Source: Rhizobium sp. CIAT894
Lineage (GTDB): Bacteria; Pseudomonadota; Alphaproteobacteria; Rhizobiales; Rhizobiaceae
DNA length: 64,000 bases
NCBI RefSeq assembly: GCF_000172795.2
Contig: NZ_CP020947.1
Span: forward strand, 3,872,501-3,936,500
Direction of reading: 5' to 3'
In this document: positions 1 through 64,000 of the stretch, piece after piece
Layout: every line of letters begins with the position of its first letter
Numbering within the stretch: the stretch's first letter is position 1
Made by a program: the position numbers and the translations under genes
The notes under the pieces: model-generated
What the model was told of the DNA's origin: nothing
Databases searched by the model: none
What the model saw: only the letters and a program-made list of their open reading frames with translations

Positions 1-897
1 CCGCTGACGTCGCTGAAGATGGCGAAACTGCTCTCCGACATCCTGCCCGAAGGCGTCGTCAACGTCATTCTCGGCCGCGGCGAAAGCGTCGGCAACGCGC
101 TGATCAACCATGCCAAGATCGGCATGGTCTCGATCACCGGCGATATCGCCACCGGCAAGAAGGTGCTGCAGGCCGCCGCCAAGACGGTCAAGCGCACCCA
201 CCTGGAACTCGGCGGCAAGGCCCCGGTCATCGTCTTCGACGATGCCGATATCGACGCCGTCGTGTCAGGCATCCGCACCTTCGGCTATTACAATGCCGGC
301 CAGGACTGCACGGCCGCCTGCCGTATCTATGCCGACGCCAGGGTCTACGACAATTTCGTCGCCGATCTCTCCTCTGCCGTCGCAAGCATCCGCTTCAACC
401 AGGCCGACGATACCGAAAACGAAATCGGCCCGCTGATCTCCAGACGCCAGCGCGAACGCGTCGAAAGCTTCGTCGCCCGCGCTTCCGAACACAAGCACAT
501 GGAGATCACCACTGGCGGCAAGGTCTCCGGCGACAAGGGCTTCTTCTTCACCCCGACCGTCATAGCAGGCGCCCTGCAGGACGACGAGATCGTCCGCCGC
601 GAGGTCTTCGGCCCGGTCGTCTCGGTCACCCGCTTTTCCGATACTGACGATGCCATTGCCTGGGCAAACGACAGCGATTACGGCCTGGCTTCCTCCGTCT
701 GGACCAAGGATATCGGCCGCGGCATGAAGACCGCCGCCCGGTTGCAATATGGCTGCACCTGGATCAACACGCATTTCATGCTGGCCAACGAGATGCCGCA
801 TGGCGGCCTCAAACAGTCGGGCTACGGCAAGGATATGTCCGCGTACGCGCTGGAGGATTATACCGCGGTGCGCCACGTGATGATCAATCACGGCTGA
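1..897 (+). CDS. patD: Gamma-aminobutyraldehyde dehydrogenase-like ALDH, 5'-truncated by window edge
   Basis: The reading frame is open from base 1, so only the C-terminal 298 residues or so are visible. It is an NAD(P)-dependent aldehyde dehydrogenase. The general-base Glu lies in LELGGKAP and the catalytic Cys in NAGQDC. The ending, with [14 protein letters not shown] followed by [11 protein letters not shown], is characteristic of the PatD/YdcW branch, which oxidises 4-aminobutanal to GABA in putrescine degradation. The start codon and upstream partners lie outside the window, so the operon context is unknown. ALDH family membership is certain. The substrate is inferred from the C-terminal signature and could be another amino-aldehyde. 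Confidence 0.8.
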
Positions 898-1156
898 GCG
901 GCGAAAAAGGCAGGATCTGGAGAGGCGCAGGCTGTGTGGCTGCAAAGCGCCGGCAATTGCGCGCTCCGGATCGTGTACCCATCCATCTCAGCCAGGCGAC
1001 AAAATTCGACGCAGCCCACCAGCACTGAGGGGATCAAGCCGAAGATTCGCACGTTGATGTTCGCTTTGGCGGCACCAACAACGCAATCTCTATCGCAAGC
1101 GATCTGGAACAATTTCCCGGCTGCCGCGTATTCCAGCAAACGCAAAGGATGTTGCC

Positions 1157-1330
1157 ATGCTGAAATGGGCTCTGATATTTTTCGTCATTTCGATCATCGC
1201 CGGCTTCTTCGGTTTTTCCGGGGTCTCCGCGGCCACCGCCACCATCGCCCGCGTTCTCTTCGGCATCGCGCTGGTGATCTTCCTGATCTTCCTCGTCCTT
1301 GCATTGTTGGCCGGGCAGGCGATCTTGTGA
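1157..1330 (+). CDS. DUF1328 small membrane protein
   Basis: A 57-residue hydrophobic protein that starts [16 protein letters not shown] and has two predicted transmembrane helices (about residues 3-25 and 30-52) joined by a short Ala/Thr-rich turn. This is the layout of the DUF1328 (YtjA/UPF0391) family, whose members are about 55-60 residues long. An AAAGGA ribosome binding site lies about 8 bases before the ATG. It stands alone between the aldehyde dehydrogenase gene and a convergent lipoprotein gene. Family members are often stress-induced in alphaproteobacteria, but the biochemical role is unknown. The family call is firm. Confidence 0.8.
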
Positions 1331-1358
1331 GCGGAAACGCAGGTTCTTTGATACTCGC

Positions 1359-2051
1359 CTATTTCAACTCGGCCAGCAGGGCGTCGGCGCCTTTGCGGAC
1401 GCCCACCATGGAGGCATCCATCGCCGTGAAGCTCGCGCCGATATTCATCGCATTGGGATATTGCTTGGTCACGTATGACGACAGGAGGCGATTGCTCGCG
1501 GCATCGTAGATCTCTACGGCATAATTCACCGAACCGGTCATCGAGCCTTCGCGGCCGCGCACAGCTTGGACGGTGTTGTATAATCCGCCTGCGACATCGA
1601 TGCGTGTGACAGTCCCGAGAACCGCAGTCGTCGCCTTTGCGCCGGTCAGCGTCAGATGCAATCTGAGAGTGGCCGGAGCCGCCGTGCCGACGATCGCAAA
1701 GCGCGTCTTCAATTTTTCCGTGAACTGGTCCTGCATGTAGTCGGCCAGCAGGACCTTATCCTTTTCGGGGAATTTGCCGAACTGACTGTCGGAGCCTTTA
1801 TAGACTGTAACGGGATCGACGATGATCCTGGTGTATCGGCGCCAGTCGACATTCGTCTGATAGCGATAGGGCACGCGGCCGGTTTTATCAGCCGTATTCG
1901 GCTGAAGCTGCGATGCCGAAGCAAGTCCGGCATAAACCGTGGGGTCAGGGGTCGTGCAGGCGGCAACACTCAAGCAGGCGAAAAGCGCGGCACCGACGTT
2001 CAAATTTTTGATCAAGGATTGGGCTCCAGCTGTGGACATGCCGAACGGCAT
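1359..2051 (-). CDS. DUF3313 family lipoprotein
   Basis: A predicted secreted lipoprotein of about 230 residues. A basic N-region and hydrophobic stretch end in the lipobox LSVAAC, followed by a mature domain with the DUF3313 pattern of a Trp/Tyr segment then IIVDPV (NVDWRRYTRIIVDPV). The region after that resembles the conserved core in which an ionisable DKVLLADYMQDQF helix precedes a beta-rich C-terminus. The start is uncertain: ATG at 2051 or 2039 gives a normal signal peptide, while a longer frame reaches 2147 and would touch the kinase gene. No strong ribosome binding site decides it. It is downstream of, and on the same strand as, the kinase/regulator pair, so it may share their transcript. 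Function is unknown. Confidence 0.7.
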   Translation of the reverse strand: MPFGMSTAGAQSLIKNLNVGAALFACLSVAACTTPDPTVYAGLASASQLQPNTADKTGRVPYRYQTNVDWRRYTRIIVDPVTVYKGSDSQFGKFPEKDKVLLADYMQDQFTEKLKTRFAIVGTAAPATLRLHLTLTGAKATTAVLGTVTRIDVAGGLYNTVQAVRGREGSMTGSVNYAVEIYDAASNRLLSSYVTKQYPNAMNIGASFTAMDASMVGVRKGADALLAELK

Positions 2052-2143
2052 CGGATCTGCTGGACCGGTTTTAGGGAATTCGAATATTGCTGTGTTTGCT
2101 ATAATATGCGGAAATGTTCGCGCCGTGAGGCCTCGCCAGGCAG

Positions 2144-3517
2144 TCAATGCAATGACGGAACCGCCGGCAGTCCGTCGGTCTGCGCCGCCTGAACGGCGGG
2201 AAGGTCGATCACGACGACCAAACCGCTCGGCTTCCCGTCCAACAATGTCAATTGTCCGTTGTGTGCTTTGGTGATGATCCCTTTGGCGATCGGAAGACCA
2301 AGCCCAAGCCCAGATCCACCTCCCGCGCTGAACTGTCGCGATTTATCCGCTTTGAAGAATGGCTCCAAAACCTTCGCCTTAAGCTCATCCGTCAAGCCGG
2401 GACCGTTGTCGCTGACCCTTATTTTGATCCCGCCGTCATCGTGACGTTCCAAGCCGATTTCGACCTGCGTAGCGTAACGGGACGCATTCTCCACCAAATT
2501 CGCAATCGCGCGGCTCAATGCCTGAGGCTTGCAGATAAAGGCCAGCCGTCGTGGCCCGGTGAACCGCACATCGATGCCGGTGTCGGAAAAATCGGTCGCG
2601 ATCGTCTGCAGCAGGCTCGAGATATCGACCTTCCGATCGACCGCCCTCACCGATGGATCTTTGAAATAGGCCAGGCAGTCGTCGATCATGAAATTCAAGG
2701 TGGCGATATCGGCCAGCATCAGGCTGCGAAGTTCGGGCTCCGCGGAACGCTCGGCCCGCATCCGCAACCGCGTCAGCGGGGTTCTCAGATCATGACCCAC
2801 GCCACTCAGCATTCTTGTGCGATCCTCCGACATGCTCTGGATCCGATCGCTCATGACGTTGAGTGATTCCGCCAGGCTTCGGATCTCGGCTGCGCCATCC
2901 GGTTCGAAAGGCTTTTCCAAACTGCCTTCCGCACTCGCTTGCTTTGCAGCGGCAGCAAAAAGTCTCAGAGGTTTGGTCATCAGCCAGCTGCTGAAATATG
3001 CAAGCAGCACCAAAGGAATGACGATCTTCAAAAATCCGCTTGCCGCTGCAGGAGCAAACCACAAATAGCCGGGAAAGATCGGCAGTTGAAAGATGAGGGC
3101 ACGCGTATCGTCAATTCCGACAGTCAGAAGGTCTGGGTGCGATTGACCCATGACGAAGCGATGAAATGCCGTGAAAGCATTGTCGGCGAGCATCGCGTCG
3201 ATGCGCGCCACGAGGTCGCGGGGAGATACCAGTTGTTCTCCTGCGTGAAGCCGATCCAGGGACGCCCTTTCGACCGCAACGCCGAGCGCCGCAGCTCTCT
3301 TCAGGACAGCGTCTTCGTCCTGCACGGAACCTGCCTGCGCAAATTGCTCCGCGATGATCGCCGCTCTGGCAGCAAACAGGCCGTTTTGAAACCCGCGATC
3401 ATGGCGGCCGTAGATAAATGGCTCCATAGCCGTCGCCACGATGGAAACGAGGACGACAAGAAGCGTTGCCAGGATGAGGATCTGGTTTTGGATCGAAGCT
3501 CGCCGAAAATTTCTCAC
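2144..3517 (-). CDS. Sensor histidine kinase (EnvZ-like architecture)
   Basis: A 457-residue membrane sensor kinase. Order: transmembrane helix about 12-32, a periplasmic domain of about 125 residues, transmembrane helix about 160-182, HAMP linker, HisKA with phospho-acceptor His in GVGHDLRTPLTRL, then an HATPase_c domain with N-box NLVENASRY, G1 DNGPGL and G2 GLGLGLPIAKG. The GTG start overlaps the regulator's TGA stop as GTGA, which implies translational coupling and rules out the longer frame running into the regulator gene. With its partner it forms a two-component system. The periplasmic domain carries no recognisable ligand signature, so the signal is unknown. Confidence 0.9.
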   Translation of the reverse strand: MRNFRRASIQNQILILATLLVVLVSIVATAMEPFIYGRHDRGFQNGLFAARAAIIAEQFAQAGSVQDEDAVLKRAAALGVAVERASLDRLHAGEQLVSPRDLVARIDAMLADNAFTAFHRFVMGQSHPDLLTVGIDDTRALIFQLPIFPGYLWFAPAAASGFLKIVIPLVLLAYFSSWLMTKPLRLFAAAAKQASAEGSLEKPFEPDGAAEIRSLAESLNVMSDRIQSMSEDRTRMLSGVGHDLRTPLTRLRMRAERSAEPELRSLMLADIATLNFMIDDCLAYFKDPSVRAVDRKVDISSLLQTIATDFSDTGIDVRFTGPRRLAFICKPQALSRAIANLVENASRYATQVEIGLERHDDGGIKIRVSDNGPGLTDELKAKVLEPFFKADKSRQFSAGGGSGLGLGLPIAKGIITKAHNGQLTLLDGKPSGLVVVIDLPAVQAAQTDGLPAVPSLH

Positions 3518-4248
3518 GAGAGGCGCTCTACCTTGGATGCGAAAAGATAGCCCCCCAGCCGCACCGTCTTGATGAATGTCGGGTCTTTCAGATTTGGCTC
3601 TATCTTTTGCCTGACCCGGCTGATGTGGGCGTCGATGCTGCGCTCCACCGGCCCCGCCGATCCGGCGTGTGTCATCGACAGGAGCTGTTCGCGCGTCAAA
3701 ACCTTGTTCGGATTGCAGCAGAATGCCAGGAGGAGATCGAACTCCGCGGTGGTCATCGAAACCTGGGCTCCGTCCGCATCGAGGAGTTGACGGCTTTTGG
3801 GATCGATGCGCCATCCCGAGAAGGTCATGGGGCCAAGCGCTTCCTCATGATGATGAGCATATGATGCTCTCCGGAGAATGGTTTTGATCCGAGCGAGCAG
3901 TTCGCGGGAGTTGAATGGTTTTGTGACATAGTCGTCGGCTCCGAGCTCCAGTCCCAGAATGCGATCGATATCCTCCTGGAGCGCCGTCAGCATCAGGATC
4001 GGCACGGAGCCCGAGGCGCGCAGCCGCCTGCAGATGCTGAAGCCGTCCTCACCCGGCAACATCGCATCGAGAACGATGAGATCGAATTGCTGGCGCGCCA
4101 TCATTCGATCCATCGCCGCTCCGGTCTCCACCGATGAGGCCGCAAAGCCGCCGGTTCGAACAAGGTCGACCAGCATATCGGCGATTGCGGGATCGTCTTC
4201 GACGATGAGAATATGAGCCTGATTGGGAACTGCCATTTCATACGCCAT
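3514..4248 (-). CDS. OmpR-family response regulator
   Basis: 244 residues with an N-terminal receiver and a C-terminal winged-helix DNA-binding domain (about 140-240). The acidic pair is D18/D19 in VEDD, the phospho-acceptor is D61 in VLDAMLPG, the switch Thr is in MLTAL and the conserved Lys is K110 in DDYVTKPF. The C-terminal domain has the OmpR pattern with RSIDAHISRVRQKIE and a TVRLGGYLF wing. It is transcribed ahead of, and overlaps by 4 bases, the kinase gene, so the pair is a single unit. A tandem octamer about 110 bases upstream is a plausible autoregulatory site. Target genes cannot be read from sequence. The neighbouring DUF3313 lipoprotein gene is a candidate. Confidence 0.92.
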   Translation of the reverse strand: MAYEMAVPNQAHILIVEDDPAIADMLVDLVRTGGFAASSVETGAAMDRMMARQQFDLIVLDAMLPGEDGFSICRRLRASGSVPILMLTALQEDIDRILGLELGADDYVTKPFNSRELLARIKTILRRASYAHHHEEALGPMTFSGWRIDPKSRQLLDADGAQVSMTTAEFDLLLAFCCNPNKVLTREQLLSMTHAGSAGPVERSIDAHISRVRQKIEPNLKDPTFIKTVRLGGYLFASKVERLS

Positions 4249-4358
4249 CGTCGTTCACTCGTGCCGGAAGATATCTCGGCGCGCAACTATCACATTTCAC
4301 CGCGCCGACAGGGCTCCGCCTTCAGGATATCAACGATCGTGCAATGCTACATTTCATA

Positions 4359-4376
4359 ATGTTGCGATATGTTGCG
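4359..4376 (-). promoter_or_regulatory. Tandem ATGTTGCG repeats upstream of the response-regulator gene
   Basis: Two copies of ATGTTGCG (4359-4366 and 4369-4376) are spaced exactly 10 bp apart, upstream of the response-regulator start. OmpR-class regulators commonly bind direct repeats with one-helical-turn spacing. That this is the regulator's own site is an inference. Confidence 0.4.
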
Positions 4377-4389
4377 GGCAACCGCCCGC

Positions 4390-4668
4390 TCAAAACTGGC
4401 TTTCCGGATCGCCGCTGATTTTCATATCATGACCTCCGATCGCGCTATCGATGATGACGGTGGCGATGAAACACATGCGAATGACCAGCAGGCAAAAGAA
4501 CATCAAAGAGATGGCCGCCATCGTATAATGTTTCAAAGCCGAGCGCTTGGGGAGCCGTGCCATGAGCGTATGGAGAGCGTTTCTGATCAGCCGGCCGATC
4601 GCCACGAACAGAAACAATGCCGTGATGATATACCCGCTTGCCGCGGCCGCCCCCAGCAGCTGGAACAT
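4390..4668 (-). CDS. Small two-helix membrane protein, unknown
   Basis: From the ATG at 4668 this frame encodes 92 residues with two hydrophobic helices: GYIITALFLFVAIGRLI at about 11-27 and ISLMFFCLLVIRMCFIATVII at about 51-71. A basic loop between them, containing MARLPKRSALKHY, suggests both ends face outward or an unusual topology. The frame stays open upstream to 4929, but that part is Arg/Pro-rich and looks non-coding. No clear ribosome binding site is present; only a GGGTG lies at plausible spacing. I do not recognise a family. It is the last frame of a leftward series that starts at the MBL-fold gene and precedes the two-component pair. Confidence 0.42.
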   Translation of the reverse strand: MFQLLGAAAASGYIITALFLFVAIGRLIRNALHTLMARLPKRSALKHYTMAAISLMFFCLLVIRMCFIATVIIDSAIGGHDMKISGDPESQF

Positions 4669-4825
4669 GAAAAGACACCCGCACCACGTAAAAATTTCCG
4701 GCTTCGGAATGACGCTTTCAAGCCGACGCAATCCGGAAAGACGCGGGGCGGGCGGGCGAAGAGACCGGACCGGATCATCTGGGTCCGGCAAAGACCGGTC
4801 TGTCGGCGATGGGAATGCCGCCACG

Positions 4826-5311
4826 CTAATCGGCCCTTCCAGCACTGGGCGCGGCACGGCGGCTGAGAAGAAGCGATGTGGCAGCGCGCCAGCGGGATGC
4901 CTTCGCCGCGCCTGCCATTGCTGCCTCACCGACCGCCGGGGTCGTCTGCACCGCAGAAATCCTGTTCGTCCTTGCTTCGGTCAGCACACCGACCCTTCTC
5001 AGAAACGCGTCGCTGTCGAATTCCTTCGAAGAGCAAACAGACTTTGCAGTCGATTGGACGGAATGGAAGAACACCTCGATATTGACGACCGGTATCGTCT
5101 TGATCTTCCGGATCATATCGATATCCGATCGCATCGTTACCGCGACGGAATATCGATCCGACCGCAGCGCATCGAAGAGCTCCGGCACCGAGGATACGGC
5201 CGTTGCGACATGCCCGTTCGCATTCAGTTGCGAGACGATGTCGCCGGCGGCGCCTTTTGCGAGAAAGACGAGAATCGGTTTTTGCTGTTTGCTTTGCACA
5301 TAAGACGTCAT
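4826..5311 (-). CDS. Hypothetical protein with receiver-like alpha/beta N-terminus
   Basis: 161 residues preceded by a good AGGAG ribosome binding site 6-7 bases from the ATG. Residues about 11-85 alternate strands and helices (PILVFLAKGAAGDIVSQL, then HVATAVSSVPELFDAL, then VAVTM) like a CheY-type receiver. However, the acidic pocket and phospho-acceptor Asp are missing; the strand that should end in Asp reads SVAVTMRSD. The C-terminal 50 residues are Ala/Arg-rich and probably disordered. It could be a degenerate receiver or an unrelated Rossmann-like fold. It lies between the DoxX gene and a small membrane protein gene on the same strand. No function is assigned. Confidence 0.6.
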   Translation of the reverse strand: MTSYVQSKQQKPILVFLAKGAAGDIVSQLNANGHVATAVSSVPELFDALRSDRYSVAVTMRSDIDMIRKIKTIPVVNIEVFFHSVQSTAKSVCSSKEFDSDAFLRRVGVLTEARTNRISAVQTTPAVGEAAMAGAAKASRWRAATSLLLSRRAAPSAGRAD

Positions 5312-5440
5312 GGCTGCACTCCTGACCTGTCGCCGGAAGTCTAGCGCGCATCGACGCTTCGGTTTGTTCGGTTTTGTTCGATTTTATTGCGCCGGGGCGT
5401 TCACGGCGCTCGCCCTCGAAGGCGATAAAACTCGCTCGCA

Positions 5441-5887
5441 TCACGACAACACCGCCCTCAGCCAGGGATGCATTCGGTCTGCCCGCTTTCTCAGCAGCCT
5501 GTCGATCGATATCGACCCCGCCCCCGAAGCCACCAGGACGAACATGCCGCCGGCAATCGCCAGATCCTTCTCGAAATGCAGGAGCTCGTTCTGGCTGTCA
5601 AAATTCGTGTGAAAGAGCAAGGCGGTCGCCAAGCAGAAGAAGCCCAGCGCCAATGCGCCAAGCCGGCCGAGGAAACCCGCGGCAACGGAAAGGCCGGCGC
5701 CGAGCTGAAGTGCTATGACAGCAAATGCGACCGGCGCGGCAAGCCCCAGTCTTGCGAAAGTGTCGACGGTCGCGCTGATATCTGATGCGAGCACCGAACC
5801 TTCATGCAGGAAGATCAGCGACAGGAGCAGCCTGCCCAGGAGAAGAATGAAATCGGCCAGTTCAGACCGGCTTGAGGCGCTATCCAT
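5441..5887 (-). CDS. DoxX family membrane protein
   Basis: 148 residues with four hydrophobic helices. The DoxX pattern is visible: a first helix ending LLLSLIFLHEGSVLA, a central VAFAVIALQLGAGLSVAAGF and a final helix before KDLAIAGGMFVLVASG. A GGAGGG ribosome binding site precedes the ATG at 5887; a GTG immediately upstream is too close to it. DoxX proteins are small quinone- or redox-linked inner-membrane proteins, often beside thiol or redox enzymes. It sits 62 bases downstream of a periplasmic TPR gene and belongs to the leftward series headed by the MBL-fold enzyme, probably under the divergent ECF sigma factor. Confidence 0.82.
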   Translation of the reverse strand: MDSASSRSELADFILLLGRLLLSLIFLHEGSVLASDISATVDTFARLGLAAPVAFAVIALQLGAGLSVAAGFLGRLGALALGFFCLATALLFHTNFDSQNELLHFEKDLAIAGGMFVLVASGAGSISIDRLLRKRADRMHPWLRAVLS

Positions 5888-5949
5888 CACACCCTCCGAT
5901 TTGCAGAGAACAGGCGGCTTTTCCGCCTGTTCTTGCGTTCACGTACTCG

Positions 5950-6414
5950 TCAGTTACCACCTTTGGCAGCGATGGCCTTTTGCAGGTCTTCGAGTTCTTC
6001 GCAGCCGCTTGGGCAAAGCTGCTTCAGCGATGATACCTGCTCCTCCGCCTTCGCCATCTCGCCCGTTTCGACATAGAGTTCGCCGAGATATTCACGCGCA
6101 GCCTTGTGATCGGGTTGAAGCTCAAGTGCTTTGGTGTAGTAGGTCAGCGACGTTCTGTAGTCGCCGGTCTTGCGCAGCGTATAGCCCATGAGATTATAGA
6201 CATCGGCCTGTTGGTTGTCTTCGGCAAGACCGCGAAGCTCCACCAGGGCGCCGGCATAATCCTTGGCATCGATCTTGGCGCGCACCGACGTCAAATCGGG
6301 AACGTCCGTCGATTGCATATTATCGACAGCAAAAGCGGGAAGCGCCGTCACCGCGGAAAAACCGGCGGATATGGCGCAGAGCCAGATGAACCCGAGAATA
6401 AGATATTTCATCAT
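5950..6414 (-). CDS. Periplasmic TPR-repeat protein
   Basis: 154 residues. An N-terminal signal peptide (hydrophobic residues about 4-25, ending LPAFA) is followed by tandem tetratricopeptide repeats in the range 45-140, with the helical pattern ADVYNLMGYTLRKTGDYRTS and HKAAREYLGELYVETGEMAKA. This suggests an exported protein-protein interaction module. Two ATGs lie side by side; GGAG six bases upstream favours the first, at 6414. It follows the MBL-fold gene by 20 bases and is almost certainly cotranscribed with it. A partner cannot be named, although the upstream Tat-exported hydrolase would be in the same compartment. Confidence 0.85.
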   Translation of the reverse strand: MMKYLILGFIWLCAISAGFSAVTALPAFAVDNMQSTDVPDLTSVRAKIDAKDYAGALVELRGLAEDNQQADVYNLMGYTLRKTGDYRTSLTYYTKALELQPDHKAAREYLGELYVETGEMAKAEEQVSSLKQLCPSGCEELEDLQKAIAAKGGN

Positions 6415-6434
6415 GATGATCTCCATTCGGCCTT

Positions 6435-7409
6435 TCAGGCCTGGACTGTCGGCGTAAAGCCGTAGACGCTTCCGTCCTTGACGAAGGTGCCCGAGCCGGG
6501 GAAGGGGAAATGCGAGCCGCAAATGGCGATATTGTCGGCAATGATGCGGTCGATGAGGCGGCGGCGCGTGTCGATAGCCGCCGGCCCATCCTGATCATAA
6601 CTGCCCTGCCAGTCGGGGTGCGGCGCAAGCAGCGCCGGCACGTACATGATATCGGCCGAGACAAGCAGTTGCTTGCTGCCGGAGGCGACAAGATAGGTCG
6701 AATGACCCGGTGTATGGCCTGGCGCTGCAAGCAGCCGAACTCCGGGCGCAACCTCGGCACCATCGTCCACCAGCTTCCAGTTCTTCCATTTCGGGAAGAC
6801 TTCAGCGAGGCGTTTGCCGGCTGGCCTGCGGCCTTCCGCAAGTTTCTCGACCCGGCCAGGTTCCGTCCACCAGTTATATTCGATGGCATTGACGATGAGT
6901 TCGGCGTTCGGAAAGACGGGATCGTTCGTTCCCTTTTCCATCAATCCCCAGACGTGATCCGGGTGGAAATGCGAGAGCATGATCGTGTCGATCCTCTTAT
7001 AATCGATGCCGGCGGCTGCCATATTCGCCGGCAGATGTGTGGCATTTGCCTGCCATTGACCGACGCCCGAGCCGGCATCCATCATGATCAGCCGGTTGCC
7101 GAATTTCAGGACGACCACCGTCAGCGGGATCGGCATGAATTCGGTCGTAAGCCCTGCCTTGGAAAGCGCTTCCTTGGTATCCTCGATCGAGGCATTCTTG
7201 ATGAAGGTCGGGTCATGCGGTTTTTTCCAGATTCCGTCGTAGACCGCCGTGACCTCGACATCGCCGACCTGATATTTGTAGAAGCCGACGGTCGGCTCCA
7301 GCGTTGTTGCAGCGAGCGCCGGCCCGACGAATTCGAGCTTCGACGACAGCCCGAATGCAGCCGCCGCGGCAGCCGATCCAAGGACGGCGCGACGTGACAT
7401 GGTAAACAT
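6435..7409 (-). CDS. Tat-exported MBL-fold metallo-hydrolase
   Basis: 324 residues. The N-terminus MSRRAVLGSAAA is a twin-arginine type signal, so the enzyme is probably exported folded. The metal site HFHPDH places H147, H149, D151 and H152, with further ligands in APGHTPGHS (about H216) and the SADIMY strand. This is a complete binuclear beta-lactamase-fold hydrolase, probably a quorum-quencher-like or lactone/thioester hydrolase subclass, but the substrate is undetermined. A GAGGAGG ribosome binding site precedes ATG 7409. It heads a leftward operon with the TPR and DoxX genes. A GGAATAA-N16-ATCTA motif upstream matches one in front of the divergent ECF sigma gene. Confidence 0.88.
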   Translation of the reverse strand: MFTMSRRAVLGSAAAAAAFGLSSKLEFVGPALAATTLEPTVGFYKYQVGDVEVTAVYDGIWKKPHDPTFIKNASIEDTKEALSKAGLTTEFMPIPLTVVVLKFGNRLIMMDAGSGVGQWQANATHLPANMAAAGIDYKRIDTIMLSHFHPDHVWGLMEKGTNDPVFPNAELIVNAIEYNWWTEPGRVEKLAEGRRPAGKRLAEVFPKWKNWKLVDDGAEVAPGVRLLAAPGHTPGHSTYLVASGSKQLLVSADIMYVPALLAPHPDWQGSYDQDGPAAIDTRRRLIDRIIADNIAICGSHFPFPGSGTFVKDGSVYGFTPTVQA

Positions 7410-7483
7410 GGATATGCCTCCTCTTGTCGATGAGATTTCAGCTGGCGAGGACCGCAATTGTTCGGATGCCCTCGCTGACGAAC

Positions 7484-7511
7484 TAGATCGCCAGCCTGAG
7501 GCGCTTATTCC
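7484..7511 (-). promoter_or_regulatory. Candidate ECF-type promoter for the MBL/TPR/DoxX operon
   Basis: Read on the minus strand, GGAATAA (7511-7505) is separated by 16 bases from ATCTA (7488-7484), 75 bases before the MBL gene start. The same pair with the same spacing stands on the plus strand before the sigma gene. Assignment to the sigma factor is inferred. Confidence 0.5.
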
Positions 7512-7612
7512 CGATCTCGGGCACTATTTATTCAAGCGCTTGAAAAGACATCGTCATTTCTATCGTCCGCCGGCCGGCTACCCGGCCACGTGCAAATAAA
7601 TTGGCTTCGGTT

Positions 7613-7640
7613 GGAATAAAACTGGGTGCCAGTCGGTCTA
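7613..7640 (+). promoter_or_regulatory. Candidate ECF-type autoregulated promoter for the sigma/anti-sigma operon
   Basis: GGAATAA (7613-7619), a 16-base spacer and GTCTA (7636-7640) lie about 70 bases upstream of the sigma gene. This matches the divergent operon's element in both boxes and in spacing, as expected for an autoregulated ECF sigma factor. Confidence 0.5.
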
Positions 7641-7713
7641 GACGGCAAGGGACCGCACTCCACGCCTGCGGATCTCGCTCTTAAATTCGGCTACTATTGA
7701 GGCAGGGAGGATG

Positions 7714-8454
7714 ATGACAAACGCTCAGATCACCTATCCCATCGGATCAAACGCGTGGTTGCCGCTGGCGTGGCGACATTGGAAGGACCGTCTTCGACCA
7801 TCGCCGCTGGCCGTGCTTTTCGACAGCGCAGCACGGTTGTTCCACTCCATGGTCTCGGCAAAGTCGAGCGGCGAGCGGGTTGCTTCGACGGCCGATATAA
7901 CCGCGCAGCATGAACTCATGCAGCGCTTTCAGAACATGATCGTTCCGCACCTTGACGCTGCCTATAATTTTGCCCGGTTCCTCAGCCGCGACGCGGATGC
8001 GGCACAAGATATCGTCCAGGATGCATTCCTGCGTGCTTTCCGCAACTTCGATAGCTATCGCGGTGGCGACCCGCGCGCCTGGCTCTTTGCCATCGTGAGG
8101 AACTGCTGCCATGCCTGGCGCCTGCAGGATCGCCGCAAGGCGCGGTTCGAGCGGCATCTGAGTGATGGCGACGACGACGAAACAGGTGAGAACGAGATCG
8201 CCTCGGAAGAGGATTCGCCAGAGGCGGCGACGATCCGGCGAAGCGAACAGCAGCGCGTGCGCGCTGTTATTAGCCGGCTCCCCGAGCCAATGCGGGAAAT
8301 CCTCGTCTTGCGGGAGCTTGAGGATCTCTCCTACCGGCAGATCGCAGAAATCATCGACGCGCCGATTGGCACCGTCATGTCACGGCTTGCAAGGGCGCGG
8401 CGTGAATTTGGTGAAGCTTGGCACGCATGCGACAAAGGCGAGACTGCAGGATGA
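7714..8454 (+). CDS. ECF-type RNA polymerase sigma factor
   Basis: Region 2 lies at about 80-115, with DAAYNFARFLSRDADAAQDIVQDAFLRAF written here in two parts: DAAYNFARFL and DAAQDIVQDAFLRAF. Region 4 is near 190-232, with LPEPMREILVLRELED and IGTVMSRLARAR. The protein (246 residues from ATG 7714) has about 75 residues before region 2, longer than typical 180-190 residue ECF sigmas, so an internal start such as ATG 7918 is possible. A GGGAGG motif abuts the tandem ATGs at 7711/7714. Its stop overlaps the anti-sigma start as ATGA, so the two proteins are made together. It faces the MBL-fold operon, its likely target. Confidence 0.92.
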   Translation: MTNAQITYPIGSNAWLPLAWRHWKDRLRPSPLAVLFDSAARLFHSMVSAKSSGERVASTADITAQHELMQRFQNMIVPHLDAAYNFARFLSRDADAAQDIVQDAFLRAFRNFDSYRGGDPRAWLFAIVRNCCHAWRLQDRRKARFERHLSDGDDDETGENEIASEEDSPEAATIRRSEQQRVRAVISRLPEPMREILVLRELEDLSYRQIAEIIDAPIGTVMSRLARARREFGEAWHACDKGETAG

Positions 8455-9248
8455 GCGACGCACACCAGAAAGGCTGCCCGGAATGGCGTGTCATGCTGCA
8501 TGGCTTTGTCGATGGCGAACTCGATTCGCTCCACGCAGCACAATTCGAGGATCATCTTGCTACCTGTACGGATTGCAGGACGGAGATGGAAAGGGTTCAG
8601 GCGGTGAGAGAGATCATCGATCAAGATGGCGTCAAATGGCGACCGTCCGAAGCGCTGCGTTCACATGTCCTGTCGATGCTGTCGTTTGAACAGGCGACGA
8701 CATCCGGCCTGCCGTTGCCACGCCAGGTGCCCGGCTGGCGCCGCGCCCTGGTTTTCATCCGGCAATGGAGCTTCGTTCCTTCACTCGCGGCGTTGGCGAC
8801 CGGCGCCTTCCTGTTCGTCAACGCGCCGTCTCAGACCGCACTTCTGCAGGAACAGATCCTTTCAAGCCATATCAGGTCGATGATGGCCGACCATCTGACC
8901 GACGTGCTGACCTCGGATCAGCATACGGTAAAACCATGGTTCAACGGCAAGCTCGATTTTTCGCCGCCGGTCAGCGACCTCTCCAAGGACGGCTTTCCGC
9001 TGATCGGCGGGCGTGTCGACTATCTCGGTGGTCGCGCCGTTGCGGCCCTCGTCTACCGGCGCCACGGCCATGTCATCAACCTGTTCGTTTGGCCCGCAGG
9101 ATCGGCCGCAGAGACGACAGCCGTGCATGACGGCTACAATATGGAGCAATGGTCGGATGGCGGCCTCGTTTTCTCAGCGATTTCGGATGTCGCCGCCGGC
9201 GACCTGGCCGAGTTCGAGGCGTTCTTCAGGAAGGCGGCAAGGGGTTAA
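8451..9248 (+). CDS. Membrane-anchored zinc anti-sigma factor
   Basis: 265 residues. The N-terminal zinc anti-sigma motif is H35-x3-C39-x2-C42 (FEDHLATCTDC), which in this family clamps the partner ECF sigma and can release it on thiol oxidation or other signals. A single transmembrane helix follows at about 108-124 (SLAALATGAFLFV). The remainder is a periplasmic domain with GGRVDYLGGRAVAALVYRR, like other sigma-regulatory proteins of the FecR/RsgI-like DUF group. The ATGA overlap with the sigma gene indicates translational coupling and a fixed stoichiometry. It ends 4 bases into the convergent DUF1345 gene. Confidence 0.88.
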   Translation: MSDAHQKGCPEWRVMLHGFVDGELDSLHAAQFEDHLATCTDCRTEMERVQAVREIIDQDGVKWRPSEALRSHVLSMLSFEQATTSGLPLPRQVPGWRRALVFIRQWSFVPSLAALATGAFLFVNAPSQTALLQEQILSSHIRSMMADHLTDVLTSDQHTVKPWFNGKLDFSPPVSDLSKDGFPLIGGRVDYLGGRAVAALVYRRHGHVINLFVWPAGSAAETTAVHDGYNMEQWSDGGLVFSAISDVAAGDLAEFEAFFRKAARG

Positions 9249-9931
9249 AGCAGGCTTGCCCCGACATTGATCGCCAGCGCCAGAATCGTCGTGTTGAACA
9301 GGAACGACAGCACGGCATGCAGCAGCGTCAGCTTGCGCATGCTGGTCGAACTGACCGCGACATCCGCCGTCTGGGCGGCCACGCCGATGGTGAAGGAGAA
9401 ATAGAGGAAGTCCCAGTAGCCGGGCTCCTCGATCCCGTCCGGAAATTTGAGACCGCCCTCCTCGTCCGCCCCGCCATAGAAATAATGCGCATAGTGGATG
9501 GTGAAAAGCGTATGCAGGAAGATCCAGGAGATCAGGATCGTCAGGACCGCCGCACCCGCCCGCGCCAGCGCGACGTCAGGTGCGGCCTCCTTGATCGAAT
9601 GAAGCTCGATGCCGATGCCCGCAATGCTGGCAATTGCAGCGCCGATCGAAAGAGCCAGCAAGACAGTGTCGGAAAAATCGAGATCCGCGGAGCGTTTCCG
9701 GATGCCTTCAACGGTCGCCCGCAGCATCTTGCGCCAGCTGAGCGCGACAAAAATGCCGGCGCTGACATTCCAGCCGAACAAGATGTTACCGGCGCTGACG
9801 TCGCGCGAGGTCGCGGCCAGGAAGCCCACGAGTCCGGCAACAACGGCGATGATGAAGCTCGCATGCCTATAGGCAAATGCCGCAAGCGAATTTGCCCGTT
9901 CCTCATCCGCCATATCGGTCTCCGACAGCAT
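9245..9931 (-). CDS. DUF1345 integral membrane protein
   Basis: 228 residues with five or so hydrophobic helices. The DUF1345 signatures are clear: HTLFTIHYAHYFYGG followed by YWDFLYFSFTIGVAAQTADV. The pore-like segment resembles half of a K+ channel filter region, but the family has no proven activity. AAGGG lies 4-5 bases before the ATG at 9931; a second ATG at 9913 is possible. The gene is convergent with the anti-sigma gene and overlaps it by 4 bases. It is downstream of transaldolase but separated from it by a strong terminator, so it probably has its own promoter. Confidence 0.82.
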   Translation of the reverse strand: MLSETDMADEERANSLAAFAYRHASFIIAVVAGLVGFLAATSRDVSAGNILFGWNVSAGIFVALSWRKMLRATVEGIRKRSADLDFSDTVLLALSIGAAIASIAGIGIELHSIKEAAPDVALARAGAAVLTILISWIFLHTLFTIHYAHYFYGGADEEGGLKFPDGIEEPGYWDFLYFSFTIGVAAQTADVAVSSTSMRKLTLLHAVLSFLFNTTILALAINVGASLL

Positions 9932-9950
9932 ATGCCCTTGATAACAGCAC

Positions 9951-9983
9951 GAAAAAGGCGCGCCTGCCAGCGGCAGCCGCGCC
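9951..9983 (-). terminator. Intrinsic terminator of tal
   Basis: On the minus strand, a 12-bp stem with one mismatch (arms 9972-9983 and 9957-9968, 3-base loop) is followed directly by five Ts (9956-9952). It lies 22 bases beyond the transaldolase stop. Confidence 0.75.
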
Positions 9984-10005
9984 TCCGATTGTTTGCCGTG
10001 CCGTG

Positions 10006-10971
10006 TCAGGCGGCGGCGAGCTGCAGTTCCTTCTGCACCATGGTGCGCAGCGTCGTCAGGTCCTTGGCGAAGGCGCGAATGCCTTCGGCGAGTTTTTCCG
10101 TCGCCATCGCGTCTTCGTTCATCATCCAGCGGAAGGTCTTCTCATCGACCGAGACCTTCGGATCCGGCTTGCTGCTGTTCGGCGAGAGCTTGCGCTCCAG
10201 CTTGCCTTCATCCTTGGCGAGCTCGTCGAGCAGGTTCGGGCTGATGGTCAGACGGTCGCAGCCGGCAAGGGCTTCGATTTCGCCGGCGCTGCGGAAGGAG
10301 GCACCCATGACAATCGTCTTGATGTCGTTCGCCTTGTAGTAGTTGTAGATATCACGGACGGAGATGACGCCCGGATCTTCCTCAGCGGTGAAGTCCTTGC
10401 CTGTCGATTTCTTGTACCAGTCGAGGATGCGACCGACGAAGGGCGAGATCAGAAACACCTTGGCGTCGGCGCAGGCGATCGCCTGGGCCTTGCTGAAGAG
10501 AAGCGTCAGGTTGCAGTCGATGCCTTCCTTCTGCAGCACTTCGGCGGCGCGGATGCCTTCCCAGGTGGAAGCGAGCTTGATGAGGATACGGTCCTGATCG
10601 ATGCCGCGATCCTTGTAAGCGGCGATGATTGCGCGCGCCTTGGCAAGCGAAGCTTCGGTATCGAAGGAAAGATCGGCATCGACTTCGGTCGAAACACGGC
10701 CCGGGACGAGCTTCACAAGTGCTGCGCCGACGGAGATGGCGAGGCGGTCGGCAACGGCTGCAGACACGGCTTCGGGATTGCCGCCCTGCTTCTTGCCCCA
10801 GGCGACGGCTTCCTTGATGGCGTCGGCAAACATCGGCGTGCCCAATGCCTTCAGCACGATGCTCGGGTTGGTCGTGCAATCCACGGGCTTCAGGCGGGCG
10901 ACGGCTTCGATGTCGCCGGTATCGGCGACGACGGTGGTAATCTCGCGGAGTTGGTCAAGCTTGGATGTCAT
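10006..10971 (-). CDS. tal: Transaldolase
   Basis: 321 residues, the usual length for class I/TalB-type transaldolase, which exchanges a dihydroxyacetone unit between sedoheptulose-7-P and glyceraldehyde-3-P in the non-oxidative pentose phosphate pathway. [12 protein letters not shown] at about 31-42 is the family signature. The Schiff-base Lys is K132 in [10 protein letters not shown], the same position as in E. coli TalB. The C-terminal [11 protein letters not shown] motif is intact. ATG 10971 has AAGGA 9 bases upstream; an in-frame TTG six bases earlier is less likely. It is monocistronic, with a strong terminator behind it and the SorC regulator divergent. Confidence 0.96.
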
Positions 10972-11391
10972 GGTCAATAATCCTTGTTGAACTTGGGCTG
11001 CGACCGGTGCGAGTTCCGCCCGGCAAAGGTGATCTACCGACAGGTAGTTTGCATGCTGCAGGCGAAAATCCGCGCATCTGTCACGGCTGAATCATAAACG
11101 TAAAGGACAGTGGCGGTGTTCCCGCGGACAAACGCCCGCTCGAACGCAGACAACGCCTGCGGCTGGAAGGCCGGTCGTGACTTTCGGCATGCCCGCACTA
11201 TGTCCTCCTCGGACGGACAGAACGACTTCGTGTCGCCAGGACTATCGCCGTTCGCCTAAGGGAAAGTCAAGGACATTTGTGCATTTCAATTGACATAAGT
11301 GTCACACCCGTCATTATCCCCTCAACAAACGCGCCGTGACAGCCGTTGATCCCAAAAGGGATTTAGGGCCGGGAATTCGGCTGGAGGAAAT
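10972..11391. other. 420-bp divergent intergenic region between tal and the SorC-type regulator
   Basis: It contains the regulator's promoter candidate and a small inverted repeat, annotated separately. The tal-proximal half holds no frame with a credible start and no strong palindrome. I see no RNA gene in it. Confidence 0.6.
11290..11318 (+). promoter_or_regulatory. Sigma-70-type promoter with embedded inverted repeat
   Basis: TTGACA (11290-11295), a 17-base spacer and ATTATC (11313-11318) stand about 75 bases before the GTG start of the SorC regulator. TGACA-TAAG-TGTCA (11291-11304) overlaps the -35 box and could be an operator. Confidence 0.45.
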
Positions 11392-12417
11392 GTGGTCAAA
11401 CTCAAACGCGGCACGCATACGGCCTATTCCGAGGCATCCTCGCTGCGGCTGAGGGCGGCATGGCTCTATTACAATGAGGGACTGACCCAGAAGGACGTCG
11501 CCGAACAGCTCGGCATCAGCCGCACCACCGTCATCCGCCTGCTCGACGAGGCGATGAAACGCAGCGAAGTGCAGATCTGGATCAACGATTCGATCGGCGA
11601 CTGCGTCGAACTCGCGGTGAAGCTGGAGCGCGCCTACGGCCTCGACGAGGCGATCGTGGTGCCGGCATCGATCCATGGCGACGTCAATTCTCTGGCGAGG
11701 AATGTCGGCCTGGCGCTTGGCCAGTTCCTCTCCGAAGCCATCCCCGACGACTATACCATCGGCGTCGGCTGGGGCCGCACCATGACCGCCTCGCTGTCGA
11801 GCTTCCGACCGCCGCGCCGCGCCAATTGCAAGGTCGTTTCGCTGCTCGGCGGCATCGTCGCCGTGCACCAGACGAACCCGATCGATTACACATGGCGGCT
11901 GGCCAATCAGCTCGGCGCCGAATGTTATATGTTCCTGGCGCCGCTTCTCGTCGATTCCATCGAGACCAAGCGCAATCTGATCGAAAAATGCGGGTTGGAC
12001 ACGATCTATCGTCTGGCCGAGAACCTTGATCTCGCCATCGTCAGCTGCGGCGATATCGGCCCGCATTCGACCTCGCTGTCGGAGGGCTGGATCTCGAAGG
12101 CGGAGCTGCGGGAACTGATCGATGCCGGCTGCGTCTGCGACACGATGTTCAACTTCCTCGACAAGGACGGCAATTCGGTCGACCACTCGATCAATCGGCG
12201 CGTCATGTCCGTCGATCTCGATACGCTGAAGGAGGCCAAGCACATCGTGCTCTCCTCCGGCGGCGCCCATCGCGCCATCGCCATCCGCGCCACGATCAAG
12301 CGCATCGGCTGCAACACGCTGATCACCGATGAAAGCGCGGCCCGGGCGTTGCTGGAACTGGCCGATACATCGCCGCCGGCCTCTTCTCCCCAGCGGGGAG
12401 AAGTGCCGGAGCGATAA
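11392..12417 (+). CDS. SorC/DeoR-type sugar-binding transcriptional regulator
   Basis: 341 residues. An N-terminal helix-turn-helix (about 24-50, LTQKDVAEQLGISRTTVIRLL) precedes the large sugar-phosphate-binding domain, with the family motifs GVGWGRTM, VSLLGG and SSGGAHRAIAI. Such proteins sense a phosphorylated sugar or polyol and repress catabolic genes. Translation starts at GTG 11392, supported by GGAGGAA 2 bases before TGTG. The last dozen codons (SSPQRGEVPER) are encoded by a fragment of a rhizobial palindromic repeat that also supplies the stop region, so the natural C-terminus was probably altered by the repeat. No catabolic operon lies beside it, so the effector is unknown. Confidence 0.88.
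   Translation: MVKLKRGTHTAYSEASSLRLRAAWLYYNEGLTQKDVAEQLGISRTTVIRLLDEAMKRSEVQIWINDSIGDCVELAVKLERAYGLDEAIVVPASIHGDVNSLARNVGLALGQFLSEAIPDDYTIGVGWGRTMTASLSSFRPPRRANCKVVSLLGGIVAVHQTNPIDYTWRLANQLGAECYMFLAPLLVDSIETKRNLIEKCGLDTIYRLAENLDLAIVSCGDIGPHSTSLSEGWISKAELRELIDAGCVCDTMFNFLDKDGNSVDHSINRRVMSVDLDTLKEAKHIVLSSGGAHRAIAIRATIKRIGCNTLITDESAARALLELADTSPPASSPQRGEVPER
12383..12403. repeat. Fragment of RIME-type palindrome inside the regulator's 3' end
   Basis: CTTCTCCCC-AGC-GGGGAGAAG is a perfect 9-bp inverted repeat followed by GTGCCGG. It matches the second palindrome of the full element at 61959-62064. Confidence 0.7.
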
Positions 12418-12436
12418 GCGACGAACGATCCGCCCC

Positions 12437-13308
12437 TCAGGCGTGCGCCGATTCCCAGCCGAGCATCGCCCGCTTGCGGGTGAGGCCCCAATGGTAACCG
12501 GTCAGCGCGCCGTTCTTGCCGACCGCGCGATGGCATGGCACCACGAAGGAGATCGGGTTGGCCCGACCGCGGCACCCACGGCGCGCTGCGCTGTCGGCCG
12601 GCCGATATCCTTGGCAATATCGGAATAGGTGACCGCCTTGCCGAACGGGATTTTCATGAGGCTTTGCCAGACGCTCACCTGGAAATCCGTGCCGATCAGC
12701 ACGACGCGCAAAGGCTGTTCCGAGGACCATTTGCCGGGCTCGAAGATGCGAGCAGCGTAGGGAACCGTCGCCTGTAGATCCTCGACATATTGGGCATTCG
12801 GCCAGCGGCAAGTCATATCCTCGAGGCAGGCCTTCTCGTCGCCGGAATCGCTGAAGGCAAGGCCGGCAAGGCCGCGGTCGGTCACCATGATCAGCGCGAT
12901 GCCGAAGGGGCAGATGTGGAAGCCGTAGCGGATGGTGAGACCGCCGCCCTTGGCCTTCCACTCGCCGGGTGACATCGCCTCATGAGTGACGAAGAGATCG
13001 TGCAGCCGGCTCGGCCCGGAGAGGCCAACCTCGATCGAGGTCTCGAGCAGCGGCATGTCCTCTTGGCGCAGCAGCCGCTTGGCGTGGTCGAGCGTCACCG
13101 CCTGCAGGAAGCCCTTGGGCGACAGGCCGGCCCAGCGGGTGAAGGTCTTCTGCAGCTGGGTCGGCGACTGATTGAGCCGCGCCGCGATCGCCTCCAGCGA
13201 AGGCTGGTCGCGGTAATCCTCGGTGATGAGTTCGATCACCCGGCGGACAATGTCATAATCAGGGCCGTCAGGCGTGATGTCTGTTTGCAGGTTCGCAATC
13301 ATATTCAT
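12437..13308 (-). pseudogene. AraC-HTH/O6-methylguanine-DNA methyltransferase fusion, frameshifted
   Basis: From ATG 13308 (AAGGAG 8 bases upstream) the frame encodes an AraC-like helix-turn-helix (about 25-105: LEAIAARLNQSPTQLQKTF) and then the methyltransferase domain up to AVGAAVG. There the frame shifts: the essential active-site stretch VVPCHRAVG and the C-terminal LTRKRAMLGWESAHA lie in the next frame, ending at 12437. Adding one base at the GGG run (12562-12564) restores a 290-residue protein. As read, translation ends without the acceptor Cys of PCHR, so the product could not repair alkylated guanine. It is either a true pseudogene or a homopolymer base-calling error. The full Ada zinc domain is absent by design in this subfamily. 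Confidence 0.85.
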
Positions 13309-13387
13309 CGTCTTTCTCCTTGTCACAAGGAGATAATCAATAGGGTCTTCGCAAACCACCCGTTTCTTGCGCACCCGCCAGATAAGC

Positions 13388-13885
13388 TCAGATACGCTGC
13401 TTGACCGTGGCGAGCGCCCCCTTGAAGGCCTTGGCGAAGCTTTCACGATCGTCGGGATTGAGGAAAGAGCCGATATCGGTGCGCCGGCCCTCTCCGAAGA
13501 TCTGCATGGAAAGAATGCCGATCTCGTGATGCCGGCGAATAAGGAAGCGCGCCCAGAACGGATTGAAGTGATGCTCCACCATCCGTCCCGATGGCGCGAA
13601 CTTGCGCACCGAAACGTCGGTGCGCGACACCGTCACCTCCTCACGCGCCCTTCCGGAGCGGTAGCTCAGCCAGAAGGCGCCGTAGAGAAGCAGGAAATCC
13701 AGCCCGAAGAAGAAGCCGATCGGCCAGGCGCCGGTGGCGATGAAGAACATGCCGTAGAAGAAGCAGACGGAACCGGACAGGATCAGCAGCACCTTGAAGC
13801 CCCGGCGGCCGAGCGACCGGTGGGGAAAGAGCTCGGCGGCGAAAACAGGCTGCTCGTTGGAGCTGTCGGCGTTGCTTTCCATCAT
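13388..13885 (-). CDS. DUF2244 membrane protein
   Basis: About 165 residues. Two adjacent transmembrane helices (about 29-47 VLLILSGSVCFFYGMFFI and 50-72 WPIGFFFGLDFLLLYGAFWL) are followed by a cytoplasmic domain with the DUF2244 features: a conserved FNPFWARFLI core preceded by basic residues and an RTDIGSFLNPDDR region. Family members are usually near 160 residues. The start is placed at the ATG pair 13885/13882, because the longer frame would run into the divergent nth start. The role is unknown. It is divergently transcribed from nth with only 22 bases between the starts. Confidence 0.82.
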   Translation of the reverse strand: MMESNADSSNEQPVFAAELFPHRSLGRRGFKVLLILSGSVCFFYGMFFIATGAWPIGFFFGLDFLLLYGAFWLSYRSGRAREEVTVSRTDVSVRKFAPSGRMVEHHFNPFWARFLIRRHHEIGILSMQIFGEGRRTDIGSFLNPDDRESFAKAFKGALATVKQRI

Positions 13886-13907
13886 GGCTGCTGAGTATAG
13901 AGTTTCC

Positions 13908-14690
13908 ATGGCAAATCCGAAACCCAAATCCGTTACCAGACCGTCGCAAAACTCGAATGTGATCGCCCGAAGCAAACCGGCAGCGGCGGTGAAGACCGCC
14001 TATTCGCTGGCCGAGCGCGAGGAGATCTTCCGCCGCTTCTCGGTGCAGCGGCCGGAACCGAAGGGCGAACTCGAGCATAGCAACCCCTTCACCCTCGTCG
14101 TCGCTGTCGCTCTGTCGGCGCAGGCGACCGATGTCGGCGTCAACAAGGCGACACGCGCCCTTTTCAAGGTTGCCGATACGCCGGAAAAGATGCTGGAGCT
14201 CGGCGAGGAGAAGGTTCGAGACTACATCAAAACGATCGGCCTTTATCGCAACAAAGCGAAAAACGTCATTGCGCTGTCGCAGATGCTGGTCGATGAATTC
14301 GCCGGCACGGTGCCGGAGACGCGCGAGGAACTGGTGAAATTGCCGGGCGTCGGCCGCAAGACCGCCAATGTCGTGCTGTCCATGGCCTTCGGCCAGGCGA
14401 CGATGGCCGTCGATACCCACATCTTCCGCATCGCCAACCGCATCCGGCTTGCGCCCGGCAAAACGCCTGACGAGGTCGAGGCGCGGCTGATGAAGGTGAT
14501 CCCGAAACACTATCTCTACCACGCCCATCACTGGCTGATCCTGCACGGGCGCTATACCTGCAAGGCACGCCGCCCGGAATGCGAACGCTGCGTCATCGCC
14601 GATCTCTGCAAATCGCCGGAAAAGAGTTGGGATGTGGCGGCGCCGCTCATCGAGCTACCGCCGCAGATGATCGGCGAGGCCGTCGAGTAG
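13908..14690 (+). CDS. nth: Endonuclease III (DNA glycosylase/AP lyase)
   Basis: 260 residues. The helix-hairpin-helix LPGVGRKTANVV contains the catalytic Lys (K151). The catalytic Asp is D169 in AVDTHIFR. The [4Fe-4S] ligands are C218-x6-C225-x2-C228-x5-C234 near the C-terminus. It removes oxidised pyrimidines in base-excision repair and nicks the abasic site. An N-terminal basic extension of about 30 residues precedes the catalytic domain, as is common in rhizobial Nth. The start at ATG 13908 is chosen because upstream codons are in the promoter/5' region of the divergent DUF2244 gene. All catalytic residues are present. Confidence 0.95.
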   Translation: MANPKPKSVTRPSQNSNVIARSKPAAAVKTAYSLAEREEIFRRFSVQRPEPKGELEHSNPFTLVVAVALSAQATDVGVNKATRALFKVADTPEKMLELGEEKVRDYIKTIGLYRNKAKNVIALSQMLVDEFAGTVPETREELVKLPGVGRKTANVVLSMAFGQATMAVDTHIFRIANRIRLAPGKTPDEVEARLMKVIPKHYLYHAHHWLILHGRYTCKARRPECERCVIADLCKSPEKSWDVAAPLIELPPQMIGEAVE

Positions 14691-14722
14691 AGCGGAACAT
14701 TTCCGCCCTGCCCGGCTGAGCC

Positions 14723-15436
14723 TCAGGCGCGCGCACCGGTTTCGCGTGCGGAAATCAGCTTGTGCAGATGCACCATCATGCCGGCGGCAAACAGCGGCGT
14801 GAGAAGATTGACGAACGGGATCGCCAGAAACAGCGCGATCACCAGCCCGCCAAGAAAGACGGTGGAGGCGTGTTTGGCGCGGAAGAGCCGCGCCTCCTCC
14901 GGCGGCCGGAAGCGCATGGCGGCGAATTCGAAAAATTCCCGTCCGAGCAGATAGCCGTTCACCAGAAAGAACGCGATCAGATTGACGCCGGGGATGAACA
15001 GCAGCAGCAAGGCAACGATATTGCCGAGGATCACCACGCCGAGGAACTTGATCGAGCTTGCCATCGCCGGACCGAGCGGCATGGCAGTGCCCAGCGCATC
15101 CGCGGGATAGTCGCGTTTTTCGATGACATCGGCGACATCGTCGAGAAACAGGCCGGCGATCAGCGCCGTCACCGGCGAAAGCAGCAGCGCCAGCATCAGC
15201 GCAAGGCCGATGCCGGCGAGAATTGCAAAAACCAGAGCGAGCCACCCCGCCCAATCCGGCATGTCGGGAAAGAAACTCGCGAGCCAGGGAAAGAGGAAAG
15301 CCATGAAGGCCCCACGCAGCGCAAACCACAGACCGACCAGCACGAGGACTGTCAGGCCGAGCACCTTCCAGAACACTGCGCGTGTTTCCGGCGCGAACAA
15401 ATTGGCGAGCGAAAGTCGAGCGGCGTCGAGGATCAT
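14723..15436 (-). CDS. CysZ/EI24-family membrane protein
   Basis: 237 residues with several transmembrane helices (about 25-48, 66-90, 131-155, 205-228) and amphipathic hairpins between them, the layout of the EI24/CysZ family. The conserved central part LLSPVTALIAGLFLDDVADVIEK and the late motif NGYLLGREFFEFAAMR match it. CysZ in enterobacteria supports high-affinity sulfate uptake. In rhizobia the family is annotated as sulfate-transporter-like without direct proof. The gene is convergent with nth, with a 32-base gap, and no sulfur-metabolism gene is adjacent, so the substrate is uncertain. Confidence 0.8.
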   Translation of the reverse strand: MILDAARLSLANLFAPETRAVFWKVLGLTVLVLVGLWFALRGAFMAFLFPWLASFFPDMPDWAGWLALVFAILAGIGLALMLALLLSPVTALIAGLFLDDVADVIEKRDYPADALGTAMPLGPAMASSIKFLGVVILGNIVALLLLFIPGVNLIAFFLVNGYLLGREFFEFAAMRFRPPEEARLFRAKHASTVFLGGLVIALFLAIPFVNLLTPLFAAGMMVHLHKLISARETGARA

Positions 15437-15525
15437 GTCTCATGCGTCTCCGGTTGCGCGGAAGATGTAGGAAAGATGGAGACTACCCACAAGAGAGAAT
15501 AAAATTGCATGTGGTAATAGAAAAC

Positions 15526-15554
15526 TTGTCGAAAATTAAATGCTAATATAGTAT
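15526..15554 (+). promoter_or_regulatory. Candidate promoter of the RpiR regulator in an A+T-rich stretch
   Basis: TTGTCG (15526-15531), a 17-base spacer and TAGTAT (15549-15554) lie in a markedly A+T-rich block before the GTG start at 15671. Box matches are moderate. Confidence 0.3.
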
Positions 15555-15670
15555 TGTCGCGTATCAAATATGCATGAGCCTGAGAAGCAGCTTCCGAAAT
15601 AGTTGCAAAGACGAGGGGTCGCAACAGCGCGTCCACGGAACGCCTCTGAGGAAAAACGGGGGAGGCTGAT

Positions 15671-16525
15671 GTGGAAGACTTTGTGCAAAAGCTCAGGCAA
15701 TACGTAAAAACCGGCACGCCGGCCGAACGCCGTATCGCGAAATATTTTACCGAACATTTGAATGACCTGCCATTCGAGACAGCGGCGTCCGTCGCCGACC
15801 GGCTGGATTTATCGCCGATGACCGTCGGCCGCTTCCTGCGCGCGCTCGGCTATCAGGGATTGGACAGTGTCAAAGTGGAAATTCGCGAGACGGTGACGAC
15901 ATCGCCGGCGCAATTGCAAAGCGCCATGAGCGAGTTGCATCAGGACGCCGCGGAAGGCAAACCGCTTGCCGTGCTGGTTGCCGAACAGATCCAGGCGCTC
16001 CACCATATCTATCATCTGACGGCGCAGCCGCACTGGTCCGAAGCCGTCAGCCTGATCAGCACGGCCCGCGAAGTGTCGATCGCCACGCATGCCCGGCTTG
16101 CGAGCCTTGCCCACCATTTCTGCCAGCGGCTGACGCAAGCCCGTGACGGCGTGCGCACGCTCGACGGCGCCGACAACCGTTTTGCCGAACTCTTCGCCCG
16201 GCTGGCGGTCGACGACGCGCTGCTCGTCATCATCGATTGTCGCCGCTTCGCCAAGGCGCGCCTGCTTGCCCGAACCGCGCGGCGCTACGGCTACAAGGTC
16301 GTGCTCATTTCCCCGCAGCAAGCAGATTGGATGGCCGACCAGTCGAATGTCATGCTGCCCCTGCCGCCGGCACGCGCGCCCGACCTCGACAATCTTCCGC
16401 CGCTGATCGCACTGCTCGATTGCCTGTCGGAATCCGTCATCCTTGAAGTCGGAGAAGAGGCAGGACTTCGCCGCCGCCGCATGATGGAATTCGCGACCGT
16501 CCTTGGCGAGACGGCCAATCACTGA
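15671..16525 (+). CDS. MurR/RpiR-family transcriptional regulator
   Basis: 284 residues. The N-terminal RpiR helix-turn-helix spans about 1-80 (ERRIAKYFTEHLNDLPFE then SVADRLDLSPMTVGRFLRAL). A C-terminal SIS sugar-isomerase-like domain (about 125-255) would bind a phosphosugar. GTG 15671 is the start, with GGAGG 5 bases upstream. It is convergent with the polyol operon; only 3 bases separate its stop from that of the FGGY kinase. Regulators of this type control amino-sugar, inositol or pentose catabolism. The link to a specific operon here is not shown. Confidence 0.9.
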   Translation: MEDFVQKLRQYVKTGTPAERRIAKYFTEHLNDLPFETAASVADRLDLSPMTVGRFLRALGYQGLDSVKVEIRETVTTSPAQLQSAMSELHQDAAEGKPLAVLVAEQIQALHHIYHLTAQPHWSEAVSLISTAREVSIATHARLASLAHHFCQRLTQARDGVRTLDGADNRFAELFARLAVDDALLVIIDCRRFAKARLLARTARRYGYKVVLISPQQADWMADQSNVMLPLPPARAPDLDNLPPLIALLDCLSESVILEVGEEAGLRRRRMMEFATVLGETANH

Positions 16526-16528
16526 AGA

Positions 16529-18111
16529 CTACTCCATCGCCTCCAGCTCGGCGCGGTGCCGGTGCATGGCGAGGAGGCGCCGGTAGTCGCGGTCGTAGAG
16601 CGCCTGCTTCGCCGTGTCGGGAAACCGTTCCTCGCCGCCCGGATACATCGCCTCTCCGGCGGTCGCCAAATCCCTGTGCAGGCCGCAGGCGACGGATGCG
16701 GCAATCGCCGTGCCGAGCAGCACCGCCTCGTTCATCTTCGGCACCACGACCTTGCAGCCGGTGGCGTCGCTATAAAGCTCCATCAGCACCGGGTTTTTCA
16801 CGTGCCCGCCGGCAATATGCAGCGTATCGGGCACGTAGCCGTATTCCTTCATCTTCTCCAGTATGTGGCGGATGCCGAGCGCAATCGCCACCGCCGTGCG
16901 CCAATAGAGCGCGCAAAGCCCATCGAAGGAAGCATCGAGCGTCAGCCCGCTGACGACGCCGACGGCATGCGGATCGGCAAGCGGTGAGCGGTTGCCGTGA
17001 AAATCCGGCAGCACGAAAATCCGCGCGCCGAAAGCATCGCCCTCCTCGGCCCGTAATTCGGCGATGCGCGCGACGATCTTTTGATGCAGTGCCGAGGTCG
17101 GCTCGCCGCCGGCTGCATGCATGCGCACGATGTGATCGAGCAGCGCACCCGTTGCCGATTGCCCGGCCTCGACCAGCCAGCATTGCGGGAAGACCGCCTC
17201 ATAATAGGGCCCCCACATGCCGTGGCTCGGCTTGCGCTCCTGCGAAAAGGCGACAATGCAGCTCGACGTGCCGGCGATCAGCGCCAACTGGTGTTCGCGT
17301 TTGACCGGATCGGCGGCATAACCGCCGAGTGAGCCGAGCGCACCGGCATAGGCGTCGATCATCCCGGCGCAGACATGGCAGTCCGTGGTCAGCCCGAGCG
17401 CTTGCGCCGCATCCGCTGTCAACTGGCCGACACTGTCTCCGACAGCGATCGTCTCATCCGGCAGGTGGCCGCGCGCCTGAAGGTCTTCGAGGCCGATCCG
17501 CTCCAGGAAATCCTGCTGCCAGCCCTTTTCGAGATGGGCGAGATAGTTCCACTTCGCCGTCAGCGTGCAGCGCGAACGGGCAAGCGATCCGGTCGATTTC
17601 CAGGTCATGAAGTCGGCGAGATCGAAGAAATAACCGGCCTTTTCCCATGTGGCGGGCAGCTTTTTCTTCAGCCACATCAGCTTCGGCATTTCCATCTCGG
17701 GCGACATCACATGCCCGGAATGTTCGAGCACCCGATGCTCCGTTGCCGTGCAGAAATCGGCCTCCTTCAGCGCCCGGTGATCGAGCCAGACGATCGTGTC
17801 GAAACGCGTCTCACCGCCTCTGGAAACGCTGATCTGCCGACCCTCGACGTCGCGCACGACGAGCGAGCAGGTGGCGTCGAAGCCGATCGCGGCGACGGAG
17901 GCGGGAGCGACCCCGGATTGCTCCATCGCCCTGCGCACGGCCGTACAGGCGGCAGCCCAGATGTCTTCGGAATCATGCTCGGCATGGTTTTACGCGGCCG
18001 GTTCATCACGATCGGATGTTCGGCCTTGGCAAGCAGGCGGCCACGCGCATCGAAGACCCCGGCACGCGCACTGCCCGTGCCGATATCCACCGCAACCACA
18101 TGATCACGCAT
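16529..18111 (-). pseudogene. FGGY-family pentulose kinase, frameshifted near its N-terminus
   Basis: ATG 18111 begins a correct FGGY N-terminus (VVAVDIGTGSARAGVFDARG) that loses frame at the AAAA run near 17988-17991. The rest of the kinase continues in the adjacent frame, beginning EHDSEDIWAA and running to 16529. One extra base would give 527 residues, the family length. Downstream motifs are intact: the ATP-site GTSSC loop, GMWGPYYEAVF, MIDAYAGALG and AGGHVKNPVLMEL. Such kinases phosphorylate ribulose, xylulose or related ketoses, fitting the last step of a polyol oxidation operon. Its start overlaps the HAD gene stop by one base. It is a true null or a base-calling error. Confidence 0.85.
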
Positions 18112-18800
18112 CAAATCTTGGTCCCATCCAGTCTATGGTCGCGGACAAGGTGTATCAAATCCGGCATGACGTCAAACACCACATCAGGCGAAAGGCGGTC
18201 GAGTTCGGCACGATATCCGGCGAAGTTGGCGTGCGATCCGCCGGTGAAGGCAAAGACGGTCATGCCGGCCGCCTTGGCGGCGGCAATACCGGCCGGGCTG
18301 TCCTCGACGACGAGGCAATGAGCCGGCTCGACCTGCATTTTGCGCGCAGCATGCAGGAAGAGATCGGGCGCCGGCTTGCCGCGCTTGACCATCGTCGCGC
18401 TGAAGATGTCGGGCAGCTTGTCGATAAGTCCGGTCACCGACAGCGACAGCCGGATTCGCTCCATCTGGCTGGACGAGGCGACGCAGCAGCGAACGCCAAG
18501 CCCGTCGATCGTTGCGGCGATACCGTCGATCGGCTTCAGTTCGGTGCGAAAGCGGGCGTAGAGATCGGTGCGGATGCGCTCGAGGAACTCCTCGCCGGCG
18601 TGGACGTTGAATTCGGTTTCCAGCGTATCGATGAGTGTCGAGAGGCTGCGGCCGAGAAACCTTTCATAGGCCTGGTCCTCGGTGATCGAGACGCCGAGAT
18701 CGCTCATCGCTTCGACGAGCACGCTGATCGAGATCGGCTCGCTGTCGACGAGCACGCCGTCGCAATCGAAGATGACCAGCCGTGTTTCAACATCAGCCAT
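18111..18800 (-). CDS. HAD-superfamily (subfamily IA) phosphatase
   Basis: 229 residues. Motif I is FDCDGVLVDSE, with nucleophile D11 and acid/base D13; motif II is the Ser in CVASSSQM; motif III Lys lies in VKRGKPAPDLF; and motif IV is VVEDSPAGIAAA. All are complete. The helical cap between about 17 and 85 is the type used on small phospho-sugars. It lies in the polyol operon between mtlK and the FGGY kinase, and its stop touches the kinase start. A role in recycling sugar phosphates or removing a toxic phosphorylated intermediate is plausible but unproven. Confidence 0.9.
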   Translation of the reverse strand: MADVETRLVIFDCDGVLVDSEPISISVLVEAMSDLGVSITEDQAYERFLGRSLSTLIDTLETEFNVHAGEEFLERIRTDLYARFRTELKPIDGIAATIDGLGVRCCVASSSQMERIRLSLSVTGLIDKLPDIFSATMVKRGKPAPDLFLHAARKMQVEPAHCLVVEDSPAGIAAAKAAGMTVFAFTGGSHANFAGYRAELDRLSPDVVFDVMPDLIHLVRDHRLDGTKI

Positions 18801-18894
18801 GAAAGACCCAACCTGAGTTCAATTCGGACGCACCGTCCCGCTTCGCTCGCAAGGCCGGACGGATGACGGCAGGCAATGCCGCCATCCGGTTTCT

Positions 18895-20376
18895 TTACAC
18901 TGCGAGCTTGCCGTCGAGATAGAGTTGCAGGGTTTCCCGCGTGCCCTTTTCCCACAGGGTTTTGAGGGCATGGGCAAAACGCTTGCGGAAAAGTTCGGAT
19001 TTCGCCACCTCGCCGAAAATATCGTCGAAGGCGAGGAAAGCCGACGGATCGTCCTTTGCCTTCAGCGCCGCCGCATGCAGGCGATCGGCGCTGGCGTCGT
19101 TGAAGACGATATCCTTGCCGCTGTCGGTCTTGCCGGCGAAATAGCGGCACCACAGCGCCGAGACCAGCGCCAGGCCAACGACATCCTTGCCCTGGCGGAG
19201 ATTATCGAGCGTCGACGGCAGGATGAACTTCGGCTGGCGGTTCGATCCGTCCTGCGCCAGACGCGGAATGGTGTCGGCAATTTTCGGATTGAGCAGGCGA
19301 TGTTCGATCAGCGCGAAATAATCCGTCAGCGACGTGTTCGGCACCGGCGGCACGATCGGGATGATCTCGTCCTTCTCGAGCTTGGCGAGGAAGGCACGGA
19401 TGAGCGGATCTTCCATGGAATCATGAACGAAATGAATGTCCATCAGCGCCGCCGGATAGGCGATCGCCGCATGACCGCCGTTGAGGATGCGGATCTTCAT
19501 ATGCTCGTAGGGCGTGACGTCGGGCACGAAGGTCACGCCGACCTTTTCCAGCGCTGGCCGGCCGGCGGTGAACTTGTCTTCGAGCACCCACTGCTTGAAT
19601 TCCTCGCAATAAACAGGCCAGTTATCTTCGATCTCGAAATTGTCCTTGAGGAAATCGATCTCGCGCTGACCGGTCGCCGGCGTGATGCGGTCGACCATGG
19701 CATTCGGGAACGCGACGTTCGCCCGGATCCAGTCGGCAAAACCGGGATCGGAAAGGGCGGCCGTGCCGACCACCGCATTGGCGGTGACGACGCCGTTATG
19801 GGGAATATTGTCGCAGGACATGACGGTGAAGGGACGGATGCCCCTGGCCCTGCGGGCCTTCAGGCCGGCAACGATCAACCCGAAAACCGTCTTCGGCGTG
19901 TCGGGGCTGTGCCCGTCGGCGGCAATTGCCGGATGGGCCGGATTGAACGTGCCCGAGGCATCGATGAAATAACCGCCCTCGGTGATCGTCAGCGAGACGA
20001 TGCGGATTTCGGGATCGGCGAGCTTGGCGATGATCGCGGCGGGGTCGCCGACCGGCAGGATGTCGATCATCGGCGCGGTGACGCGCGCCGCCGTCTTGTT
20101 GTTGTCCTGCTCGACCACCGTCGTCAGAAAATCCTGGGCCGCAAGTTTTTCGCGCATGGCGGCATCCGACGGCAACACGCCGGCGCCGACGATTGCCCAG
20201 TCGTGATCCGTGCCCGCGTTGAAGAGATCGTCGAGATAGATCGCCTGGTGGGCGCGGTGGAAGTTGCCGACGCCGAAATGCACGATGCCGGCTTTCAGCG
20301 ACGCCCGGTCATATCCGGGGATGGCGGCGGTGCGCGCTGCGTCCGAAAGCGTTGCCAGCGATAGTTTGCACGTCAT
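18895..20376 (-). CDS. mtlK: Mannitol 2-dehydrogenase (long-chain MDR-type)
   Basis: 493 residues, the normal size for the polyol-specific long-chain dehydrogenase family. The N-terminal nucleotide-binding part is IVHFGVGNFHRAHQA; the catalytic core has KIRILNGGHAAIAY, whose Lys, Asn and His are the family's catalytic set. The NDASADRLHAAALKA segment near the end is also typical. It oxidises D-mannitol to fructose (and often D-arabinitol or sorbitol) with NAD. It lies 84 bases downstream of the transporter ATPase gene smoK, and that gap holds a perfect 8-bp hairpin. The position in a smoEFGK operon agrees with S. meliloti mtlK. Confidence 0.92.
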   Translation of the reverse strand: MTCKLSLATLSDAARTAAIPGYDRASLKAGIVHFGVGNFHRAHQAIYLDDLFNAGTDHDWAIVGAGVLPSDAAMREKLAAQDFLTTVVEQDNNKTAARVTAPMIDILPVGDPAAIIAKLADPEIRIVSLTITEGGYFIDASGTFNPAHPAIAADGHSPDTPKTVFGLIVAGLKARRARGIRPFTVMSCDNIPHNGVVTANAVVGTAALSDPGFADWIRANVAFPNAMVDRITPATGQREIDFLKDNFEIEDNWPVYCEEFKQWVLEDKFTAGRPALEKVGVTFVPDVTPYEHMKIRILNGGHAAIAYPAALMDIHFVHDSMEDPLIRAFLAKLEKDEIIPIVPPVPNTSLTDYFALIEHRLLNPKIADTIPRLAQDGSNRQPKFILPSTLDNLRQGKDVVGLALVSALWCRYFAGKTDSGKDIVFNDASADRLHAAALKAKDDPSAFLAFDDIFGEVAKSELFRKRFAHALKTLWEKGTRETLQLYLDGKLAV

Positions 20377-20408
20377 GTTTCAGTCCTCTTGAAGGTCTTG
20401 CCGAGACG

Positions 20409-20428
20409 GCCGGGCGCCATCGCCCGGC
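20409..20428 (-). other. RNA hairpin between smoK and mtlK
   Basis: GCCGGGCG-CCAT-CGCCCGGC forms a perfect 8-bp stem with a 4-base loop. No T-run follows in the transcribed direction, so it is more likely a processing or stability element than a terminator. Confidence 0.5.
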
Positions 20429-20460
20429 TCGCATGCCTGCCCCCAGCCCGGTGGCCAGCC

Positions 20461-21459
20461 TCAGATGGCAAGACCGCCCTCGTTGAATTTGTGGATGCGT
20501 GAACGGTCCGGCGTCAGGTAGACGGTATCACCCGCCTTGGCGGCAAAATCGCCGCTGCCGCGCGCCGTCACCATGCCGATATCCTCCGCATCGATATGCA
20601 GGAAAGTGTCGGAACCGAGATGTTCGGCGACCACGACCCTGCCCTTCCAATCACCGCTCTCCGTCGACAACAGCATGTGCTCCGGACGGATGCCGATCGT
20701 ATGGGCGCCGAGCTGAGCCGCGTTCTGGCCCTTGATGAAATTCATCTTCGGCGAGCCGATGAAGCCGGCGACGAAGAGGTTGCGCGGACGGCTGTAGAGT
20801 TCCAGCGGCGAGCCGACCTGCTCGATATTGCCCCTGTTCAGCACGACGATCTTGTCGGCCATCGTCATCGCCTCGACCTGGTCGTGGGTGACATAGACCA
20901 TCGTCGTCTTCAGCTGCTGATGCAGCTCGCTGATTTCGAGACGCATGTTGACGCGCAGCGCGGCGTCGAGGTTCGACAGCGGCTCGTCGAAGAGGAAAGC
21001 CGAAGGCTGGCGCACGATGGCGCGGCCGATCGCGACGCGCTGACGCTGGCCGCCGGAAAGCTGGCGCGGCTTGCGCTCCAGATAATCGGTGAGGTTCAGC
21101 ACCCGGGCCGCATCCGTCACCTTGCGGTCGATCTCCGCCTTGTCGACGCCCGCCATCTTCAGCGGGAAGGCGATGTTGTTGCGCACGCTCATATGCGGGT
21201 AGAGCGCATAGGACTGGAACACCATGGCAAGACCGCGCTCCGAGGGCGCCTTTTCGGTGGCGTCCCTGCCGTCGATGACGATCTTGCCGCCGGAGACGTC
21301 CTCGAGCCCGGCAATCAGCCTGAGCAGCGTGGACTTGCCGCAGCCCGACGGGCCGACGAAGACGACGAACTCGCCGTCCTTGATGTCGAGATCGATCGAA
21401 GGGATGACCTTGGCTTCGCCGAAGACCTTGGAAACCTTCTGAAGGGTAATGCTGCCCAT
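20461..21459 (-). CDS. smoK: Polyol ABC transporter ATP-binding protein
   Basis: 332 residues of the MalK/UgpC type. Walker A is GPSGCGKST, the Q-loop is in [10 protein letters not shown], the ABC signature is [15 protein letters not shown], Walker B is [13 protein letters not shown] and the switch His is in [11 protein letters not shown]. The C-terminal TOBE region contains the IGIRPEHM signature. It energises import by the SmoF/SmoG channel. The gene is 16 bases downstream of smoG in the same leftward operon. Substrate (sorbitol/mannitol) is inferred from linkage to mtlK and from the smoEFGK gene order. Confidence 0.93.
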
Positions 21460-21475
21460 GTTTGTCTCCCTTTTC

Positions 21476-22306
21476 TTATTTCACTGCGCCGAAGGTCAGG
21501 CCGCGAACGAGTTGCTTCTGGCTGAACCAGCCGAGGATCAGGATCGGCGCGATCGCCATCGTCGAAGCCGCCGAGAGCTTGGCGTAGAACAGGCCTTCCG
21601 GGCTGGAATAGGACGCGATGAACGCCGTCAGCGGCGCCGCCTTGGAGGCGGTGAGATTGAGCGTCCAGAACGCCTCGTTCCAGGCCAGGATGATGTTCAG
21701 AAGCAGCGTCGAGGCAATGCCCGGCACCGCCATCGGCGTCAGCACGTAGACGATCTCCTTCATCAGCGACGCCCCGTCCATGCGGGCCGCCTCGAGGATC
21801 TCGCCGGGGATTTCCTTGAAGTAGGTGTAGAGCATCCAGACGATGATCGGCAGGTTGATCAGCGTCAGCACGAGCACCAGCCCGGTGCGCGTATCGAGCA
21901 GGCCGGAATTGCGGAACATCAGATAGATCGGGATCAGCGCGCCCACAGGCGGCATCATCTTGGTCGACAGCATCCACATCAGCACGTCCTTGGTCCGCTT
22001 GGTCGGCGCAAACGCCATCGCCCAGGCGGCCGGGATCGCGATGATCAGGCCGATCAGCGTCGAGCCGAAGGAAATGATCACCGAGTTCATGAAGTGGCTG
22101 AGATAGTTCGACCGGCTCTGCACCTCCGCGTAATTCTCCGTCGTCCAGTGGAAGAACAGGAACTGCGGCGGCGAGGCGATGGCGTCGGCTTCCGACTTGA
22201 AGCTGGTCAGGAAGGTCCAGAGGATCGGGAAGAAGATCAGGATGCCGAGCGTCCAGGCGATCGCCGTGACGATGAGTTTGCGCCGGGTTGTGACTTTTCT
22301 GGCCAT
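21476..22306 (-). CDS. smoG: Polyol ABC transporter permease (MalG type)
   Basis: 276 residues starting [10 protein letters not shown] at ATG 22306, one base after the smoF stop. Six transmembrane helices are recognisable, and the cytoplasmic EAA loop that docks on the ATPase reads [16 protein letters not shown]. The ending [10 protein letters not shown] is typical of the MalG-like permease. It forms the membrane channel with SmoF. The near-zero spacing to smoF indicates translational coupling. Confidence 0.92.
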
Positions 22307-22307
22307 C

Positions 22308-23180
22308 TCAAGCCTCCAGATTCTTGCCGACGAGGCGCACGAGGAAGATCGCAACGATATTGGCGAGCACGACCGCGACGATGCCGCCGGCCGAAGCGCC
22401 GCCGATATCGAACTGCAGCAGTGCCTGGGCATAGACGAGATAGGTGAGGTTGGTGCTGTCGGTGCCCGGCCCGCCATTGGTGGTGACAAGGATTTCGGCG
22501 AAGACCGAAAGCAGGAAGATCGTCTGGATCAGGATCACCACGGTGATGGCGCGGGCCATGTGCGGCAGGATGATATAGATGAATCTCGAGATCGGCCCGG
22601 CGCCGTCCATTTCGGAGGCCTCCTTCTGCTCCTCGTCGAGCGACTGCAGCGCCGTCAGCATGATGAGGGTGGCAAAGGGCAGCCACTGCCAGGCGACGAT
22701 GAGAATGACGGAAAACAGCGGCGCATTCGCCAGCCAGTCGATCGGCTGCACGCTGAGCGCCTTTGCGAGATGCGCAAACAGGCCGTTGACCGGGTTCATG
22801 AACATGTTCTTCCAGACGAGGGCTGCCACCGTCGGCATGACGAAGAAAGGCGCGATCACCAGGATGCGCACGATGCCCTGGCCGTACATCGGCTGGTCGA
22901 GCAGCAGCGCGAAGGCGATGCCGCCGATGACGGTGATCAGCAACACGCCGGCGACGAGCAGCAGCGTATTGATCAGCGCCGCGAAGAAGGCCGGATCGGA
23001 CAGGAAATATTCGTAGTTCAGGAAACCGACGAAGCTCTCCATGCCAGGGCTGAGCAGATTGTAGTTCAGCAGCGAGAAATAGATCGTCATCGCAAGCGGA
23101 ACGATCATCCACGCAAAGAGCAACAGCACGGAGGGTGCAATCATCATGCGCGCTGCGGAGCGGGTGTGTAAGGTCGCCAT
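22308..23180 (-). CDS. smoF: Polyol ABC transporter permease (MalF type)
   Basis: 290 residues from ATG 23180. Six helices are predicted; the EAA loop is KEASEMDGAGPISRFIYIILP, quoted here as EASEMDGAGPISRF. The periplasmic turn NGGPGTDSTNL before the last helices is the usual MalF-like feature. It is the first permease gene after smoE and is separated from it by a 136-base gap that contains a hairpin with a T-run, so it is probably expressed at a lower level than smoE. Confidence 0.92.
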   Translation of the reverse strand: MATLHTRSAARMMIAPSVLLLFAWMIVPLAMTIYFSLLNYNLLSPGMESFVGFLNYEYFLSDPAFFAALINTLLLVAGVLLITVIGGIAFALLLDQPMYGQGIVRILVIAPFFVMPTVAALVWKNMFMNPVNGLFAHLAKALSVQPIDWLANAPLFSVILIVAWQWLPFATLIMLTALQSLDEEQKEASEMDGAGPISRFIYIILPHMARAITVVILIQTIFLLSVFAEILVTTNGGPGTDSTNLTYLVYAQALLQFDIGGASAGGIVAVVLANIVAIFLVRLVGKNLEA

Positions 23181-23233
23181 GGCAATCACCGATCTGATCT
23201 GACGCGGGGAGCGGTCGCAGGAAAGCTTGTCTG

Positions 23234-23271
23234 AAAAAGAGGCCGCCGATGCAGTTCGGCAATCGGCGGCC
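23234..23271 (-). terminator. Attenuator-like hairpin with T-run between smoE and smoF
   Basis: A perfect 10-bp inverted repeat, GGCCGCCGAT (23241-23250) and ATCGGCGGCC (23262-23271), is followed on the minus strand by TCTTTTTC. It stands inside the operon, after the binding-protein gene, so it probably acts as a partial terminator and 3' stabiliser. Confidence 0.7.
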
Positions 23272-23316
23272 CGGAGGGGCGGATTGTCAAGGATCCGCCT
23301 CTTGGCTCGGGAGGTA

Positions 23317-24627
23317 TTATTTGATGTAGCCGGCTTTGGTCATTTCGCGGGTTGCCAGCTGCTGTGCGCTCTGCAGGGCCTGGTCGACCGAAATCTGGCC
23401 GGCAAGGGCTGCCGAGAACTGCTGGCCGACCGCCGTGCCGATGCCCTGGAATTCCGGGATCGCCACGAACTGGACGCCGACATAGGGGACCGGCTTGACG
23501 GTCGGCTTGCTCGGATCAGCCGAGTTGATCGAGTCGAGCGTCGTCTTGGCGAAGGGAGCCGCCTTCTGATACTCCGCATTCGCATAGAGCGAGCTGCGAG
23601 TACCGGGAGGTGCATTCAGCCAGCCTTCCTTCTCGGCGACGAGGTTGGTGTAGTCCTTGCTCGTAGCCCAGGCGACGAACTTCTCGGCCGCTTCGACCTT
23701 CTGCGAGCCTGCCGGAATGGCGAGGCTCCAGGCCCAGAGCCAGTTGCCGCGCTTGCCGAGGCCCTTATCCGGGGCGAGCGCGAAGCCGACCTTGTCGGCG
23801 ACCTGCGACTGCTTCGGGTCGGAGACGAAGGAAGCGGCAACCGTTGCGTCGATCCACATGCCGCACTTGCCGGTCTGGAACAGCGCCAGATTTTCGTTGA
23901 AGCCGTTGGAGGAAGCGCCGGGGGGACCGGCTTCCTTCATCAGATTGACGTAGAAGTTCAGCGTGTCCTTCCACTCGGGCTGATCGAACTGCGGCTTCCA
24001 CTTCTCATCGAACCAGCGCGCACCGAAGGAGTTCGACATGGCCGTCAGGAAGGCCATGTTTTCGCCCCAGCCGGCCTTGCCGCGCAGGCAGATGCCGTAG
24101 ATTTCCTTATCCTTGTTGGTGATCTTCTTCGCAGCGTCTGCGATGAAGTCCCAGGTCGGAGCGTCGGGCATCTTCAGCCCGGCGGCATCGAACAGGTCCT
24201 TGCGGTACATGACCATGGAGCTTTCGCCGTAGAACGGCGCCGCATAGAGCTTGCCGTCCGTGGTCAGGCCGCTGCGGATTGCCGGCAGCAGGTCATCGAC
24301 GTCGTAATTGGCGCCGAGATTGTCGAGCGGCAAAAGCCAGCCCTGCTTTGCCCAGATCGGAACTTCATAGGTGCCGATCGTCAGAACGTCGTACTGGCCG
24401 CCCTTGGTCGCGATGTCGGTCGTGACCTTCTGGCGCAGCACGTTCTCTTCGAGGGTGACCCATTCAAGGTCGATACCGGGATTCTTCGCCTTGAAATCAT
24501 CCGTCAGCTTCTGCATCCGGATCATGTCGCCGTTGTTCACGGTTGCGATTGTCAGCGTCTCGGCCGAAGCCATGCCGGCAAACGCCAGCGCTGAGCAGGC
24601 GCCCAGCAGAAAAGTTCTCAATGTCAT
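23317..24627 (-). CDS. smoE: Polyol ABC transporter substrate-binding protein
   Basis: 436 residues. The signal peptide MTLRTFLLGACSALAFAGMASA is cleaved after ASA (written here as LAFAGMASA), and the mature cluster 1 (SBP_bac_1) domain starts ETLTIATVNNGDMIRM. The sequence follows the SmoE/MtlE pattern: KNPGIDLEWVTLEENVLRQ, TIGTYEVPIW and FYGESSMVMYRKDLFDAAG. It binds sorbitol or mannitol in the periplasm and delivers it to SmoF/SmoG. GGAGGAAG lies 6 bases before ATG 24627. A TTGACA promoter and a TGAGC-N9-GCTCA element stand directly upstream. Confidence 0.92.
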   Translation of the reverse strand: MTLRTFLLGACSALAFAGMASAETLTIATVNNGDMIRMQKLTDDFKAKNPGIDLEWVTLEENVLRQKVTTDIATKGGQYDVLTIGTYEVPIWAKQGWLLPLDNLGANYDVDDLLPAIRSGLTTDGKLYAAPFYGESSMVMYRKDLFDAAGLKMPDAPTWDFIADAAKKITNKDKEIYGICLRGKAGWGENMAFLTAMSNSFGARWFDEKWKPQFDQPEWKDTLNFYVNLMKEAGPPGASSNGFNENLALFQTGKCGMWIDATVAASFVSDPKQSQVADKVGFALAPDKGLGKRGNWLWAWSLAIPAGSQKVEAAEKFVAWATSKDYTNLVAEKEGWLNAPPGTRSSLYANAEYQKAAPFAKTTLDSINSADPSKPTVKPVPYVGVQFVAIPEFQGIGTAVGQQFSAALAGQISVDQALQSAQQLATREMTKAGYIK

Positions 24628-24650
24628 ATCTTCCTCCCAGAAGATGGGTG

Positions 24651-24669
24651 TGAGCATTCGCTTCGCTCA
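24651..24669. promoter_or_regulatory. Candidate SorC-regulator operator at the smoE start site
   Basis: TGAGC (24651-24655), 9 bases, GCTCA (24665-24669). It would overlap the transcription start of the promoter at 24676-24704. The same half-sites form the palindrome at 24765-24789. Confidence 0.4.
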
Positions 24670-24675
24670 TGGGCA

Positions 24676-24704
24676 ATTACTCACCAGACGGCAAAAAATG
24701 TCAA
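24676..24704 (-). promoter_or_regulatory. Candidate smoE promoter
   Basis: On the minus strand, TTGACA (24704-24699), a 17-base spacer and AGTAAT (24681-24676) lie about 50 bases before the smoE ATG. The -35 box is perfect and the -10 box matches 4 of 6. Confidence 0.5.
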
Positions 24705-24764
24705 TCGGCAATCGTTGCTGCAATGCCGAAGGCGGTATCTATATTATTGATTTAAAATATGAAT

Positions 24765-24789
24765 TTTTTGCTCAATTCCTGAGCAAAAA
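24765..24789. promoter_or_regulatory. Perfect 10-bp palindrome TTTTTGCTCA/TGAGCAAAAA at the SorC gene stop
   Basis: The arms 24765-24774 and 24780-24789 with a 5-base spacer overlap the regulator's stop codon. The T tract is on the 5' side in both readings, so it does not look like a terminator. An operator for the SorC protein is the better reading. Confidence 0.45.
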
Positions 24790-25725
24790 CTCAGCCGTAT
24801 CTTCGTCGGTGATCAGCCCGTTGATCTGATGACCGACAACGGCCGCCCTGATCGCCTTGAACTTCCGCTTGCCCTTGGCCAGCCCAATCACCATCGACGC
24901 GTCGCGCGACGGGATCGGCGCCGATGCGACGCGCTCGTTGATCGGGTTGTCGAGCAACCTGCCATCGACATCGAAGATCCAGCCGCAGATCTCGCCGACT
25001 GCGCCCCCGCGCATCAGCCCCATCATCTCGTCCTTCTCGAGAAAGCCGTCGACGCAGAGCGGACCGTCGATGCCGAGCTCGCCGATGCCGACGAAGGTGA
25101 CGTCGGCCTGGGCGCTGATGTCGAGCGTCGAGCGCACGAGTTGCTGGCCGTGCAGCAGCTCCCGTTCCTCGGCCGAGGTGACGAGCACCGGCAGCGGCAT
25201 CGGAAAATGCCGCGCCTTCACCGCATCCGCCATGCTGAAGATGACGTTGTAATAGGCCGCCGATCCGTCCGGCGCGATATTACCGGTCAGCGAGACGATG
25301 CGGTGGTTGGGACATTCGATCGCCGGCAGCTGGTCGACGGCCGCCTTCAGCGTGCGGCCGGTGCCGACCGCGAGCACGATCGGTTCCGCCCGCTTCAGCC
25401 AGCGCTCGATTTCGGCCGCCGCCGCCTCGGCGATTCCGACGGTGGTCGACGAGGAAGCCGGATCGCTCGGCACCACCTCGACATGTTTCAGCCCGAATTT
25501 TCGCCGCAACTGATCGGCGAGTTCAAGACAGGCAGCGATCGGATGATCCAGCCGCACCTTGATCAGACGTTCGGCCACTGCAAGCGACACCAGCCGCTGT
25601 GCCGATTGCCGCGAGATTCCCATCGAGGCGGCAATTTCATCCTGGGTGCGCCCGGCGACGTAATAAAGCCAGCCGGCCCGCGCCGCATCGTCGAGCCGTG
25701 CAGGAGTCTCGGATCTTTTTGCCAT
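24772..25725 (-). CDS. SorC/DeoR-type regulator of the polyol operon
   Basis: 317 residues. The helix-turn-helix is at about 29-55 (RTQDEIAASMGISRQSAQRLV), followed by a sugar-binding domain with AVGTGRTLKAAVDQLP, IVSLTGNIAPDG and a final INGLITDEDTAEFLL. It is upstream of smoE on the same strand with 144 bases between, in the position of the SmoC-type regulator of other rhizobia. It is likely to repress or activate smoE-smoFGK-mtlK according to a phosphorylated polyol or ketose. It is a paralogue of the regulator at 11392 (same architecture, low similarity). Confidence 0.88.
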   Translation of the reverse strand: MAKRSETPARLDDAARAGWLYYVAGRTQDEIAASMGISRQSAQRLVSLAVAERLIKVRLDHPIAACLELADQLRRKFGLKHVEVVPSDPASSSTTVGIAEAAAAEIERWLKRAEPIVLAVGTGRTLKAAVDQLPAIECPNHRIVSLTGNIAPDGSAAYYNVIFSMADAVKARHFPMPLPVLVTSAEERELLHGQQLVRSTLDISAQADVTFVGIGELGIDGPLCVDGFLEKDEMMGLMRGGAVGEICGWIFDVDGRLLDNPINERVASAPIPSRDASMVIGLAKGKRKFKAIRAAVVGHQINGLITDEDTAEFLLRN

Positions 25726-25882
25726 CTAATGCCTACCGCGCAAAGTGAGCCGGCTTGCCGCCGCCGACCAGGATGTGAGTCTATCGCGCCAGATCAAAAC
25801 AAAATTCCGGCAAATGTCGAGCCCGTTGAAAAGGCCGCCGCCAAATAACCGCCCCGGCAAAACCCGCTCAGGCAAATCCCAT

Positions 25883-26539
25883 TCACGCTAACCATTGCAT
25901 GACGAGATAGACCCCGGCCTTCACCAGACCGTAGATCACGCCCCCGGCGATGACCAGCGACACCGCCGTCATCACGAAACCGCCGAGCGCAAAGAGCCCG
26001 TCACGGCCCATGATACCGAAGGCGAAGACAGAAATGGTGATCGCCGGCAGAATGTTGCCGAGCGGAACCGGCAGCACCAGCACGATCGACAGCGCCAGGC
26101 AGGCAAGACCGGCCAGATATTCCGCCGGCGGCTCGGCGAAGATCGCAAGTCTTGGCTTCAGCATGCGCTCCGCCCAGGCGAGCCAGCGATGGATGCGCCC
26201 GACGATCGTCTCGAAATCCTCCCGCCGCATCGACCGGTCGGCGATCGCCCTCGGCAGCCAGGGTTTCAAACCGAACGTCAATTGGACCGCCAGGAACACC
26301 AGCGGGGCGCCGAGCACGGCCGAGGTGCCCGGCGGCGTGGGGAAAGCGTTCGGCAGCGCGAAGATCAGCATCAACGCGCTGATCGCCCTGTCGCCCATCG
26401 TTTGGAACAGATCGCCGATTGAAATCCGCTCCCGGCTCCGATCGGCAGCCATCTGCCGCAGGATGGATGAAAGGCGACGGCCTTTGGGACGTGGTCTTCG
26501 GCTTCTGCGTGTGTCGGTATCGGCGTTTTCGATTGTCAT
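25883..26539 (-). CDS. exoD: ExoD family exopolysaccharide-synthesis protein
   Basis: 218 residues from ATG 26539. After a basic N-terminus (RRPRPKGRRLSSIL) comes the ExoD domain: GDLFQTMGDRAISALMLIFALPNAFPTPPG, partly quoted as GDRAISALMLIFALPNAF, then several membrane helices and a long loop FETIVGRIHRWLAWAERMLKPRL, quoted as IHRWLAWAERMLKPRL. In S. meliloti ExoD affects exopolysaccharide production, nodule invasion and alkali tolerance; its molecular function is unknown. It is divergent from the ROK kinase gene, with a 209-base intergenic region. Confidence 0.9.
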   Translation of the reverse strand: MTIENADTDTRRSRRPRPKGRRLSSILRQMAADRSRERISIGDLFQTMGDRAISALMLIFALPNAFPTPPGTSAVLGAPLVFLAVQLTFGLKPWLPRAIADRSMRREDFETIVGRIHRWLAWAERMLKPRLAIFAEPPAEYLAGLACLALSIVLVLPVPLGNILPAITISVFAFGIMGRDGLFALGGFVMTAVSLVIAGGVIYGLVKAGVYLVMQWLA

Positions 26540-26748
26540 GGATCCGAGAAATGATGGAAGTGTAGGGCCAAATTCTGGCGACGCAATATGCCAATTGAAT
26601 GACTTGCGGGGTGAGAAATTTCGGCCCCGACGGGCAGAGGGGCGATACACGACACAACCCTGAACCCGACGCCAAATGAAAAGCTTGTAATTCCGACCCA
26701 ACAGTGCGAGCAGACGCTCTGCAAGACCTGAGAAACGGCAGAGTGGCA

Positions 26749-27666
26749 ATGATCATTTCATTCGACATCGGCGGCTCCGCCATCAAGGGCGGTATCGCCC
26801 GCTCCGAGACGAATATCGCTCCGCTCGGCCGCCGCCCCACACCTCGGGATGATTTCGCCGCTTTCGTCGAGACCCTGCGCGCCATCATCGCCGAGACCGG
26901 CGAAGAGCCGAGTCGCATCGCGCTGTCCATCGCCGGTGTCGTCGATCCCGATACGCAGCGCCTGATCTGCGCCAATATTCCCTGCATCCACGACCGCACA
27001 CTCGCGGCCGATCTCGAAGCTGAGCTCGGCTTGCCCGTGCTGATCGCCAACGACGCCGACTGTTTCGCCATGGCCGAAGCTGGTCTCGGCGCCGGCCGCG
27101 GCCACCGCATCGTCTTCGGTGCCATCCTCGGCACCGGCGTCGGCGGCGGCCTGGTTGCCGACGGACGCCTCGTCAACGAGGCCGGCGGCTTTGCCGGCGA
27201 ATGGGGTCATGGCCCGATCATCGCATCCGCAGCCGGCAATCCGCCTGTGGCCATCCCTGCCTATGCCTGCGGCTGCGGCCAGAAGGGCTGCGTCGACACG
27301 ATCGGCGGCGCCCGCGGCCTGGAGCGGCTGCACCGGACGCTGCACGATCTCGACCTTTCCAGCGAGGAGATCATCGGCCAGTGGCGGCATGGAGAGGAGA
27401 AGGCGACGCGCACCATCGACGTCTATGTCGATCTCGTCGCCTCGCCCTTGGCGCTGACGATCAACATCACAGGCGCGACCATCGTGCCGGTCGGCGGCGG
27501 GCTTTCCAATGTCGAACCGCTGCTTGCCGAACTCGACCAAGCGGTGCGCGCCCGCATCCTGCGCAAGTTCGACCGCCCGCTGGTGGTGCCCAGCCAATGC
27601 CGCATCGAACCCGGCCTGATCGGCGCAGCCCTGCTGGGGTTGAACGCCGAAGCGACCGCGTCCTAA
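26749..27666 (+). CDS. ROK-family sugar kinase, probable N-acetylglucosamine kinase
   Basis: 305 residues starting MIISFDIGGSAIKGGIA, an intact phosphate-1 ATP-binding loop. The ROK signature includes ANDADCFAMAEAGLGAGRG (quoted as NDADCFAMAEA), the catalytic Asp in NDAD, GTGVGGGLV, EWGHGPI and the zinc ligands CGCGQKGCVD. The convergent gene encodes a GH20 beta-N-acetylhexosaminidase, so GlcNAc is the most likely substrate. Initiation at ATG 26749 is preferred because the glycine-rich loop begins straight after it. The stop overlaps the hexosaminidase stop by 4 bases. Confidence 0.85.
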   Translation: MIISFDIGGSAIKGGIARSETNIAPLGRRPTPRDDFAAFVETLRAIIAETGEEPSRIALSIAGVVDPDTQRLICANIPCIHDRTLAADLEAELGLPVLIANDADCFAMAEAGLGAGRGHRIVFGAILGTGVGGGLVADGRLVNEAGGFAGEWGHGPIIASAAGNPPVAIPAYACGCGQKGCVDTIGGARGLERLHRTLHDLDLSSEEIIGQWRHGEEKATRTIDVYVDLVASPLALTINITGATIVPVGGGLSNVEPLLAELDQAVRARILRKFDRPLVVPSQCRIEPGLIGAALLGLNAEATAS

Positions 27667-29567
27667 AGCATCGGCCACATCCGCACGATCGCTGCGAACC
27701 GATCCCAGTCCTTGCGCGCCAAAGGCGTCCACGCCGCTTCGGCGATGGCCGGAAGGCGCGGGAAGACTAACCGGTTGAATTGAGTGCGCGAGGCGATGTT
27801 GCCGCTCCAGATACAGGCCTGGATGCCACGCATCTTCCCCTTCAGCGCCTCCGGCAACTCGGCCTCGTAAGCATAGGCGCGCTCGGGCGGCGTAAAACCC
27901 GCCCAGCTTGCGCCGGGCTCGGCCCAGGCTTCCGCCTGCGCCATGTCGAGATAATAGGCCTGCCCCGGCGTCATCACCACGTCGTAGCCTTCCTGCGCCA
28001 GCTCGCTGCCGAGTTCGGGCCTTTCCCAGGCCATCAGCAGCGTGTCGACGCGGTCGACGCCGCCGCCATGCGAAACCTGGTTCCAGCCGGCGAGCTTCCT
28101 GCCGCGTTCCGACAGCATGGTCTTGATGCGCTTCAGGAAATAAGATTGCAGCTCGTCGGTGCCGGCAAGTTTTTCCCGCTTCATCAGCGCCTTGCAGGCC
28201 GGCGAGGAAAGCCAGGCTCCATGCGCCACCTCGTCGCCGCCGATATGGACATAAGCGCCGGGAAACAGCGCCACCATTTCGTCGAACACCTTGCCGAGGA
28301 ATTCATAGGTAAATTCGACCGCCGGATTGAGCGCGTTGTTGGCATAGCCCTGCGGCGAGCGATAACTGCCCGGCGGCTCCTGCCGGTCGATGAGATCGGG
28401 CAGCGCTGACAGCGCCGCGGCGCTATGACCGGGAAGATCGATTTCCGGCACCACCTCGACACCAAGCGAGCCAGCATGCGCAACAATGCGCCTGACGTCA
28501 CCCTGCGTGTAGTGGCCGGCGGGCGCTTCCGGCCCATCGCCGAGTTCCGGCATAAGCACTCCGTCCGGGCCGTGCTGTGCACCGGTTTCCGTCAGTTGGG
28601 GATAGGCCTTGATCTCCAGCCGCCAGGCTTCATCGTCGGTCAGGTGCCAGTGAAAGATATTGAGCTTGTTCCAGGCGAGGATATCGATCAGCCGCATGAC
28701 GTCCGCCGCCGGATAGAAGCGCCCCGACACATCGAGATGGCAGCCGCGCCACTCATGGCGCGGCTGGTCGGCGATCGTGCCGAAATTGGGAAATTGGAAG
28801 CGCTCGCGATCGGCGCGGGCGCCGTGCAGCAATTGCGCCAGGCTGATCAGCCCGTATTGCCGCCCGGCTGCATCCGCACTCGAAAGCACGACCTCATGGG
28901 CAGAGAAACGCAGTTCGTAAGCGAAAGCGGCGATCGACGATTCGGTGACGAAACGAATGGCCCGCCCGCCTTTGACGACAGACAGCGAGAATGGCACGCC
29001 ATCGGCCGGATAGAGCCGCTGGTAAAGCGCAAGAACCAGAGAGAGCGCCTTGATCGCATCGGGCCGGGTTCTTTCAACGGGATAGAGGACGATCGGCAAA
29101 TTTCCTGCTTTCAGACCGAGCGACAGCGGCCAGGGCAGCAGCGCATAGGGCTCCTCGATCCGCCCTGGCGGCAGAAGCGGCGGCGCCACACCGCCATCCC
29201 GGCCTTCGAGCATGAGATCGCCGAAACCTATCGCGACGCGACGGCCATCACCGAGCCTCAGATGGGCCGACCGGATGCCGTCGGTCCGATGTTTGGGTTC
29301 GTCGGCCAGCCCCTCGACGGTGAACCGCCAGTGCCCGCCGGGGGCAATGCTCAGCCTCTCGGGCGGCTGGAATTCGTGGAAATTCGCAACCTGCCGCGTC
29401 AGGCTGGCGCCGTGGCAAACATATTTGTCGGCAACCCGCGTCGACGACGTATAGGCGAGCGAAAACCCGGAAAGCGGCTCGGGTGAAAGATTGAAGAGCG
29501 TCAGGATCAACCGTCCCGGACTGCCCTCGACCGGGCTCCAGCTTGCTTCCAGATGGTAGTCGGCCAT
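27663..29567 (-). CDS. Beta-N-acetylhexosaminidase, glycoside hydrolase family 20
   Basis: 634 residues from ATG 29567 (GGAGG 8 bases upstream); the longer open frame upstream is not coding-like. An N-terminal beta-sandwich (about 1-160) and a GH20b-like domain precede the TIM barrel, which opens at about 275 with WRGCHLDVSGRFYPAADVMR. The catalytic Asp-Glu pair lies near residues 444-445 in HIGGDEVAHG. Late motifs AWEGP-like MAWERPELGSELAQ and IQACIWSGNIAS are present. It releases terminal GlcNAc or GalNAc from chito-oligosaccharides. No signal peptide is visible, so it is probably cytoplasmic, acting on imported oligomers. It pairs functionally with the convergent ROK kinase. Confidence 0.9.
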   Translation of the reverse strand: MADYHLEASWSPVEGSPGRLILTLFNLSPEPLSGFSLAYTSSTRVADKYVCHGASLTRQVANFHEFQPPERLSIAPGGHWRFTVEGLADEPKHRTDGIRSAHLRLGDGRRVAIGFGDLMLEGRDGGVAPPLLPPGRIEEPYALLPWPLSLGLKAGNLPIVLYPVERTRPDAIKALSLVLALYQRLYPADGVPFSLSVVKGGRAIRFVTESSIAAFAYELRFSAHEVVLSSADAAGRQYGLISLAQLLHGARADRERFQFPNFGTIADQPRHEWRGCHLDVSGRFYPAADVMRLIDILAWNKLNIFHWHLTDDEAWRLEIKAYPQLTETGAQHGPDGVLMPELGDGPEAPAGHYTQGDVRRIVAHAGSLGVEVVPEIDLPGHSAAALSALPDLIDRQEPPGSYRSPQGYANNALNPAVEFTYEFLGKVFDEMVALFPGAYVHIGGDEVAHGAWLSSPACKALMKREKLAGTDELQSYFLKRIKTMLSERGRKLAGWNQVSHGGGVDRVDTLLMAWERPELGSELAQEGYDVVMTPGQAYYLDMAQAEAWAEPGASWAGFTPPERAYAYEAELPEALKGKMRGIQACIWSGNIASRTQFNRLVFPRLPAIAEAAWTPLARKDWDRFAAIVRMWPML

Positions 29568-29739
29568 GGTCGTGCCTCCACCGCAAACTGACTGGCGGCA
29601 ATGCATCGCCGAGATCGCGGCTGGTCTCCCGGCAAGCTTTTGCAAGCTTAACTTTTTTAAGTCGGCAATGGAATCGGCCGTTCGAATTCTAAGCGGAGCG
29701 GGGCAGCGCGGCTTCCTGGAATGACGATGGAATAACGAG

Positions 29740-29773
29740 TTGGGGCAGTTCGCGTTTTCGCGAACCGCCCCAA
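29740..29773. other. 15-bp near-perfect hairpin in the GH20-RND intergenic region
   Basis: Arms 29740-29754 and 29759-29773 pair with one mismatch around a TTTT loop. No T-run follows on either side. It may cooperate with the terminator at 29805-29836; a smaller GCACGC/GCGTGC stem follows at 29776-29795. Confidence 0.5.
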
Positions 29774-29804
29774 ATGCACGCTTTGACGGGCGTGCGCCTC
29801 GCGA

Positions 29805-29836
29805 AGGAAAACGGCGCGGCTTTCGCCGCGCCGCCT
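29805..29836 (-). terminator. Intrinsic terminator of the tetR-adaptor-RND operon
   Basis: On the minus strand, immediately after the pump gene stop, GGCGCGGC-GAAA-GCCGCGCC (29832-29813) forms an 8-bp all-GC stem with a GNRA tetraloop, followed by GTTTTCCTT. Confidence 0.7.
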
Positions 29837-32800
29837 TCACTCGGCTGCCAACGCCGGCGGATGTCTGTCATCCGCCTCTTCCTGGATGGCGTCGGCATCC
29901 CGGCCTGGCTCGTCCTTCGCCTTCGGCTCGCGGCCGAAGAAAAGGGCGTAACCGGCGGGCAGAACCAGAATGGTAAGCACTGTCGCAACCAGGATGCCGC
30001 CCATCATCGCGTAGGCGAGCGGACCCCAGAAGACGCCGCGCGAGATCGGGATCAGCGCCAGCACAGCCGTCAGCGCCGTCAGCATGATCGGCCGGAAACG
30101 CCGCACGGCAGCACCGACGATCGCCTCCTGCCGGTGCATGCCGGCCTTGATATCCTGGTCGATCTGATCGACCAGGATGATCGAATTGCGCATGATGATG
30201 CCGAGCAGCGCGATGACGCCGAGGATCGCCACGAAGCCGAAGGGCGCGCCGCTGATCAGCAAGGCGGCAGCCGCACCGATGATGCCGAGCGGCCCGGTGG
30301 CGAGCACCAGCATCGCCTTGCCGAAATGCTGCAGCTGCACCATCAGCAGCACGATGATGACGGCGAGCATGATCGGCGCCTTGGCGGCGATCGACATCTG
30401 GCTTTCCGCCGCATCCTCGGCGCCGCCCTGTATCTCGACATTATAGCCGGCCGGCAGGCTGTCGCGCAGGTCCTTCATGTCGGCATACATCTTCATGACG
30501 ACGTCGTTCGGCTGCACACCATCCGGCAGCGTCGCGCGCACCGTGATCGTCGGCAGGCGATCGCGCCGCCATTCGATGCCCTGCTCCATCACAGGCACGA
30601 CCTTGGCAAGCTGCGAGACCGGCACGAAACCGCCGAAATCCGTCGGCACATAGACCGAATTGACCGCCGACAGCAGCGAGCGGCTGGCATCCGGCTCGCG
30701 GGCGACGATCGAGACCGTCTCCTCGCCGTCGCGGAAATCGTCGAGCGGCGCACCGGACATGGCGGTCTGCAGCATCTGGCGCACGCGCTGCGAGGTGACG
30801 CCGAGCGCCCGGGCACGGTCTTGGTCGATCACCAGCTTCATCGCCGGCACCGGTTCCAGCCAGTCGTCGTGAATGGCGCCGAGCATCGGATTGGCCTCGA
30901 AGCGCGCCTTTACCTGGTCGGCGATCGCTCGCACTTCCTGACGATCAGGCCCCATGATACGCATCTGCACCGGCCAGCCTGTGGGCGGGCCGAGGAAGAG
31001 CCGGTCGACCTTGCCGCGGATCGATGGGAAATCTTCCGCAAGGATGGTGCGCAGCTTGACGATCAGCCGCTCGCGCGACGGCTCGTCCTTGGCCATGACG
31101 AGAAGCTGGGCGAAGTTCGGGTTACGCAGCTGCTGGTCGAGCGGCAGGAAGAAGCGCGGCGCGCCTTCGCCGATATAGGTGGCGATGAACCGCTTGTCGG
31201 GATCATCCATCATCTTCGCTTCAAGCGCCTTTGCCTGCACCTCGACCTCCTTGATGCTGGTACCCTCGGGCAGCCAGAGATCGACGAGGATTTCCGGCCG
31301 CGACGATTGCGGGAAGAAATTCTGCGGAATGAACTGGAAAGCCCAGAGGCTGGTGACGAAGGTGCCGAGCGTCAAGAGCAGCACGATCACCCGATGGCGA
31401 ACCGCCCAGCCGACCGTGCCGCGCAGCCGCCGATAGAAGCCGGTGTCGAAGGCGTCGTGATGCTCGCCGGCGTGATGGCGCTGCTTGAGGATCATGTAGC
31501 CGAGCCAGGGCGTGAAATAGACCGCGACGAACCACGAGGTCACCAGTGCGATGCCGACGACGTAGAACAGCGAACGGACATATTCGCCGGCCGTTGATGC
31601 GGCAAAACCGACCGGAATGAAGCCGGCCGTGGTGATCAGCGTGCCGGTCAGCATCGGGAAGGCGGTCGAGGAATAGGCAAAGCTCGCTGCCTCGATCTTG
31701 ACCAGCCCCTCTTCCAGCTTCCGCTCCATCATCTCGACGACGATCATCGCATCGTCGACGAGCAGGCCGAGCGCGATGATCAGCGCGCCGAGCGAGATGC
31801 GCTGCAGGTCGATGCCGAGTTCGTACATCAGCGCAAAGGTGGCGGCGAGCACCAGCGGAATGGCGATGGCGATGACGAGGCCCGAGCGCCAGCCGATCGA
31901 CAGGAACGAGACGACGAGCACGATGACAAGAGCTTCGCCGAGCGCATGCATGAATTCGCTGACCGCATCCGTCACCACGTCGGGCTGGTTGGCGATCTGA
32001 TCGACGGCGACGCCGTAAGGCAAAGCCTCCTCGAAGCGCTGATAGGTCGCCTCCACACCCTTGCCGACATCGGTGACGTTGAAGCCCTTGGCCATGACGA
32101 CGCCGACTTGCACGCTGTCATGACCATTGAAACGGTACTTGCGCTGATAGGGATCTTCGAGCCCGGAACTGACGGTGGCGATATCGCCGAGGCGCGTCAC
32201 CTGGCCGCCGGCGCGAAGGCTGAGCTCGCGGATATCGGCCGCCTTCTTGACGTCGCCTTCGACGGAAATACGCACCGAGCGCAGGCCGGTATCGACGGAA
32301 CCTGCCGGATCAATATTGTTCTGCCCCTTGATGGCGTTCTGCAGGTCCGGGATGGTCAGGCCGCGCTCGGCGAGCGCCTTGGACGAAACGTCGATATAGA
32401 TCTTCTCGGGCTGGTCGCCGATGATGACGGCCTTCTCGACGCCCGGCGTCGTCAGCAGCATGTCGCGCGCCTGAATGGCGAATTTCTTCAGTTCCGGATA
32501 GGAATAACCGTCGCCGCTGATCGAATGCAGCGTGATGAAAGTATCGCCGAACTCGTCGTTGAAATAGGGGCCGAGCAGGCCCTGCGGCAACTCGCTCGCG
32601 ATGTCGCCGACCTTCTTGCGCACCTGGTAAAAGGCATCCGCAACCTCCTGCGAATTGGTGTCGCCCTTGACCTGCAGGGTGATGATCGCACTGCCGGCCC
32701 GGGTATAGGACTTGACCCAATCGATATGCGGCGTTTCCTGCAGCTTGCGCTCGATCTTGTTGACGACCTGGTCTTCCATTTCCTGGATGGAGGCGCCCGG

Positions 32801-32980
32801 CCAGATCGCCTGAACGACCATGACGCGGAAGGTGAATTCCGGGTCCTCGCGCTGGCCCATGCGCATCAGGCCGAGCACGCCGGTGATGATAATCAGCCCG
32901 AAGAGGAAGCGGGCGATGCTCGGATGTCCGATCGCCCAGCGCGACAGATTGAAGGGCCGCTTTTCAGAGGTGGCGTCCAT
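29837..32980 (-). CDS. RND-family efflux pump inner-membrane transporter
   Basis: 1047 residues, the full AcrB/MexB-family length. There are twelve transmembrane helices with two large periplasmic loops. Helix 1 is preceded by FNLSRWAIGHPSIARFLFG, and the conserved proton-relay acidic residues appear in GLLVDDAMIVVEMMERKLEE (helix 4). The second half repeats the motif as GIIMRNSIILVDQI. Sequence style (porter start REDPEFTFRVMVVQAIWPGAS) places it in the MdtB/CzcA-distant, AcrB-like HAE group of alphaproteobacteria. It is downstream of the membrane-fusion protein and TetR genes, ends at a terminator, and has no outer-membrane TolC gene beside it. Confidence 0.93.
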   Translation of the reverse strand: MDATSEKRPFNLSRWAIGHPSIARFLFGLIIITGVLGLMRMGQREDPEFTFRVMVVQAIWPGASIQEMEDQVVNKIERKLQETPHIDWVKSYTRAGSAIITLQVKGDTNSQEVADAFYQVRKKVGDIASELPQGLLGPYFNDEFGDTFITLHSISGDGYSYPELKKFAIQARDMLLTTPGVEKAVIIGDQPEKIYIDVSSKALAERGLTIPDLQNAIKGQNNIDPAGSVDTGLRSVRISVEGDVKKAADIRELSLRAGGQVTRLGDIATVSSGLEDPYQRKYRFNGHDSVQVGVVMAKGFNVTDVGKGVEATYQRFEEALPYGVAVDQIANQPDVVTDAVSEFMHALGEALVIVLVVSFLSIGWRSGLVIAIAIPLVLAATFALMYELGIDLQRISLGALIIALGLLVDDAMIVVEMMERKLEEGLVKIEAASFAYSSTAFPMLTGTLITTAGFIPVGFAASTAGEYVRSLFYVVGIALVTSWFVAVYFTPWLGYMILKQRHHAGEHHDAFDTGFYRRLRGTVGWAVRHRVIVLLLTLGTFVTSLWAFQFIPQNFFPQSSRPEILVDLWLPEGTSIKEVEVQAKALEAKMMDDPDKRFIATYIGEGAPRFFLPLDQQLRNPNFAQLLVMAKDEPSRERLIVKLRTILAEDFPSIRGKVDRLFLGPPTGWPVQMRIMGPDRQEVRAIADQVKARFEANPMLGAIHDDWLEPVPAMKLVIDQDRARALGVTSQRVRQMLQTAMSGAPLDDFRDGEETVSIVAREPDASRSLLSAVNSVYVPTDFGGFVPVSQLAKVVPVMEQGIEWRRDRLPTITVRATLPDGVQPNDVVMKMYADMKDLRDSLPAGYNVEIQGGAEDAAESQMSIAAKAPIMLAVIIVLLMVQLQHFGKAMLVLATGPLGIIGAAAALLISGAPFGFVAILGVIALLGIIMRNSIILVDQIDQDIKAGMHRQEAIVGAAVRRFRPIMLTALTAVLALIPISRGVFWGPLAYAMMGGILVATVLTILVLPAGYALFFGREPKAKDEPGRDADAIQEEADDRHPPALAAE

Positions 32981-33005
32981 GGTCCTGTTTCCCTTTGTGA
33001 CGCGA

Positions 33006-34145
33006 TCAGCGGACCGTCTGGTCAGTATCGGCCAGAGCCGACTGCTGCTCCGGCACCTTCACCTTCAGGTTTTCGCTCATGAACTGCGTGCCGGCCGAAA
33101 CGACGAGATCGCCGGTGTCGAGGCCCTCGGTCACATGCACGCCGTCGCCGGTGAAATCGGCGACCTTGATGTCGCGGCCATGCACGGTCGCCGTCGCGCG
33201 ATCGACGGTCCAGACCATCTGCTTTCCGTCCTTCTCAGCAAGCGCGCTGAGCGGGATCGAGACATAGCTGTTGCCATTGCTGACGTCGGCCTCGATGGTC
33301 GCCGTCATGCCGAGCAATACCTGAGGATCGTTCGGCAGGCTCACCCGGACCGCAAAGGTGCGCGACTGCTGGTCGGCACTGCCGGAAACCTCACGCACCT
33401 TGCCGTCGAGCACCAGCCGGTCGTCGGCCCAGAAGCTTGCCTTGACTGTCTTGCCGGGCTTGAATTCGGCAATGTCGTTTTCCGGAACGGCAATCTGCAC
33501 TTCCTTCTCACCGTCGACGGCAACGGTGACGACGGGAGTGCCCGAGGCAACGACCTGGCCGACATCGGCATTGATCGTGGTGACAATCCCTTTGTAGTCG
33601 GCCTTCAGCTCCGCATAACTCACCTGGTTCTTCGCCTGGTCGAGCGCCGAGGCGGCGGCATCGCGGCTTGAAACGGCCTGATCGTAACTGAGCGACGCCT
33701 GCTCGAGCTGGGATTTCGGCGAAACATTCTTGTCGAAGAGCTGCTGATTGCGCTTGTTGACGAGATCGGCGGTTTCGACGCCTTTTTCGGCGGCTGCGAG
33801 ATTGGCTTCCGCGGTCTTGACCGCGAGCTGGTAATCGGTGGAGTCCATCCGGGCGAGCACGTCACCCGGCTTCACCTTGTCGCCGATATCGACGAGGCGT
33901 TCGGTGATCTTGCCGGCAACGCGAAAGCCGAGGTTCATCTCGGTGCGTGCCTTGACCGAGCCTGAATAGTCCAACTTGCGCGTGTCGCCGGCCTTGGCGA
34001 TTTCGACGACCTTTACCGGCCGGATGACTTGCTTGACCTCGGCCTTTTCCTCCGAGCAGGCGGAAACACCCATGCCGATGGCGCCGACGAGCAGGAGGCT
34101 GGCGGCGGACGGCATGCGGTGGCTGAGGGTCTTGAGCGAAAACAT
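33006..34145 (-). CDS. RND efflux periplasmic adaptor (membrane-fusion lipoprotein)
   Basis: 379 residues from ATG 34145 (AGGAG 9 bases upstream). The signal peptide ends in lipobox GVSAC, so the protein is lipid-anchored. Order: barrel-hybrid half with VRPVKVVEIAK-like start (IRPVKVVEIAKAGDTRKL), a coiled-coil hairpin about 105-165 (ANLAAAEKGVETADLVNKR), lipoyl half-motif GDKVKPGDVLARMD, then beta-barrel and membrane-proximal domains. It bridges the inner-membrane pump to an outer-membrane factor. It is 25 bases upstream of the pump gene and follows tetR by 50 bases. Confidence 0.92.
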   Translation of the reverse strand: MFSLKTLSHRMPSAASLLLVGAIGMGVSACSEEKAEVKQVIRPVKVVEIAKAGDTRKLDYSGSVKARTEMNLGFRVAGKITERLVDIGDKVKPGDVLARMDSTDYQLAVKTAEANLAAAEKGVETADLVNKRNQQLFDKNVSPKSQLEQASLSYDQAVSSRDAAASALDQAKNQVSYAELKADYKGIVTTINADVGQVVASGTPVVTVAVDGEKEVQIAVPENDIAEFKPGKTVKASFWADDRLVLDGKVREVSGSADQQSRTFAVRVSLPNDPQVLLGMTATIEADVSNGNSYVSIPLSALAEKDGKQMVWTVDRATATVHGRDIKVADFTGDGVHVTEGLDTGDLVVSAGTQFMSENLKVKVPEQQSALADTDQTVR

Positions 34146-34195
34146 CGTCCGCACTCCTGGATCGTTTCGGGGTTTTCGACGGCGGCTGCCGCCTG

Positions 34196-34804
34196 TTATT
34201 TCTTCAGCGCCCTGATCACGTAATCGATCAGTTCGTCGACGCTCGCGCGGTTGGTTTTGGCAAGACATTGCGCCACCATCTGCGGGTGGCAGAGATTGAT
34301 CGTCGCCGCGCCGAAGCAGCGCGAGGCCACGACCGGATCCTGCTCGGCGAACTCGCCGGCTGCAATGCCTTCGGCAATGATTTCGGCAATGAGATCGTGA
34401 ATGCGGTCGATATGTTTTTCGATGACGTGCCAGTCGCGCTCGATCGCGACGACGATCATCTCGTGCACCTTCATCTCGTCGAGCATCAGATCCAGCGTCA
34501 ATTGATGCTGGGCTTCGACATAGCGGCGCAGCCGCTCACTGGCGGCGATCGGCTGGTGGCGGATGTCGTAGGCGATCTGATAGGAGGTGGCGAGCATGCG
34601 CCCACAGAGCGCCTGGTGGATTTCCACCTTGGAGGCGAAGAAACGATAGATATTGGCCGGCGACATGCCGAGATCCCGGGCAATGTCGGCCACGGTCGTC
34701 TTGCTGTAGCCATAGTGGCGAAACAGCCGCTCGGCGGCATCGAGAATGCGGGTGACATTCTCCTGCCGGGTGACGTCCAGTGTATTTTCCGCGATGTCGT
34801 CCAT
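34196..34804 (-). CDS. TetR-family repressor of the RND operon
   Basis: 202 residues. The N-terminal TetR helix-turn-helix reads ILDAAERLFRHYGYSKTTVADIARDL (quoted as TTVADIARDLGMSPANIYRFF), and the C-terminal ligand domain is all-helical. It is the first gene of the tetR-adaptor-pump transcription unit. A perfect 14-bp inverted repeat 17 bases upstream of its ATG overlaps the promoter, so it should repress its own operon until a pump substrate binds. Many pump regulators are divergent; here the repressor is co-directional. Confidence 0.92.
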   Translation of the reverse strand: MDDIAENTLDVTRQENVTRILDAAERLFRHYGYSKTTVADIARDLGMSPANIYRFFASKVEIHQALCGRMLATSYQIAYDIRHQPIAASERLRRYVEAQHQLTLDLMLDEMKVHEMIVVAIERDWHVIEKHIDRIHDLIAEIIAEGIAAGEFAEQDPVVASRCFGAATINLCHPQMVAQCLAKTNRASVDELIDYVIRALKK

Positions 34805-34820
34805 AGTTTCGATGCCCGAA

Positions 34821-34878
34821 TTACGACTGACGAATTTTGAATTTCGTCAGTCGTAAAATATCAGGTGTCATTTGTCAA
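34821..34878 (-). promoter_or_regulatory. TetR operator and promoter of the efflux operon
   Basis: TTACGACTGACGAA (34821-34834) and its exact complement TTCGTCAGTCGTAA (34843-34856) are separated by 8 bases. On the minus strand TTGACA (34878-34873), a 17-base spacer and TACGAC (34855-34850) place the -10 box inside the distal operator arm. Confidence 0.75.
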
Positions 34879-34960
34879 CACTCGAACGGACAACGGGCGC
34901 CGTCAACCGATCGCACCGATAGACAACCAGGATTTATATGAAGATGATGAACACCCGGTA

Positions 34961-34995
34961 AAATTGAAAGTGCCGCGTCTCGGAAGACGCGGCAC
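34961..34995 (-). terminator. Intrinsic terminator of the OsmC gene
   Basis: A perfect 11-bp stem (34985-34995 with 34970-34980, loop of 4) is followed on the minus strand by TTTCAATTTT. It lies 22 bases past the osmC-like stop. Confidence 0.8.
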
Positions 34996-35017
34996 ATTGT
35001 CGGCGGAAGCGCGGGAA

Positions 35018-35449
35018 TCAGCCGAGCTTGACGTCGAGCGTAATCGGAACGGCGGCAAGCGCCTTGGAAATCGGGCAGCCGGCCTTCGCCTTGTTGGCAA
35101 GCTCGGTGAAGGTCGCCTCATCGGCGCCGGGAATGCGGCCGGAGAGCGAAAGATGGATGGCGGTGATGGCAAAGCCGCCCTCGACGCTTTCGAGCGTCAC
35201 CTTGGCCGAGGTTTCCATATGCTCGGCGGTAAAGCCGGCCTCACCGAGGATCAAGGACAGCGCCATGGTGAAGCAGCCGGCATGGGCAGCGCCGATCAGT
35301 TCTTCCGGGTTGGTGCCGGGAATGCCTTCGAAGCGGCTGGCAAAGCCGTAGGGATAGTCCTTCAGGGCGCCGCTCTGCGTCGAGATCAGGCCTTTGCCGT
35401 CTTTGAGGCCACCGGTCCAATGAGCCGAAGCCGTGCGATTGATCTGCAT
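35018..35449 (-). CDS. OsmC/Ohr-family peroxidase
   Basis: 143 residues from ATG 35449 (AGGAGG 5 bases upstream). The two redox cysteines are C59 in HAGCFTMAL and C125 in KAGCPISKAL, and the N-terminal WTGGLKDGKG strand fits the OsmC rather than Ohr branch. The enzyme reduces organic hydroperoxides using dihydrolipoyl proteins and protects against oxidative or osmotic stress. It is monocistronic, bounded by a strong terminator, and stands between the efflux repressor and the galactose module. Both cysteines are intact. Confidence 0.92.
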   Translation of the reverse strand: MQINRTASAHWTGGLKDGKGLISTQSGALKDYPYGFASRFEGIPGTNPEELIGAAHAGCFTMALSLILGEAGFTAEHMETSAKVTLESVEGGFAITAIHLSLSGRIPGADEATFTELANKAKAGCPISKALAAVPITLDVKLG

Positions 35450-35659
35450 GCCGTCCTCCTGTTTCGATTGTGGTTTCAGAGCAATGATGCCGAAAAGTGT
35501 GAACGGTTTTCGGACTACATCATGCTCCAACTATTTCCAGCAGCGGCAGGGCGCCGCTCCATGCCTGCGGGAGATCTGAGAGCCTTCCCGATGGACAATA
35601 TAATGCTCTATCCCGAGAAGACGACAGGCCTGTAAAGATCGGCGGGAATCGAAACGCTT

Positions 35660-36439
35660 TCAGGCGGGATGCTGCAAGACGCTGAGGCCTCCGTCGACCG
35701 TCAGGCAGGTGGCATTCATGAATGGGCACTCGTCGGAGATCATGAACACGGCCGCCATGGCGATCTCCTCAGGTGTGGCGATGCGCCCGCCGGGATGCAG
35801 CCTCATCGTCTGCGCTTTGGCCGCCTCCGGATCGGGGAAGCCGTTCCAGTAATCGATGACCTTCTGCGTCGAGACATAACCCGGCGCCAGCGCATTCACC
35901 CGGATATTGTAGGCGGCATATTCGAGACCCAGAGATTTCGTCATCCCAAGCAGCGCATGTTTTGCCAGCGGATAGGGAAATGTGTGCGGGATAATGGTGA
36001 AAGCATGCGTCGAAGCGATATTGAGGATGACGCCGCCGCCCTGTTCGATCAGCCCAGGCAGCACCGCCTTGCAGCAGTTCCACGCGCCCTTCAGATTGAT
36101 GTCGAAGCAGCGGTTCCACACCTCGTCCGTCGTCTCGAGCGGTTCGGAAAAGACGTTGACACCGGCATTGTTGACGAGCGCGTTCAACTGCCCGATCTCT
36201 TCGTTCGCCTGCGCGACCAACGTCGTGATCGTTCCGGCATCGGTAATGTCGGCCGGCAGATAACCAAGCCGGCCACCGATGCCTTTGAGCTCTTTGGCCG
36301 ACCTCGCCAGCAGTGTGGCGTCGCGATCGACGAGAAAGACGGCGGCATCCTCCCCCAGAAAGGCCTTCGCCATCGCAAGACCGATGCCCTGCGCGGCACC
36401 CGTTATCAGGATGTGCTTGTCCTGCAGGCGGCTGCCCAT
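35660..36439 (-). CDS. SDR-family oxidoreductase of the galactose/arabinose module
   Basis: 259 residues of classical SDR. The cofactor loop is TGAAQGIG, the Asp in LVDRD at the end of strand 2 predicts an NAD preference, NNAG is present, and the catalytic set is S in NIAST, Y and K in YPLAKHAL. C-terminal DGGLSVLQ is normal. It abuts the mutarotase-like gene (stop and start touch) and is the last gene of the operon that begins at araF. A role as aldose 1-dehydrogenase forming the lactone is plausible, since the divergent gene encodes galactonate dehydratase, but another sugar dehydrogenase activity is possible. Confidence 0.85.
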   Translation of the reverse strand: MGSRLQDKHILITGAAQGIGLAMAKAFLGEDAAVFLVDRDATLLARSAKELKGIGGRLGYLPADITDAGTITTLVAQANEEIGQLNALVNNAGVNVFSEPLETTDEVWNRCFDINLKGAWNCCKAVLPGLIEQGGGVILNIASTHAFTIIPHTFPYPLAKHALLGMTKSLGLEYAAYNIRVNALAPGYVSTQKVIDYWNGFPDPEAAKAQTMRLHPGGRIATPEEIAMAAVFMISDECPFMNATCLTVDGGLSVLQHPA

Positions 36440-37330
36440 CTATCTCCCCTCCGATTGAGCCGGCAACCCCGACATCCGGATCGTTACCGTGCCGGCAAGA
36501 CTTTCGCCGGGCGCAAGCGGCGCGAGCCCGCCAAAATCAGGCAGGTGATGGCCATTCGGCAGGTGGCTCATCGGCTCGAGGCAAAAGAAGTCGTTCCGGT
36601 CGACCGGCATATAGAGCATGAAGCGCTCAAGCGCGCCGTCGGCTTGCAGCGTCGCCTGAATTCCAAGTTCCGGCCAGGCGATGGCCGCCCGCCCGTTCCA
36701 CCCCTCGAAGGCATTGTTCATCCATCTCTGCGGCAAGAGCTTTTCCGATCTGAAATCGAAATAGTCGGGCACAGGACCGGGCACATCAGGCAAATGGTCC
36801 GGCCGCTCGCTCCAATAGCGATCGGCCGCAATCGTCAGTCTCGTCTGTGACGTCCGTACGAAGAAAGGGTGTTGCCCGAGCCCGAAGGGAAGCGGCGCCG
36901 CGCCGCGGTTTTCGACGGACAGCGCCAGCACCAGCGCATCGCCGGCGAGACGGATCTCCTGCCGGGTCAGATAGGCATAGGGTGAAACCCTGTCGGCGCT
37001 ACGGGAAAAGGAAAACCGCGCATGCTCTGAACTGGAGTCTTCAAGCTGCCAGAGGCCGAGCCAGCCGTCGCCGTGCCGATAGAGCGGATCTGAGGTATTC
37101 GGCTGGAAGGCATAGTCGCGCCCGGCGAAGGACATGGCGTTGCCTTCGACGCGATTGCCGAACGGCACCATCGCGAAATTCGCCATCGCACCATTCGGCC
37201 CGCCGGCCGCAACAAGAAAGGGCATCTCCCGATAGGTGGCTGCGGTGACAGCAGCACCCCGACGGCTGACCCGGACGGCGAGATCGCCATGCCTCAGTTC
37301 GATTTCGTCCGCAACTCGTCCCTGGTTCAT
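36440..37330 (-). CDS. Aldose 1-epimerase family protein
   Basis: 296 residues with the galactose-mutarotase-like fold. Recognisable motifs are FGNRVEGN (in FAMVPFGNRVEGNAMSF), the active-site His pair in LYRHGDGWLG and GLGQHPFF, and the Glu-bearing ending CLEPMSHLPNGHH. It interconverts alpha and beta anomers of an aldose such as galactose or arabinose, supplying the anomer used by the next enzyme. The start overlaps the permease stop by 4 bases (ATGA), and the stop is adjacent to the SDR start. Confidence 0.88.
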   Translation of the reverse strand: MNQGRVADEIELRHGDLAVRVSRRGAAVTAATYREMPFLVAAGGPNGAMANFAMVPFGNRVEGNAMSFAGRDYAFQPNTSDPLYRHGDGWLGLWQLEDSSSEHARFSFSRSADRVSPYAYLTRQEIRLAGDALVLALSVENRGAAPLPFGLGQHPFFVRTSQTRLTIAADRYWSERPDHLPDVPGPVPDYFDFRSEKLLPQRWMNNAFEGWNGRAAIAWPELGIQATLQADGALERFMLYMPVDRNDFFCLEPMSHLPNGHHLPDFGGLAPLAPGESLAGTVTIRMSGLPAQSEGR

Positions 37331-38277
37331 CCGCGTCGCCCCGCAGCCGAAGATCTCAAATTGTCGAGCAGCACCGCGATCAGCAGGATCAGCCCGCGCA
37401 CGACATACTGGTAGAATGCCTGGATATTGAGGAGATTCATAACATTTTCGGCAATGCCCATGATCAGCACGCCGACGATGACGCCGCTCATGGCCGCCCG
37501 TCCGCCGGCCAGCGAAACGCCGCCGAGAACGCAGGCCGAAATGACCGAAAGTTCAAGTCCCGTCGCCGCATTCGGCTGGCCGGAGGTGATGCGCGAGGCA
37601 AGCAGGATGCCGGCAATGCCGCAGACGAGGCCCTGCAGTGCAAAGATCCAGATGCGCATGTTGACGACGTTCACCCCTGCCAGCCGCGAAGCTTCGGGAT
37701 TGCCGCCGATCGCCAGCGTGTTCTTGCCGAAAACGGTGCGGTTGAGCACGAAACCGAAGAGGACGAAAAGCATCAGCATGATCCAGATCGGCATCGGCAC
37801 GGTCAGGAAGCGCGACAGGGCCAGTTGATAGAAAGCCGGATCGTTGATGCCGACGGCGCGGCCATCCGAAGCGATCAGCGCCAGCCCGCGCACGATCTGC
37901 ATGGTCGCGAGCGTCGTGATCAGCGCGTTGATCCGAAACCGGGCAATGACGATGCCGTTGACGAAGCCGACGACCGCGCCGCAAAGCAGGGCGGCCAACA
38001 GGCCAAGGGGGATGGAGCCGGTGGCGTTCGATACCATCACCGCGGCCATGCCGGAGAAGGCGACGATCGAGCCCACCGAAAGGTCGAAATCTCGCGACGC
38101 CAGGCAGAACATCATCGTGCAGGCGACAATGCCGATCGTGACGACCGATTGCAGCAGCCCCAGCATGTTGCGCTCGGTCAGGAAGTTCGGAACGAAGAGC
38201 GAGACGATCACGAAGGCGACAGCGAAGATCACTACGAGCCCCTGTTCGCCGAGAAGGATTTTTTTCAACGAATTCAT
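37327..38277 (-). CDS. araH: AraH-like ABC sugar transporter permease
   Basis: 316 residues with about ten hydrophobic segments of the BPD_transp_2 (RbsC/AraH) type. The conserved DLSVGSIVAFSGM and GGNPEASRLAGVNV motifs are present, as is GGRAAMSGVIVGVLIMG. It is the membrane channel for the AraG ATPase. GTG/ATG ambiguity is small: MNSLKKILLGEQ at 38277 is 16 bases after the araG stop. Order araF-araG-araH matches the E. coli L-arabinose system. Confidence 0.9.
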   Translation of the reverse strand: MNSLKKILLGEQGLVVIFAVAFVIVSLFVPNFLTERNMLGLLQSVVTIGIVACTMMFCLASRDFDLSVGSIVAFSGMAAVMVSNATGSIPLGLLAALLCGAVVGFVNGIVIARFRINALITTLATMQIVRGLALIASDGRAVGINDPAFYQLALSRFLTVPMPIWIMLMLFVLFGFVLNRTVFGKNTLAIGGNPEASRLAGVNVVNMRIWIFALQGLVCGIAGILLASRITSGQPNAATGLELSVISACVLGGVSLAGGRAAMSGVIVGVLIMGIAENVMNLLNIQAFYQYVVRGLILLIAVLLDNLRSSAAGRRG

Positions 38278-38293
38278 CGTCCTGGTCCCAGTC

Positions 38294-39799
38294 TTAAACG
38301 GTGCCTGCAGCATTCTTGTCGGGAAGCCCCGCCGTCAGGATGCTGCGCTCGTCGAAATCCTGGCGGGCGACATTGGCGGCCACCCTGCCCTGGCACATCA
38401 CCATGATGCGGTCGGAAATGCCCATGACCTCCGGCAGCTCGCTTGAGATCATTACGATCGCCATGCCGCCGGACGCCAGCTCGTAGAGGATTTCGTAGAT
38501 TTCCGATTTCGCCCCGACATCGATGCCGCGCGTCGGCTCGTCGATCACCAGAACCTTGATGCCCTGCTCGGAGAGCCAGCGGCCGAGAATGACCTTTTGC
38601 TGGTTGCCGCCCGAGAGATTGATGATGTCCTGCTTGCGCGATGGCGTGCGCACCCGAAGCCGGGCAATGAACCGATCCGCCAGCGCCGCCTCCTGTTTCA
38701 GGCTCAGAATGCCGAACGGCGAGAAATGCCGCCGCGAGGAGATCGCGATATTCTCCTCGATCGACCGGCCCTGGACGATGCCGTCGAACTTGCGATCCTC
38801 TGGGCAGAGCACCAAGCCCGCATTGATCGCCGCCTTCGGATTGTTCGGCGAAACGGCGACGCCATCGATCGTCACCTGGCCCTGATGCCTGATGTCGGCG
38901 CCGTAGAGCAGCCGCGCCATTTCGCTGCGGCCGGCACCGATCAGGCCGAAAAAGCCGAGGATCTCGCCCTGGCGGACGGAAAAACTGATCGGATTGCGCA
39001 GCTTCGGCCCCGACAGGCCCTTGACCTCCAGCCTGACGCCGCCGAGCGCACGTTCGCGCCATCCCCAGACATTGCTGATTTCACGCCCGACCATTTCCGA
39101 GATGATCTGTTCGCGTGTCGTCTCGGCGATCCGAGGATGGTGGGCGGCAAGCTTGCCGTCGCGTAGCACCGTCAGGCTGTCGCAAAGCCGAAAGATCTCG
39201 TCGAGACGATGCGAGACATAGAGAATGACCGTTCCCTTCGCCTTCAGCCTGTCGATGAGCGAAAACAGGATTTCGCTTTCGCGCGAGGAAAGCGAGGAGG
39301 TCGGCTCATCCAGCGCGATCACCCGCGCATCGAGCATCACGGCCTTGGCAATCTCGACCATCTGCCGCGCGCCGATCGAAAGCGAGGCGACCTTGGCCGA
39401 CGGGTCGACATCGATGCCGATCTCTTCGAGCTTCGAGCGCACCGTCTCGATCAGGGTTTTGGCATGGATCACGCCGCCTTTGGCTGGAAAGCGCCCGAGC
39501 CAGAGATTTTCGGCGACCGTCAGCTCCGGCACCAGCTGCAGTTCCTGATGGATGACGATGACGCCGGCATGGAAAGCGTCGCGAACGGAGCCGTAGTTCT
39601 GCTCCTCCGCCCCGATCAGGATACGGCCGGCATCGGCGGCCTGATCGCCCGACAGCACCCGGATCAGCGTCGATTTACCGGCGCCGTTTTCGCCCATCAG
39701 TCCGTGAACGGCGCCCTTCTCGACCGAGAAGGAAACATCCGCCAGCGCCTGCACGCCGGGATACCCCTTGGAAATATTGTTGAATTCGAGGAAGGCCAT
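38294..39799 (-). CDS. araG: AraG-like ABC sugar transporter ATP-binding protein
   Basis: 501 residues with two ABC domains. Domain 1: Walker A GENGAGKST, signature LSIGARQMVEIAKAV, Walker B VIALDEPTSSL. Domain 2: a degenerate Walker A at GLIGAGRSEMARL, signature LSGGNQQKVILGRWL and DEPTRGIDVGAKSEI. Asymmetric double ATPases of this sort serve RbsC/AraH permeases. It is 71 bases downstream of araF, and the gap contains a CCGGCGGC/GCCGCCGG hairpin. AraG assignment rests on linkage with an unmistakable AraF. Confidence 0.92.
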   Translation of the reverse strand: MAFLEFNNISKGYPGVQALADVSFSVEKGAVHGLMGENGAGKSTLIRVLSGDQAADAGRILIGAEEQNYGSVRDAFHAGVIVIHQELQLVPELTVAENLWLGRFPAKGGVIHAKTLIETVRSKLEEIGIDVDPSAKVASLSIGARQMVEIAKAVMLDARVIALDEPTSSLSSRESEILFSLIDRLKAKGTVILYVSHRLDEIFRLCDSLTVLRDGKLAAHHPRIAETTREQIISEMVGREISNVWGWRERALGGVRLEVKGLSGPKLRNPISFSVRQGEILGFFGLIGAGRSEMARLLYGADIRHQGQVTIDGVAVSPNNPKAAINAGLVLCPEDRKFDGIVQGRSIEENIAISSRRHFSPFGILSLKQEAALADRFIARLRVRTPSRKQDIINLSGGNQQKVILGRWLSEQGIKVLVIDEPTRGIDVGAKSEIYEILYELASGGMAIVMISSELPEVMGISDRIMVMCQGRVAANVARQDFDERSILTAGLPDKNAAGTV

Positions 39800-39820
39800 C
39801 GTCGCTCCATCGAGAAGGAC

Positions 39821-39846
39821 CCGGCGGCACGCGAAGTCGCCGCCGG
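39821..39846 (-). other. RNA hairpin between araF and araG
   Basis: CCGGCGGC (39821-39828) and GCCGCCGG (39839-39846) form a perfect 8-bp stem with a 10-base loop in the araF-araG gap. It probably protects the araF message end. Confidence 0.55.
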
Positions 39847-39870
39847 ACGTTCGTCATCCTGGAAGGATGA

Positions 39871-40854
39871 TCATTCGATGCCAAGATCCTTGCGGACCTT
39901 TTCGTAATCGCCGCGCAGCGCCAGCGAACCGGAGGTCAGCGTCAGTTTTGCCGGCTCCTTGTTATTGGCGATCCAGTCGTACATGTTCAGCGCCGTTTCG
40001 TAGCCGTGACGCTTCGGCGAGATGATGACCGTGCCGAAGAAGCCCGTCGCAGCCGGCTTCTTGAACTCGTTGATCGCCGATTCCGCGCCGCCGATGCCGA
40101 CGCCGATGACGTTGGTTGCCGGAATGCCGACCGACTCGGAAGCACGGACGGCGCCGAGGACGGCTTCGTCGTTAAGACCGAAGGCGACCCAGTATTTCAC
40201 GTCGGCATGTTTGTTGAGTACGGTGGTTGCCGCGTTGAGGGCTGCTTCCGTATCCGTCTTTGCCTGCGGCGCGTCATAGATGTTTTCGGCCGGGAAGCCG
40301 GCCGACTTCAGTACCGAGATCGCGCCTTCGACGCGGTCGACGGCGGTCGGCAACTGATCGTAGGAGATGCGGACGGCGCCGACATTCTTCATGTCCCAGC
40401 CGCGCTTCTTGATCTCGTCGACGATCGCCTGCCCAACGGTTTCGCCGATCTTGGTGGCCGAGATACCCATATGCGGCACGTCTTCCAGCGGCTTACCGTC
40501 AGCACTGACGAGACGGTCGTCGACCGTCATCAGCTTCAGCTGATTGGCTTCCGCCTTGGCGACGATGCCGGGGCCGAGCTTGACGTCGGGCGTGCAGATG
40601 ATGAAGCCCTGCGCACCCTGGGCTCCGAGATTGTCGATCGCCGACTGAACCTTCTCGCCGTCTTCGGCGCCGATCTTGACGACGGTGAAGCCTTTTTCCT
40701 TGGCGGCTTGATCGGCGAATTTCCATTCGTCCTGGAACCACGGCTCTTCGGGCTGCTTGACGATGAACCCTATCTTGACGTCTGCGGAAAATGCCGAGCC
40801 GGCCGCCAGAAGGGCGAATGTGCCAGCCAGGATGGCTGCTTTGAACAAGCGCAT
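39871..40854 (-). CDS. araF: AraF-like periplasmic arabinose/galactose-binding protein
   Basis: 327 residues. A signal peptide ending GSAFSA precedes the mature sequence DVKIGFIVKQPEEPWFQ, which is nearly diagnostic for AraF. Further matches are GFIICTPDVKLG, MTVDDRLV and VAFGLNDEAVLGAVRA. E. coli AraF binds L-arabinose and also D-galactose, so the sugar here could be either; the divergent galactonate dehydratase gene favours galactose. GGGAGAG precedes ATG 40854. It is the first gene of a six-gene leftward operon (araF, araG, araH, mutarotase, SDR). Confidence 0.92.
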   Translation of the reverse strand: MRLFKAAILAGTFALLAAGSAFSADVKIGFIVKQPEEPWFQDEWKFADQAAKEKGFTVVKIGAEDGEKVQSAIDNLGAQGAQGFIICTPDVKLGPGIVAKAEANQLKLMTVDDRLVSADGKPLEDVPHMGISATKIGETVGQAIVDEIKKRGWDMKNVGAVRISYDQLPTAVDRVEGAISVLKSAGFPAENIYDAPQAKTDTEAALNAATTVLNKHADVKYWVAFGLNDEAVLGAVRASESVGIPATNVIGVGIGGAESAINEFKKPAATGFFGTVIISPKRHGYETALNMYDWIANNKEPAKLTLTSGSLALRGDYEKVRKDLGIE

Positions 40855-40910
40855 GTCTCTCTCCCTAAACTCTGAAATCGAGCAGCTGCCTCCCAGGCAG
40901 CGTCCAATGA

Positions 40911-40963
40911 ATTATCTAAATCATCATACCAGTCAATTGCCAATGTATGATGATTTAGATAAT
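40911..40963. promoter_or_regulatory. 19-bp perfect palindrome holding the divergent araF/GntR promoters
   Basis: Arms ATTATCTAAATCATCATAC (40911-40929) and its exact complement (40945-40963) flank a 15-base spacer. The spacer carries a minus-strand TTGACT (40936-40931) abutting a plus-strand TTGCCA (40937-40942), and both -10 regions fall in the arms. Confidence 0.8.
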
Positions 40964-41061
40964 AGGATAGTCATGAGAGCCGGATGGACCCGTCGCAAAG
41001 CGGATCGAATTCGGATAATCAGGTTCGGTTGCTGCCCGGGAGAGAGCGCGGAGAGGTGAAG

Positions 41062-41817
41062 TTGGAATCGACTGAGGAACAGGCCCGAGCGGAAAGCTCC
41101 GGCAGCGAACGCCGGCCGCGTGTCCGCCGCAACGTCACGGCGGCAATCGCTCAGGATATCTGCGCCGACCGCTATCCCTCGGGCTCGCCGTTGCCCCGCG
41201 AGAACGATCTTTGCGACCTCTATGGCGTCAGCCGCACCGTCATTCGTGAATCGCTGAAAGTGTTGGAATCCAAAGGGCTCGTCCGCGGCAAACCGCGAGT
41301 CGGAACGACCGTCTGCGACAGGGACGACTGGAACATCCTGGACGCCGAGGTGCTCGACTGGATGGGGCCTTACATCAAGGACTTCGACCTGCTGGGATGC
41401 ATTCTCGAAGCCCGGCGCACCATAGAACCGGCCGCCGCCGAATATGCCGCCGAGCGCGCCAGCGCCCAGGAGATCGCCGATCTCGACAAGGCCTGGCGGC
41501 AGATGCGCGACAGCGCGGGCGATCCGGAAAGTTTCACCGACGCCGACGTGATGTTTCATGCGGTGTTGCTCACCGCCAGCCACAACCAGGTGTTCCGCCG
41601 TCTGTCCAGCGCCATCCATGCTGCCCTGAAATATGCGCTGCATGCCTCCAATATCGCCGTCGAAAACCGGGAGGATGCGGTTCTCGTTCATGGTGAACTC
41701 GTCGAAGCCTTGCGCATGCGCGACAAGGCCGGCGCCAGAGAATGCGCCAATCGCATGCTCGACCTTGCGGTTCGCGACCTTGCCGCCGCCGAGAAGGCGA
41801 TCGGCAGGACGAAATGA
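41062..41817 (+). CDS. GntR-family (FadR/FCD) regulator, DgoR-like
   Basis: 251 residues from TTG 41062. The winged helix-turn-helix (about 20-85) reads [33 protein letters not shown] (quoted as [19 protein letters not shown]), followed by the FCD ligand domain with metal-binding His residues in [11 protein letters not shown] and [24 protein letters not shown] 5 bases before TTG favours this start; ATG 40984 or GTG 41056 in the same frame are alternatives. It is divergent from araF and upstream of dgoD, with a perfect palindrome covering both promoters. DgoR in enteric bacteria responds to galactonate; the same effector is likely here. Confidence 0.85.
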
Positions 41818-41881
41818 TCAATCACGAGAGGCCGTGGACGCGCTGTCCCATCGCAAATCCGAGAAGAGATTGAGACCTGAG

Positions 41882-43030
41882 ATGAAGATCACCAAACTCA
41901 CCACCTATATCGTTCCGCCGCGCTGGCTGTTTCTGAAGATCGAGACCGATGAAGGCATCGTCGGCTGGGGCGAACCGGTCGTCGAAGGCCGCGCACTGAC
42001 CGTCCAGGCCGCCGTCCACGAACTGGAAGACTATCTGATCGGCAAGGATCCCTTCCTGATCGAAGACCATTGGACGGTGATGTATCGCGGCGGCTTCTAT
42101 CGCGGGGGCGCCGTCCATATGAGCGCGATCTCCGGCATCGATCAGGCGCTGTGGGATATCAAGGGCAAGGCCCTGGGCCAGCCGATCCATTCGCTGCTCG
42201 GCGGGCAACTGCGCAACCGCATCAAGGTCTATTCCTGGATCGGCGGCGACCGTCCTTCCGATGTTGCCAACAACGCCAGGGAAGTGGTCGCCCGCGGCTT
42301 CAAGGCGATCAAGCTCAACGGCTGCGAGGAAATGCAGATCGTCGACACCAACGAGAAGGTGGAGAAGGCCGTCGAAACCATCGCCGCTATTCGTGAGGCG
42401 ATCGGCCCGCATATCGGTATCGGCGTCGATTTCCACGGCCGTGTCCATAAGCCGATGGCGAAAGTTCTCGCTAGGGAACTCGACCCCTACAAGCTGATGT
42501 TCATCGAGGAGCCGGTGCTGTCTGAAAACAAGGAAGCGCTGCGCGATATCGTCAATCACACCTCGACACCGATCGCACTCGGCGAGCGGCTCTTTTCGCG
42601 CTGGGACTTCAAGCAGGTGCTGTCGGACGGCTATGTCGACATCATCCAGCCGGATCTTTCCCATGCCGGCGGCATCACCGAATGCCGCAAGATCGCGGCC
42701 ATGGCAGAAGCCTATGACGTGGCGCTCGCGCCGCATTGCCCGCTCGGCCCGATCGCGCTTGCCGCCTGCCTGCAGGTCGATGCCGTCAGCTACAACGCCT
42801 TCATCCAGGAACAGAGCCTCGGCATCCACTACAACAAAGGCAACGACATCCTCGACTACATCTCCAACAAGGAGGTGTTCCACTACGCCGACGGTTTCGT
42901 GTCGATCCCGCAAGGGCCGGGTCTCGGCATCGAGGTCGACGAGGCCTATGTCATCGAACGCGCCAAGGAAGGCCATCGCTGGCGCAACCCGATCTGGCGC
43001 CACGCCGACGGCAGCTTCGCCGAGTGGTAG
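41882..43030 (+). CDS. dgoD: D-galactonate dehydratase
   Basis: 382 residues, identical in length to E. coli DgoD. The enolase-superfamily metal ligands fall at D183, E209 and E235, with catalytic H185 (VDFHGRVH) and H285 (LAPHCPLGP), all at the E. coli numbering. It converts D-galactonate to 2-dehydro-3-deoxy-D-galactonate in the De Ley-Doudoroff galactose route. It is 64 bases behind the GntR gene and is followed by an intrinsic terminator. The kinase and aldolase for the next steps (DgoK, DgoA) are not in the window. Confidence 0.95.
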
Positions 43031-43035
43031 GAGGA

Positions 43036-43060
43036 AGGGGTCGCGCAAGCGGCCCTTTTT
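43036..43060 (+). terminator. Intrinsic terminator after dgoD
   Basis: GGGTCGC-GCAA-GCGGCCC (one G-U pair) followed by TTTTT lies 8 bases after the dgoD stop. Confidence 0.75.
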
Positions 43061-43125
43061 CATTCATGGTGTCGGACATCGAGCCTCTCATCCGTCATAG
43101 TAGAAGCTCAAGAGGAGGTTTCCAT

Positions 43126-43521
43126 ATGGCCAGAGCGATCGCAATCATCGTCGCCCGCATCATTTTCAGTTTTATCTTCTTCATGGCCGCCGGCTTTAAA
43201 TTCGCCGGCATCGGCACGACGGCGGACTACATCGCCGCCGCCGGTTTTCCGATGGCGACATTCCTTGCCTGGGTCGCAGCGTTGTTCGAGATCGCCCTGG
43301 CGCTCGCCTTCATAACCGGAGCCTTCTTCACCGAGGCGAGCCTGCTCGCCGGCATCTATGTGATCTTCCTCGCCTTCGCCTTCCACGGCCCATCCCATTG
43401 GCAGCAGAACCAGGCCGAGTTCGGCTTCTTTGTCGATCACTTCACCTTCCTTGCCGGCCTGCTCTTTGCCGCCGTCCATGGGCCGGAGAAATGGGCTTTG
43501 AGACACAGCCTCCTCAGATAG
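43126..43521 (+). CDS. DoxX-like small membrane protein
   Basis: 131 residues with four helices: IIVARIIFSFIFFMAAGFKF at 6-25, FPMATFLAWVAALFEIALAL at about 40-59, then two more to residue 118. The pattern GFKFAGIG and the EIALALAFITG segment are DoxX/DUF4383-like. AGAGGAGG lies 7 bases before the ATG, the strongest ribosome binding site in this area. It stands alone behind the dgoD terminator. It is a second DoxX-type protein besides the one at 5441, with no close sequence similarity. Function unknown. Confidence 0.8.
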   Translation: MARAIAIIVARIIFSFIFFMAAGFKFAGIGTTADYIAAAGFPMATFLAWVAALFEIALALAFITGAFFTEASLLAGIYVIFLAFAFHGPSHWQQNQAEFGFFVDHFTFLAGLLFAAVHGPEKWALRHSLLR

Positions 43522-43544
43522 CCCACGAGGCACTCTCCGCCGGG

Positions 43545-43616
43545 CGCCGGTTCCGGCATCGGCACATCACCGGGACGCCGATCTGGATCGACGGCGGCCA
43601 GGGGCTGCTGCGATAG
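43545..43616 (+). pseudogene. Remnant of an SDR C-terminus
   Basis: The frame reads RFRHRHITGTPIWIDGGQG then LLR and a stop. ITGTPIWIDGGQG is the standard SDR ending (TG...DGG), but no SDR body precedes it: the upstream frame is antisense-like to, or in another phase from, the DoxX gene. It is probably what is left of a deleted oxidoreductase gene. Confidence 0.4.
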
Positions 43617-43631
43617 CGTCAGATGCGACGA

Positions 43632-44849
43632 TCAGGCGTTGAGCCGGGCGCCGTCGAGCGTATAGAGCTCCTGCGCGCGCTGCACGCCGCGCAATGCATA
43701 GCGCCCGACACAGGCGATGGCCCCGCGCTGCTCCTCCGGTATCGCGGCGGCGAAATCGGAGGAGATCAGCAGGTTGAGATCGACCGAGCGGCACATCGAA
43801 GCAATGCGGCTGACCTCATTGACGGCAGGGCCGATGACGGTGAAGTCCAGCCGGTCCTGGCTGCCGATATTGCCGTAGAAGACGTCGCCGATATGCAGGC
43901 CGATATAGACATCCGTCGTCGGCCGGTCGCCGGCCTTGCGTTCGGCGTTCAGCTTGGCGAGCTTTTCCCGCAGCAGCGCTTCGGCCTTGAGTGCCGCGCG
44001 GCAGGTTTCCGCCGGCGCCTCGCCCTTGAAGATGGCGAGCACCCCGTCGCCGATCAGCTTCAGCACATTGCCGCCGGCTTCATGGATCGCCGAGATCACC
44101 ACCTCGCTGTAATCATTGAGCAGCGGGATGATTTCCTCCGGCGGCACGCGATCGGAAATCTTGGTGTAATTCAAGAGATCGGAAAACCATAGCGCCGCTG
44201 AAATCCGCTCCGATTTGCCGCGGCTGATCTTGCCTTCCATCACCTGGCGCGCCGCATCCTCGCCGAGATAGACCTCAGCGATGGTGCGGGCGATGCGCCC
44301 GAGCGCAATGCACTTGATTGCCAGCCCCAGAACCGGCACCAGCTTGCGCAGGATGGCAAGGTCGTGATCGGAAAAGCCTTCGGGGTGCTTCGTCGAGAAA
44401 TTCGAGAAGAAGCAATCCATCTCGCCGATCGTGCCGGCCTCGGCGAAACGATGCATCATCGCGATATAATCGGTATGGCCGGCCTCGACGATCTTGTCGA
44501 GTTGGCTGAAATCGATCGGATCGCCGAAGCCGATGCGGCGGCGCACCTCCCGCTCATTACCCGACCAGAGATGATAGAAGGACGAACGCTGCCAGCTCGC
44601 AGCCGCCTCGCCCGTACCCGACGGGCCATATTCGAATTCCGTCTCGACCAGCTCCTCGCTGTCCCAGCGGAAGGCGCGGCCTTCATGCACCGGATGCAGC
44701 GTATCCATCAACGCCAGGCCGCGGTCGATCCGCAGGCCGGCCTTCCGGCAGGCCGCGCAGAAACCGGTCATGAGTTCGGATTCCGAAGCGCCCTTCAGTC
44801 CCTGCTCGGTAATCCAGGCCGCAATCGTGCTGACGTCGCTGTAATCCAT
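43632..44849 (-). CDS. Class III adenylate/guanylate cyclase
   Basis: 405 residues from ATG 44849 (AGGTGA 5 bases upstream). The C-terminal cyclase homology domain (about 215-385) has both metal-binding Asp motifs, WFSDLLNYT and KLIGDGVLAIF, plus the dimer-arm IGLHIGDVFYGNIGS and the NEVSRIASMCR helix. The N-terminal 200 residues form a sensor region common to rhizobial cyclases (MDYSDVSTIAAWITEQG start) without a membrane helix. It makes cAMP or cGMP in the cytoplasm. The gene at 59616 encodes a paralogue with the same plan. Rhizobia carry many such cyclases; the input is unknown. Confidence 0.9.
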   Translation of the reverse strand: MDYSDVSTIAAWITEQGLKGASESELMTGFCAACRKAGLRIDRGLALMDTLHPVHEGRAFRWDSEELVETEFEYGPSGTGEAAASWQRSSFYHLWSGNEREVRRRIGFGDPIDFSQLDKIVEAGHTDYIAMMHRFAEAGTIGEMDCFFSNFSTKHPEGFSDHDLAILRKLVPVLGLAIKCIALGRIARTIAEVYLGEDAARQVMEGKISRGKSERISAALWFSDLLNYTKISDRVPPEEIIPLLNDYSEVVISAIHEAGGNVLKLIGDGVLAIFKGEAPAETCRAALKAEALLREKLAKLNAERKAGDRPTTDVYIGLHIGDVFYGNIGSQDRLDFTVIGPAVNEVSRIASMCRSVDLNLLISSDFAAAIPEEQRGAIACVGRYALRGVQRAQELYTLDGARLNA

Positions 44850-44913
44850 ATCGATCACCTTTGCTCCTGCTGAAGCTGTAGCCCGAAGTCGGCATCGAAG
44901 GAAGCCGATTGGC

Positions 44914-45939
44914 TCAATCGCCCGCCGGCATATTATAGGGCGTGATGATTTCCACCGATGACAGCGAGGCCGAAACCGCCCGACCCGGCGACGTCGCCCG
45001 GCCCATGATTGCCCTGAAGGCCGAACGCGCATCGGTTCTGAGATCATGATGCAGCACGAAGCCGATCCGCCGCGCGGCAAGCAAGGCGCGGTTATCGGCG
45101 TCCAAATCATGGGCGACAAAGACGCCGACCCGGCGCCTGGCCGCATCGAAGGCCGCCAGCACCGCCCGGTTGCCGCCGCCGATCGAATAGACGGCGTTGA
45201 TCGTAGGATCCGCCGCAAGAGCTGCCGCCGCGAGCGTTCCCGTCGCCGCATCGGCGCCGTGCCCCTCGCTGATTTCGCTGATGCCGATCTCGGGATAATG
45301 GGCGCGAATGATGCGGCGAAAGCCGATTTCGCGCTCTTCCTCGCCGCGAAACCGCCCACTCGACAGCGTCACCAGCACCTTGCCGCCACGGCTCCCGAGC
45401 ACTTCGCCGATGAGATAGGCCGCCGTCTCGCCCGCTGCCCGATTATCGGCGCCGGCATAGACGATCCGCGCCGAATTCGGCAGGTCGGTTACCAGCGTCA
45501 CCACAGGAATGCCGGCCGCATCCAACCGGGCGACGGCGGCCGCCACCTCGGCGACATCGGGCGCCTTGAGCACGATGCCATCAGTGCCGCGCAGCCGGAT
45601 GCGGTCGAGAAGCTGCACCATCTCGGCCGGCTTCATCACTTCGGCGAAATGGAACCGGCAGCGGAAGACGCCGGGCAGGAAGGCCGCCATCTCGGCCTCG
45701 AAGGCGGCGCGCACCGCGTCGCTGAACCGCTGCGGCGTCTCCATGACGATATCGATCGCCAGCATGCGCCCGCTGCCCATCGCGCCTGCCTGCTGCTTCT
45801 CCAGCTCTGCGATCGCCGCCTTCACCCGCATTTCCGTCTGTTGGCGCACACCCGGCCGGCCGTTCAGCACCCGGTCGACGGTCGCGGTGCTGAGGCCCGC
45901 TTGAAAAGCGATATCCTTGACGAGGAAGAGATGGGCCAT
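44914..45939 (-). CDS. LacI-family transcriptional regulator
   Basis: 341 residues. The helix-turn-helix is FLVKDIAFQAGLSTATVDRVLNG (quoted as DIAFQAGLSTATVDRVLNG) with hinge RVKAAIAELE, then a periplasmic-binding-type ligand domain that includes TDGIVLKAPD and VYAGADNRAAGETA. The pattern AVYSIGGGNRAVLAAF is typical of the CatM/RbsR-like LacI subgroup for sugars or polyols. It is divergent from the dioxygenase cluster across a 92-base gap. That gap has a GGAATCC/GGATTCC inverted repeat with two TTTGATGG direct repeats, a candidate operator. Confidence 0.9.
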   Translation of the reverse strand: MAHLFLVKDIAFQAGLSTATVDRVLNGRPGVRQQTEMRVKAAIAELEKQQAGAMGSGRMLAIDIVMETPQRFSDAVRAAFEAEMAAFLPGVFRCRFHFAEVMKPAEMVQLLDRIRLRGTDGIVLKAPDVAEVAAAVARLDAAGIPVVTLVTDLPNSARIVYAGADNRAAGETAAYLIGEVLGSRGGKVLVTLSSGRFRGEEEREIGFRRIIRAHYPEIGISEISEGHGADAATGTLAAAALAADPTINAVYSIGGGNRAVLAAFDAARRRVGVFVAHDLDADNRALLAARRIGFVLHHDLRTDARSAFRAIMGRATSPGRAVSASLSSVEIITPYNMPAGD

Positions 45940-45971
45940 GGAATCCGTTTGATGGTTTTTTGATGGATTCC
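45940..45971. promoter_or_regulatory. Candidate LacI operator between the regulator and dioxygenase cluster
   Basis: GGAATCC (45940-45946) and GGATTCC (45965-45971) are inverted and flank two TTTGATGG copies (45948-45955, 45959-45966) spaced 11 bp apart. The left arm touches the regulator's start codon. Confidence 0.45.
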
Positions 45972-46031
45972 TGATCTATATCACCCGGTATCGCGGCGTA
46001 TAGTGCCTTCATCGAAAGAGGAGGAGCCATC

Positions 46032-47219
46032 ATGAAGACCGACAATCAGATGAAATTGCGCGCCGATCGCGTCTGGCTCAGCGAAGATGCCTGCGATCTC
46101 GAGGATTTTCGCCGTCTGGCGGAAAAGACCACCGCGCTTGCCGATTACCCCACCGCGTCTGCAGTCGAAAAAAACGTGTTGATCTATGACAGCCGGAAGG
46201 TGGCGGCGGCAGTTGCAACCACGGAGGGCCGGCGTGCCGTCCTGGCCGAGATCTCAGAGGCGTTCGGCGAAGGTCCCGGCGTCGCCGTTTTCAAGCATGC
46301 TTACCAGGATACCGGCGTCATCGACCGCGCCAGCGCGATTTTCGACCAGATTATCGAGGAACAGCACCGCACCGCGACCGGCGGCGGCGATCATTTTGCC
46401 AAGCCCGGAGCCAACGACCGCATCTGGAATTCGCTGGAAAAACATTGCCTCGCCGATCCCGCGAATTTCGCGGAATATTACGGCAACGTCATCGTTGCAC
46501 TCGCAAGCCAGGCCTGGCTTGGCCCGAGCTACCAGATGACGGCGCAGGTCAATCGCGTCAATCCGGGCGGCGCGGCGCAGTCGGCCCATCGCGACTACCA
46601 TCTCGGTTTCCAGTCGTCTGCAGTGATCGAGCAGTTCCCGGCGCATGTGCACCGGCTCTCGCCGGTGCTGACGCTGCAGGGCGCGGTCGCCCATTGCGAC
46701 ATGCCGCTCGAAAGCGGCCCGACGCTCTTCCTGCCGCACAGCCAGACCTATGTGCCGGGTTATCTCGCGCTCAAGCGCCAGGAATTCCGGGATTATTTCG
46801 AGGCCAACCATATCCAGCTGCCGCTCGAAAAAGGCGACGTCGTCTTCTTCAATCCCGCCCTCTTCCACGCCGCCGGTACCAACCGCTCGGCCGATATCAA
46901 GCGCGTCGCCAACCTCCTGCAGGTCTCCTCCGCCTTCGGCCGCGCCATGGAAACCGTCAACCGCGAGAGGATGAGCGCCAGGCTCTTTCCTGCCTTGAAA
47001 ACCTTGCAAGGCAAACTCTCTCCCGACGAAATCGCCAACGCCGTCGCCGCCTGCGCCGAAGGTTATTCCTTCCCGACCAACCTCGACCGCGACCCGCCGC
47101 TCGGCGGCCTGGCGCCGAAGACGCAGGCGCAGCTGATGCACGAGGCGTTGAAAGAAGGCTGGAGCGACGAAGCCTTTACGGCGGCACTTGCCGGGCAGGC
47201 GCAGAAGAAATTGAGCTGA
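46032..47219 (+). CDS. Phytanoyl-CoA dioxygenase family protein
   Basis: 395 residues, a member of the Fe(II)/2-oxoglutarate oxygenases of the PhyH type. The iron ligands are H186 and D188 in SAHRDYH and H279 in ALFHAAGTNRS; R285 or R291 would hold 2-oxoglutarate. The N-terminal 80 residues are outside the conserved core. Such enzymes hydroxylate or demethylate small molecules. It heads a rightward cluster with an SDR, a lactonase-like SMP-30 protein and a GH2 glycosidase under a divergent LacI gene, which suggests a sugar-derived substrate rather than a fatty acid. The exact substrate is unknown. Confidence 0.88.
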   Translation: MKTDNQMKLRADRVWLSEDACDLEDFRRLAEKTTALADYPTASAVEKNVLIYDSRKVAAAVATTEGRRAVLAEISEAFGEGPGVAVFKHAYQDTGVIDRASAIFDQIIEEQHRTATGGGDHFAKPGANDRIWNSLEKHCLADPANFAEYYGNVIVALASQAWLGPSYQMTAQVNRVNPGGAAQSAHRDYHLGFQSSAVIEQFPAHVHRLSPVLTLQGAVAHCDMPLESGPTLFLPHSQTYVPGYLALKRQEFRDYFEANHIQLPLEKGDVVFFNPALFHAAGTNRSADIKRVANLLQVSSAFGRAMETVNRERMSARLFPALKTLQGKLSPDEIANAVAACAEGYSFPTNLDRDPPLGGLAPKTQAQLMHEALKEGWSDEAFTAALAGQAQKKLS

Positions 47220-47307
47220 CTAAGGAAGGGAAGCCCCTTTCATCCGCAATGACCTAAAAGCCTCCCGCGCCCGCGGGAGGCATTCGCACATCACCAAGGA
47301 GGAACCA

Positions 47308-48129
47308 ATGAGCACAAACCACGGCCGTCTCGACGGCAGGATCGCCATCGTCACCGGCGGCACGCAAGGATTGGGCGCCACCATTGCCCGCCTCTTCGCC
47401 GAACGCGGCGCGGAAGGCATCGTCATCTGCGGCCGCAATGAAGCCAGGGGCAAGGCGAAGGCCGAAGAGATTTCGACCGTAACCGGCGTGAAGGTCGTTT
47501 ACGTCAAGGCCGATCTCGCCAAAGTCGAGGATGCGAGCCACGTCGTCCACGCCTGTGACGAGGCCTTCGGCCGGGTCGATGCGCTGGTCAATGCCGCCGC
47601 CATCACCGATCGCGGCACCATCCTCGACACCAGCCCGGAACTCTTCGACGCCATGTTCGCCATCAATGTCCGGGCGCCATTTTTCCTGATGCAGGAGGCA
47701 GTAAAGGTCATGCGCCGCGAACAGACAGAAGGCACCATCGTCAATATCGGCTCGATGTCGGCCAAAGCGGGCCAGCCCTTCATCGCCGCCTATTGCGCCT
47801 CCAAGGGCGCGCTGGAAACGCTGACGAAGAACACCGCCTATGCACTGCTGCGCAACCGCATCCGCGTCAACGGCCTTAATATCGGCTGGATGGCCTCCGA
47901 AGGCGAGGATCGAATTCAGCGCGAATATCACGGCGCGCCGGCCGACTGGCTGGAGAAGGCGGCGGCAGGCCAGCCTTTCGGCCGCCTCGTCGATCCGCAC
48001 GAGGTGGCGCGCGCCTGCGCCTATCTGTCGTCTTCCGAATCCGGCCTGATGACCGGCTCGGTCATCTGCTTCGATCAGTCGATCTGGGGCGCTTATGACG
48101 GCTCGCCGCATCCGGTCGCAGCCCTCTGA
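47308..48129 (+). CDS. SDR-family oxidoreductase of the dioxygenase cluster
   Basis: 273 residues of classical SDR with TGGTQGLGATIA (cofactor loop), NAAAITDRG instead of the usual NNAG, and catalytic S, Y, K in NIGSMSAK and YCASKGAL. The Arg in CGRNE after strand 2 suggests NADP use. AAGGAGGAA 5 bases before ATG 47308 is a strong ribosome binding site. It sits 88 bases after the dioxygenase gene. Together with the downstream SMP-30 lactonase it could oxidise a sugar to a lactone, then open the ring. The substrate is not shown. Confidence 0.88.
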   Translation: MSTNHGRLDGRIAIVTGGTQGLGATIARLFAERGAEGIVICGRNEARGKAKAEEISTVTGVKVVYVKADLAKVEDASHVVHACDEAFGRVDALVNAAAITDRGTILDTSPELFDAMFAINVRAPFFLMQEAVKVMRREQTEGTIVNIGSMSAKAGQPFIAAYCASKGALETLTKNTAYALLRNRIRVNGLNIGWMASEGEDRIQREYHGAPADWLEKAAAGQPFGRLVDPHEVARACAYLSSSESGLMTGSVICFDQSIWGAYDGSPHPVAAL

Positions 48130-48137
48130 TAAGTCCC

Positions 48138-48165
48138 GAGCCCGGCATTTCCCGTGGCCGGGCTC
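48138..48165 (+). other. RNA hairpin after the SDR gene
   Basis: GAGCCCGGC (48138-48146) and GCCGGGCTC (48157-48165) form a perfect 9-bp stem with a 10-base loop just after the stop. There is no T-run, so it is a stabiliser or Rho-assisted end rather than a clear terminator. Confidence 0.45.
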
Positions 48166-48195
48166 CGGCACCTCCCGGCATTTGCCGCGACAGCA

Positions 48196-48280
48196 CCGCG
48201 CGTCTTTTCAGACGCTGCAGCACTTTGAACTGCGGCATAATTTCATCCTCAAATCGATTCCGGTTGGAGGGATTATGCAG
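48196..48280. repeat. Candidate rhizobial intergenic repeat
   Basis: The core is GCGTCT-TTTC-AGACGC (48200-48215) followed by a GCAGCACTTTGAACTGC segment and GAATCGATT. The style recalls a common Rhizobium repeat around a CGCGTCT/AGACGCG stem, and a short CGCGCGTCTTAT copy occurs near 51770. Recognition is from memory and needs a genome comparison. Confidence 0.35.
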
Positions 48281-48316
48281 TAGGAAGAGGGCGGCAGCAT
48301 TCAGGGAGGAACTGGC

Positions 48317-49228
48317 TTGGCCGACAATCCGCTTTATGACATCCGCGATGAACGTTTCGCCGCTCTGGTCATCGGCAGTGCCGCACTCGAAGAGCTTTAT
48401 TCCGGCTGCCGCTGGACGGAAGGCCCGGTCTGGTTTTCCGACCTGAACTGCCTTCTCTGGAGCGATATCCCGAACGAACGCATGATGCGCTGGACGCCTG
48501 ACGGTACAGTCTCCGTCTTCCGCTCGCCCTCCAACTACGTCAACGGCAATAGCCGCGACCGGCAGGGCCGGCTCATCTCCTGCGAACATGGCGGCCGCCG
48601 CGTCACCCGCACCGAACCGGACGGCACGATCACCATTCTCGCCGACAGCTACAAAGGCAAGCGGCTGAACTCGCCTAACGATGTCGTCGTGCATTCCGAC
48701 GGCGGGATCTGGTTCACCGATCCGACCTACGGCATCCTGTCGGATTACGAGGGTCACAAGGCCGAGCCCGAGCAGCCCACCCGCAACGTCTATCGGATCG
48801 ACCCCGCAAGCGGCGCAATCGAGGCCGTCGTCGAGGATTTCATCCAGCCGAACGGCCTTGCCTTCTCGCCCGACGAGACGAAGCTCTATATCGCCGATTC
48901 CGGCTCGGCAAAACATGAAGTGCCGCGCCACATAAGAGTTTTCGACGTCGTCGACGGCCGGAGTCTGACGAACGGCCGCTATTTTTGCAGCCTCGACGCC
49001 GGCAATCCCGATGGCTTCCGCTTCGATGTCCAAGGCAATCTCTGGACGAGCGCCGGTGACGGCGTGCACTGCTTTTCGCCGGACGGCACCCTGCTCGGCA
49101 AGATCAGGGTGCCGCAGACGGTGTCCAATCTCACCTTCGGCGGCCCCAAGAAGAACCGGCTCTTCATCACCGCGACGCGTTCGGTCTATTCGATCTATAC
49201 CAAGACCAACGGCGCTCAATATCCGTAG
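48317..49228 (+). CDS. SMP-30/gluconolactonase family protein
   Basis: 303 residues of six-bladed propeller. Family motifs are present: GCRWTEGPVWF (metal Glu), LNSPNDVVVHSDGGIWFTDP (Asn/Asp metal ligands, quoted as NSPNDVVVHSDGGIWFTD), IQPNGLAFSPDETKLYI and GNPDGFRFD. It hydrolyses aldonolactones to aldonic acids. Translation begins at TTG 48317, supported by GGAGGA 6 bases upstream and by the absence of any in-frame ATG before the conserved core. It continues the dioxygenase-SDR cluster and precedes the GH2 gene by 280 bases. Confidence 0.88.
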   Translation: MADNPLYDIRDERFAALVIGSAALEELYSGCRWTEGPVWFSDLNCLLWSDIPNERMMRWTPDGTVSVFRSPSNYVNGNSRDRQGRLISCEHGGRRVTRTEPDGTITILADSYKGKRLNSPNDVVVHSDGGIWFTDPTYGILSDYEGHKAEPEQPTRNVYRIDPASGAIEAVVEDFIQPNGLAFSPDETKLYIADSGSAKHEVPRHIRVFDVVDGRSLTNGRYFCSLDAGNPDGFRFDVQGNLWTSAGDGVHCFSPDGTLLGKIRVPQTVSNLTFGGPKKNRLFITATRSVYSIYTKTNGAQYP

Positions 49229-49308
49229 GAACTGGAACACGGCGCCCCACGCAGGACAGGCACCCGACGATATCGAATCGTCGGCCAGAACGACATTGCT
49301 CCAACACA

Positions 49309-49402
49309 TGTCACCCGAAACACTGTGAAGCGGTTGCGGATGACGACATGCATGAAAAAAGCTAAAGCGCATCGCAGGAATCAAATTCGATGTGACGCGC
49401 TT
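49309..49402 (-). repeat. Rhizobial palindromic intergenic element, copy A
   Basis: Read on the minus strand, GCGCTTTAGCTTTTTTCATG followed by a CATGTCG block matches the element at 59487-59610 in order and spelling. The inner pair CTAAAGCGC/GCGCTT (49362-49402) forms the stem. It occupies much of the SMP-30 to GH2 gap; the remainder shows no coding frame I would accept. Confidence 0.6.
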
Positions 49403-49508
49403 GCGCTGCTCGCACCTTATCGCATCAAGGAGGAATATAAGATGACCCGATCTTCACGCGCCGAGAGGCACCGCACCGCTGCTGATGCCATCACCGGGAG
49501 AGGCTGAT

Positions 49509-51755
49509 ATGCGGTCCGTCGTTTCCTTCAACGAAGGCTGGAGTTTCCACGAGGGCTTCGGCCAGCGTCTGCTCGAAAGCTTCGATGCCGCCAAGTCGGT
49601 CAGTCTGCCCCATACCGCCGTCGAACTGCCCTTCAACTATTTCGACGAGACCAGCTATCAGCGCGCCTTCACCTATCAGAAAGTGCTGCGCTGGCTGCCG
49701 GAATTCGAGGGCCGCGAAATCTCCCTCGTCTTCGACGCCGCCATGGCCGACAGCGTCGTTTATTTGAACGGCGAAGAAATCATCGCCCATAAGGACGGCT
49801 ACACCCCCTTCGAGGCCCGCCTCACCGGCAAGCTGCTCAAGGGCGAGAACCTCGTGACCGTCAAGATCGACGGCAGCGAAAACCCCGCCATTCCGCCTTT
49901 CGGCGGCCGCATCGATTATTTGACCTATGCCGGCATCTACCGCGACGTCTGGCTGAAAGTCACCGACCCCGTCTCGATCCGCAATCTCAAGATCGAAACC
50001 ACAGACGTGCTTGCCCCGGAAAAATCGGCAACCATCCGTGTCGATATCGCCAATCCCGAGAGCCGCAGCTTCTCGGCGACCGTCACCGCGACGCTGAAGC
50101 AGGCGGACGGCACGGTGATCGCCACCGCGGCAACCGAAACGATCGGTGACCGTGCCAGGCTTTCTTTCGGTGGCCTCACCGGCATCACGCTCTGGGACAT
50201 TGCCGATCCCGCGCTCTACGAGGTGACCGTCGAACTCAGGACCGAGCACGGCTCCGACCGGCTTTCCACCCGCTTCGGCTTCCGCACCGCCGAATTCACG
50301 CCGGAAGGTTTCCTCCTGAACGGCAAGCCGCTGAAGCTGCGCGGCCTCAACCGTCACCAGGCCTTCCCCTATGTCGGTTATGCCGCCGGCCGCTCCGCCC
50401 AGGAGCGCGACGCCGACATCATGAAGAGCGTGCTGAAGTGCAATATCGTCCGCACCTCGCACTATCCGCAGTCGAAATGGTTCCTCGACCGCTGTGATGC
50501 GATCGGCCTGCTGGTTTTCGAGGAAATCCCCGGCTGGCAGCATATCGGCGATGCCGACTGGCAGAAGGAATCGATCGAAAACGTCCGACGCATGATCGAG
50601 CGCGACTGGAACCATCCCTCGATCATCATCTGGGGCGTGCGCATCAACGAGTCGCAGGACAGCCACGACTTCTATGTCGAGACCAACCGCCTGGCTCGCG
50701 AACTCGACAGCACCCGCCAGACCGGCGGCGTGCGTTATATCACCGAGAGCGAACTGCTCGAAGACGTCTACACGATGAACGACTTCATCCTCGGTAATGA
50801 GGAACTGCCGGGCGCCAACCGCCCGCGCACCGTCCTTCGCGCCCAGCAGGAAAATACCGGTCTGTCCCGGAAGGTGCCGTACCTCATCACCGAGTTCAAC
50901 GGCCACATGCACCCGACGAAGATCTACGACCAGGAACAGCGCCAGGCCGAGCATGTACGCCGCCACCTTGATGTGTTGAACGCCGCCTATGGCGACCCCG
51001 ATATCTCGGGCGCCATCGGCTGGTGCATGTTCGATTACAACACCCACAAGGATTTCGGCTCCGGTGACCGCATCTGCTATCACGGCGTCATGGACATGTT
51101 CCGCGAGCCGAAATTCGCAGCCTATGCCTATATCAGCCAGTGCGATCCTTCCGAAGAGATCGTCATGAAGCCGGCAACCTTCTGGGCGCGCGGCGAGCGC
51201 AATATCGGCGGCGTGCTGCCGCTGATCATCCTGACCAATTGCGACGAGGTGGAACTGCAATATGGCGCGCTTTCCAAGCGCATCGGTCCGGACCGCGAGA
51301 ATTACCCGCACCTGCCGCATCCGCCCGTCGTGCTCGACCATCGCCACTTCACCGCCGACGAACTCGGCACCTGGGGTCTCGAATGGATCGACGGCACTCT
51401 GACCGGCTATATCGGCGGCCAGCCCGTGGCGAGCCTGACGTTGGCGGCCGATCCCTTGCCGACGACGCTTGAAATCGTCGCCGACAGCCAGACACTGAAG
51501 GCCCGCGAACGCGACAGCACCCGCGTCATCATCCGTGCGCTCGACCAGTGCGGCCAGCGCCTGCCCTTCATGAACGACAGCATTTCGCTGAAGGTGCATG
51601 GGCCAGCAAAGATCGTCGGTCCGACCAATGTGCCGCTGCAGGGCGGCACCGCGGGCTTCTGGCTGGAGGCGACGGGCTTTACCGGCGAGATTACCGTCGA
51701 AGCGGTCTCCTCGCGTTTCGCGCCGGTGACCCTCACTGTGACGGCCATCGCTTAA
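49509..51755 (+). CDS. Glycoside hydrolase family 2 enzyme (beta-galactosidase/glucuronidase-like)
   Basis: 748 residues from ATG 49509 (GGGAGAGG 6 bases upstream). Order: sugar-binding jelly roll (about 1-155, with FGGRIDYLTYAGIYRDVWL), immunoglobulin-like domain, TIM barrel from about 265 and two C-terminal beta domains including an Ig-like ending. The acid/base is E381 in WGVRINES and the nucleophile is E462 in LITEFNGH, the GH2 pair. It has no signal peptide, so it acts on an imported glycoside. The convergent gene block encodes a sugar ABC transporter with its LacI regulator, probably the supply route. Confidence 0.9.
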   Translation: MRSVVSFNEGWSFHEGFGQRLLESFDAAKSVSLPHTAVELPFNYFDETSYQRAFTYQKVLRWLPEFEGREISLVFDAAMADSVVYLNGEEIIAHKDGYTPFEARLTGKLLKGENLVTVKIDGSENPAIPPFGGRIDYLTYAGIYRDVWLKVTDPVSIRNLKIETTDVLAPEKSATIRVDIANPESRSFSATVTATLKQADGTVIATAATETIGDRARLSFGGLTGITLWDIADPALYEVTVELRTEHGSDRLSTRFGFRTAEFTPEGFLLNGKPLKLRGLNRHQAFPYVGYAAGRSAQERDADIMKSVLKCNIVRTSHYPQSKWFLDRCDAIGLLVFEEIPGWQHIGDADWQKESIENVRRMIERDWNHPSIIIWGVRINESQDSHDFYVETNRLARELDSTRQTGGVRYITESELLEDVYTMNDFILGNEELPGANRPRTVLRAQQENTGLSRKVPYLITEFNGHMHPTKIYDQEQRQAEHVRRHLDVLNAAYGDPDISGAIGWCMFDYNTHKDFGSGDRICYHGVMDMFREPKFAAYAYISQCDPSEEIVMKPATFWARGERNIGGVLPLIILTNCDEVELQYGALSKRIGPDRENYPHLPHPPVVLDHRHFTADELGTWGLEWIDGTLTGYIGGQPVASLTLAADPLPTTLEIVADSQTLKARERDSTRVIIRALDQCGQRLPFMNDSISLKVHGPAKIVGPTNVPLQGGTAGFWLEATGFTGEITVEAVSSRFAPVTLTVTAIA

Positions 51756-51763
51756 TTGAGCGC

Positions 51764-51794
51764 AGAGCCGCGCGTCTTATAGGCCCCCGGCTCT
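51764..51794. terminator. Weak bidirectional hairpin between convergent GH2 and ABC genes
   Basis: AGAGCCG (51764-51770) and CGGCTCT (51788-51794) form a 7-bp stem in the 49-base gap between the two converging stops. It has no T-run. The loop contains CGCGCGTCTTAT, resembling the repeat at 48196. Confidence 0.35.
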
Positions 51795-51804
51795 CTAATG
51801 GCCG

Positions 51805-52920
51805 TCACACGATCCGCACCTGGCTTTCGGGATCGAAGAACACGGCCTTGTCGAGATTGAAGGCGAGGCGTGTGTTCTGGCCTGGAGCGATGCCTGCATC
51901 GGCGCGCAGGCGGGCGACGACGGATTTGCCGCCGAGCTTGGTGACGGCGAAGGTGTCGGAGCCGGCCGGTTCGACGACCTCGATCAGGCAATCGTCCTCG
52001 GTGAGCGAACGCGCCTTGCGGTCGGCGCCGTCGGGATCGGTCAGGGCTTCCGGGCGGATGCCGAAGATCACCTGCCTGCCGGCATAGGCCGACAACCCGT
52101 TGGCGCCGGCGACCACCGGCAATCTCAGCGGCGCGCCATTCGGCCGTTCGAGTGCGACGGCAAGCCCGGAGGCGCCATTCTCGACGGTGGCGTTGAGCAG
52201 GTTCATCGCCGGCGATCCCATGAAGTCGGCGACGAAGAGATTGGCCGGGCTGTTATAGATCTCGGCCGGCGTGCCGAACTGCTGCAGCACGCCGTCCTTC
52301 AGCACGGCGATCTTGGTCGCCAGCGTCATCGCCTCGATCTGGTCGTGGGTGACATAGACGAAGGTGGTGCCCATGCGCTGGTGCAGCCGCTTGATCTCGG
52401 TGCGCATGTCGACACGCAGCTTGGCGTCGAGATTGGACAAGGGCTCGTCGAACAGGAAGACCTGCGGATTGCGCACCAAAGCCCGGCCCATGGCGACACG
52501 CTGGCGCTGGCCGCCGGAGAGCTGGCTCGGCTTGCGGTCGAGCAGATGGCCGATCTGCAGCATGTCGGAAACCTGTTTGATCGCCTTGGCCCGTTCCTCC
52601 TTCGGAACGCCGCGGATCTCCATGCCGAAGGCGATATTTCCGGCCACCGTCATGTTCGGATAGAGCGCATAGGACTGGAACACCATGGCGATATCGCGCT
52701 TGGACGGATGCAGACCGCTGATGTCGCGCCCGTCGATCCTGATATCGCCAGACGTGATCGTCTCCAGCCCGGCGATGGTGTTGAGCAGGGTCGACTTGCC
52801 GCAGCCGGACGGGCCGACCAGCACCAGGAAGCCGCCCTTTTCGAGTTCGAGGTCGATCCCCTTGAGGATGTCGACGGCGCCGAAGCGTTTTCTGAGACCG
52901 GAGATTTCCAGGAAGGCCAT
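51805..52920 (-). CDS. Sugar ABC transporter ATP-binding protein (UgpC/MsmX type)
   Basis: 371 residues. Walker [11 protein letters not shown]-loop [10 protein letters not shown], signature [15 protein letters not shown], Walker [14 protein letters not shown] and switch His in YVTHDQIEAMT are complete, and the TOBE region has FGIRPEALTDPDG. It is the last gene of a leftward binding protein-permease-permease-ATPase operon. It resembles smoK but is a separate paralogue. The substrate is inferred to be the glycoside or its monosaccharide used by the convergent GH2 cluster. Confidence 0.92.
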   Translation of the reverse strand: MAFLEISGLRKRFGAVDILKGIDLELEKGGFLVLVGPSGCGKSTLLNTIAGLETITSGDIRIDGRDISGLHPSKRDIAMVFQSYALYPNMTVAGNIAFGMEIRGVPKEERAKAIKQVSDMLQIGHLLDRKPSQLSGGQRQRVAMGRALVRNPQVFLFDEPLSNLDAKLRVDMRTEIKRLHQRMGTTFVYVTHDQIEAMTLATKIAVLKDGVLQQFGTPAEIYNSPANLFVADFMGSPAMNLLNATVENGASGLAVALERPNGAPLRLPVVAGANGLSAYAGRQVIFGIRPEALTDPDGADRKARSLTEDDCLIEVVEPAGSDTFAVTKLGGKSVVARLRADAGIAPGQNTRLAFNLDKAVFFDPESQVRIV

Positions 52921-52923
52921 GAC

Positions 52924-53901
52924 TTACCCTTTGACTGCGCCCGCCATCAGACCGCGCACGAAGTAGCGGCCGGCGAGGATATAGACGATGAGCGTCGGAA
53001 CGGCCGCGATCATCGCCGCCGCCATGTTGACATTGTATTCGACCACCCCGGTCGAGGTGTTGACGACATTGTTGAGCGCCACCGTCATCGGCATGGAGTC
53101 ACCGGTGCCGGCGTAAGCGGAGGCAAACAGGAAGTCGTTCCAGATATTGGTGAACTGGTAGATGACGGTGACGACGATGATCGGCAGCGAGTTCGGCAGC
53201 ATGATGCGGCGGAAGATCTGGAAGAAGCTGGCGCCGTCGACCTGGGCGGCCCTGACCAGCTCGGTCGGAAAGGCCTCGTAGAAATTGCGGAAGAACAGCG
53301 TCGTGAAGCCGAGGCCATAGACGACATGGACGAAGACCAGGTTGACCGTCGAATTGCCGAAGCCGAAGGAAAAGCCGGTGGCGTTCTGCAGCGTCACCCC
53401 GAAGCGGCCGAGCGAGCCGAGGATGGTCGCCATCGGCAAGAGCACCGACTGGAACGGGATGAAGCAGGCAAACAGCATCAGCCCGAACACCAGCGTATGG
53501 CCGGGGAAGCGCCATTTGGTCAGAATATAGCCGTTCAGCGCCCCCATGATGGTGGAGATCGCGACTGCCGGCACCACCATCTTGATCGAGTTCCAGAAGT
53601 AGCCCTTGATGCCGGCGCAGGTCAGCCCGACGCAGGTCTCGCCCCAGGCCTTGATCCAGGGATCGAAGGTCGGCGCCTCAGGCAGCGCCAGCATGTTGCC
53701 GTTCTGGATCTCGTCCATGGTCTTGAACGAGGTCGTCAGCATGACGAAGAGCGGCATCAGGTAGAGGATGGCGAAGATCACCAGCAGGCCGTAGATGACC
53801 AGCCGGCCGATCCAGCGGGTGTTGCTGTTCCTGATGTCGCTGCCCTGGGAGGCCGGTGCGGTTGCAGTCGAGATTGCGGTCGAGGCGGTCACGCTGCTCA
53901 T
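52924..53901 (-). CDS. Sugar ABC transporter permease (MalG type)
   Basis: 325 residues with a poorly conserved N-terminal 30 residues, then six transmembrane helices. The EAA loop is ELVRAAQVDGASFFQIFRRI and the protein ends RYFVRGLMAGAVKG. Its ATG overlaps the stop of the upstream permease by 4 bases, and its stop is 3 bases before the ATPase start. The loop between helices 2 and 3 holds two Cys (ETCVGLTCAGIKG), an unusual insert that is also seen in glucose-type GtsC homologues by memory. Confidence 0.9.
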   Translation of the reverse strand: MSSVTASTAISTATAPASQGSDIRNSNTRWIGRLVIYGLLVIFAILYLMPLFVMLTTSFKTMDEIQNGNMLALPEAPTFDPWIKAWGETCVGLTCAGIKGYFWNSIKMVVPAVAISTIMGALNGYILTKWRFPGHTLVFGLMLFACFIPFQSVLLPMATILGSLGRFGVTLQNATGFSFGFGNSTVNLVFVHVVYGLGFTTLFFRNFYEAFPTELVRAAQVDGASFFQIFRRIMLPNSLPIIVVTVIYQFTNIWNDFLFASAYAGTGDSMPMTVALNNVVNTSTGVVEYNVNMAAAMIAAVPTLIVYILAGRYFVRGLMAGAVKG

Positions 53902-54851
53902 CGCGCCTTCTCCTTCAGTTCGGAATAGAGATAGGGCACGATGATCGCCGAGATGGTCATCAGCATGATGATGGCGCTGGCCGAGCCGACGGCCATCTCG
54001 TTGCGCTTGAAGGTGTATTCATACATGAAGTTGGACGGCAGCCAGGCCGAGCCGCCCGGCCCGCCCGAGGTCAGCGCCACGACGAGGTCGTAGGATTTGA
54101 TGGCCATATGGGCGAGCACGATGAAGGCGGAGAGAAAGATCGGCCGCAGCAGCGGAATGACGATGCGGCGATAAAGCTGGAAGGGCGAGGCGCCGTCGAT
54201 CTCAGCCGCCTTCATGATCTCGCCGTCGATGCCGCGAAGCCCTGCCAGGAACATCGCCATGACGAAGCCCGAGGCCTGCCAGACACCGGCGATGACGACG
54301 GTATAGATGACGAAGTCCTTGTTCTTGATCCAGTCGAAGTGGAAGCTCGTCCAGCCGAAGTGGTGCAGCGTCTGTTCGAGACCGAGGCCGGGGTCGAGGA
54401 ACCATTTCCAGGCCACCCCGGTGACGATGAAGGAGAGCGCCATCGGATAGAGGAAGATCGGCCGCAATAACCCCTCGCCGCGGATCTTCTGGTCGAGCAG
54501 GATGGCAAGCAGCAGGCCGAGGCTCAAACAGATGCCGACATAGAGAAAGCCGAAGATCGCCATGTTGGTGATCGAGGTGTACCAGGAGGACGGCGGGTCG
54601 CTCTCGAAGGTCCAGCGCCACAGCCGCTGATAGGCGCGCCCCCCGGTCAGCGCATAGGAGGGGAAGGTCTTGGAATTGGTGAAGGACAGATAGGCCGTCC
54701 AGACGATGAAGCCGTAGACGAAGATGAGGGTGATGACGAAGCTCGGCGCCAGCACGATCTTCGGCAGCGCATCCTGCAGCCGGCCCCGCAGCGAGACGCT
54801 CGTCGATCGCCCGGGGGTCAGAACCGGGTCGGTGGTCGCAACTGTGCTCAT
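53898..54851 (-). CDS. Sugar ABC transporter permease (MalF type)
   Basis: 317 residues from ATG 54851 (GGGAG 9 bases upstream; ATG 54860 would be too close to it). Six helices with the EAA loop EIMKAAEIDGASPFQLYRRI and the turn TSGGPGGSAWLPSNFMY before the final helices. It is coupled by a 4-base overlap to the next permease. The gap to the upstream binding-protein gene holds an 11-bp perfect hairpin. Confidence 0.9.
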   Translation of the reverse strand: MSTVATTDPVLTPGRSTSVSLRGRLQDALPKIVLAPSFVITLIFVYGFIVWTAYLSFTNSKTFPSYALTGGRAYQRLWRWTFESDPPSSWYTSITNMAIFGFLYVGICLSLGLLLAILLDQKIRGEGLLRPIFLYPMALSFIVTGVAWKWFLDPGLGLEQTLHHFGWTSFHFDWIKNKDFVIYTVVIAGVWQASGFVMAMFLAGLRGIDGEIMKAAEIDGASPFQLYRRIVIPLLRPIFLSAFIVLAHMAIKSYDLVVALTSGGPGGSAWLPSNFMYEYTFKRNEMAVGSASAIIMLMTISAIIVPYLYSELKEKAR

Positions 54852-54907
54852 GGATATCATCTCCCTTCCCGCAGGATCGCTCGGCATTTATCGCTGCGGA
54901 GCCTGGA

Positions 54908-54935
54908 GCTTCCCCGCGAGGTCACGCGGGGAAGC
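54908..54935 (-). other. RNA hairpin between the binding-protein and permease genes
   Basis: GCTTCCCCGCG (54908-54918) and CGCGGGGAAGC (54925-54935) form a perfect 11-bp stem with a 6-base loop, 17 bases after the binding-protein stop. There is no following T-run, so a role in 3'-end protection of that message is likely. Confidence 0.65.
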
Positions 54936-54952
54936 ATATTCATCGACGACCC

Positions 54953-56212
54953 TTAGCGGGCGTCGTCGATCGCCTGGACGAGCTGCTTGACGGCTTCGTC
55001 GGAGCTCTTGATCTGGCCGTGGACGAACTTCGAGACGACGTCCTTATAGGCATTGGCGATCGCCGGAGGCGCGCCGTAGCCCTGGGCGAGCGAACCGAAC
55101 AGCGTGCCGCCCTCGTTGGCCGCCTTCAGGTCGGCGATGCCCTTCTTGCCGCAGGCGTCGAAGTCGGTGTCGGGAACGTCGGTACGGGCCGGCACCGACC
55201 CCTTGACGACGTTGAAGGCCGACTGGAAGCTCTTCGACAGCGTTGCCGTTGCCAGCGCCACCTGGGCCGCCTTGCGGTCGTCGGGGACGTTGAACATGCC
55301 GAACATGTCGGAGTTATAGATGACGCTGCCATCGGTGCCGGGGAAGCGGTAGCACAGGAAGTCCTTGTCCGGGGTCTTCTTGGCGGCGACGAATTCGCCC
55401 TTGGCCCAGTCGCCCATCACCTGCACCAGCGCATCACCCTTGATGACCATGGCGGTCGCCAGGTTCCAGTCGCGGCCGGAGAAGTTCGGATCGACGTATT
55501 TGACGATCTTCGCCAGGTTGTCGAAGGACTTCTTCATCGTGTCCGACTTCAGCGACGCCTCGTCGAGGTCGTTGAAGGCCTTCTTGTAGAATTCCGGGCC
55601 GCCGGTCGACAGCACGATGGAATCGAACATCGTCGCTTCCTGCCAGTTCTGGCCGCCGAGCGCCAAGGGGATGACGCCGGCAGCCTTCGCCTTGTCGAGC
55701 AGGGCGATCAGATCGTCGAAGCTCTTCGGCTGGGTGCCGCCGATCTTGTCCATCACAGCCTTGTTGATCCACAGCCAGTTGACCGAATGCACGTTGACCG
55801 GGGCTGCGACCCACTTGCCGTCATAGACGGAGAACTTCTGCAGGGCCGCCGGCACCGACTTGTCCCAGCCTTCCTTCTTGGCCGTCTCGGTCAGATCGCC
55901 CATCACGCCGGCCTGGGCATAATCGAGCACGGTATAACCCAGCATCTGCGAGGCCGTGGGATAAGTGCCCGCCGCCACCATCGCCTTCAGCGCCGTCATC
56001 GCCGCGTCACCGCCGCCGCCGGCCACCGGAACGTCCTTCCAGGCAAACCCTTCCTTCGACAGATCCTGCTTCAGGACGTTCAGCGCCGCCGCCTCGCCGC
56101 CCGACGTCCACCAGTGCAGCATCTGCACTTCCTTCACGTCGGCAGCCTGGGCCGCACCAAGGCCAGCCATCATCACGACGGCAATCGCCGCCGAGCTCAA
56201 AAACTTGCGCAT
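54953..56212 (-). CDS. Sugar ABC transporter substrate-binding protein (GtsA-like)
   Basis: 419 residues. The signal peptide runs to GLGAAQA and the mature part begins [20 protein letters not shown], an opening seen in glucose/mannose-type (GtsA) binding proteins. The segments [19 protein letters not shown] and [19 protein letters not shown] are conserved cluster-1 features. GGAGG lies 7 bases before ATG 56212. The promoter upstream carries a LacI-type operator. It is the first gene of the four-gene operon. Confidence 0.9.
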
Positions 56213-56317
56213 GAATTTCCTCCCATTTGAAAATCGGCGGCGGGCCCTCCCTGCCGCCCGATGTTTTCCACCGGTTGCGGCGGTCGACATCGGCCGCGCT
56301 CCTCCGCGCGGTTGCTA

Positions 56318-56348
56318 ATTTAAAACGTTATAAGCCATAGATCGTCAA
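56318..56348 (-). promoter_or_regulatory. Promoter and LacI-type operator 1 of the GtsA-like operon
   Basis: On the minus strand TTGACG (56348-56343), a 17-base spacer and TTTTAA (56325-56320) form a promoter. TTTAAAACGTTATAA (56319-56333) with core AACGTT overlaps the -10 region. Confidence 0.6.
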
Positions 56349-56439
56349 GCCCTTTCTCGACTCCCGAGAAAAATATGGATATTTCCATAAACTATTGAAT
56401 TTTATATTCAATATTGATTTGGCTAACAGATCGTTAAAA

Positions 56440-56455
56440 TTTAAAACGTTTTCAT
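56440..56455 (+). promoter_or_regulatory. LacI-type operator 2
   Basis: TTTAAAACGTTTTCAT shares the 11-mer TTTAAAACGTT with operator 1, and the two AACGTT centres are 121 bp apart. It lies about 65 bases before the LacI gene start. Confidence 0.6.
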
Positions 56456-56519
56456 TCCACGATTGCGCGCCCGAGTCATCGTGTTATTGTATCGGCAATT
56501 CCACCACGGAAAGCCGAAA

Positions 56520-57572
56520 GTGACCGAACCGTCCCGGCCGCGACGCGGCGAAAGTCTCGATATCACCCATAAGCGCGGCAAGCCGACCTTGCGAACGATC
56601 GCCACGATCGCCGGCCTTGCGGTGACGACGGTGTCACGCGCGCTCGCCGATGCGCCGCAGATTTCGCTGGAGACCCGCCAGCGCGTGCGCCGTATCGCCG
56701 GCGAGATCGGCTATCTCCCCGACCGGGCTGCGCAGCGCCTGAAGACCGGCCGCACCAATGTCATTGCCATCCTGCTCGATTCGCACGAGGAAGTGGTCGG
56801 CTTCAGCACCTCGATCATGTACGGCATCGCCAAGGCATTGAAGGAGACCTCCTACCATCTCGTCGTCGCCCCGAACTTTCTGTCGACGACCGATGTCGAG
56901 GCCGTAGACTACATCATCCGCAACCATCTCGCCGACGGGTTGATCTTCACGCGGACGGAGCCGCTCGATGCCCGCGTCCGCCTGCTGCTCGAAACCGGCT
57001 TTCCATTCATCTGCCACGGCCGCACGGAATTTTCGACGCCCCACCCCTATGTCGACTACGACAATTTCACCTTTGCCTATGAGGCGACGCGCCGGCTGAT
57101 CGCCAAGAAACGCAGAAAAGTGGCGGTGATCCTGCCGCCCAAACGGCTGACCTTCTGCCAGCATATCCTGCACGGCTTCATGACGGCGGTGCGCGAGGCA
57201 GGCATTGCCTATGAGATCCCCGAAACGGTCGATCTCGATACGCCGGCGGATGTGCTGCGCGATTTCATCTGCAGCCGCGCCGCCGCTCCGGATGCGCCCG
57301 ATGGTTTCATCTGTCCCGGCGAGGTCTCTGCTCTCGCCGTCATCGGCGGCATGGGCGACGCCGGCCGGACACTGGCTGTCGATTACGATATCGTCGCCAA
57401 GGAAACCTCCCGCCTCCTCACCCAGTTGCAGCCGAAAGTCGACACGATCCATGAGGACCTGACGGCGGCGGGTGAGGATCTCGGCCGCATGCTGCTGCAG
57501 CGCATCAACAACCCTGACGCCGAGGGCCTGCATCTGCTGCTGCCGCCGCAGATCAATTTCCCGATCGGTTGA
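56520..57572 (+). CDS. LacI-family regulator of the GtsA-like operon
   Basis: 350 residues from GTG 56520. After a short basic leader, the helix-turn-helix reads TLRTIATIAGLAVTTVSRAL, and the hinge RQRVRRIAGEIGYLPDRAAQRLKTG (quoted as IGYLPDRAAQRLKTG) follows the LacI pattern. The ligand domain includes VDYDNFTFAYEATRRL and SALAVIGGMGDAG. The style, with IAILLDSHEEVVGF, is that of AglR-like sugar regulators. It is divergent from the binding-protein gene; two AACGTT sites lie between them. Repression relieved by the imported sugar is inferred. Confidence 0.92.
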   Translation: MTEPSRPRRGESLDITHKRGKPTLRTIATIAGLAVTTVSRALADAPQISLETRQRVRRIAGEIGYLPDRAAQRLKTGRTNVIAILLDSHEEVVGFSTSIMYGIAKALKETSYHLVVAPNFLSTTDVEAVDYIIRNHLADGLIFTRTEPLDARVRLLLETGFPFICHGRTEFSTPHPYVDYDNFTFAYEATRRLIAKKRRKVAVILPPKRLTFCQHILHGFMTAVREAGIAYEIPETVDLDTPADVLRDFICSRAAAPDAPDGFICPGEVSALAVIGGMGDAGRTLAVDYDIVAKETSRLLTQLQPKVDTIHEDLTAAGEDLGRMLLQRINNPDAEGLHLLLPPQINFPIG

Positions 57573-57641
57573 CCCCTCCGAAGGCTCGCGCCTTAAGCCT
57601 ATTCCCAACGCGCAGGTTTTGCCCTAGAAGCACGCCGTAAT

Positions 57642-57675
57642 CCGGTCGCAGCCCACCCGGTCAAAACAAGGGAAT
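57642..57675 (+). ncRNA. preQ1-I riboswitch over the queC ribosome binding site
   Basis: CCGG-TCGCAG-CCCA-CCCGG is followed by TCAAAACAAGGGA. The P1 stem pairs 57642-57645 with 57657-57660; the loop TCGCAG and the A-rich tail ending AAAACAAGG match the preQ1 class I aptamer (Thermoanaerobacter tengcongensis type). The AAGGGA that forms part of the pseudoknot is also the queC ribosome binding site, 8 bases from ATG 57683. Binding of preQ1 should hide it and repress queCDE translation. Confidence 0.85.
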
Positions 57676-57682
57676 CCAAAAT

Positions 57683-58393
57683 ATGAAGATCATCGTCGTC
57701 TGCTCTGGCGGACTCGACTCCGTTTCGCTTGCCCATAAGATAGCAGCGGAAGAACAGCTTATCGGCCTCGTCTCCTTCGACTACGGCCAACGGCATCGCA
57801 AGGAACTCGATTTCGCCGACAAATGTGCCGCACGCCTTGCCGTTCCCCACCATATCATCGACATATCAGCCATCGGCGGCCATCTCAGCGGATCGGCGCT
57901 GACCGACAATGTCGAGGTCCCGGACGGCCACTACGCCGAAGAGACCATGAAGGCCACCGTCGTGCCGAACCGCAATGCCATCATGCTGGCAATCGCCTTC
58001 GGCCTGGCGGCTGCCCAGAAAGCCGATGCCGTTGCCGTCGCCGTGCATGGCGGCGACCACTTCATTTACCCGGACTGCCGTCCGGGCTTCATCGACGCCT
58101 TCCAGCGCATGCAGGACGAAGCGCTGGATGGTTATGCGAGCGTCAGACTGCTTGCACCCTATGTGGAGGTGTCGAAAGCAGCGATCGTGATCGACGGCGA
58201 AAAACATGCGACGCCGTTTGCGGAAACATGGTCCTGCTACAAGGGCGGCAGGCTCCATTGCGGACGCTGCGGCACCTGCGTCGAACGCCGCGAGGCCTTC
58301 CATCTTGCCGGCGTCCCCGATCCCACCGAATACGAAGACCCGGATTTCTGGAAGGCGGCGGTGTCGCAATATTCGGCCGCGGAGGTGCGTTGA
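57683..58393 (+). CDS. queC: 7-cyano-7-deazaguanine (preQ0) synthase
   Basis: 236 residues. The N-terminal ATP-PPase loop is CSGGLDS (residues 7-13), and the zinc-binding Cys cluster is in CGRCGTC near residue 190, with a further Cys upstream in WSCYKGG. It converts 7-carboxy-7-deazaguanine to preQ0 with ATP and ammonia, in the queuosine tRNA pathway. It is the first gene of queCDE, controlled at translation by the preQ1-I aptamer. Its stop overlaps the queD start by one base. Confidence 0.96.
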   Translation: MKIIVVCSGGLDSVSLAHKIAAEEQLIGLVSFDYGQRHRKELDFADKCAARLAVPHHIIDISAIGGHLSGSALTDNVEVPDGHYAEETMKATVVPNRNAIMLAIAFGLAAAQKADAVAVAVHGGDHFIYPDCRPGFIDAFQRMQDEALDGYASVRLLAPYVEVSKAAIVIDGEKHATPFAETWSCYKGGRLHCGRCGTCVERREAFHLAGVPDPTEYEDPDFWKAAVSQYSAAEVR

Positions 58394-58749
58394 TGTACCG
58401 CATCACCAAGGAGTTTCATCTTTCCGCTTCGCACCAGCTGGATCATCTGCCGGCCGACCATCAATGCGCCCGGCTCCACGGTCATAACTATATCGTGGTC
58501 GTCGAGCTCGCGGCCGAAAACCTGAACGATGACGGCTTCGTGCGCGACTATCACGACCTCTCGCCGCTCAAGCGCTATATCGACGAGGCGCTCGATCACC
58601 GGCACCTGAACGAGGTCTTCGGCCATTCGAAAGTCACCTCCGAATTCCTGGCAAGGCACTTTTACGACTGGTGCAAGCAGCGCTTTCCCGAGACGTCGTC
58701 CGTCCGCGTCAGCGAGACGCCGAAGACCTGGGCGGAGTACCGGCCATGA
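58393..58749 (+). CDS. queD: 6-carboxy-5,6,7,8-tetrahydropterin synthase
   Basis: 118 residues. Zinc His ligands are in FHLSASHQL and HGHNY; the catalytic Cys is in [12 protein letters not shown]. The C-terminal [14 protein letters not shown]lu completes the site. It makes 6-carboxytetrahydropterin from 7,8-dihydroneopterin triphosphate, the first dedicated step of deazaguanine synthesis. It overlaps queC by 1 base and queE by 4 bases (ATGA), so the three are coupled. Confidence 0.96.
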
Positions 58750-59474
58750 GCGGAGAGACCATTCGCGTCAGCGAGATCTTCGGCCCCACCATCCAGGGCG
58801 AAGGCGCTCTGATCGGGCTGCCGACGGTATTCGTCAGGACGGGCGGCTGCGACTATCGCTGTTCCTGGTGTGACAGCCTCCACGCGGTCGACAGCGCATA
58901 CCGGGATCAATGGATTCCGATGGCGGTCGATGCGATCTGGCAGGAGGTGACCAAGCTGTCCGGCGGCAGGCCGATGACGGTTTCCCTTTCCGGAGGCAAT
59001 CCGGCGATCCAGCCCCTGGGACCGCTGATCGAGCTCGGCCATTCCCAAGGCTACCGCTTTGCGTTGGAAACGCAGGGAAGTGTGGCCCGGAACTGGTTTC
59101 GCGACCTCGACATGCTGGTCTTGAGCCCCAAGCCGCCGTCAAGTGGAATGCTGACCGATTGGGGTGAGATCGACAATTGTCTTCGGCTGACCGCCGGCGG
59201 GCCGGAGATCGCATTGAAAATCGTCGTCTTCGACGATGCCGACTATGCCTTTGCGCGAGAGGTGGGCCAGCGCTACCCCTATATTCCCCTGTACCTTCAG
59301 CCGGGCAACCACACGCCGCCGCCCCCCGATGACGACGACGCCCGCATCGATATCGACGGCGTGATGGATCGCATGCACTGGCTCGTCGAGAAGGTGACGG
59401 CCGACGGATGGTTTGCGCCACGCGTGCTGCCGCAACTGCACGTGCTGCTGTGGGGAAACAAGCGCGGCGTCTGA
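58746..59474 (+). CDS. queE: 7-carboxy-7-deazaguanine synthase (radical SAM)
   Basis: 242 residues. The [4Fe-4S] SAM motif is CDYRCSWC (C-x3-C-x2-C), and the family's [13 protein letters not shown]-terminus and [13 protein letters not shown]-binding motif are present. It contracts the pterin ring to give 7-carboxy-7-deazaguanine, the substrate of QueC. The ATGA overlap with queD fixes the start at 58746. queF and the tRNA transglycosylase gene are not in the window. A repeat that forms a terminator-like stem follows the stop. Confidence 0.96.
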
Positions 59475-59486
59475 CGCTGTCTGAGC

Positions 59487-59610
59487 CTAAAGCGCGTCGC
59501 GATCTTTCAGATTCGCTCCTCGCGCTTTAGCTCTTTGTTTTTACACATGTCGTTGCGGCAAAAGCGCTTCGGGCTTTGCCTGGGAAAACCGCGGCACACT
59601 TTTGCGCAAC
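59487..59610 (+). repeat. Rhizobial palindromic intergenic element, copy B, with terminator-like stem
   Basis: CTAAAGCGCG (59487-59496) and CGCGCTTTAG (59521-59530) are exact inverted arms, followed by CTCTTTGTTTTT, so the element ends the queCDE transcript. A second part starts CATGTCGTTGCGGC and closes near TTTTGCGCAACATG. Copy A at 49309-49402 is the same element reversed. Confidence 0.65.
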
Positions 59611-59615
59611 ATGTT

Positions 59616-60839
59616 CTAACGCTCCGGAAAAGCGAAGACATCGACAGGCTCTCCGAGCCCGCGCAGCGGGAAGGTACCCAGGCTGTCCATGTCCTTGGCG
59701 CAGTCCGCCATTTCGACGAAGGCCCGCGACAAGAGCACCGGACGCTTGACCTCTTTGGTCAGGCTTTCCAGCCGCGAGGCGACATTGACCGCCGGGCCGA
59801 TGACGGTGAAATCCAGCCGCCGGCGCGAGCCGATATTGCCGTACATGACGTCGCCGACATGCACGCCGACGCCGTAACGCAGCGGCTCGCGCCCCATGCG
59901 CAGATGCTGCTCGTTCAACTCGGCCATCGACGCCTGCCCTTCGCGGATCGCCTGCAGCAGATCGAGGCAGGCGGTTTCCTTGGTCAGCGGGAAAATCGCC
60001 AGCAATCCGTCGCCCATGAATTTGAGGATCTCGCCGCCATAGCGCTCGATCGGATCCGACATTGCGTCGAAATAGTCATTGAGCAGGTGGATGACATCGT
60101 CGCGCGGCCAGAGATCGGAAATCGCCGTAAAGTCGCGCAGGTCGCAGATCATGATCGCCGCGCCGACAGTGGCGCCGCTGCCGCGCGTCGTCACGCCCGA
60201 CAGGATCTGCTCGCTCGCATGCGGCCCGACATAGGTCTGCAGCAGCGTGCGCGCCATGATGTTCTTCAGCCTGATTTCGCTGACGAGGGTCAGTGCCGGC
60301 AGGAGATCGCGCAGGAAATCGACATGCTCGCGCTCGAAGCCGCCCGGCCGGCTGGTGGAAAATGTCACGACATGCCGCTTGCCGAGGGTGTGCTCGAGCG
60401 GCCAGGCGATATATTCGGTCAAGCCGTCGTCATGCAGGTCCTGATAGAATGAATCCAAGTCGCCGACGGCTGCGCCTTCCAGCTGCCTGCGCACCTCCTC
60501 CGCGCCCTGATGGATCGCGTTGACAGGACTGTTCAGGAACTCCGGCGTGTTTTCGACGCCATAGGCGAATGTATCGATCTTCGCTTCCGCCAGTCCCTCC
60601 TTCCAGAGAAGGCGAGCACCTATCCATTGCGGGTGGTTCACCCTGAAATGCAGCGTCGCCCGCGCCACCGGCACGCCGGCCGCCAGCAGCTTCCCACACA
60701 TGTCCACCAGGATATTGTCGATGAAACGCTCGCCCCGCGTCTCGTTCACCAGCCAGTCGAGAATCCGTCTCCGGCGAATCGGCCAGACGCCTTCGTCCGC
60801 CTCGACTGAGGTCCCGACCTTGTTCAAAAAAGACGACAT
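59616..60839 (-). CDS. Class III adenylate/guanylate cyclase, paralogue
   Basis: 407 residues. The cyclase homology domain is about 205-395, with Asp motifs MICDLRDFT and KFMGDGLLAIFP, dimer segment GVGVHVGDVMYGNIGS and NVASRLESLTKEV. The N-terminal region begins with VWPIRRRRILDWLVNE and is a sensor-like domain without membrane helices. Same plan as the cyclase at 43632, but the sensor sequences are clearly different. It stands alone between the queE repeat and nrdF. Both metal Asp residues are intact, so it is expected to be active. Confidence 0.9.
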   Translation of the reverse strand: MSSFLNKVGTSVEADEGVWPIRRRRILDWLVNETRGERFIDNILVDMCGKLLAAGVPVARATLHFRVNHPQWIGARLLWKEGLAEAKIDTFAYGVENTPEFLNSPVNAIHQGAEEVRRQLEGAAVGDLDSFYQDLHDDGLTEYIAWPLEHTLGKRHVVTFSTSRPGGFEREHVDFLRDLLPALTLVSEIRLKNIMARTLLQTYVGPHASEQILSGVTTRGSGATVGAAIMICDLRDFTAISDLWPRDDVIHLLNDYFDAMSDPIERYGGEILKFMGDGLLAIFPLTKETACLDLLQAIREGQASMAELNEQHLRMGREPLRYGVGVHVGDVMYGNIGSRRRLDFTVIGPAVNVASRLESLTKEVKRPVLLSRAFVEMADCAKDMDSLGTFPLRGLGEPVDVFAFPER

Positions 60840-60944
60840 CTAAAACTCCCGCTACGCCACTTCACTGGCGAGTGCCGAACTCAATTTTCCCGCTGAATGT
60901 GGTCGATGGGAAAGCAAATGATAAGGGGAGGTATCGATTAAACC

Positions 60945-61943
<999 letters not shown>

Positions 61944-61958
61944 CTAACGGAGTGCGGA

Positions 61959-62064
61959 GCCCCCTCACCCTGCCCTCTCCCCGCTGGGGAGAGGGGAACG
62001 CCGTGCAATCGGCTTGTCTCTTCTCCCCAGCGAGGAGAAGGTGCCGGCAGGCGGATGAGGGGGC
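61959..62064. repeat. RIME1-type palindromic element between nrdE and nrdF
   Basis: Terminal 9-bp inverted repeats (GCCCCCTCA 61959-61967 and TGAGGGGGC 62056-62064) enclose two palindromes: CCCTCTCCCC-GCT-GGGGAGAGGG (61973-61995) and CTTCTCCCC-AGC-GAGGAGAAG (62020-62040, one mismatch). A 106-bp element with two large palindromes fits the published description of the Rhizobium RIME1. Confidence 0.8.
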
Positions 62065-62098
62065 TACCAGCTCGAAACTCTCGGCCAGCAGCCCAAAC

Positions 62099-64000
62099 TC
62101 ACAGCGTACAAGACACACACCCCTGCACCTCGGTACCGGACAGCGCCATCTGGCGAAGGCGGATGTAGTAGATCGTCTTGATGCCCTTCTTCCAGGCGTA
62201 AATCTGCGCCTTGTTGATGTCACGTGTCGTCGCCGTATCGCGGAAGAACAGGGTGAGCGACAGGCCTTGGTCGACATGCCGGGTCGCCGCCGCATAGGTA
62301 TCGATGATCTTCTCCGCCCCGATCTCGTAGGCGTCTTGATAATAATCGAGATTGTCGTTGGTGATGAACGGCGCCGGATAATAGACGCGGCCGATCTTGC
62401 CTTCCTTGCGGATCTCGATCTTCGAGACGATCGGATGGATCGAGGAGGTCGAGTGGTTGATGTAGGAGATCGAGCCCGTCGGCGGCACCGCCTGCAGGTT
62501 CTGGTTATAGAGGCCGGAGGTCATGACCGCCGTCTTCAACGCCGCCCAATCATCCTGTGTCGGAATATGGATTCCTGATTTGTCGAACAGCGCCTGCACC
62601 TTCTCGGTCGCCGGCTTCCATTCCGTTTCGATATATTTGTCGAAATAGTCGCCGGAGGCATATTTTGAATTTTCGAAGCCCTTGAAGCTCTGGCCCCGCT
62701 CGACCGCCAGCAGGTTCGAGGCGCGGATCGCGTGATAGGTCACCGTATAGAAATAGATATTGGTGAAATCGACGCCTTCCTCCGACCCATAGAAGATGCG
62801 CTCGCGGGCGAGATAGCCGTGCAGGTTCATCTGGCCGAGCCCGATCGCATGGCTTTCGTCATTGCCCTTCTCGATCGACGGAACCGAGGCGATATGGCTC
62901 ATATCGGAGACCGCCGTCAGCGCCCGGATCGAAGTCTCGATCGTCTTGCCGAAATCGGTGGAATCCATGGCCGCGGCGATATTCAGCGAGCCGAGATTGC
63001 AGGAAATATCCTTTCCGAGGTGCTTGTAAGAGAGGTCGTCATTGTAGTCGCTCGCCTCGCTCACCTGCAGGATCTCCGAGCAGAGATTGCTCATCGAGAT
63101 GCGACCCGCAACCGGGTTTGCCCGGTTCACCGTGTCCTCGAACATGATGTAGGGATAGCCGCTCTCGAACTGGATCTCGGCGAGCACCTGGAAGAATTCA
63201 CGCGCCTTGATCTTCTTCTTCGAGATGCGGGCGTCCGCCACCATCTCCCGGTACTTTTCCGTCACCGAAATCTCGGTGAAGGGCACGCCGTAGACACGCT
63301 CCACGTCATAGGGCGAGAACAGGTACATGTCCTCATTATTCCTGGCGAGTTCGAAGCTGATGTCAGGCACGACGACGCCGAGCGACAGCGTCTTGATGCG
63401 GATCTTCTCATCGGCATTTTCCCGCTTGGTATCGAGGAAACGCATGATGTCGGGGTGATGGGCGTTAAGATAGACGGCACCCGCACCCTGGCGCGCGCCG
63501 AGCTGGTTGGCATAGGAGAAACTGTCTTCCAAGAGTTTCATCACCGGAATAATGCCTGACGACTGGTTCTCGATCTGTTTGATCGGCGCGCCGGCCTCGC
63601 GGATGTTCGTCAGCGACAGCGCCACGCCGCCGCCGCGCTTCGACAATTGCAACGCCGAATTGATCGACCGGCCGATCGATTCCATATTATCCTCGACCCG
63701 CAGCAGGAAGCAGGAAACCAGTTCACCGCGCTGTTTCTTGCCGGCATTGAGGAAGGTCGGCGTCGCCGGCTGGAAACGGCCGGAAATGATCTCGTCGACC
63801 ATATCGCGGGCAAGGGCTTCGTCGCCCCGCGCCAAGGTCAGCGCCACCATGCAGATACGGTCTTCGTAGCGCTCGAGATAGCGCTTCCCGTCGAATGTCT
63901 TCAGCGTGTAGCTGGTGTAATATTTGAAAGCGCCGAGGAAGGTCGGGAACCGGAATTTCCTGGCATAGGCCTGGTCGAACAGGTCGCGGACGAAATTGAA
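62099..64000 (-). CDS. nrdE: Class Ib ribonucleotide reductase alpha subunit, 5'-truncated by window edge
   Basis: The frame is open through base 64000 on the minus strand; about 633 C-terminal residues of roughly 720 are visible. The active-site Cys region includes [16 protein letters not shown]; the central Cys is in [15 protein letters not shown]; radical-chain tyrosines near [12 protein letters not shown] are present; and the C-terminus GCVSCTL gives the redox Cys pair that accepts electrons from NrdH. It reduces ribonucleoside diphosphates to deoxy forms. nrdH and nrdI, if present, would be beyond the right edge, since the gene order is nrdHIEF. Confidence 0.96.

Follow-up and report, generated by a model that had tools for sequence, protein, structure and literature searches.

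A candidate class I, type II preQ1 riboswitch in the queCDE leader of Rhizobium sp. CIAT894 and its alphaproteobacterial relatives

Class I preQ1 switches and the queC leader

The types into which class I preQ1 (preQ1-I) riboswitches are divided were reportedly defined by McCown et al. in 2014. Type II aptamers are marked by a G5-C16 floor, a C7+-G11-C30 triple over the ligand and the letters AC before the 3′ strand of helix P1; in types I and III the P1 5′ strand is flanked by UU, and type II, represented by fewer sequences than type I, is present in Pseudomonadota (PMC11625349). The aptamer of T. tengcongensis (Tte), whose sequence is CUGGGUCGCAGUAACCCCAGUUAACAAAACAAGGG in the available part of PMC10639078, has two of its Shine-Dalgarno (SD) nucleotides buried (PMC11625349).

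The window analysed here is a stretch of 64,000 nucleotides from Rhizobium sp. CIAT894 (contig NZ_CP020947.1, positions 3,872,501 to 3,936,500). A leader of 110 nt separates the ORF of a LacI-type regulator, which ends at 57572, from the queC ATG at 57683, just as an earlier note on this DNA had measured it. The gene queC (57683..58393, plus strand; 7-cyano-7-deazaguanine (preQ0) synthase, TIGR00364, 179.1 bits, cut-off 150.3) heads the series queC-queD-queE and is followed on the same strand by queD (58393..58749; 6-carboxytetrahydropterin synthase, TIGR03367, 94 bits, cut-off 89.25) and queE (58746..59474; 7-carboxy-7-deazaguanine synthase, TIGR03365, 387.6 bits, cut-off 206.1), so that each exceeds its own NCBIfam cut-off. 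The gene overlaps of 1 and 4 bases that the note reported can both be read in the sequence, where the queD ATG begins at 58393, the last base of queC, and the queE ATG at 58746, ahead of the end of queD at 58749. The intergenic stretch 3′ of queE contains an inverted repeat (59487-59620; AAAGCGCG ... CGCGCTTTA) that has the look of a repeated element.

The whole leader element, CCGG UCGCAGCCCAC CCGG UCAAAA CAAGGG, occupies 57642-57672 of the plus strand. The two strands of P1, both CCGG, lie at 57642..57645 (5′) and 57657..57660 (3′) and are assigned from their letters and from covariation. Between them the loop UCGCAGCCCAC (57646..57656) is made up of TCGCAG (57646-57651), corresponding to bases U6, C7, G8, C9, A10 and G11 in T. 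tengcongensis numbering, and CCCAC (57652-57656), that is, a C-rich L2 and the specificity C at 57656. The stretch TCAAAACAAGGG (57661-57672) comprises a 6-nt L3, UCAAAA (57661..57666; from letters and leader comparison), and the 3′ tail CAAGGG (57667..57672; from letters, and kept in relatives), in which C30, the partner of G11, is followed by the queC SD sequence AAGG(G). The order of motifs given in the earlier note agrees with these letters except in its 3′ stem strand, which it wrote as “CCCGG”: the strand is CCGG, and the C that precedes it, C57656, is the specificity base, which pairs with preQ1 in known aptamers. The assignment of the queC ribosome binding site to the tail of the motif holds, with AAGG(G) at 57668-57672 and 11 nt separating AAGG from the ATG; the candidate aptamer (57642-57671) accordingly stops 11 nt short of queC (57683).

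The loop is placed by its letters and by identity with the Tte sequence in the available part of PMC10639078. Type II letters are found at the floor (57645/57657), at the triple (57647/57651/57667) and at A57655 C57656 before the P1 3′ strand. In type I that strand is preceded by UC and the 5′ strand is followed by UU, places at which the window has AC and UC, and type III has UU flanking the P1 5′ strand, where the window has UC (57646-57647). The locus also presents traits of the Rfam family RF00522 (PreQ1), namely a P1 helix, an A-rich L3 followed by a conserved tail, and a position before genes of the queuosine pathway (queC, queD, queE). Since the core word GGTCGCAGCCNACC has a single exact match in the window and a single one in the 6.66-Mb genome, both being the queC leader, the motif appears to be more than chance; one-base variants of the word occur at 31 other places in the genome. 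Our own model, R1, finds one place in a genome run at E ≤ 0.1 in which 18 candidates were scored. The genome encodes QueF, which makes preQ1, elsewhere (148.8 bits, cut-off 86.9), and also a YhhQ-type transporter (93.9 bits joined, cut-off 50.95), and R1 has no match in the loci around these two genes.

A promoter-like pair lies upstream on the same strand, with TTCCCA as the -35 element (57602..57607; TTCACA in many relatives) and, after a 17-nt spacer, TAGAAG as the -10 element (57625..57630; from leader comparison), which ends 11 nt 5′ of the aptamer. Pairs scoring at least 9 of 12 against TTCACA/TAGAAG occur in 56 of 128 leaders and in 1.3% of mononucleotide shuffles, an enrichment that is partly circular because the consensus was drawn from the same leaders, and a scan of the queC leader region for E. 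coli-type promoters found none. Transcription would start at about 57637, just upstream of the aptamer, and the mRNA leader may therefore be only some 45 nt long, with little in it beyond the aptamer, a length that would make it convenient for testing a minimal translational switch.

Rfam scores and conservation across QueC loci

At the gathering threshold, Rfam has no match anywhere in the window. Under permissive settings (4227 families, 601 bases) RF00522 aligns over its full model to 57637-57675 with 14.2 bits (cut-off 39) and E 4.3, so the search with the Rfam preQ1 class I model that the earlier note had proposed fails in the strict sense. This is the top bit score among four permissive matches, and since a snoRNA model alongside it has a lower E (3.5), the RF00522 match at the queC leader is by itself at chance level; for a single family, its E would be about 0.001 by our own arithmetic (4.3/4227). 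In the whole-genome search at E ≤ 10, with 150 of 311 candidates scored, the queC leader is absent from the RF00522 matches, and the sole match (G000:C1:92667) is not a queC leader. None of 100 related genomes has a match above the cut-off, and 38 have matches at E ≤ 10; queC leaders from the same genus account for the three top matches (26.6 bits) but not for the fourth (L005), and among the 30 loci that were read from these matches, 7 have the motif before queC. Reading found no motif at L001, L005, L008-L010, L016, L017 and L020. For 14 related leaders chosen by hand, RF00522 is the sole family at E ≤ 1, found at 11 of them with 25.6-30.6 bits, and the other three (L185, L189 and L248) have no RF00522 match. 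A gathering threshold is a score set by curators and not a structural feature, and we therefore take the missed cut-off as a caution, not as an exclusion.

A sample drawn by protein only, using QueC peptide patterns on a named genome collection, yielded at least 584 relatives, the best 80 of which come from Rhizobium, Sinorhizobium/Ensifer, Agrobacterium, Neorhizobium, Mesorhizobium, Faunimonas and a few Rhodobacterales. The leaders of these best 80, which were printed and read ahead of any pattern counting, all contain GGTCGCAGCC[CT]ACCC followed by AAAACA(A)GG; 7-12 nt separate the last G from the start codon, and 60 of the 80 are identical to the window over 30 nt. DNA similar to the leader plus queC (window 57620-58390) is also present on 137 plasmid records, 79 of them from Sinorhizobium and 133 with at least 80% query cover, so the operon is often on megaplasmids.

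In a draw from the whole class, QueC scores above its cut-off in 146 of 385 genomes, and 70 class-draw loci were read, 30 picked by program and 40 by hand. Scored against the window's QueC, 16 of these loci reach at least 243 bits and 54 have at most 138; the aptamer is present in 8 of the 16 close loci and absent from 7, the remaining one being cut off, and it is found in none of the 54 distant leaders (one of which, at L171, is only 11 nt long). Across these 70 loci (L146-L215), alphaproteobacterial QueC forms two separate groups, and the candidate riboswitch is linked to just one of them. A draw of 151 genomes from the window's own family has a close QueC (E ≤ 1e-60) in 31, with the aptamer in 26 of the 30 loci read, once with an insert in L3; in family f177 a close QueC occurs in 28 of 80 genomes and the aptamer in all 28, three times with an L3 insert. 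The phylum draw has a close QueC in 21 of 299 genomes, and the 20 places read comprise 9 with the aptamer, 1 doubtful form and 10 with none; these last 10 are the relatives from other classes (L260-L269), which the limit adopted for the subfamily, 230 tblastn bits, leaves out.

Pooled at that limit, the subfamily contains 148 distinct leaders including the window's, of which 132 are short-form, 4 have an L3 insert and 12 lack the aptamer (L176-L182, L192, where a contig end truncates the leader, L236, L238, L250 and L251). The aptamer is thus present in 136 of 148 distinct leaders of this subfamily and in 0 of 54 of the other, a count in which conservation of the core is partly built in because the counting pattern demands the core letters. 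Relatives of queD and queE occupy the same locus in 124 of 137 aptamer-bearing loci as against 1 of 5 without it (loci above 3.3 kb, some places having been fetched twice). In a protein database search that scored the 8000 candidates with the most shared words, the named organisms among the 120 matches listed are rhizobial or near.

These counts were taken from QueC protein matches because the R1 searches of class and phylum, with just 18-24 candidates scored per genome, are no fair census. R1 has matches in 27 of 385 genomes of the class, and the 27 places read are 8 queC leaders with the motif (L119-L124, L126 and L131), 1 queDE leader (L127) and 18 that are neither; in the phylum it has matches in 10 of 299 genomes, nine of which are queC leaders (L119, L122 and L216-L222). 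L223, an R1 match in another class, was rejected, as it lies opposite a long ORF and lacks AC. So were L148, L174 and L198, where a loose pattern had called a motif that neither the eye nor R1 finds, and L169 and L191, weak R1 matches in the other QueC group that lie outside the queC leader on its strand. A possible, strongly diverged aptamer, CCTGTCGTAGCACCAGGTTAAAAACACG, stands before a queCDE operon at L259:1457-1486 (plus strand; the same place as L182, fetched twice), has 8.5 bits with R1 and was left uncounted.

Helix P1, the tail and the L3 inserts

P1 was examined in an alignment of 51 distinct rows, made up of 47 rows picked by hand from 62 distinct short aptamers (near repeats dropped) and the stems of four insert forms. 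It is paired in 95.3% of cells, with a covariation of 0.249; shuffles average 0.081, none of 500 reaching the observed value, and slid versions give at most 0.056. Both sides change at three of the five pairs, a count that 10 of 500 shuffles match. The outermost pair takes five standard types and is unpaired in 12 rows, the window having U opposite U; the next-to-outermost takes five types with no row unpaired, the third takes two, and the inner two GC pairs are invariant. Across 30 distinct stem-loop types, all have pair 4 formed (shuffle mean 23.0, 0/2000) and 23 have pair 5 formed (shuffle mean 15.9, 0/2000), and pair 3, also paired in 30 of 30, is weak on its own (shuffle mean 28.1, 73/2000). 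The alignment of leaders across relatives that the earlier note had called for therefore has P1 kept through compensatory pairs and the tail present in 80 of 80 protein-chosen leaders, and this comparison strongly supports its reading of a preQ1-I-like leader upstream of queCDE.

The bases of the predicted helix P2 hardly vary and so give no covariation, the partner letters in loop and tail being both present and near-invariant. An L3 of 6 nt is the commonest (99 of 132 short-form leaders), and the tail reads ACAAGG in 130 and ACAGG in 2 of the 132, the pattern having required one or the other. A plain fold of the window leader, made with a program that does not handle pseudoknots, does not contain P1 (−4.9 kcal/mol, z +1.35, 191 of 200 shuffles as good or better).

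Four preQ1-I-like leaders have an insert in L3 with the SD tail intact after it: L247:2203-2274 (minus strand), L285:1419-1492 (plus), L293:1349-1490 (plus) and L295:2192-2338 (minus). In that order, the distance from the stem to AAAACAAGG is 42, 44, 111 and 115 nt, with both halves kept, and the predicted folds of the inserts have −12.4, −10.5, −37.8 and −30.1 kcal/mol; the whole leader of L293, the only insert form with a shuffle control, has z −4.6 (0 of 200). That stem and tail are both kept despite inserts of 42-115 nt argues that the tail belongs to the stem-loop.

In genome G379 (family f108), R1 finds an aptamer-like leader, CCGGUCGUAGUCCCACCCGGUCAAAACAGG, with 27.2 bits at L127 (region 939-1532, minus strand), with U in place of C9, and RF00522 has no match to this leader at E ≤ 10. 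A 10-codon frame begins seven bases past the GGA of the tail and overlaps, by one base of its TGA, the ATG of the next gene, which is QueD-like (55.4 bits, short of the 89.25 cut-off) and is followed by QueE (337.9 bits, cut-off 206.1); the QueC above cut-off in this genome sits on another contig. This one case suggests that the leader stays with the pathway genes in the absence of queC.

Tentatively, and with slightly more doubt than belief, we suggest that the alphaproteobacteria have a separate type II preQ1-I branch, tied to one QueC subfamily plus queDE and below the Rfam cut-off where tested, in several lineages of which a folded insert of 40-115 nt opens L3. If this is true, the insert forms would represent a class I aptamer split in two, with a stem delivering the SD-bearing tail, an architecture that was not found in the literature searched, including the available part of the review PMC11625349. 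They are a modest variant, and would offer a test of how much of the known fold can be dispensed with.

Proposed mechanism and comparison with known switches

On the strength of these comparisons we consider it highly probable that the queCDE leader carries a T. tengcongensis-like preQ1 riboswitch of class I, type II, in which preQ1 would close the pseudoknot over the SD sequence and lower translation. The leader RNA very probably senses a queuosine precursor, its predicted ligand, and the switch probably acts on translation. The comparisons show identity of the core letters, P1 by covariation, linkage to que genes and a tail kept even at a distance; the ligand, the P2 contacts, repression and translational coupling we infer. 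The aptamer would fill nearly all of the queCDE mRNA leader. In the ligand-free state, P1 and the tail would be loosely associated and the ribosome could read AAGG(G) (57668-57672). Plentiful preQ1 would bind under the G11-C30 step, pair with C57656 and form helix P2 by locking tail bases C57667 to G57671 into the UCGCAG loop, hiding part of the SD sequence and so lowering queC translation; translation of queD and queE would fall too by translational coupling, and the outcome would be end-product feedback on the supply of preQ0 and preQ1.

The same fold might serve preQ0, the direct product of QueC, as its ligand in the cell as much as preQ1 or more, which would place the feedback before QueF. 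The product of queCDE is indeed preQ0 and not preQ1, and in the available part of PMC10622847 the Tte aptamer binds preQ0 (Kd 35 nM) 17-fold more weakly than preQ1; the core letters of the window, however, equal those of Tte, which prefers preQ1, and we regard this role for preQ0 as unlikely, if worth keeping in mind. The leader might also hold a conserved pseudoknot whose partner is a protein or some other small molecule and which is a preQ1 aptamer by resemblance only; this would suit both the near-invariant core and the sub-threshold Rfam score, but it is very improbable given that the match falls on the letters of the aptamer's pocket and that the downstream genes are those of the preQ0 pathway.

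As to the step controlled, transcription is the target of certain type II preQ1-I switches, the one in B. subtilis among them (available part of PMC11625349), and termination or pausing could be the mechanism here instead of translation; against this, a terminator-like site was looked for in 57540-57760 and none was found, and AAGG lies within the aptamer, 11 nt 5′ of the ATG, so that we judge control of transcription distinctly unlikely. Chance, or a mere conserved ribosome binding site, would sit well with the Rfam E of 4.3 and is scarcely credible for 30 letters conserved across families with compensatory changes in P1.

Queuosine genes matter to rhizobial symbiosis. In the available part of PMC3568095, S. 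meliloti queC, queF and tgt mutants have a strong nitrogen-fixation defect, and a queC (exsB) mutant is cited as overproducing succinoglycan. If the leaders described here are preQ1 switches, as we favour, many rhizobia, agrobacteria and some Rhodobacterales would exert direct metabolite feedback on precursor supply, and annotation at the Rfam threshold would miss it.

The queCDE leader adds one more example to a kind of switch already known and does not found a new one. The novelty lies in the extent, namely a sub-threshold alphaproteobacterial branch, a few L3-insert members and one leader retained before queDE, barring rhizobial rows in McCown et al. 2014. The window shares GGUCGCAG and CAAAACAAGGG with the Tte aptamer (RF00522, type II), in which both are identical in the available part of PMC10639078, and the two have in common AC before the P1 3′ strand and an SD sequence in the tail. 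They differ in the loop (10 nt in Tte, 11 nt in the window), P1 (5 pairs against 4, CCGG/CCGG), L2 (UAA against CCCA, or CCUA in the window's relatives) and L3 (9 nt against 6 nt), and in the genes served, since the SD-burying type II switches in the available part of PMC11625349 are tied to queT, whereas the window's switch stands before queCDE. The type III switch of the E. coli yhhQ leader is likewise from Pseudomonadota and resembles the window in its pyrimidine-rich loop, its AAGG tail and AC at the specificity base (PMC11625349), but has UU beside the P1 5′ strand where the window has UC, and yhhQ in place of queC. The B. subtilis queCDEF switch is like the window's in both pathway genes and aptamer subtype, and differs in the step it controls, which in the available part of PMC11625349 is transcription, by way of a terminator.
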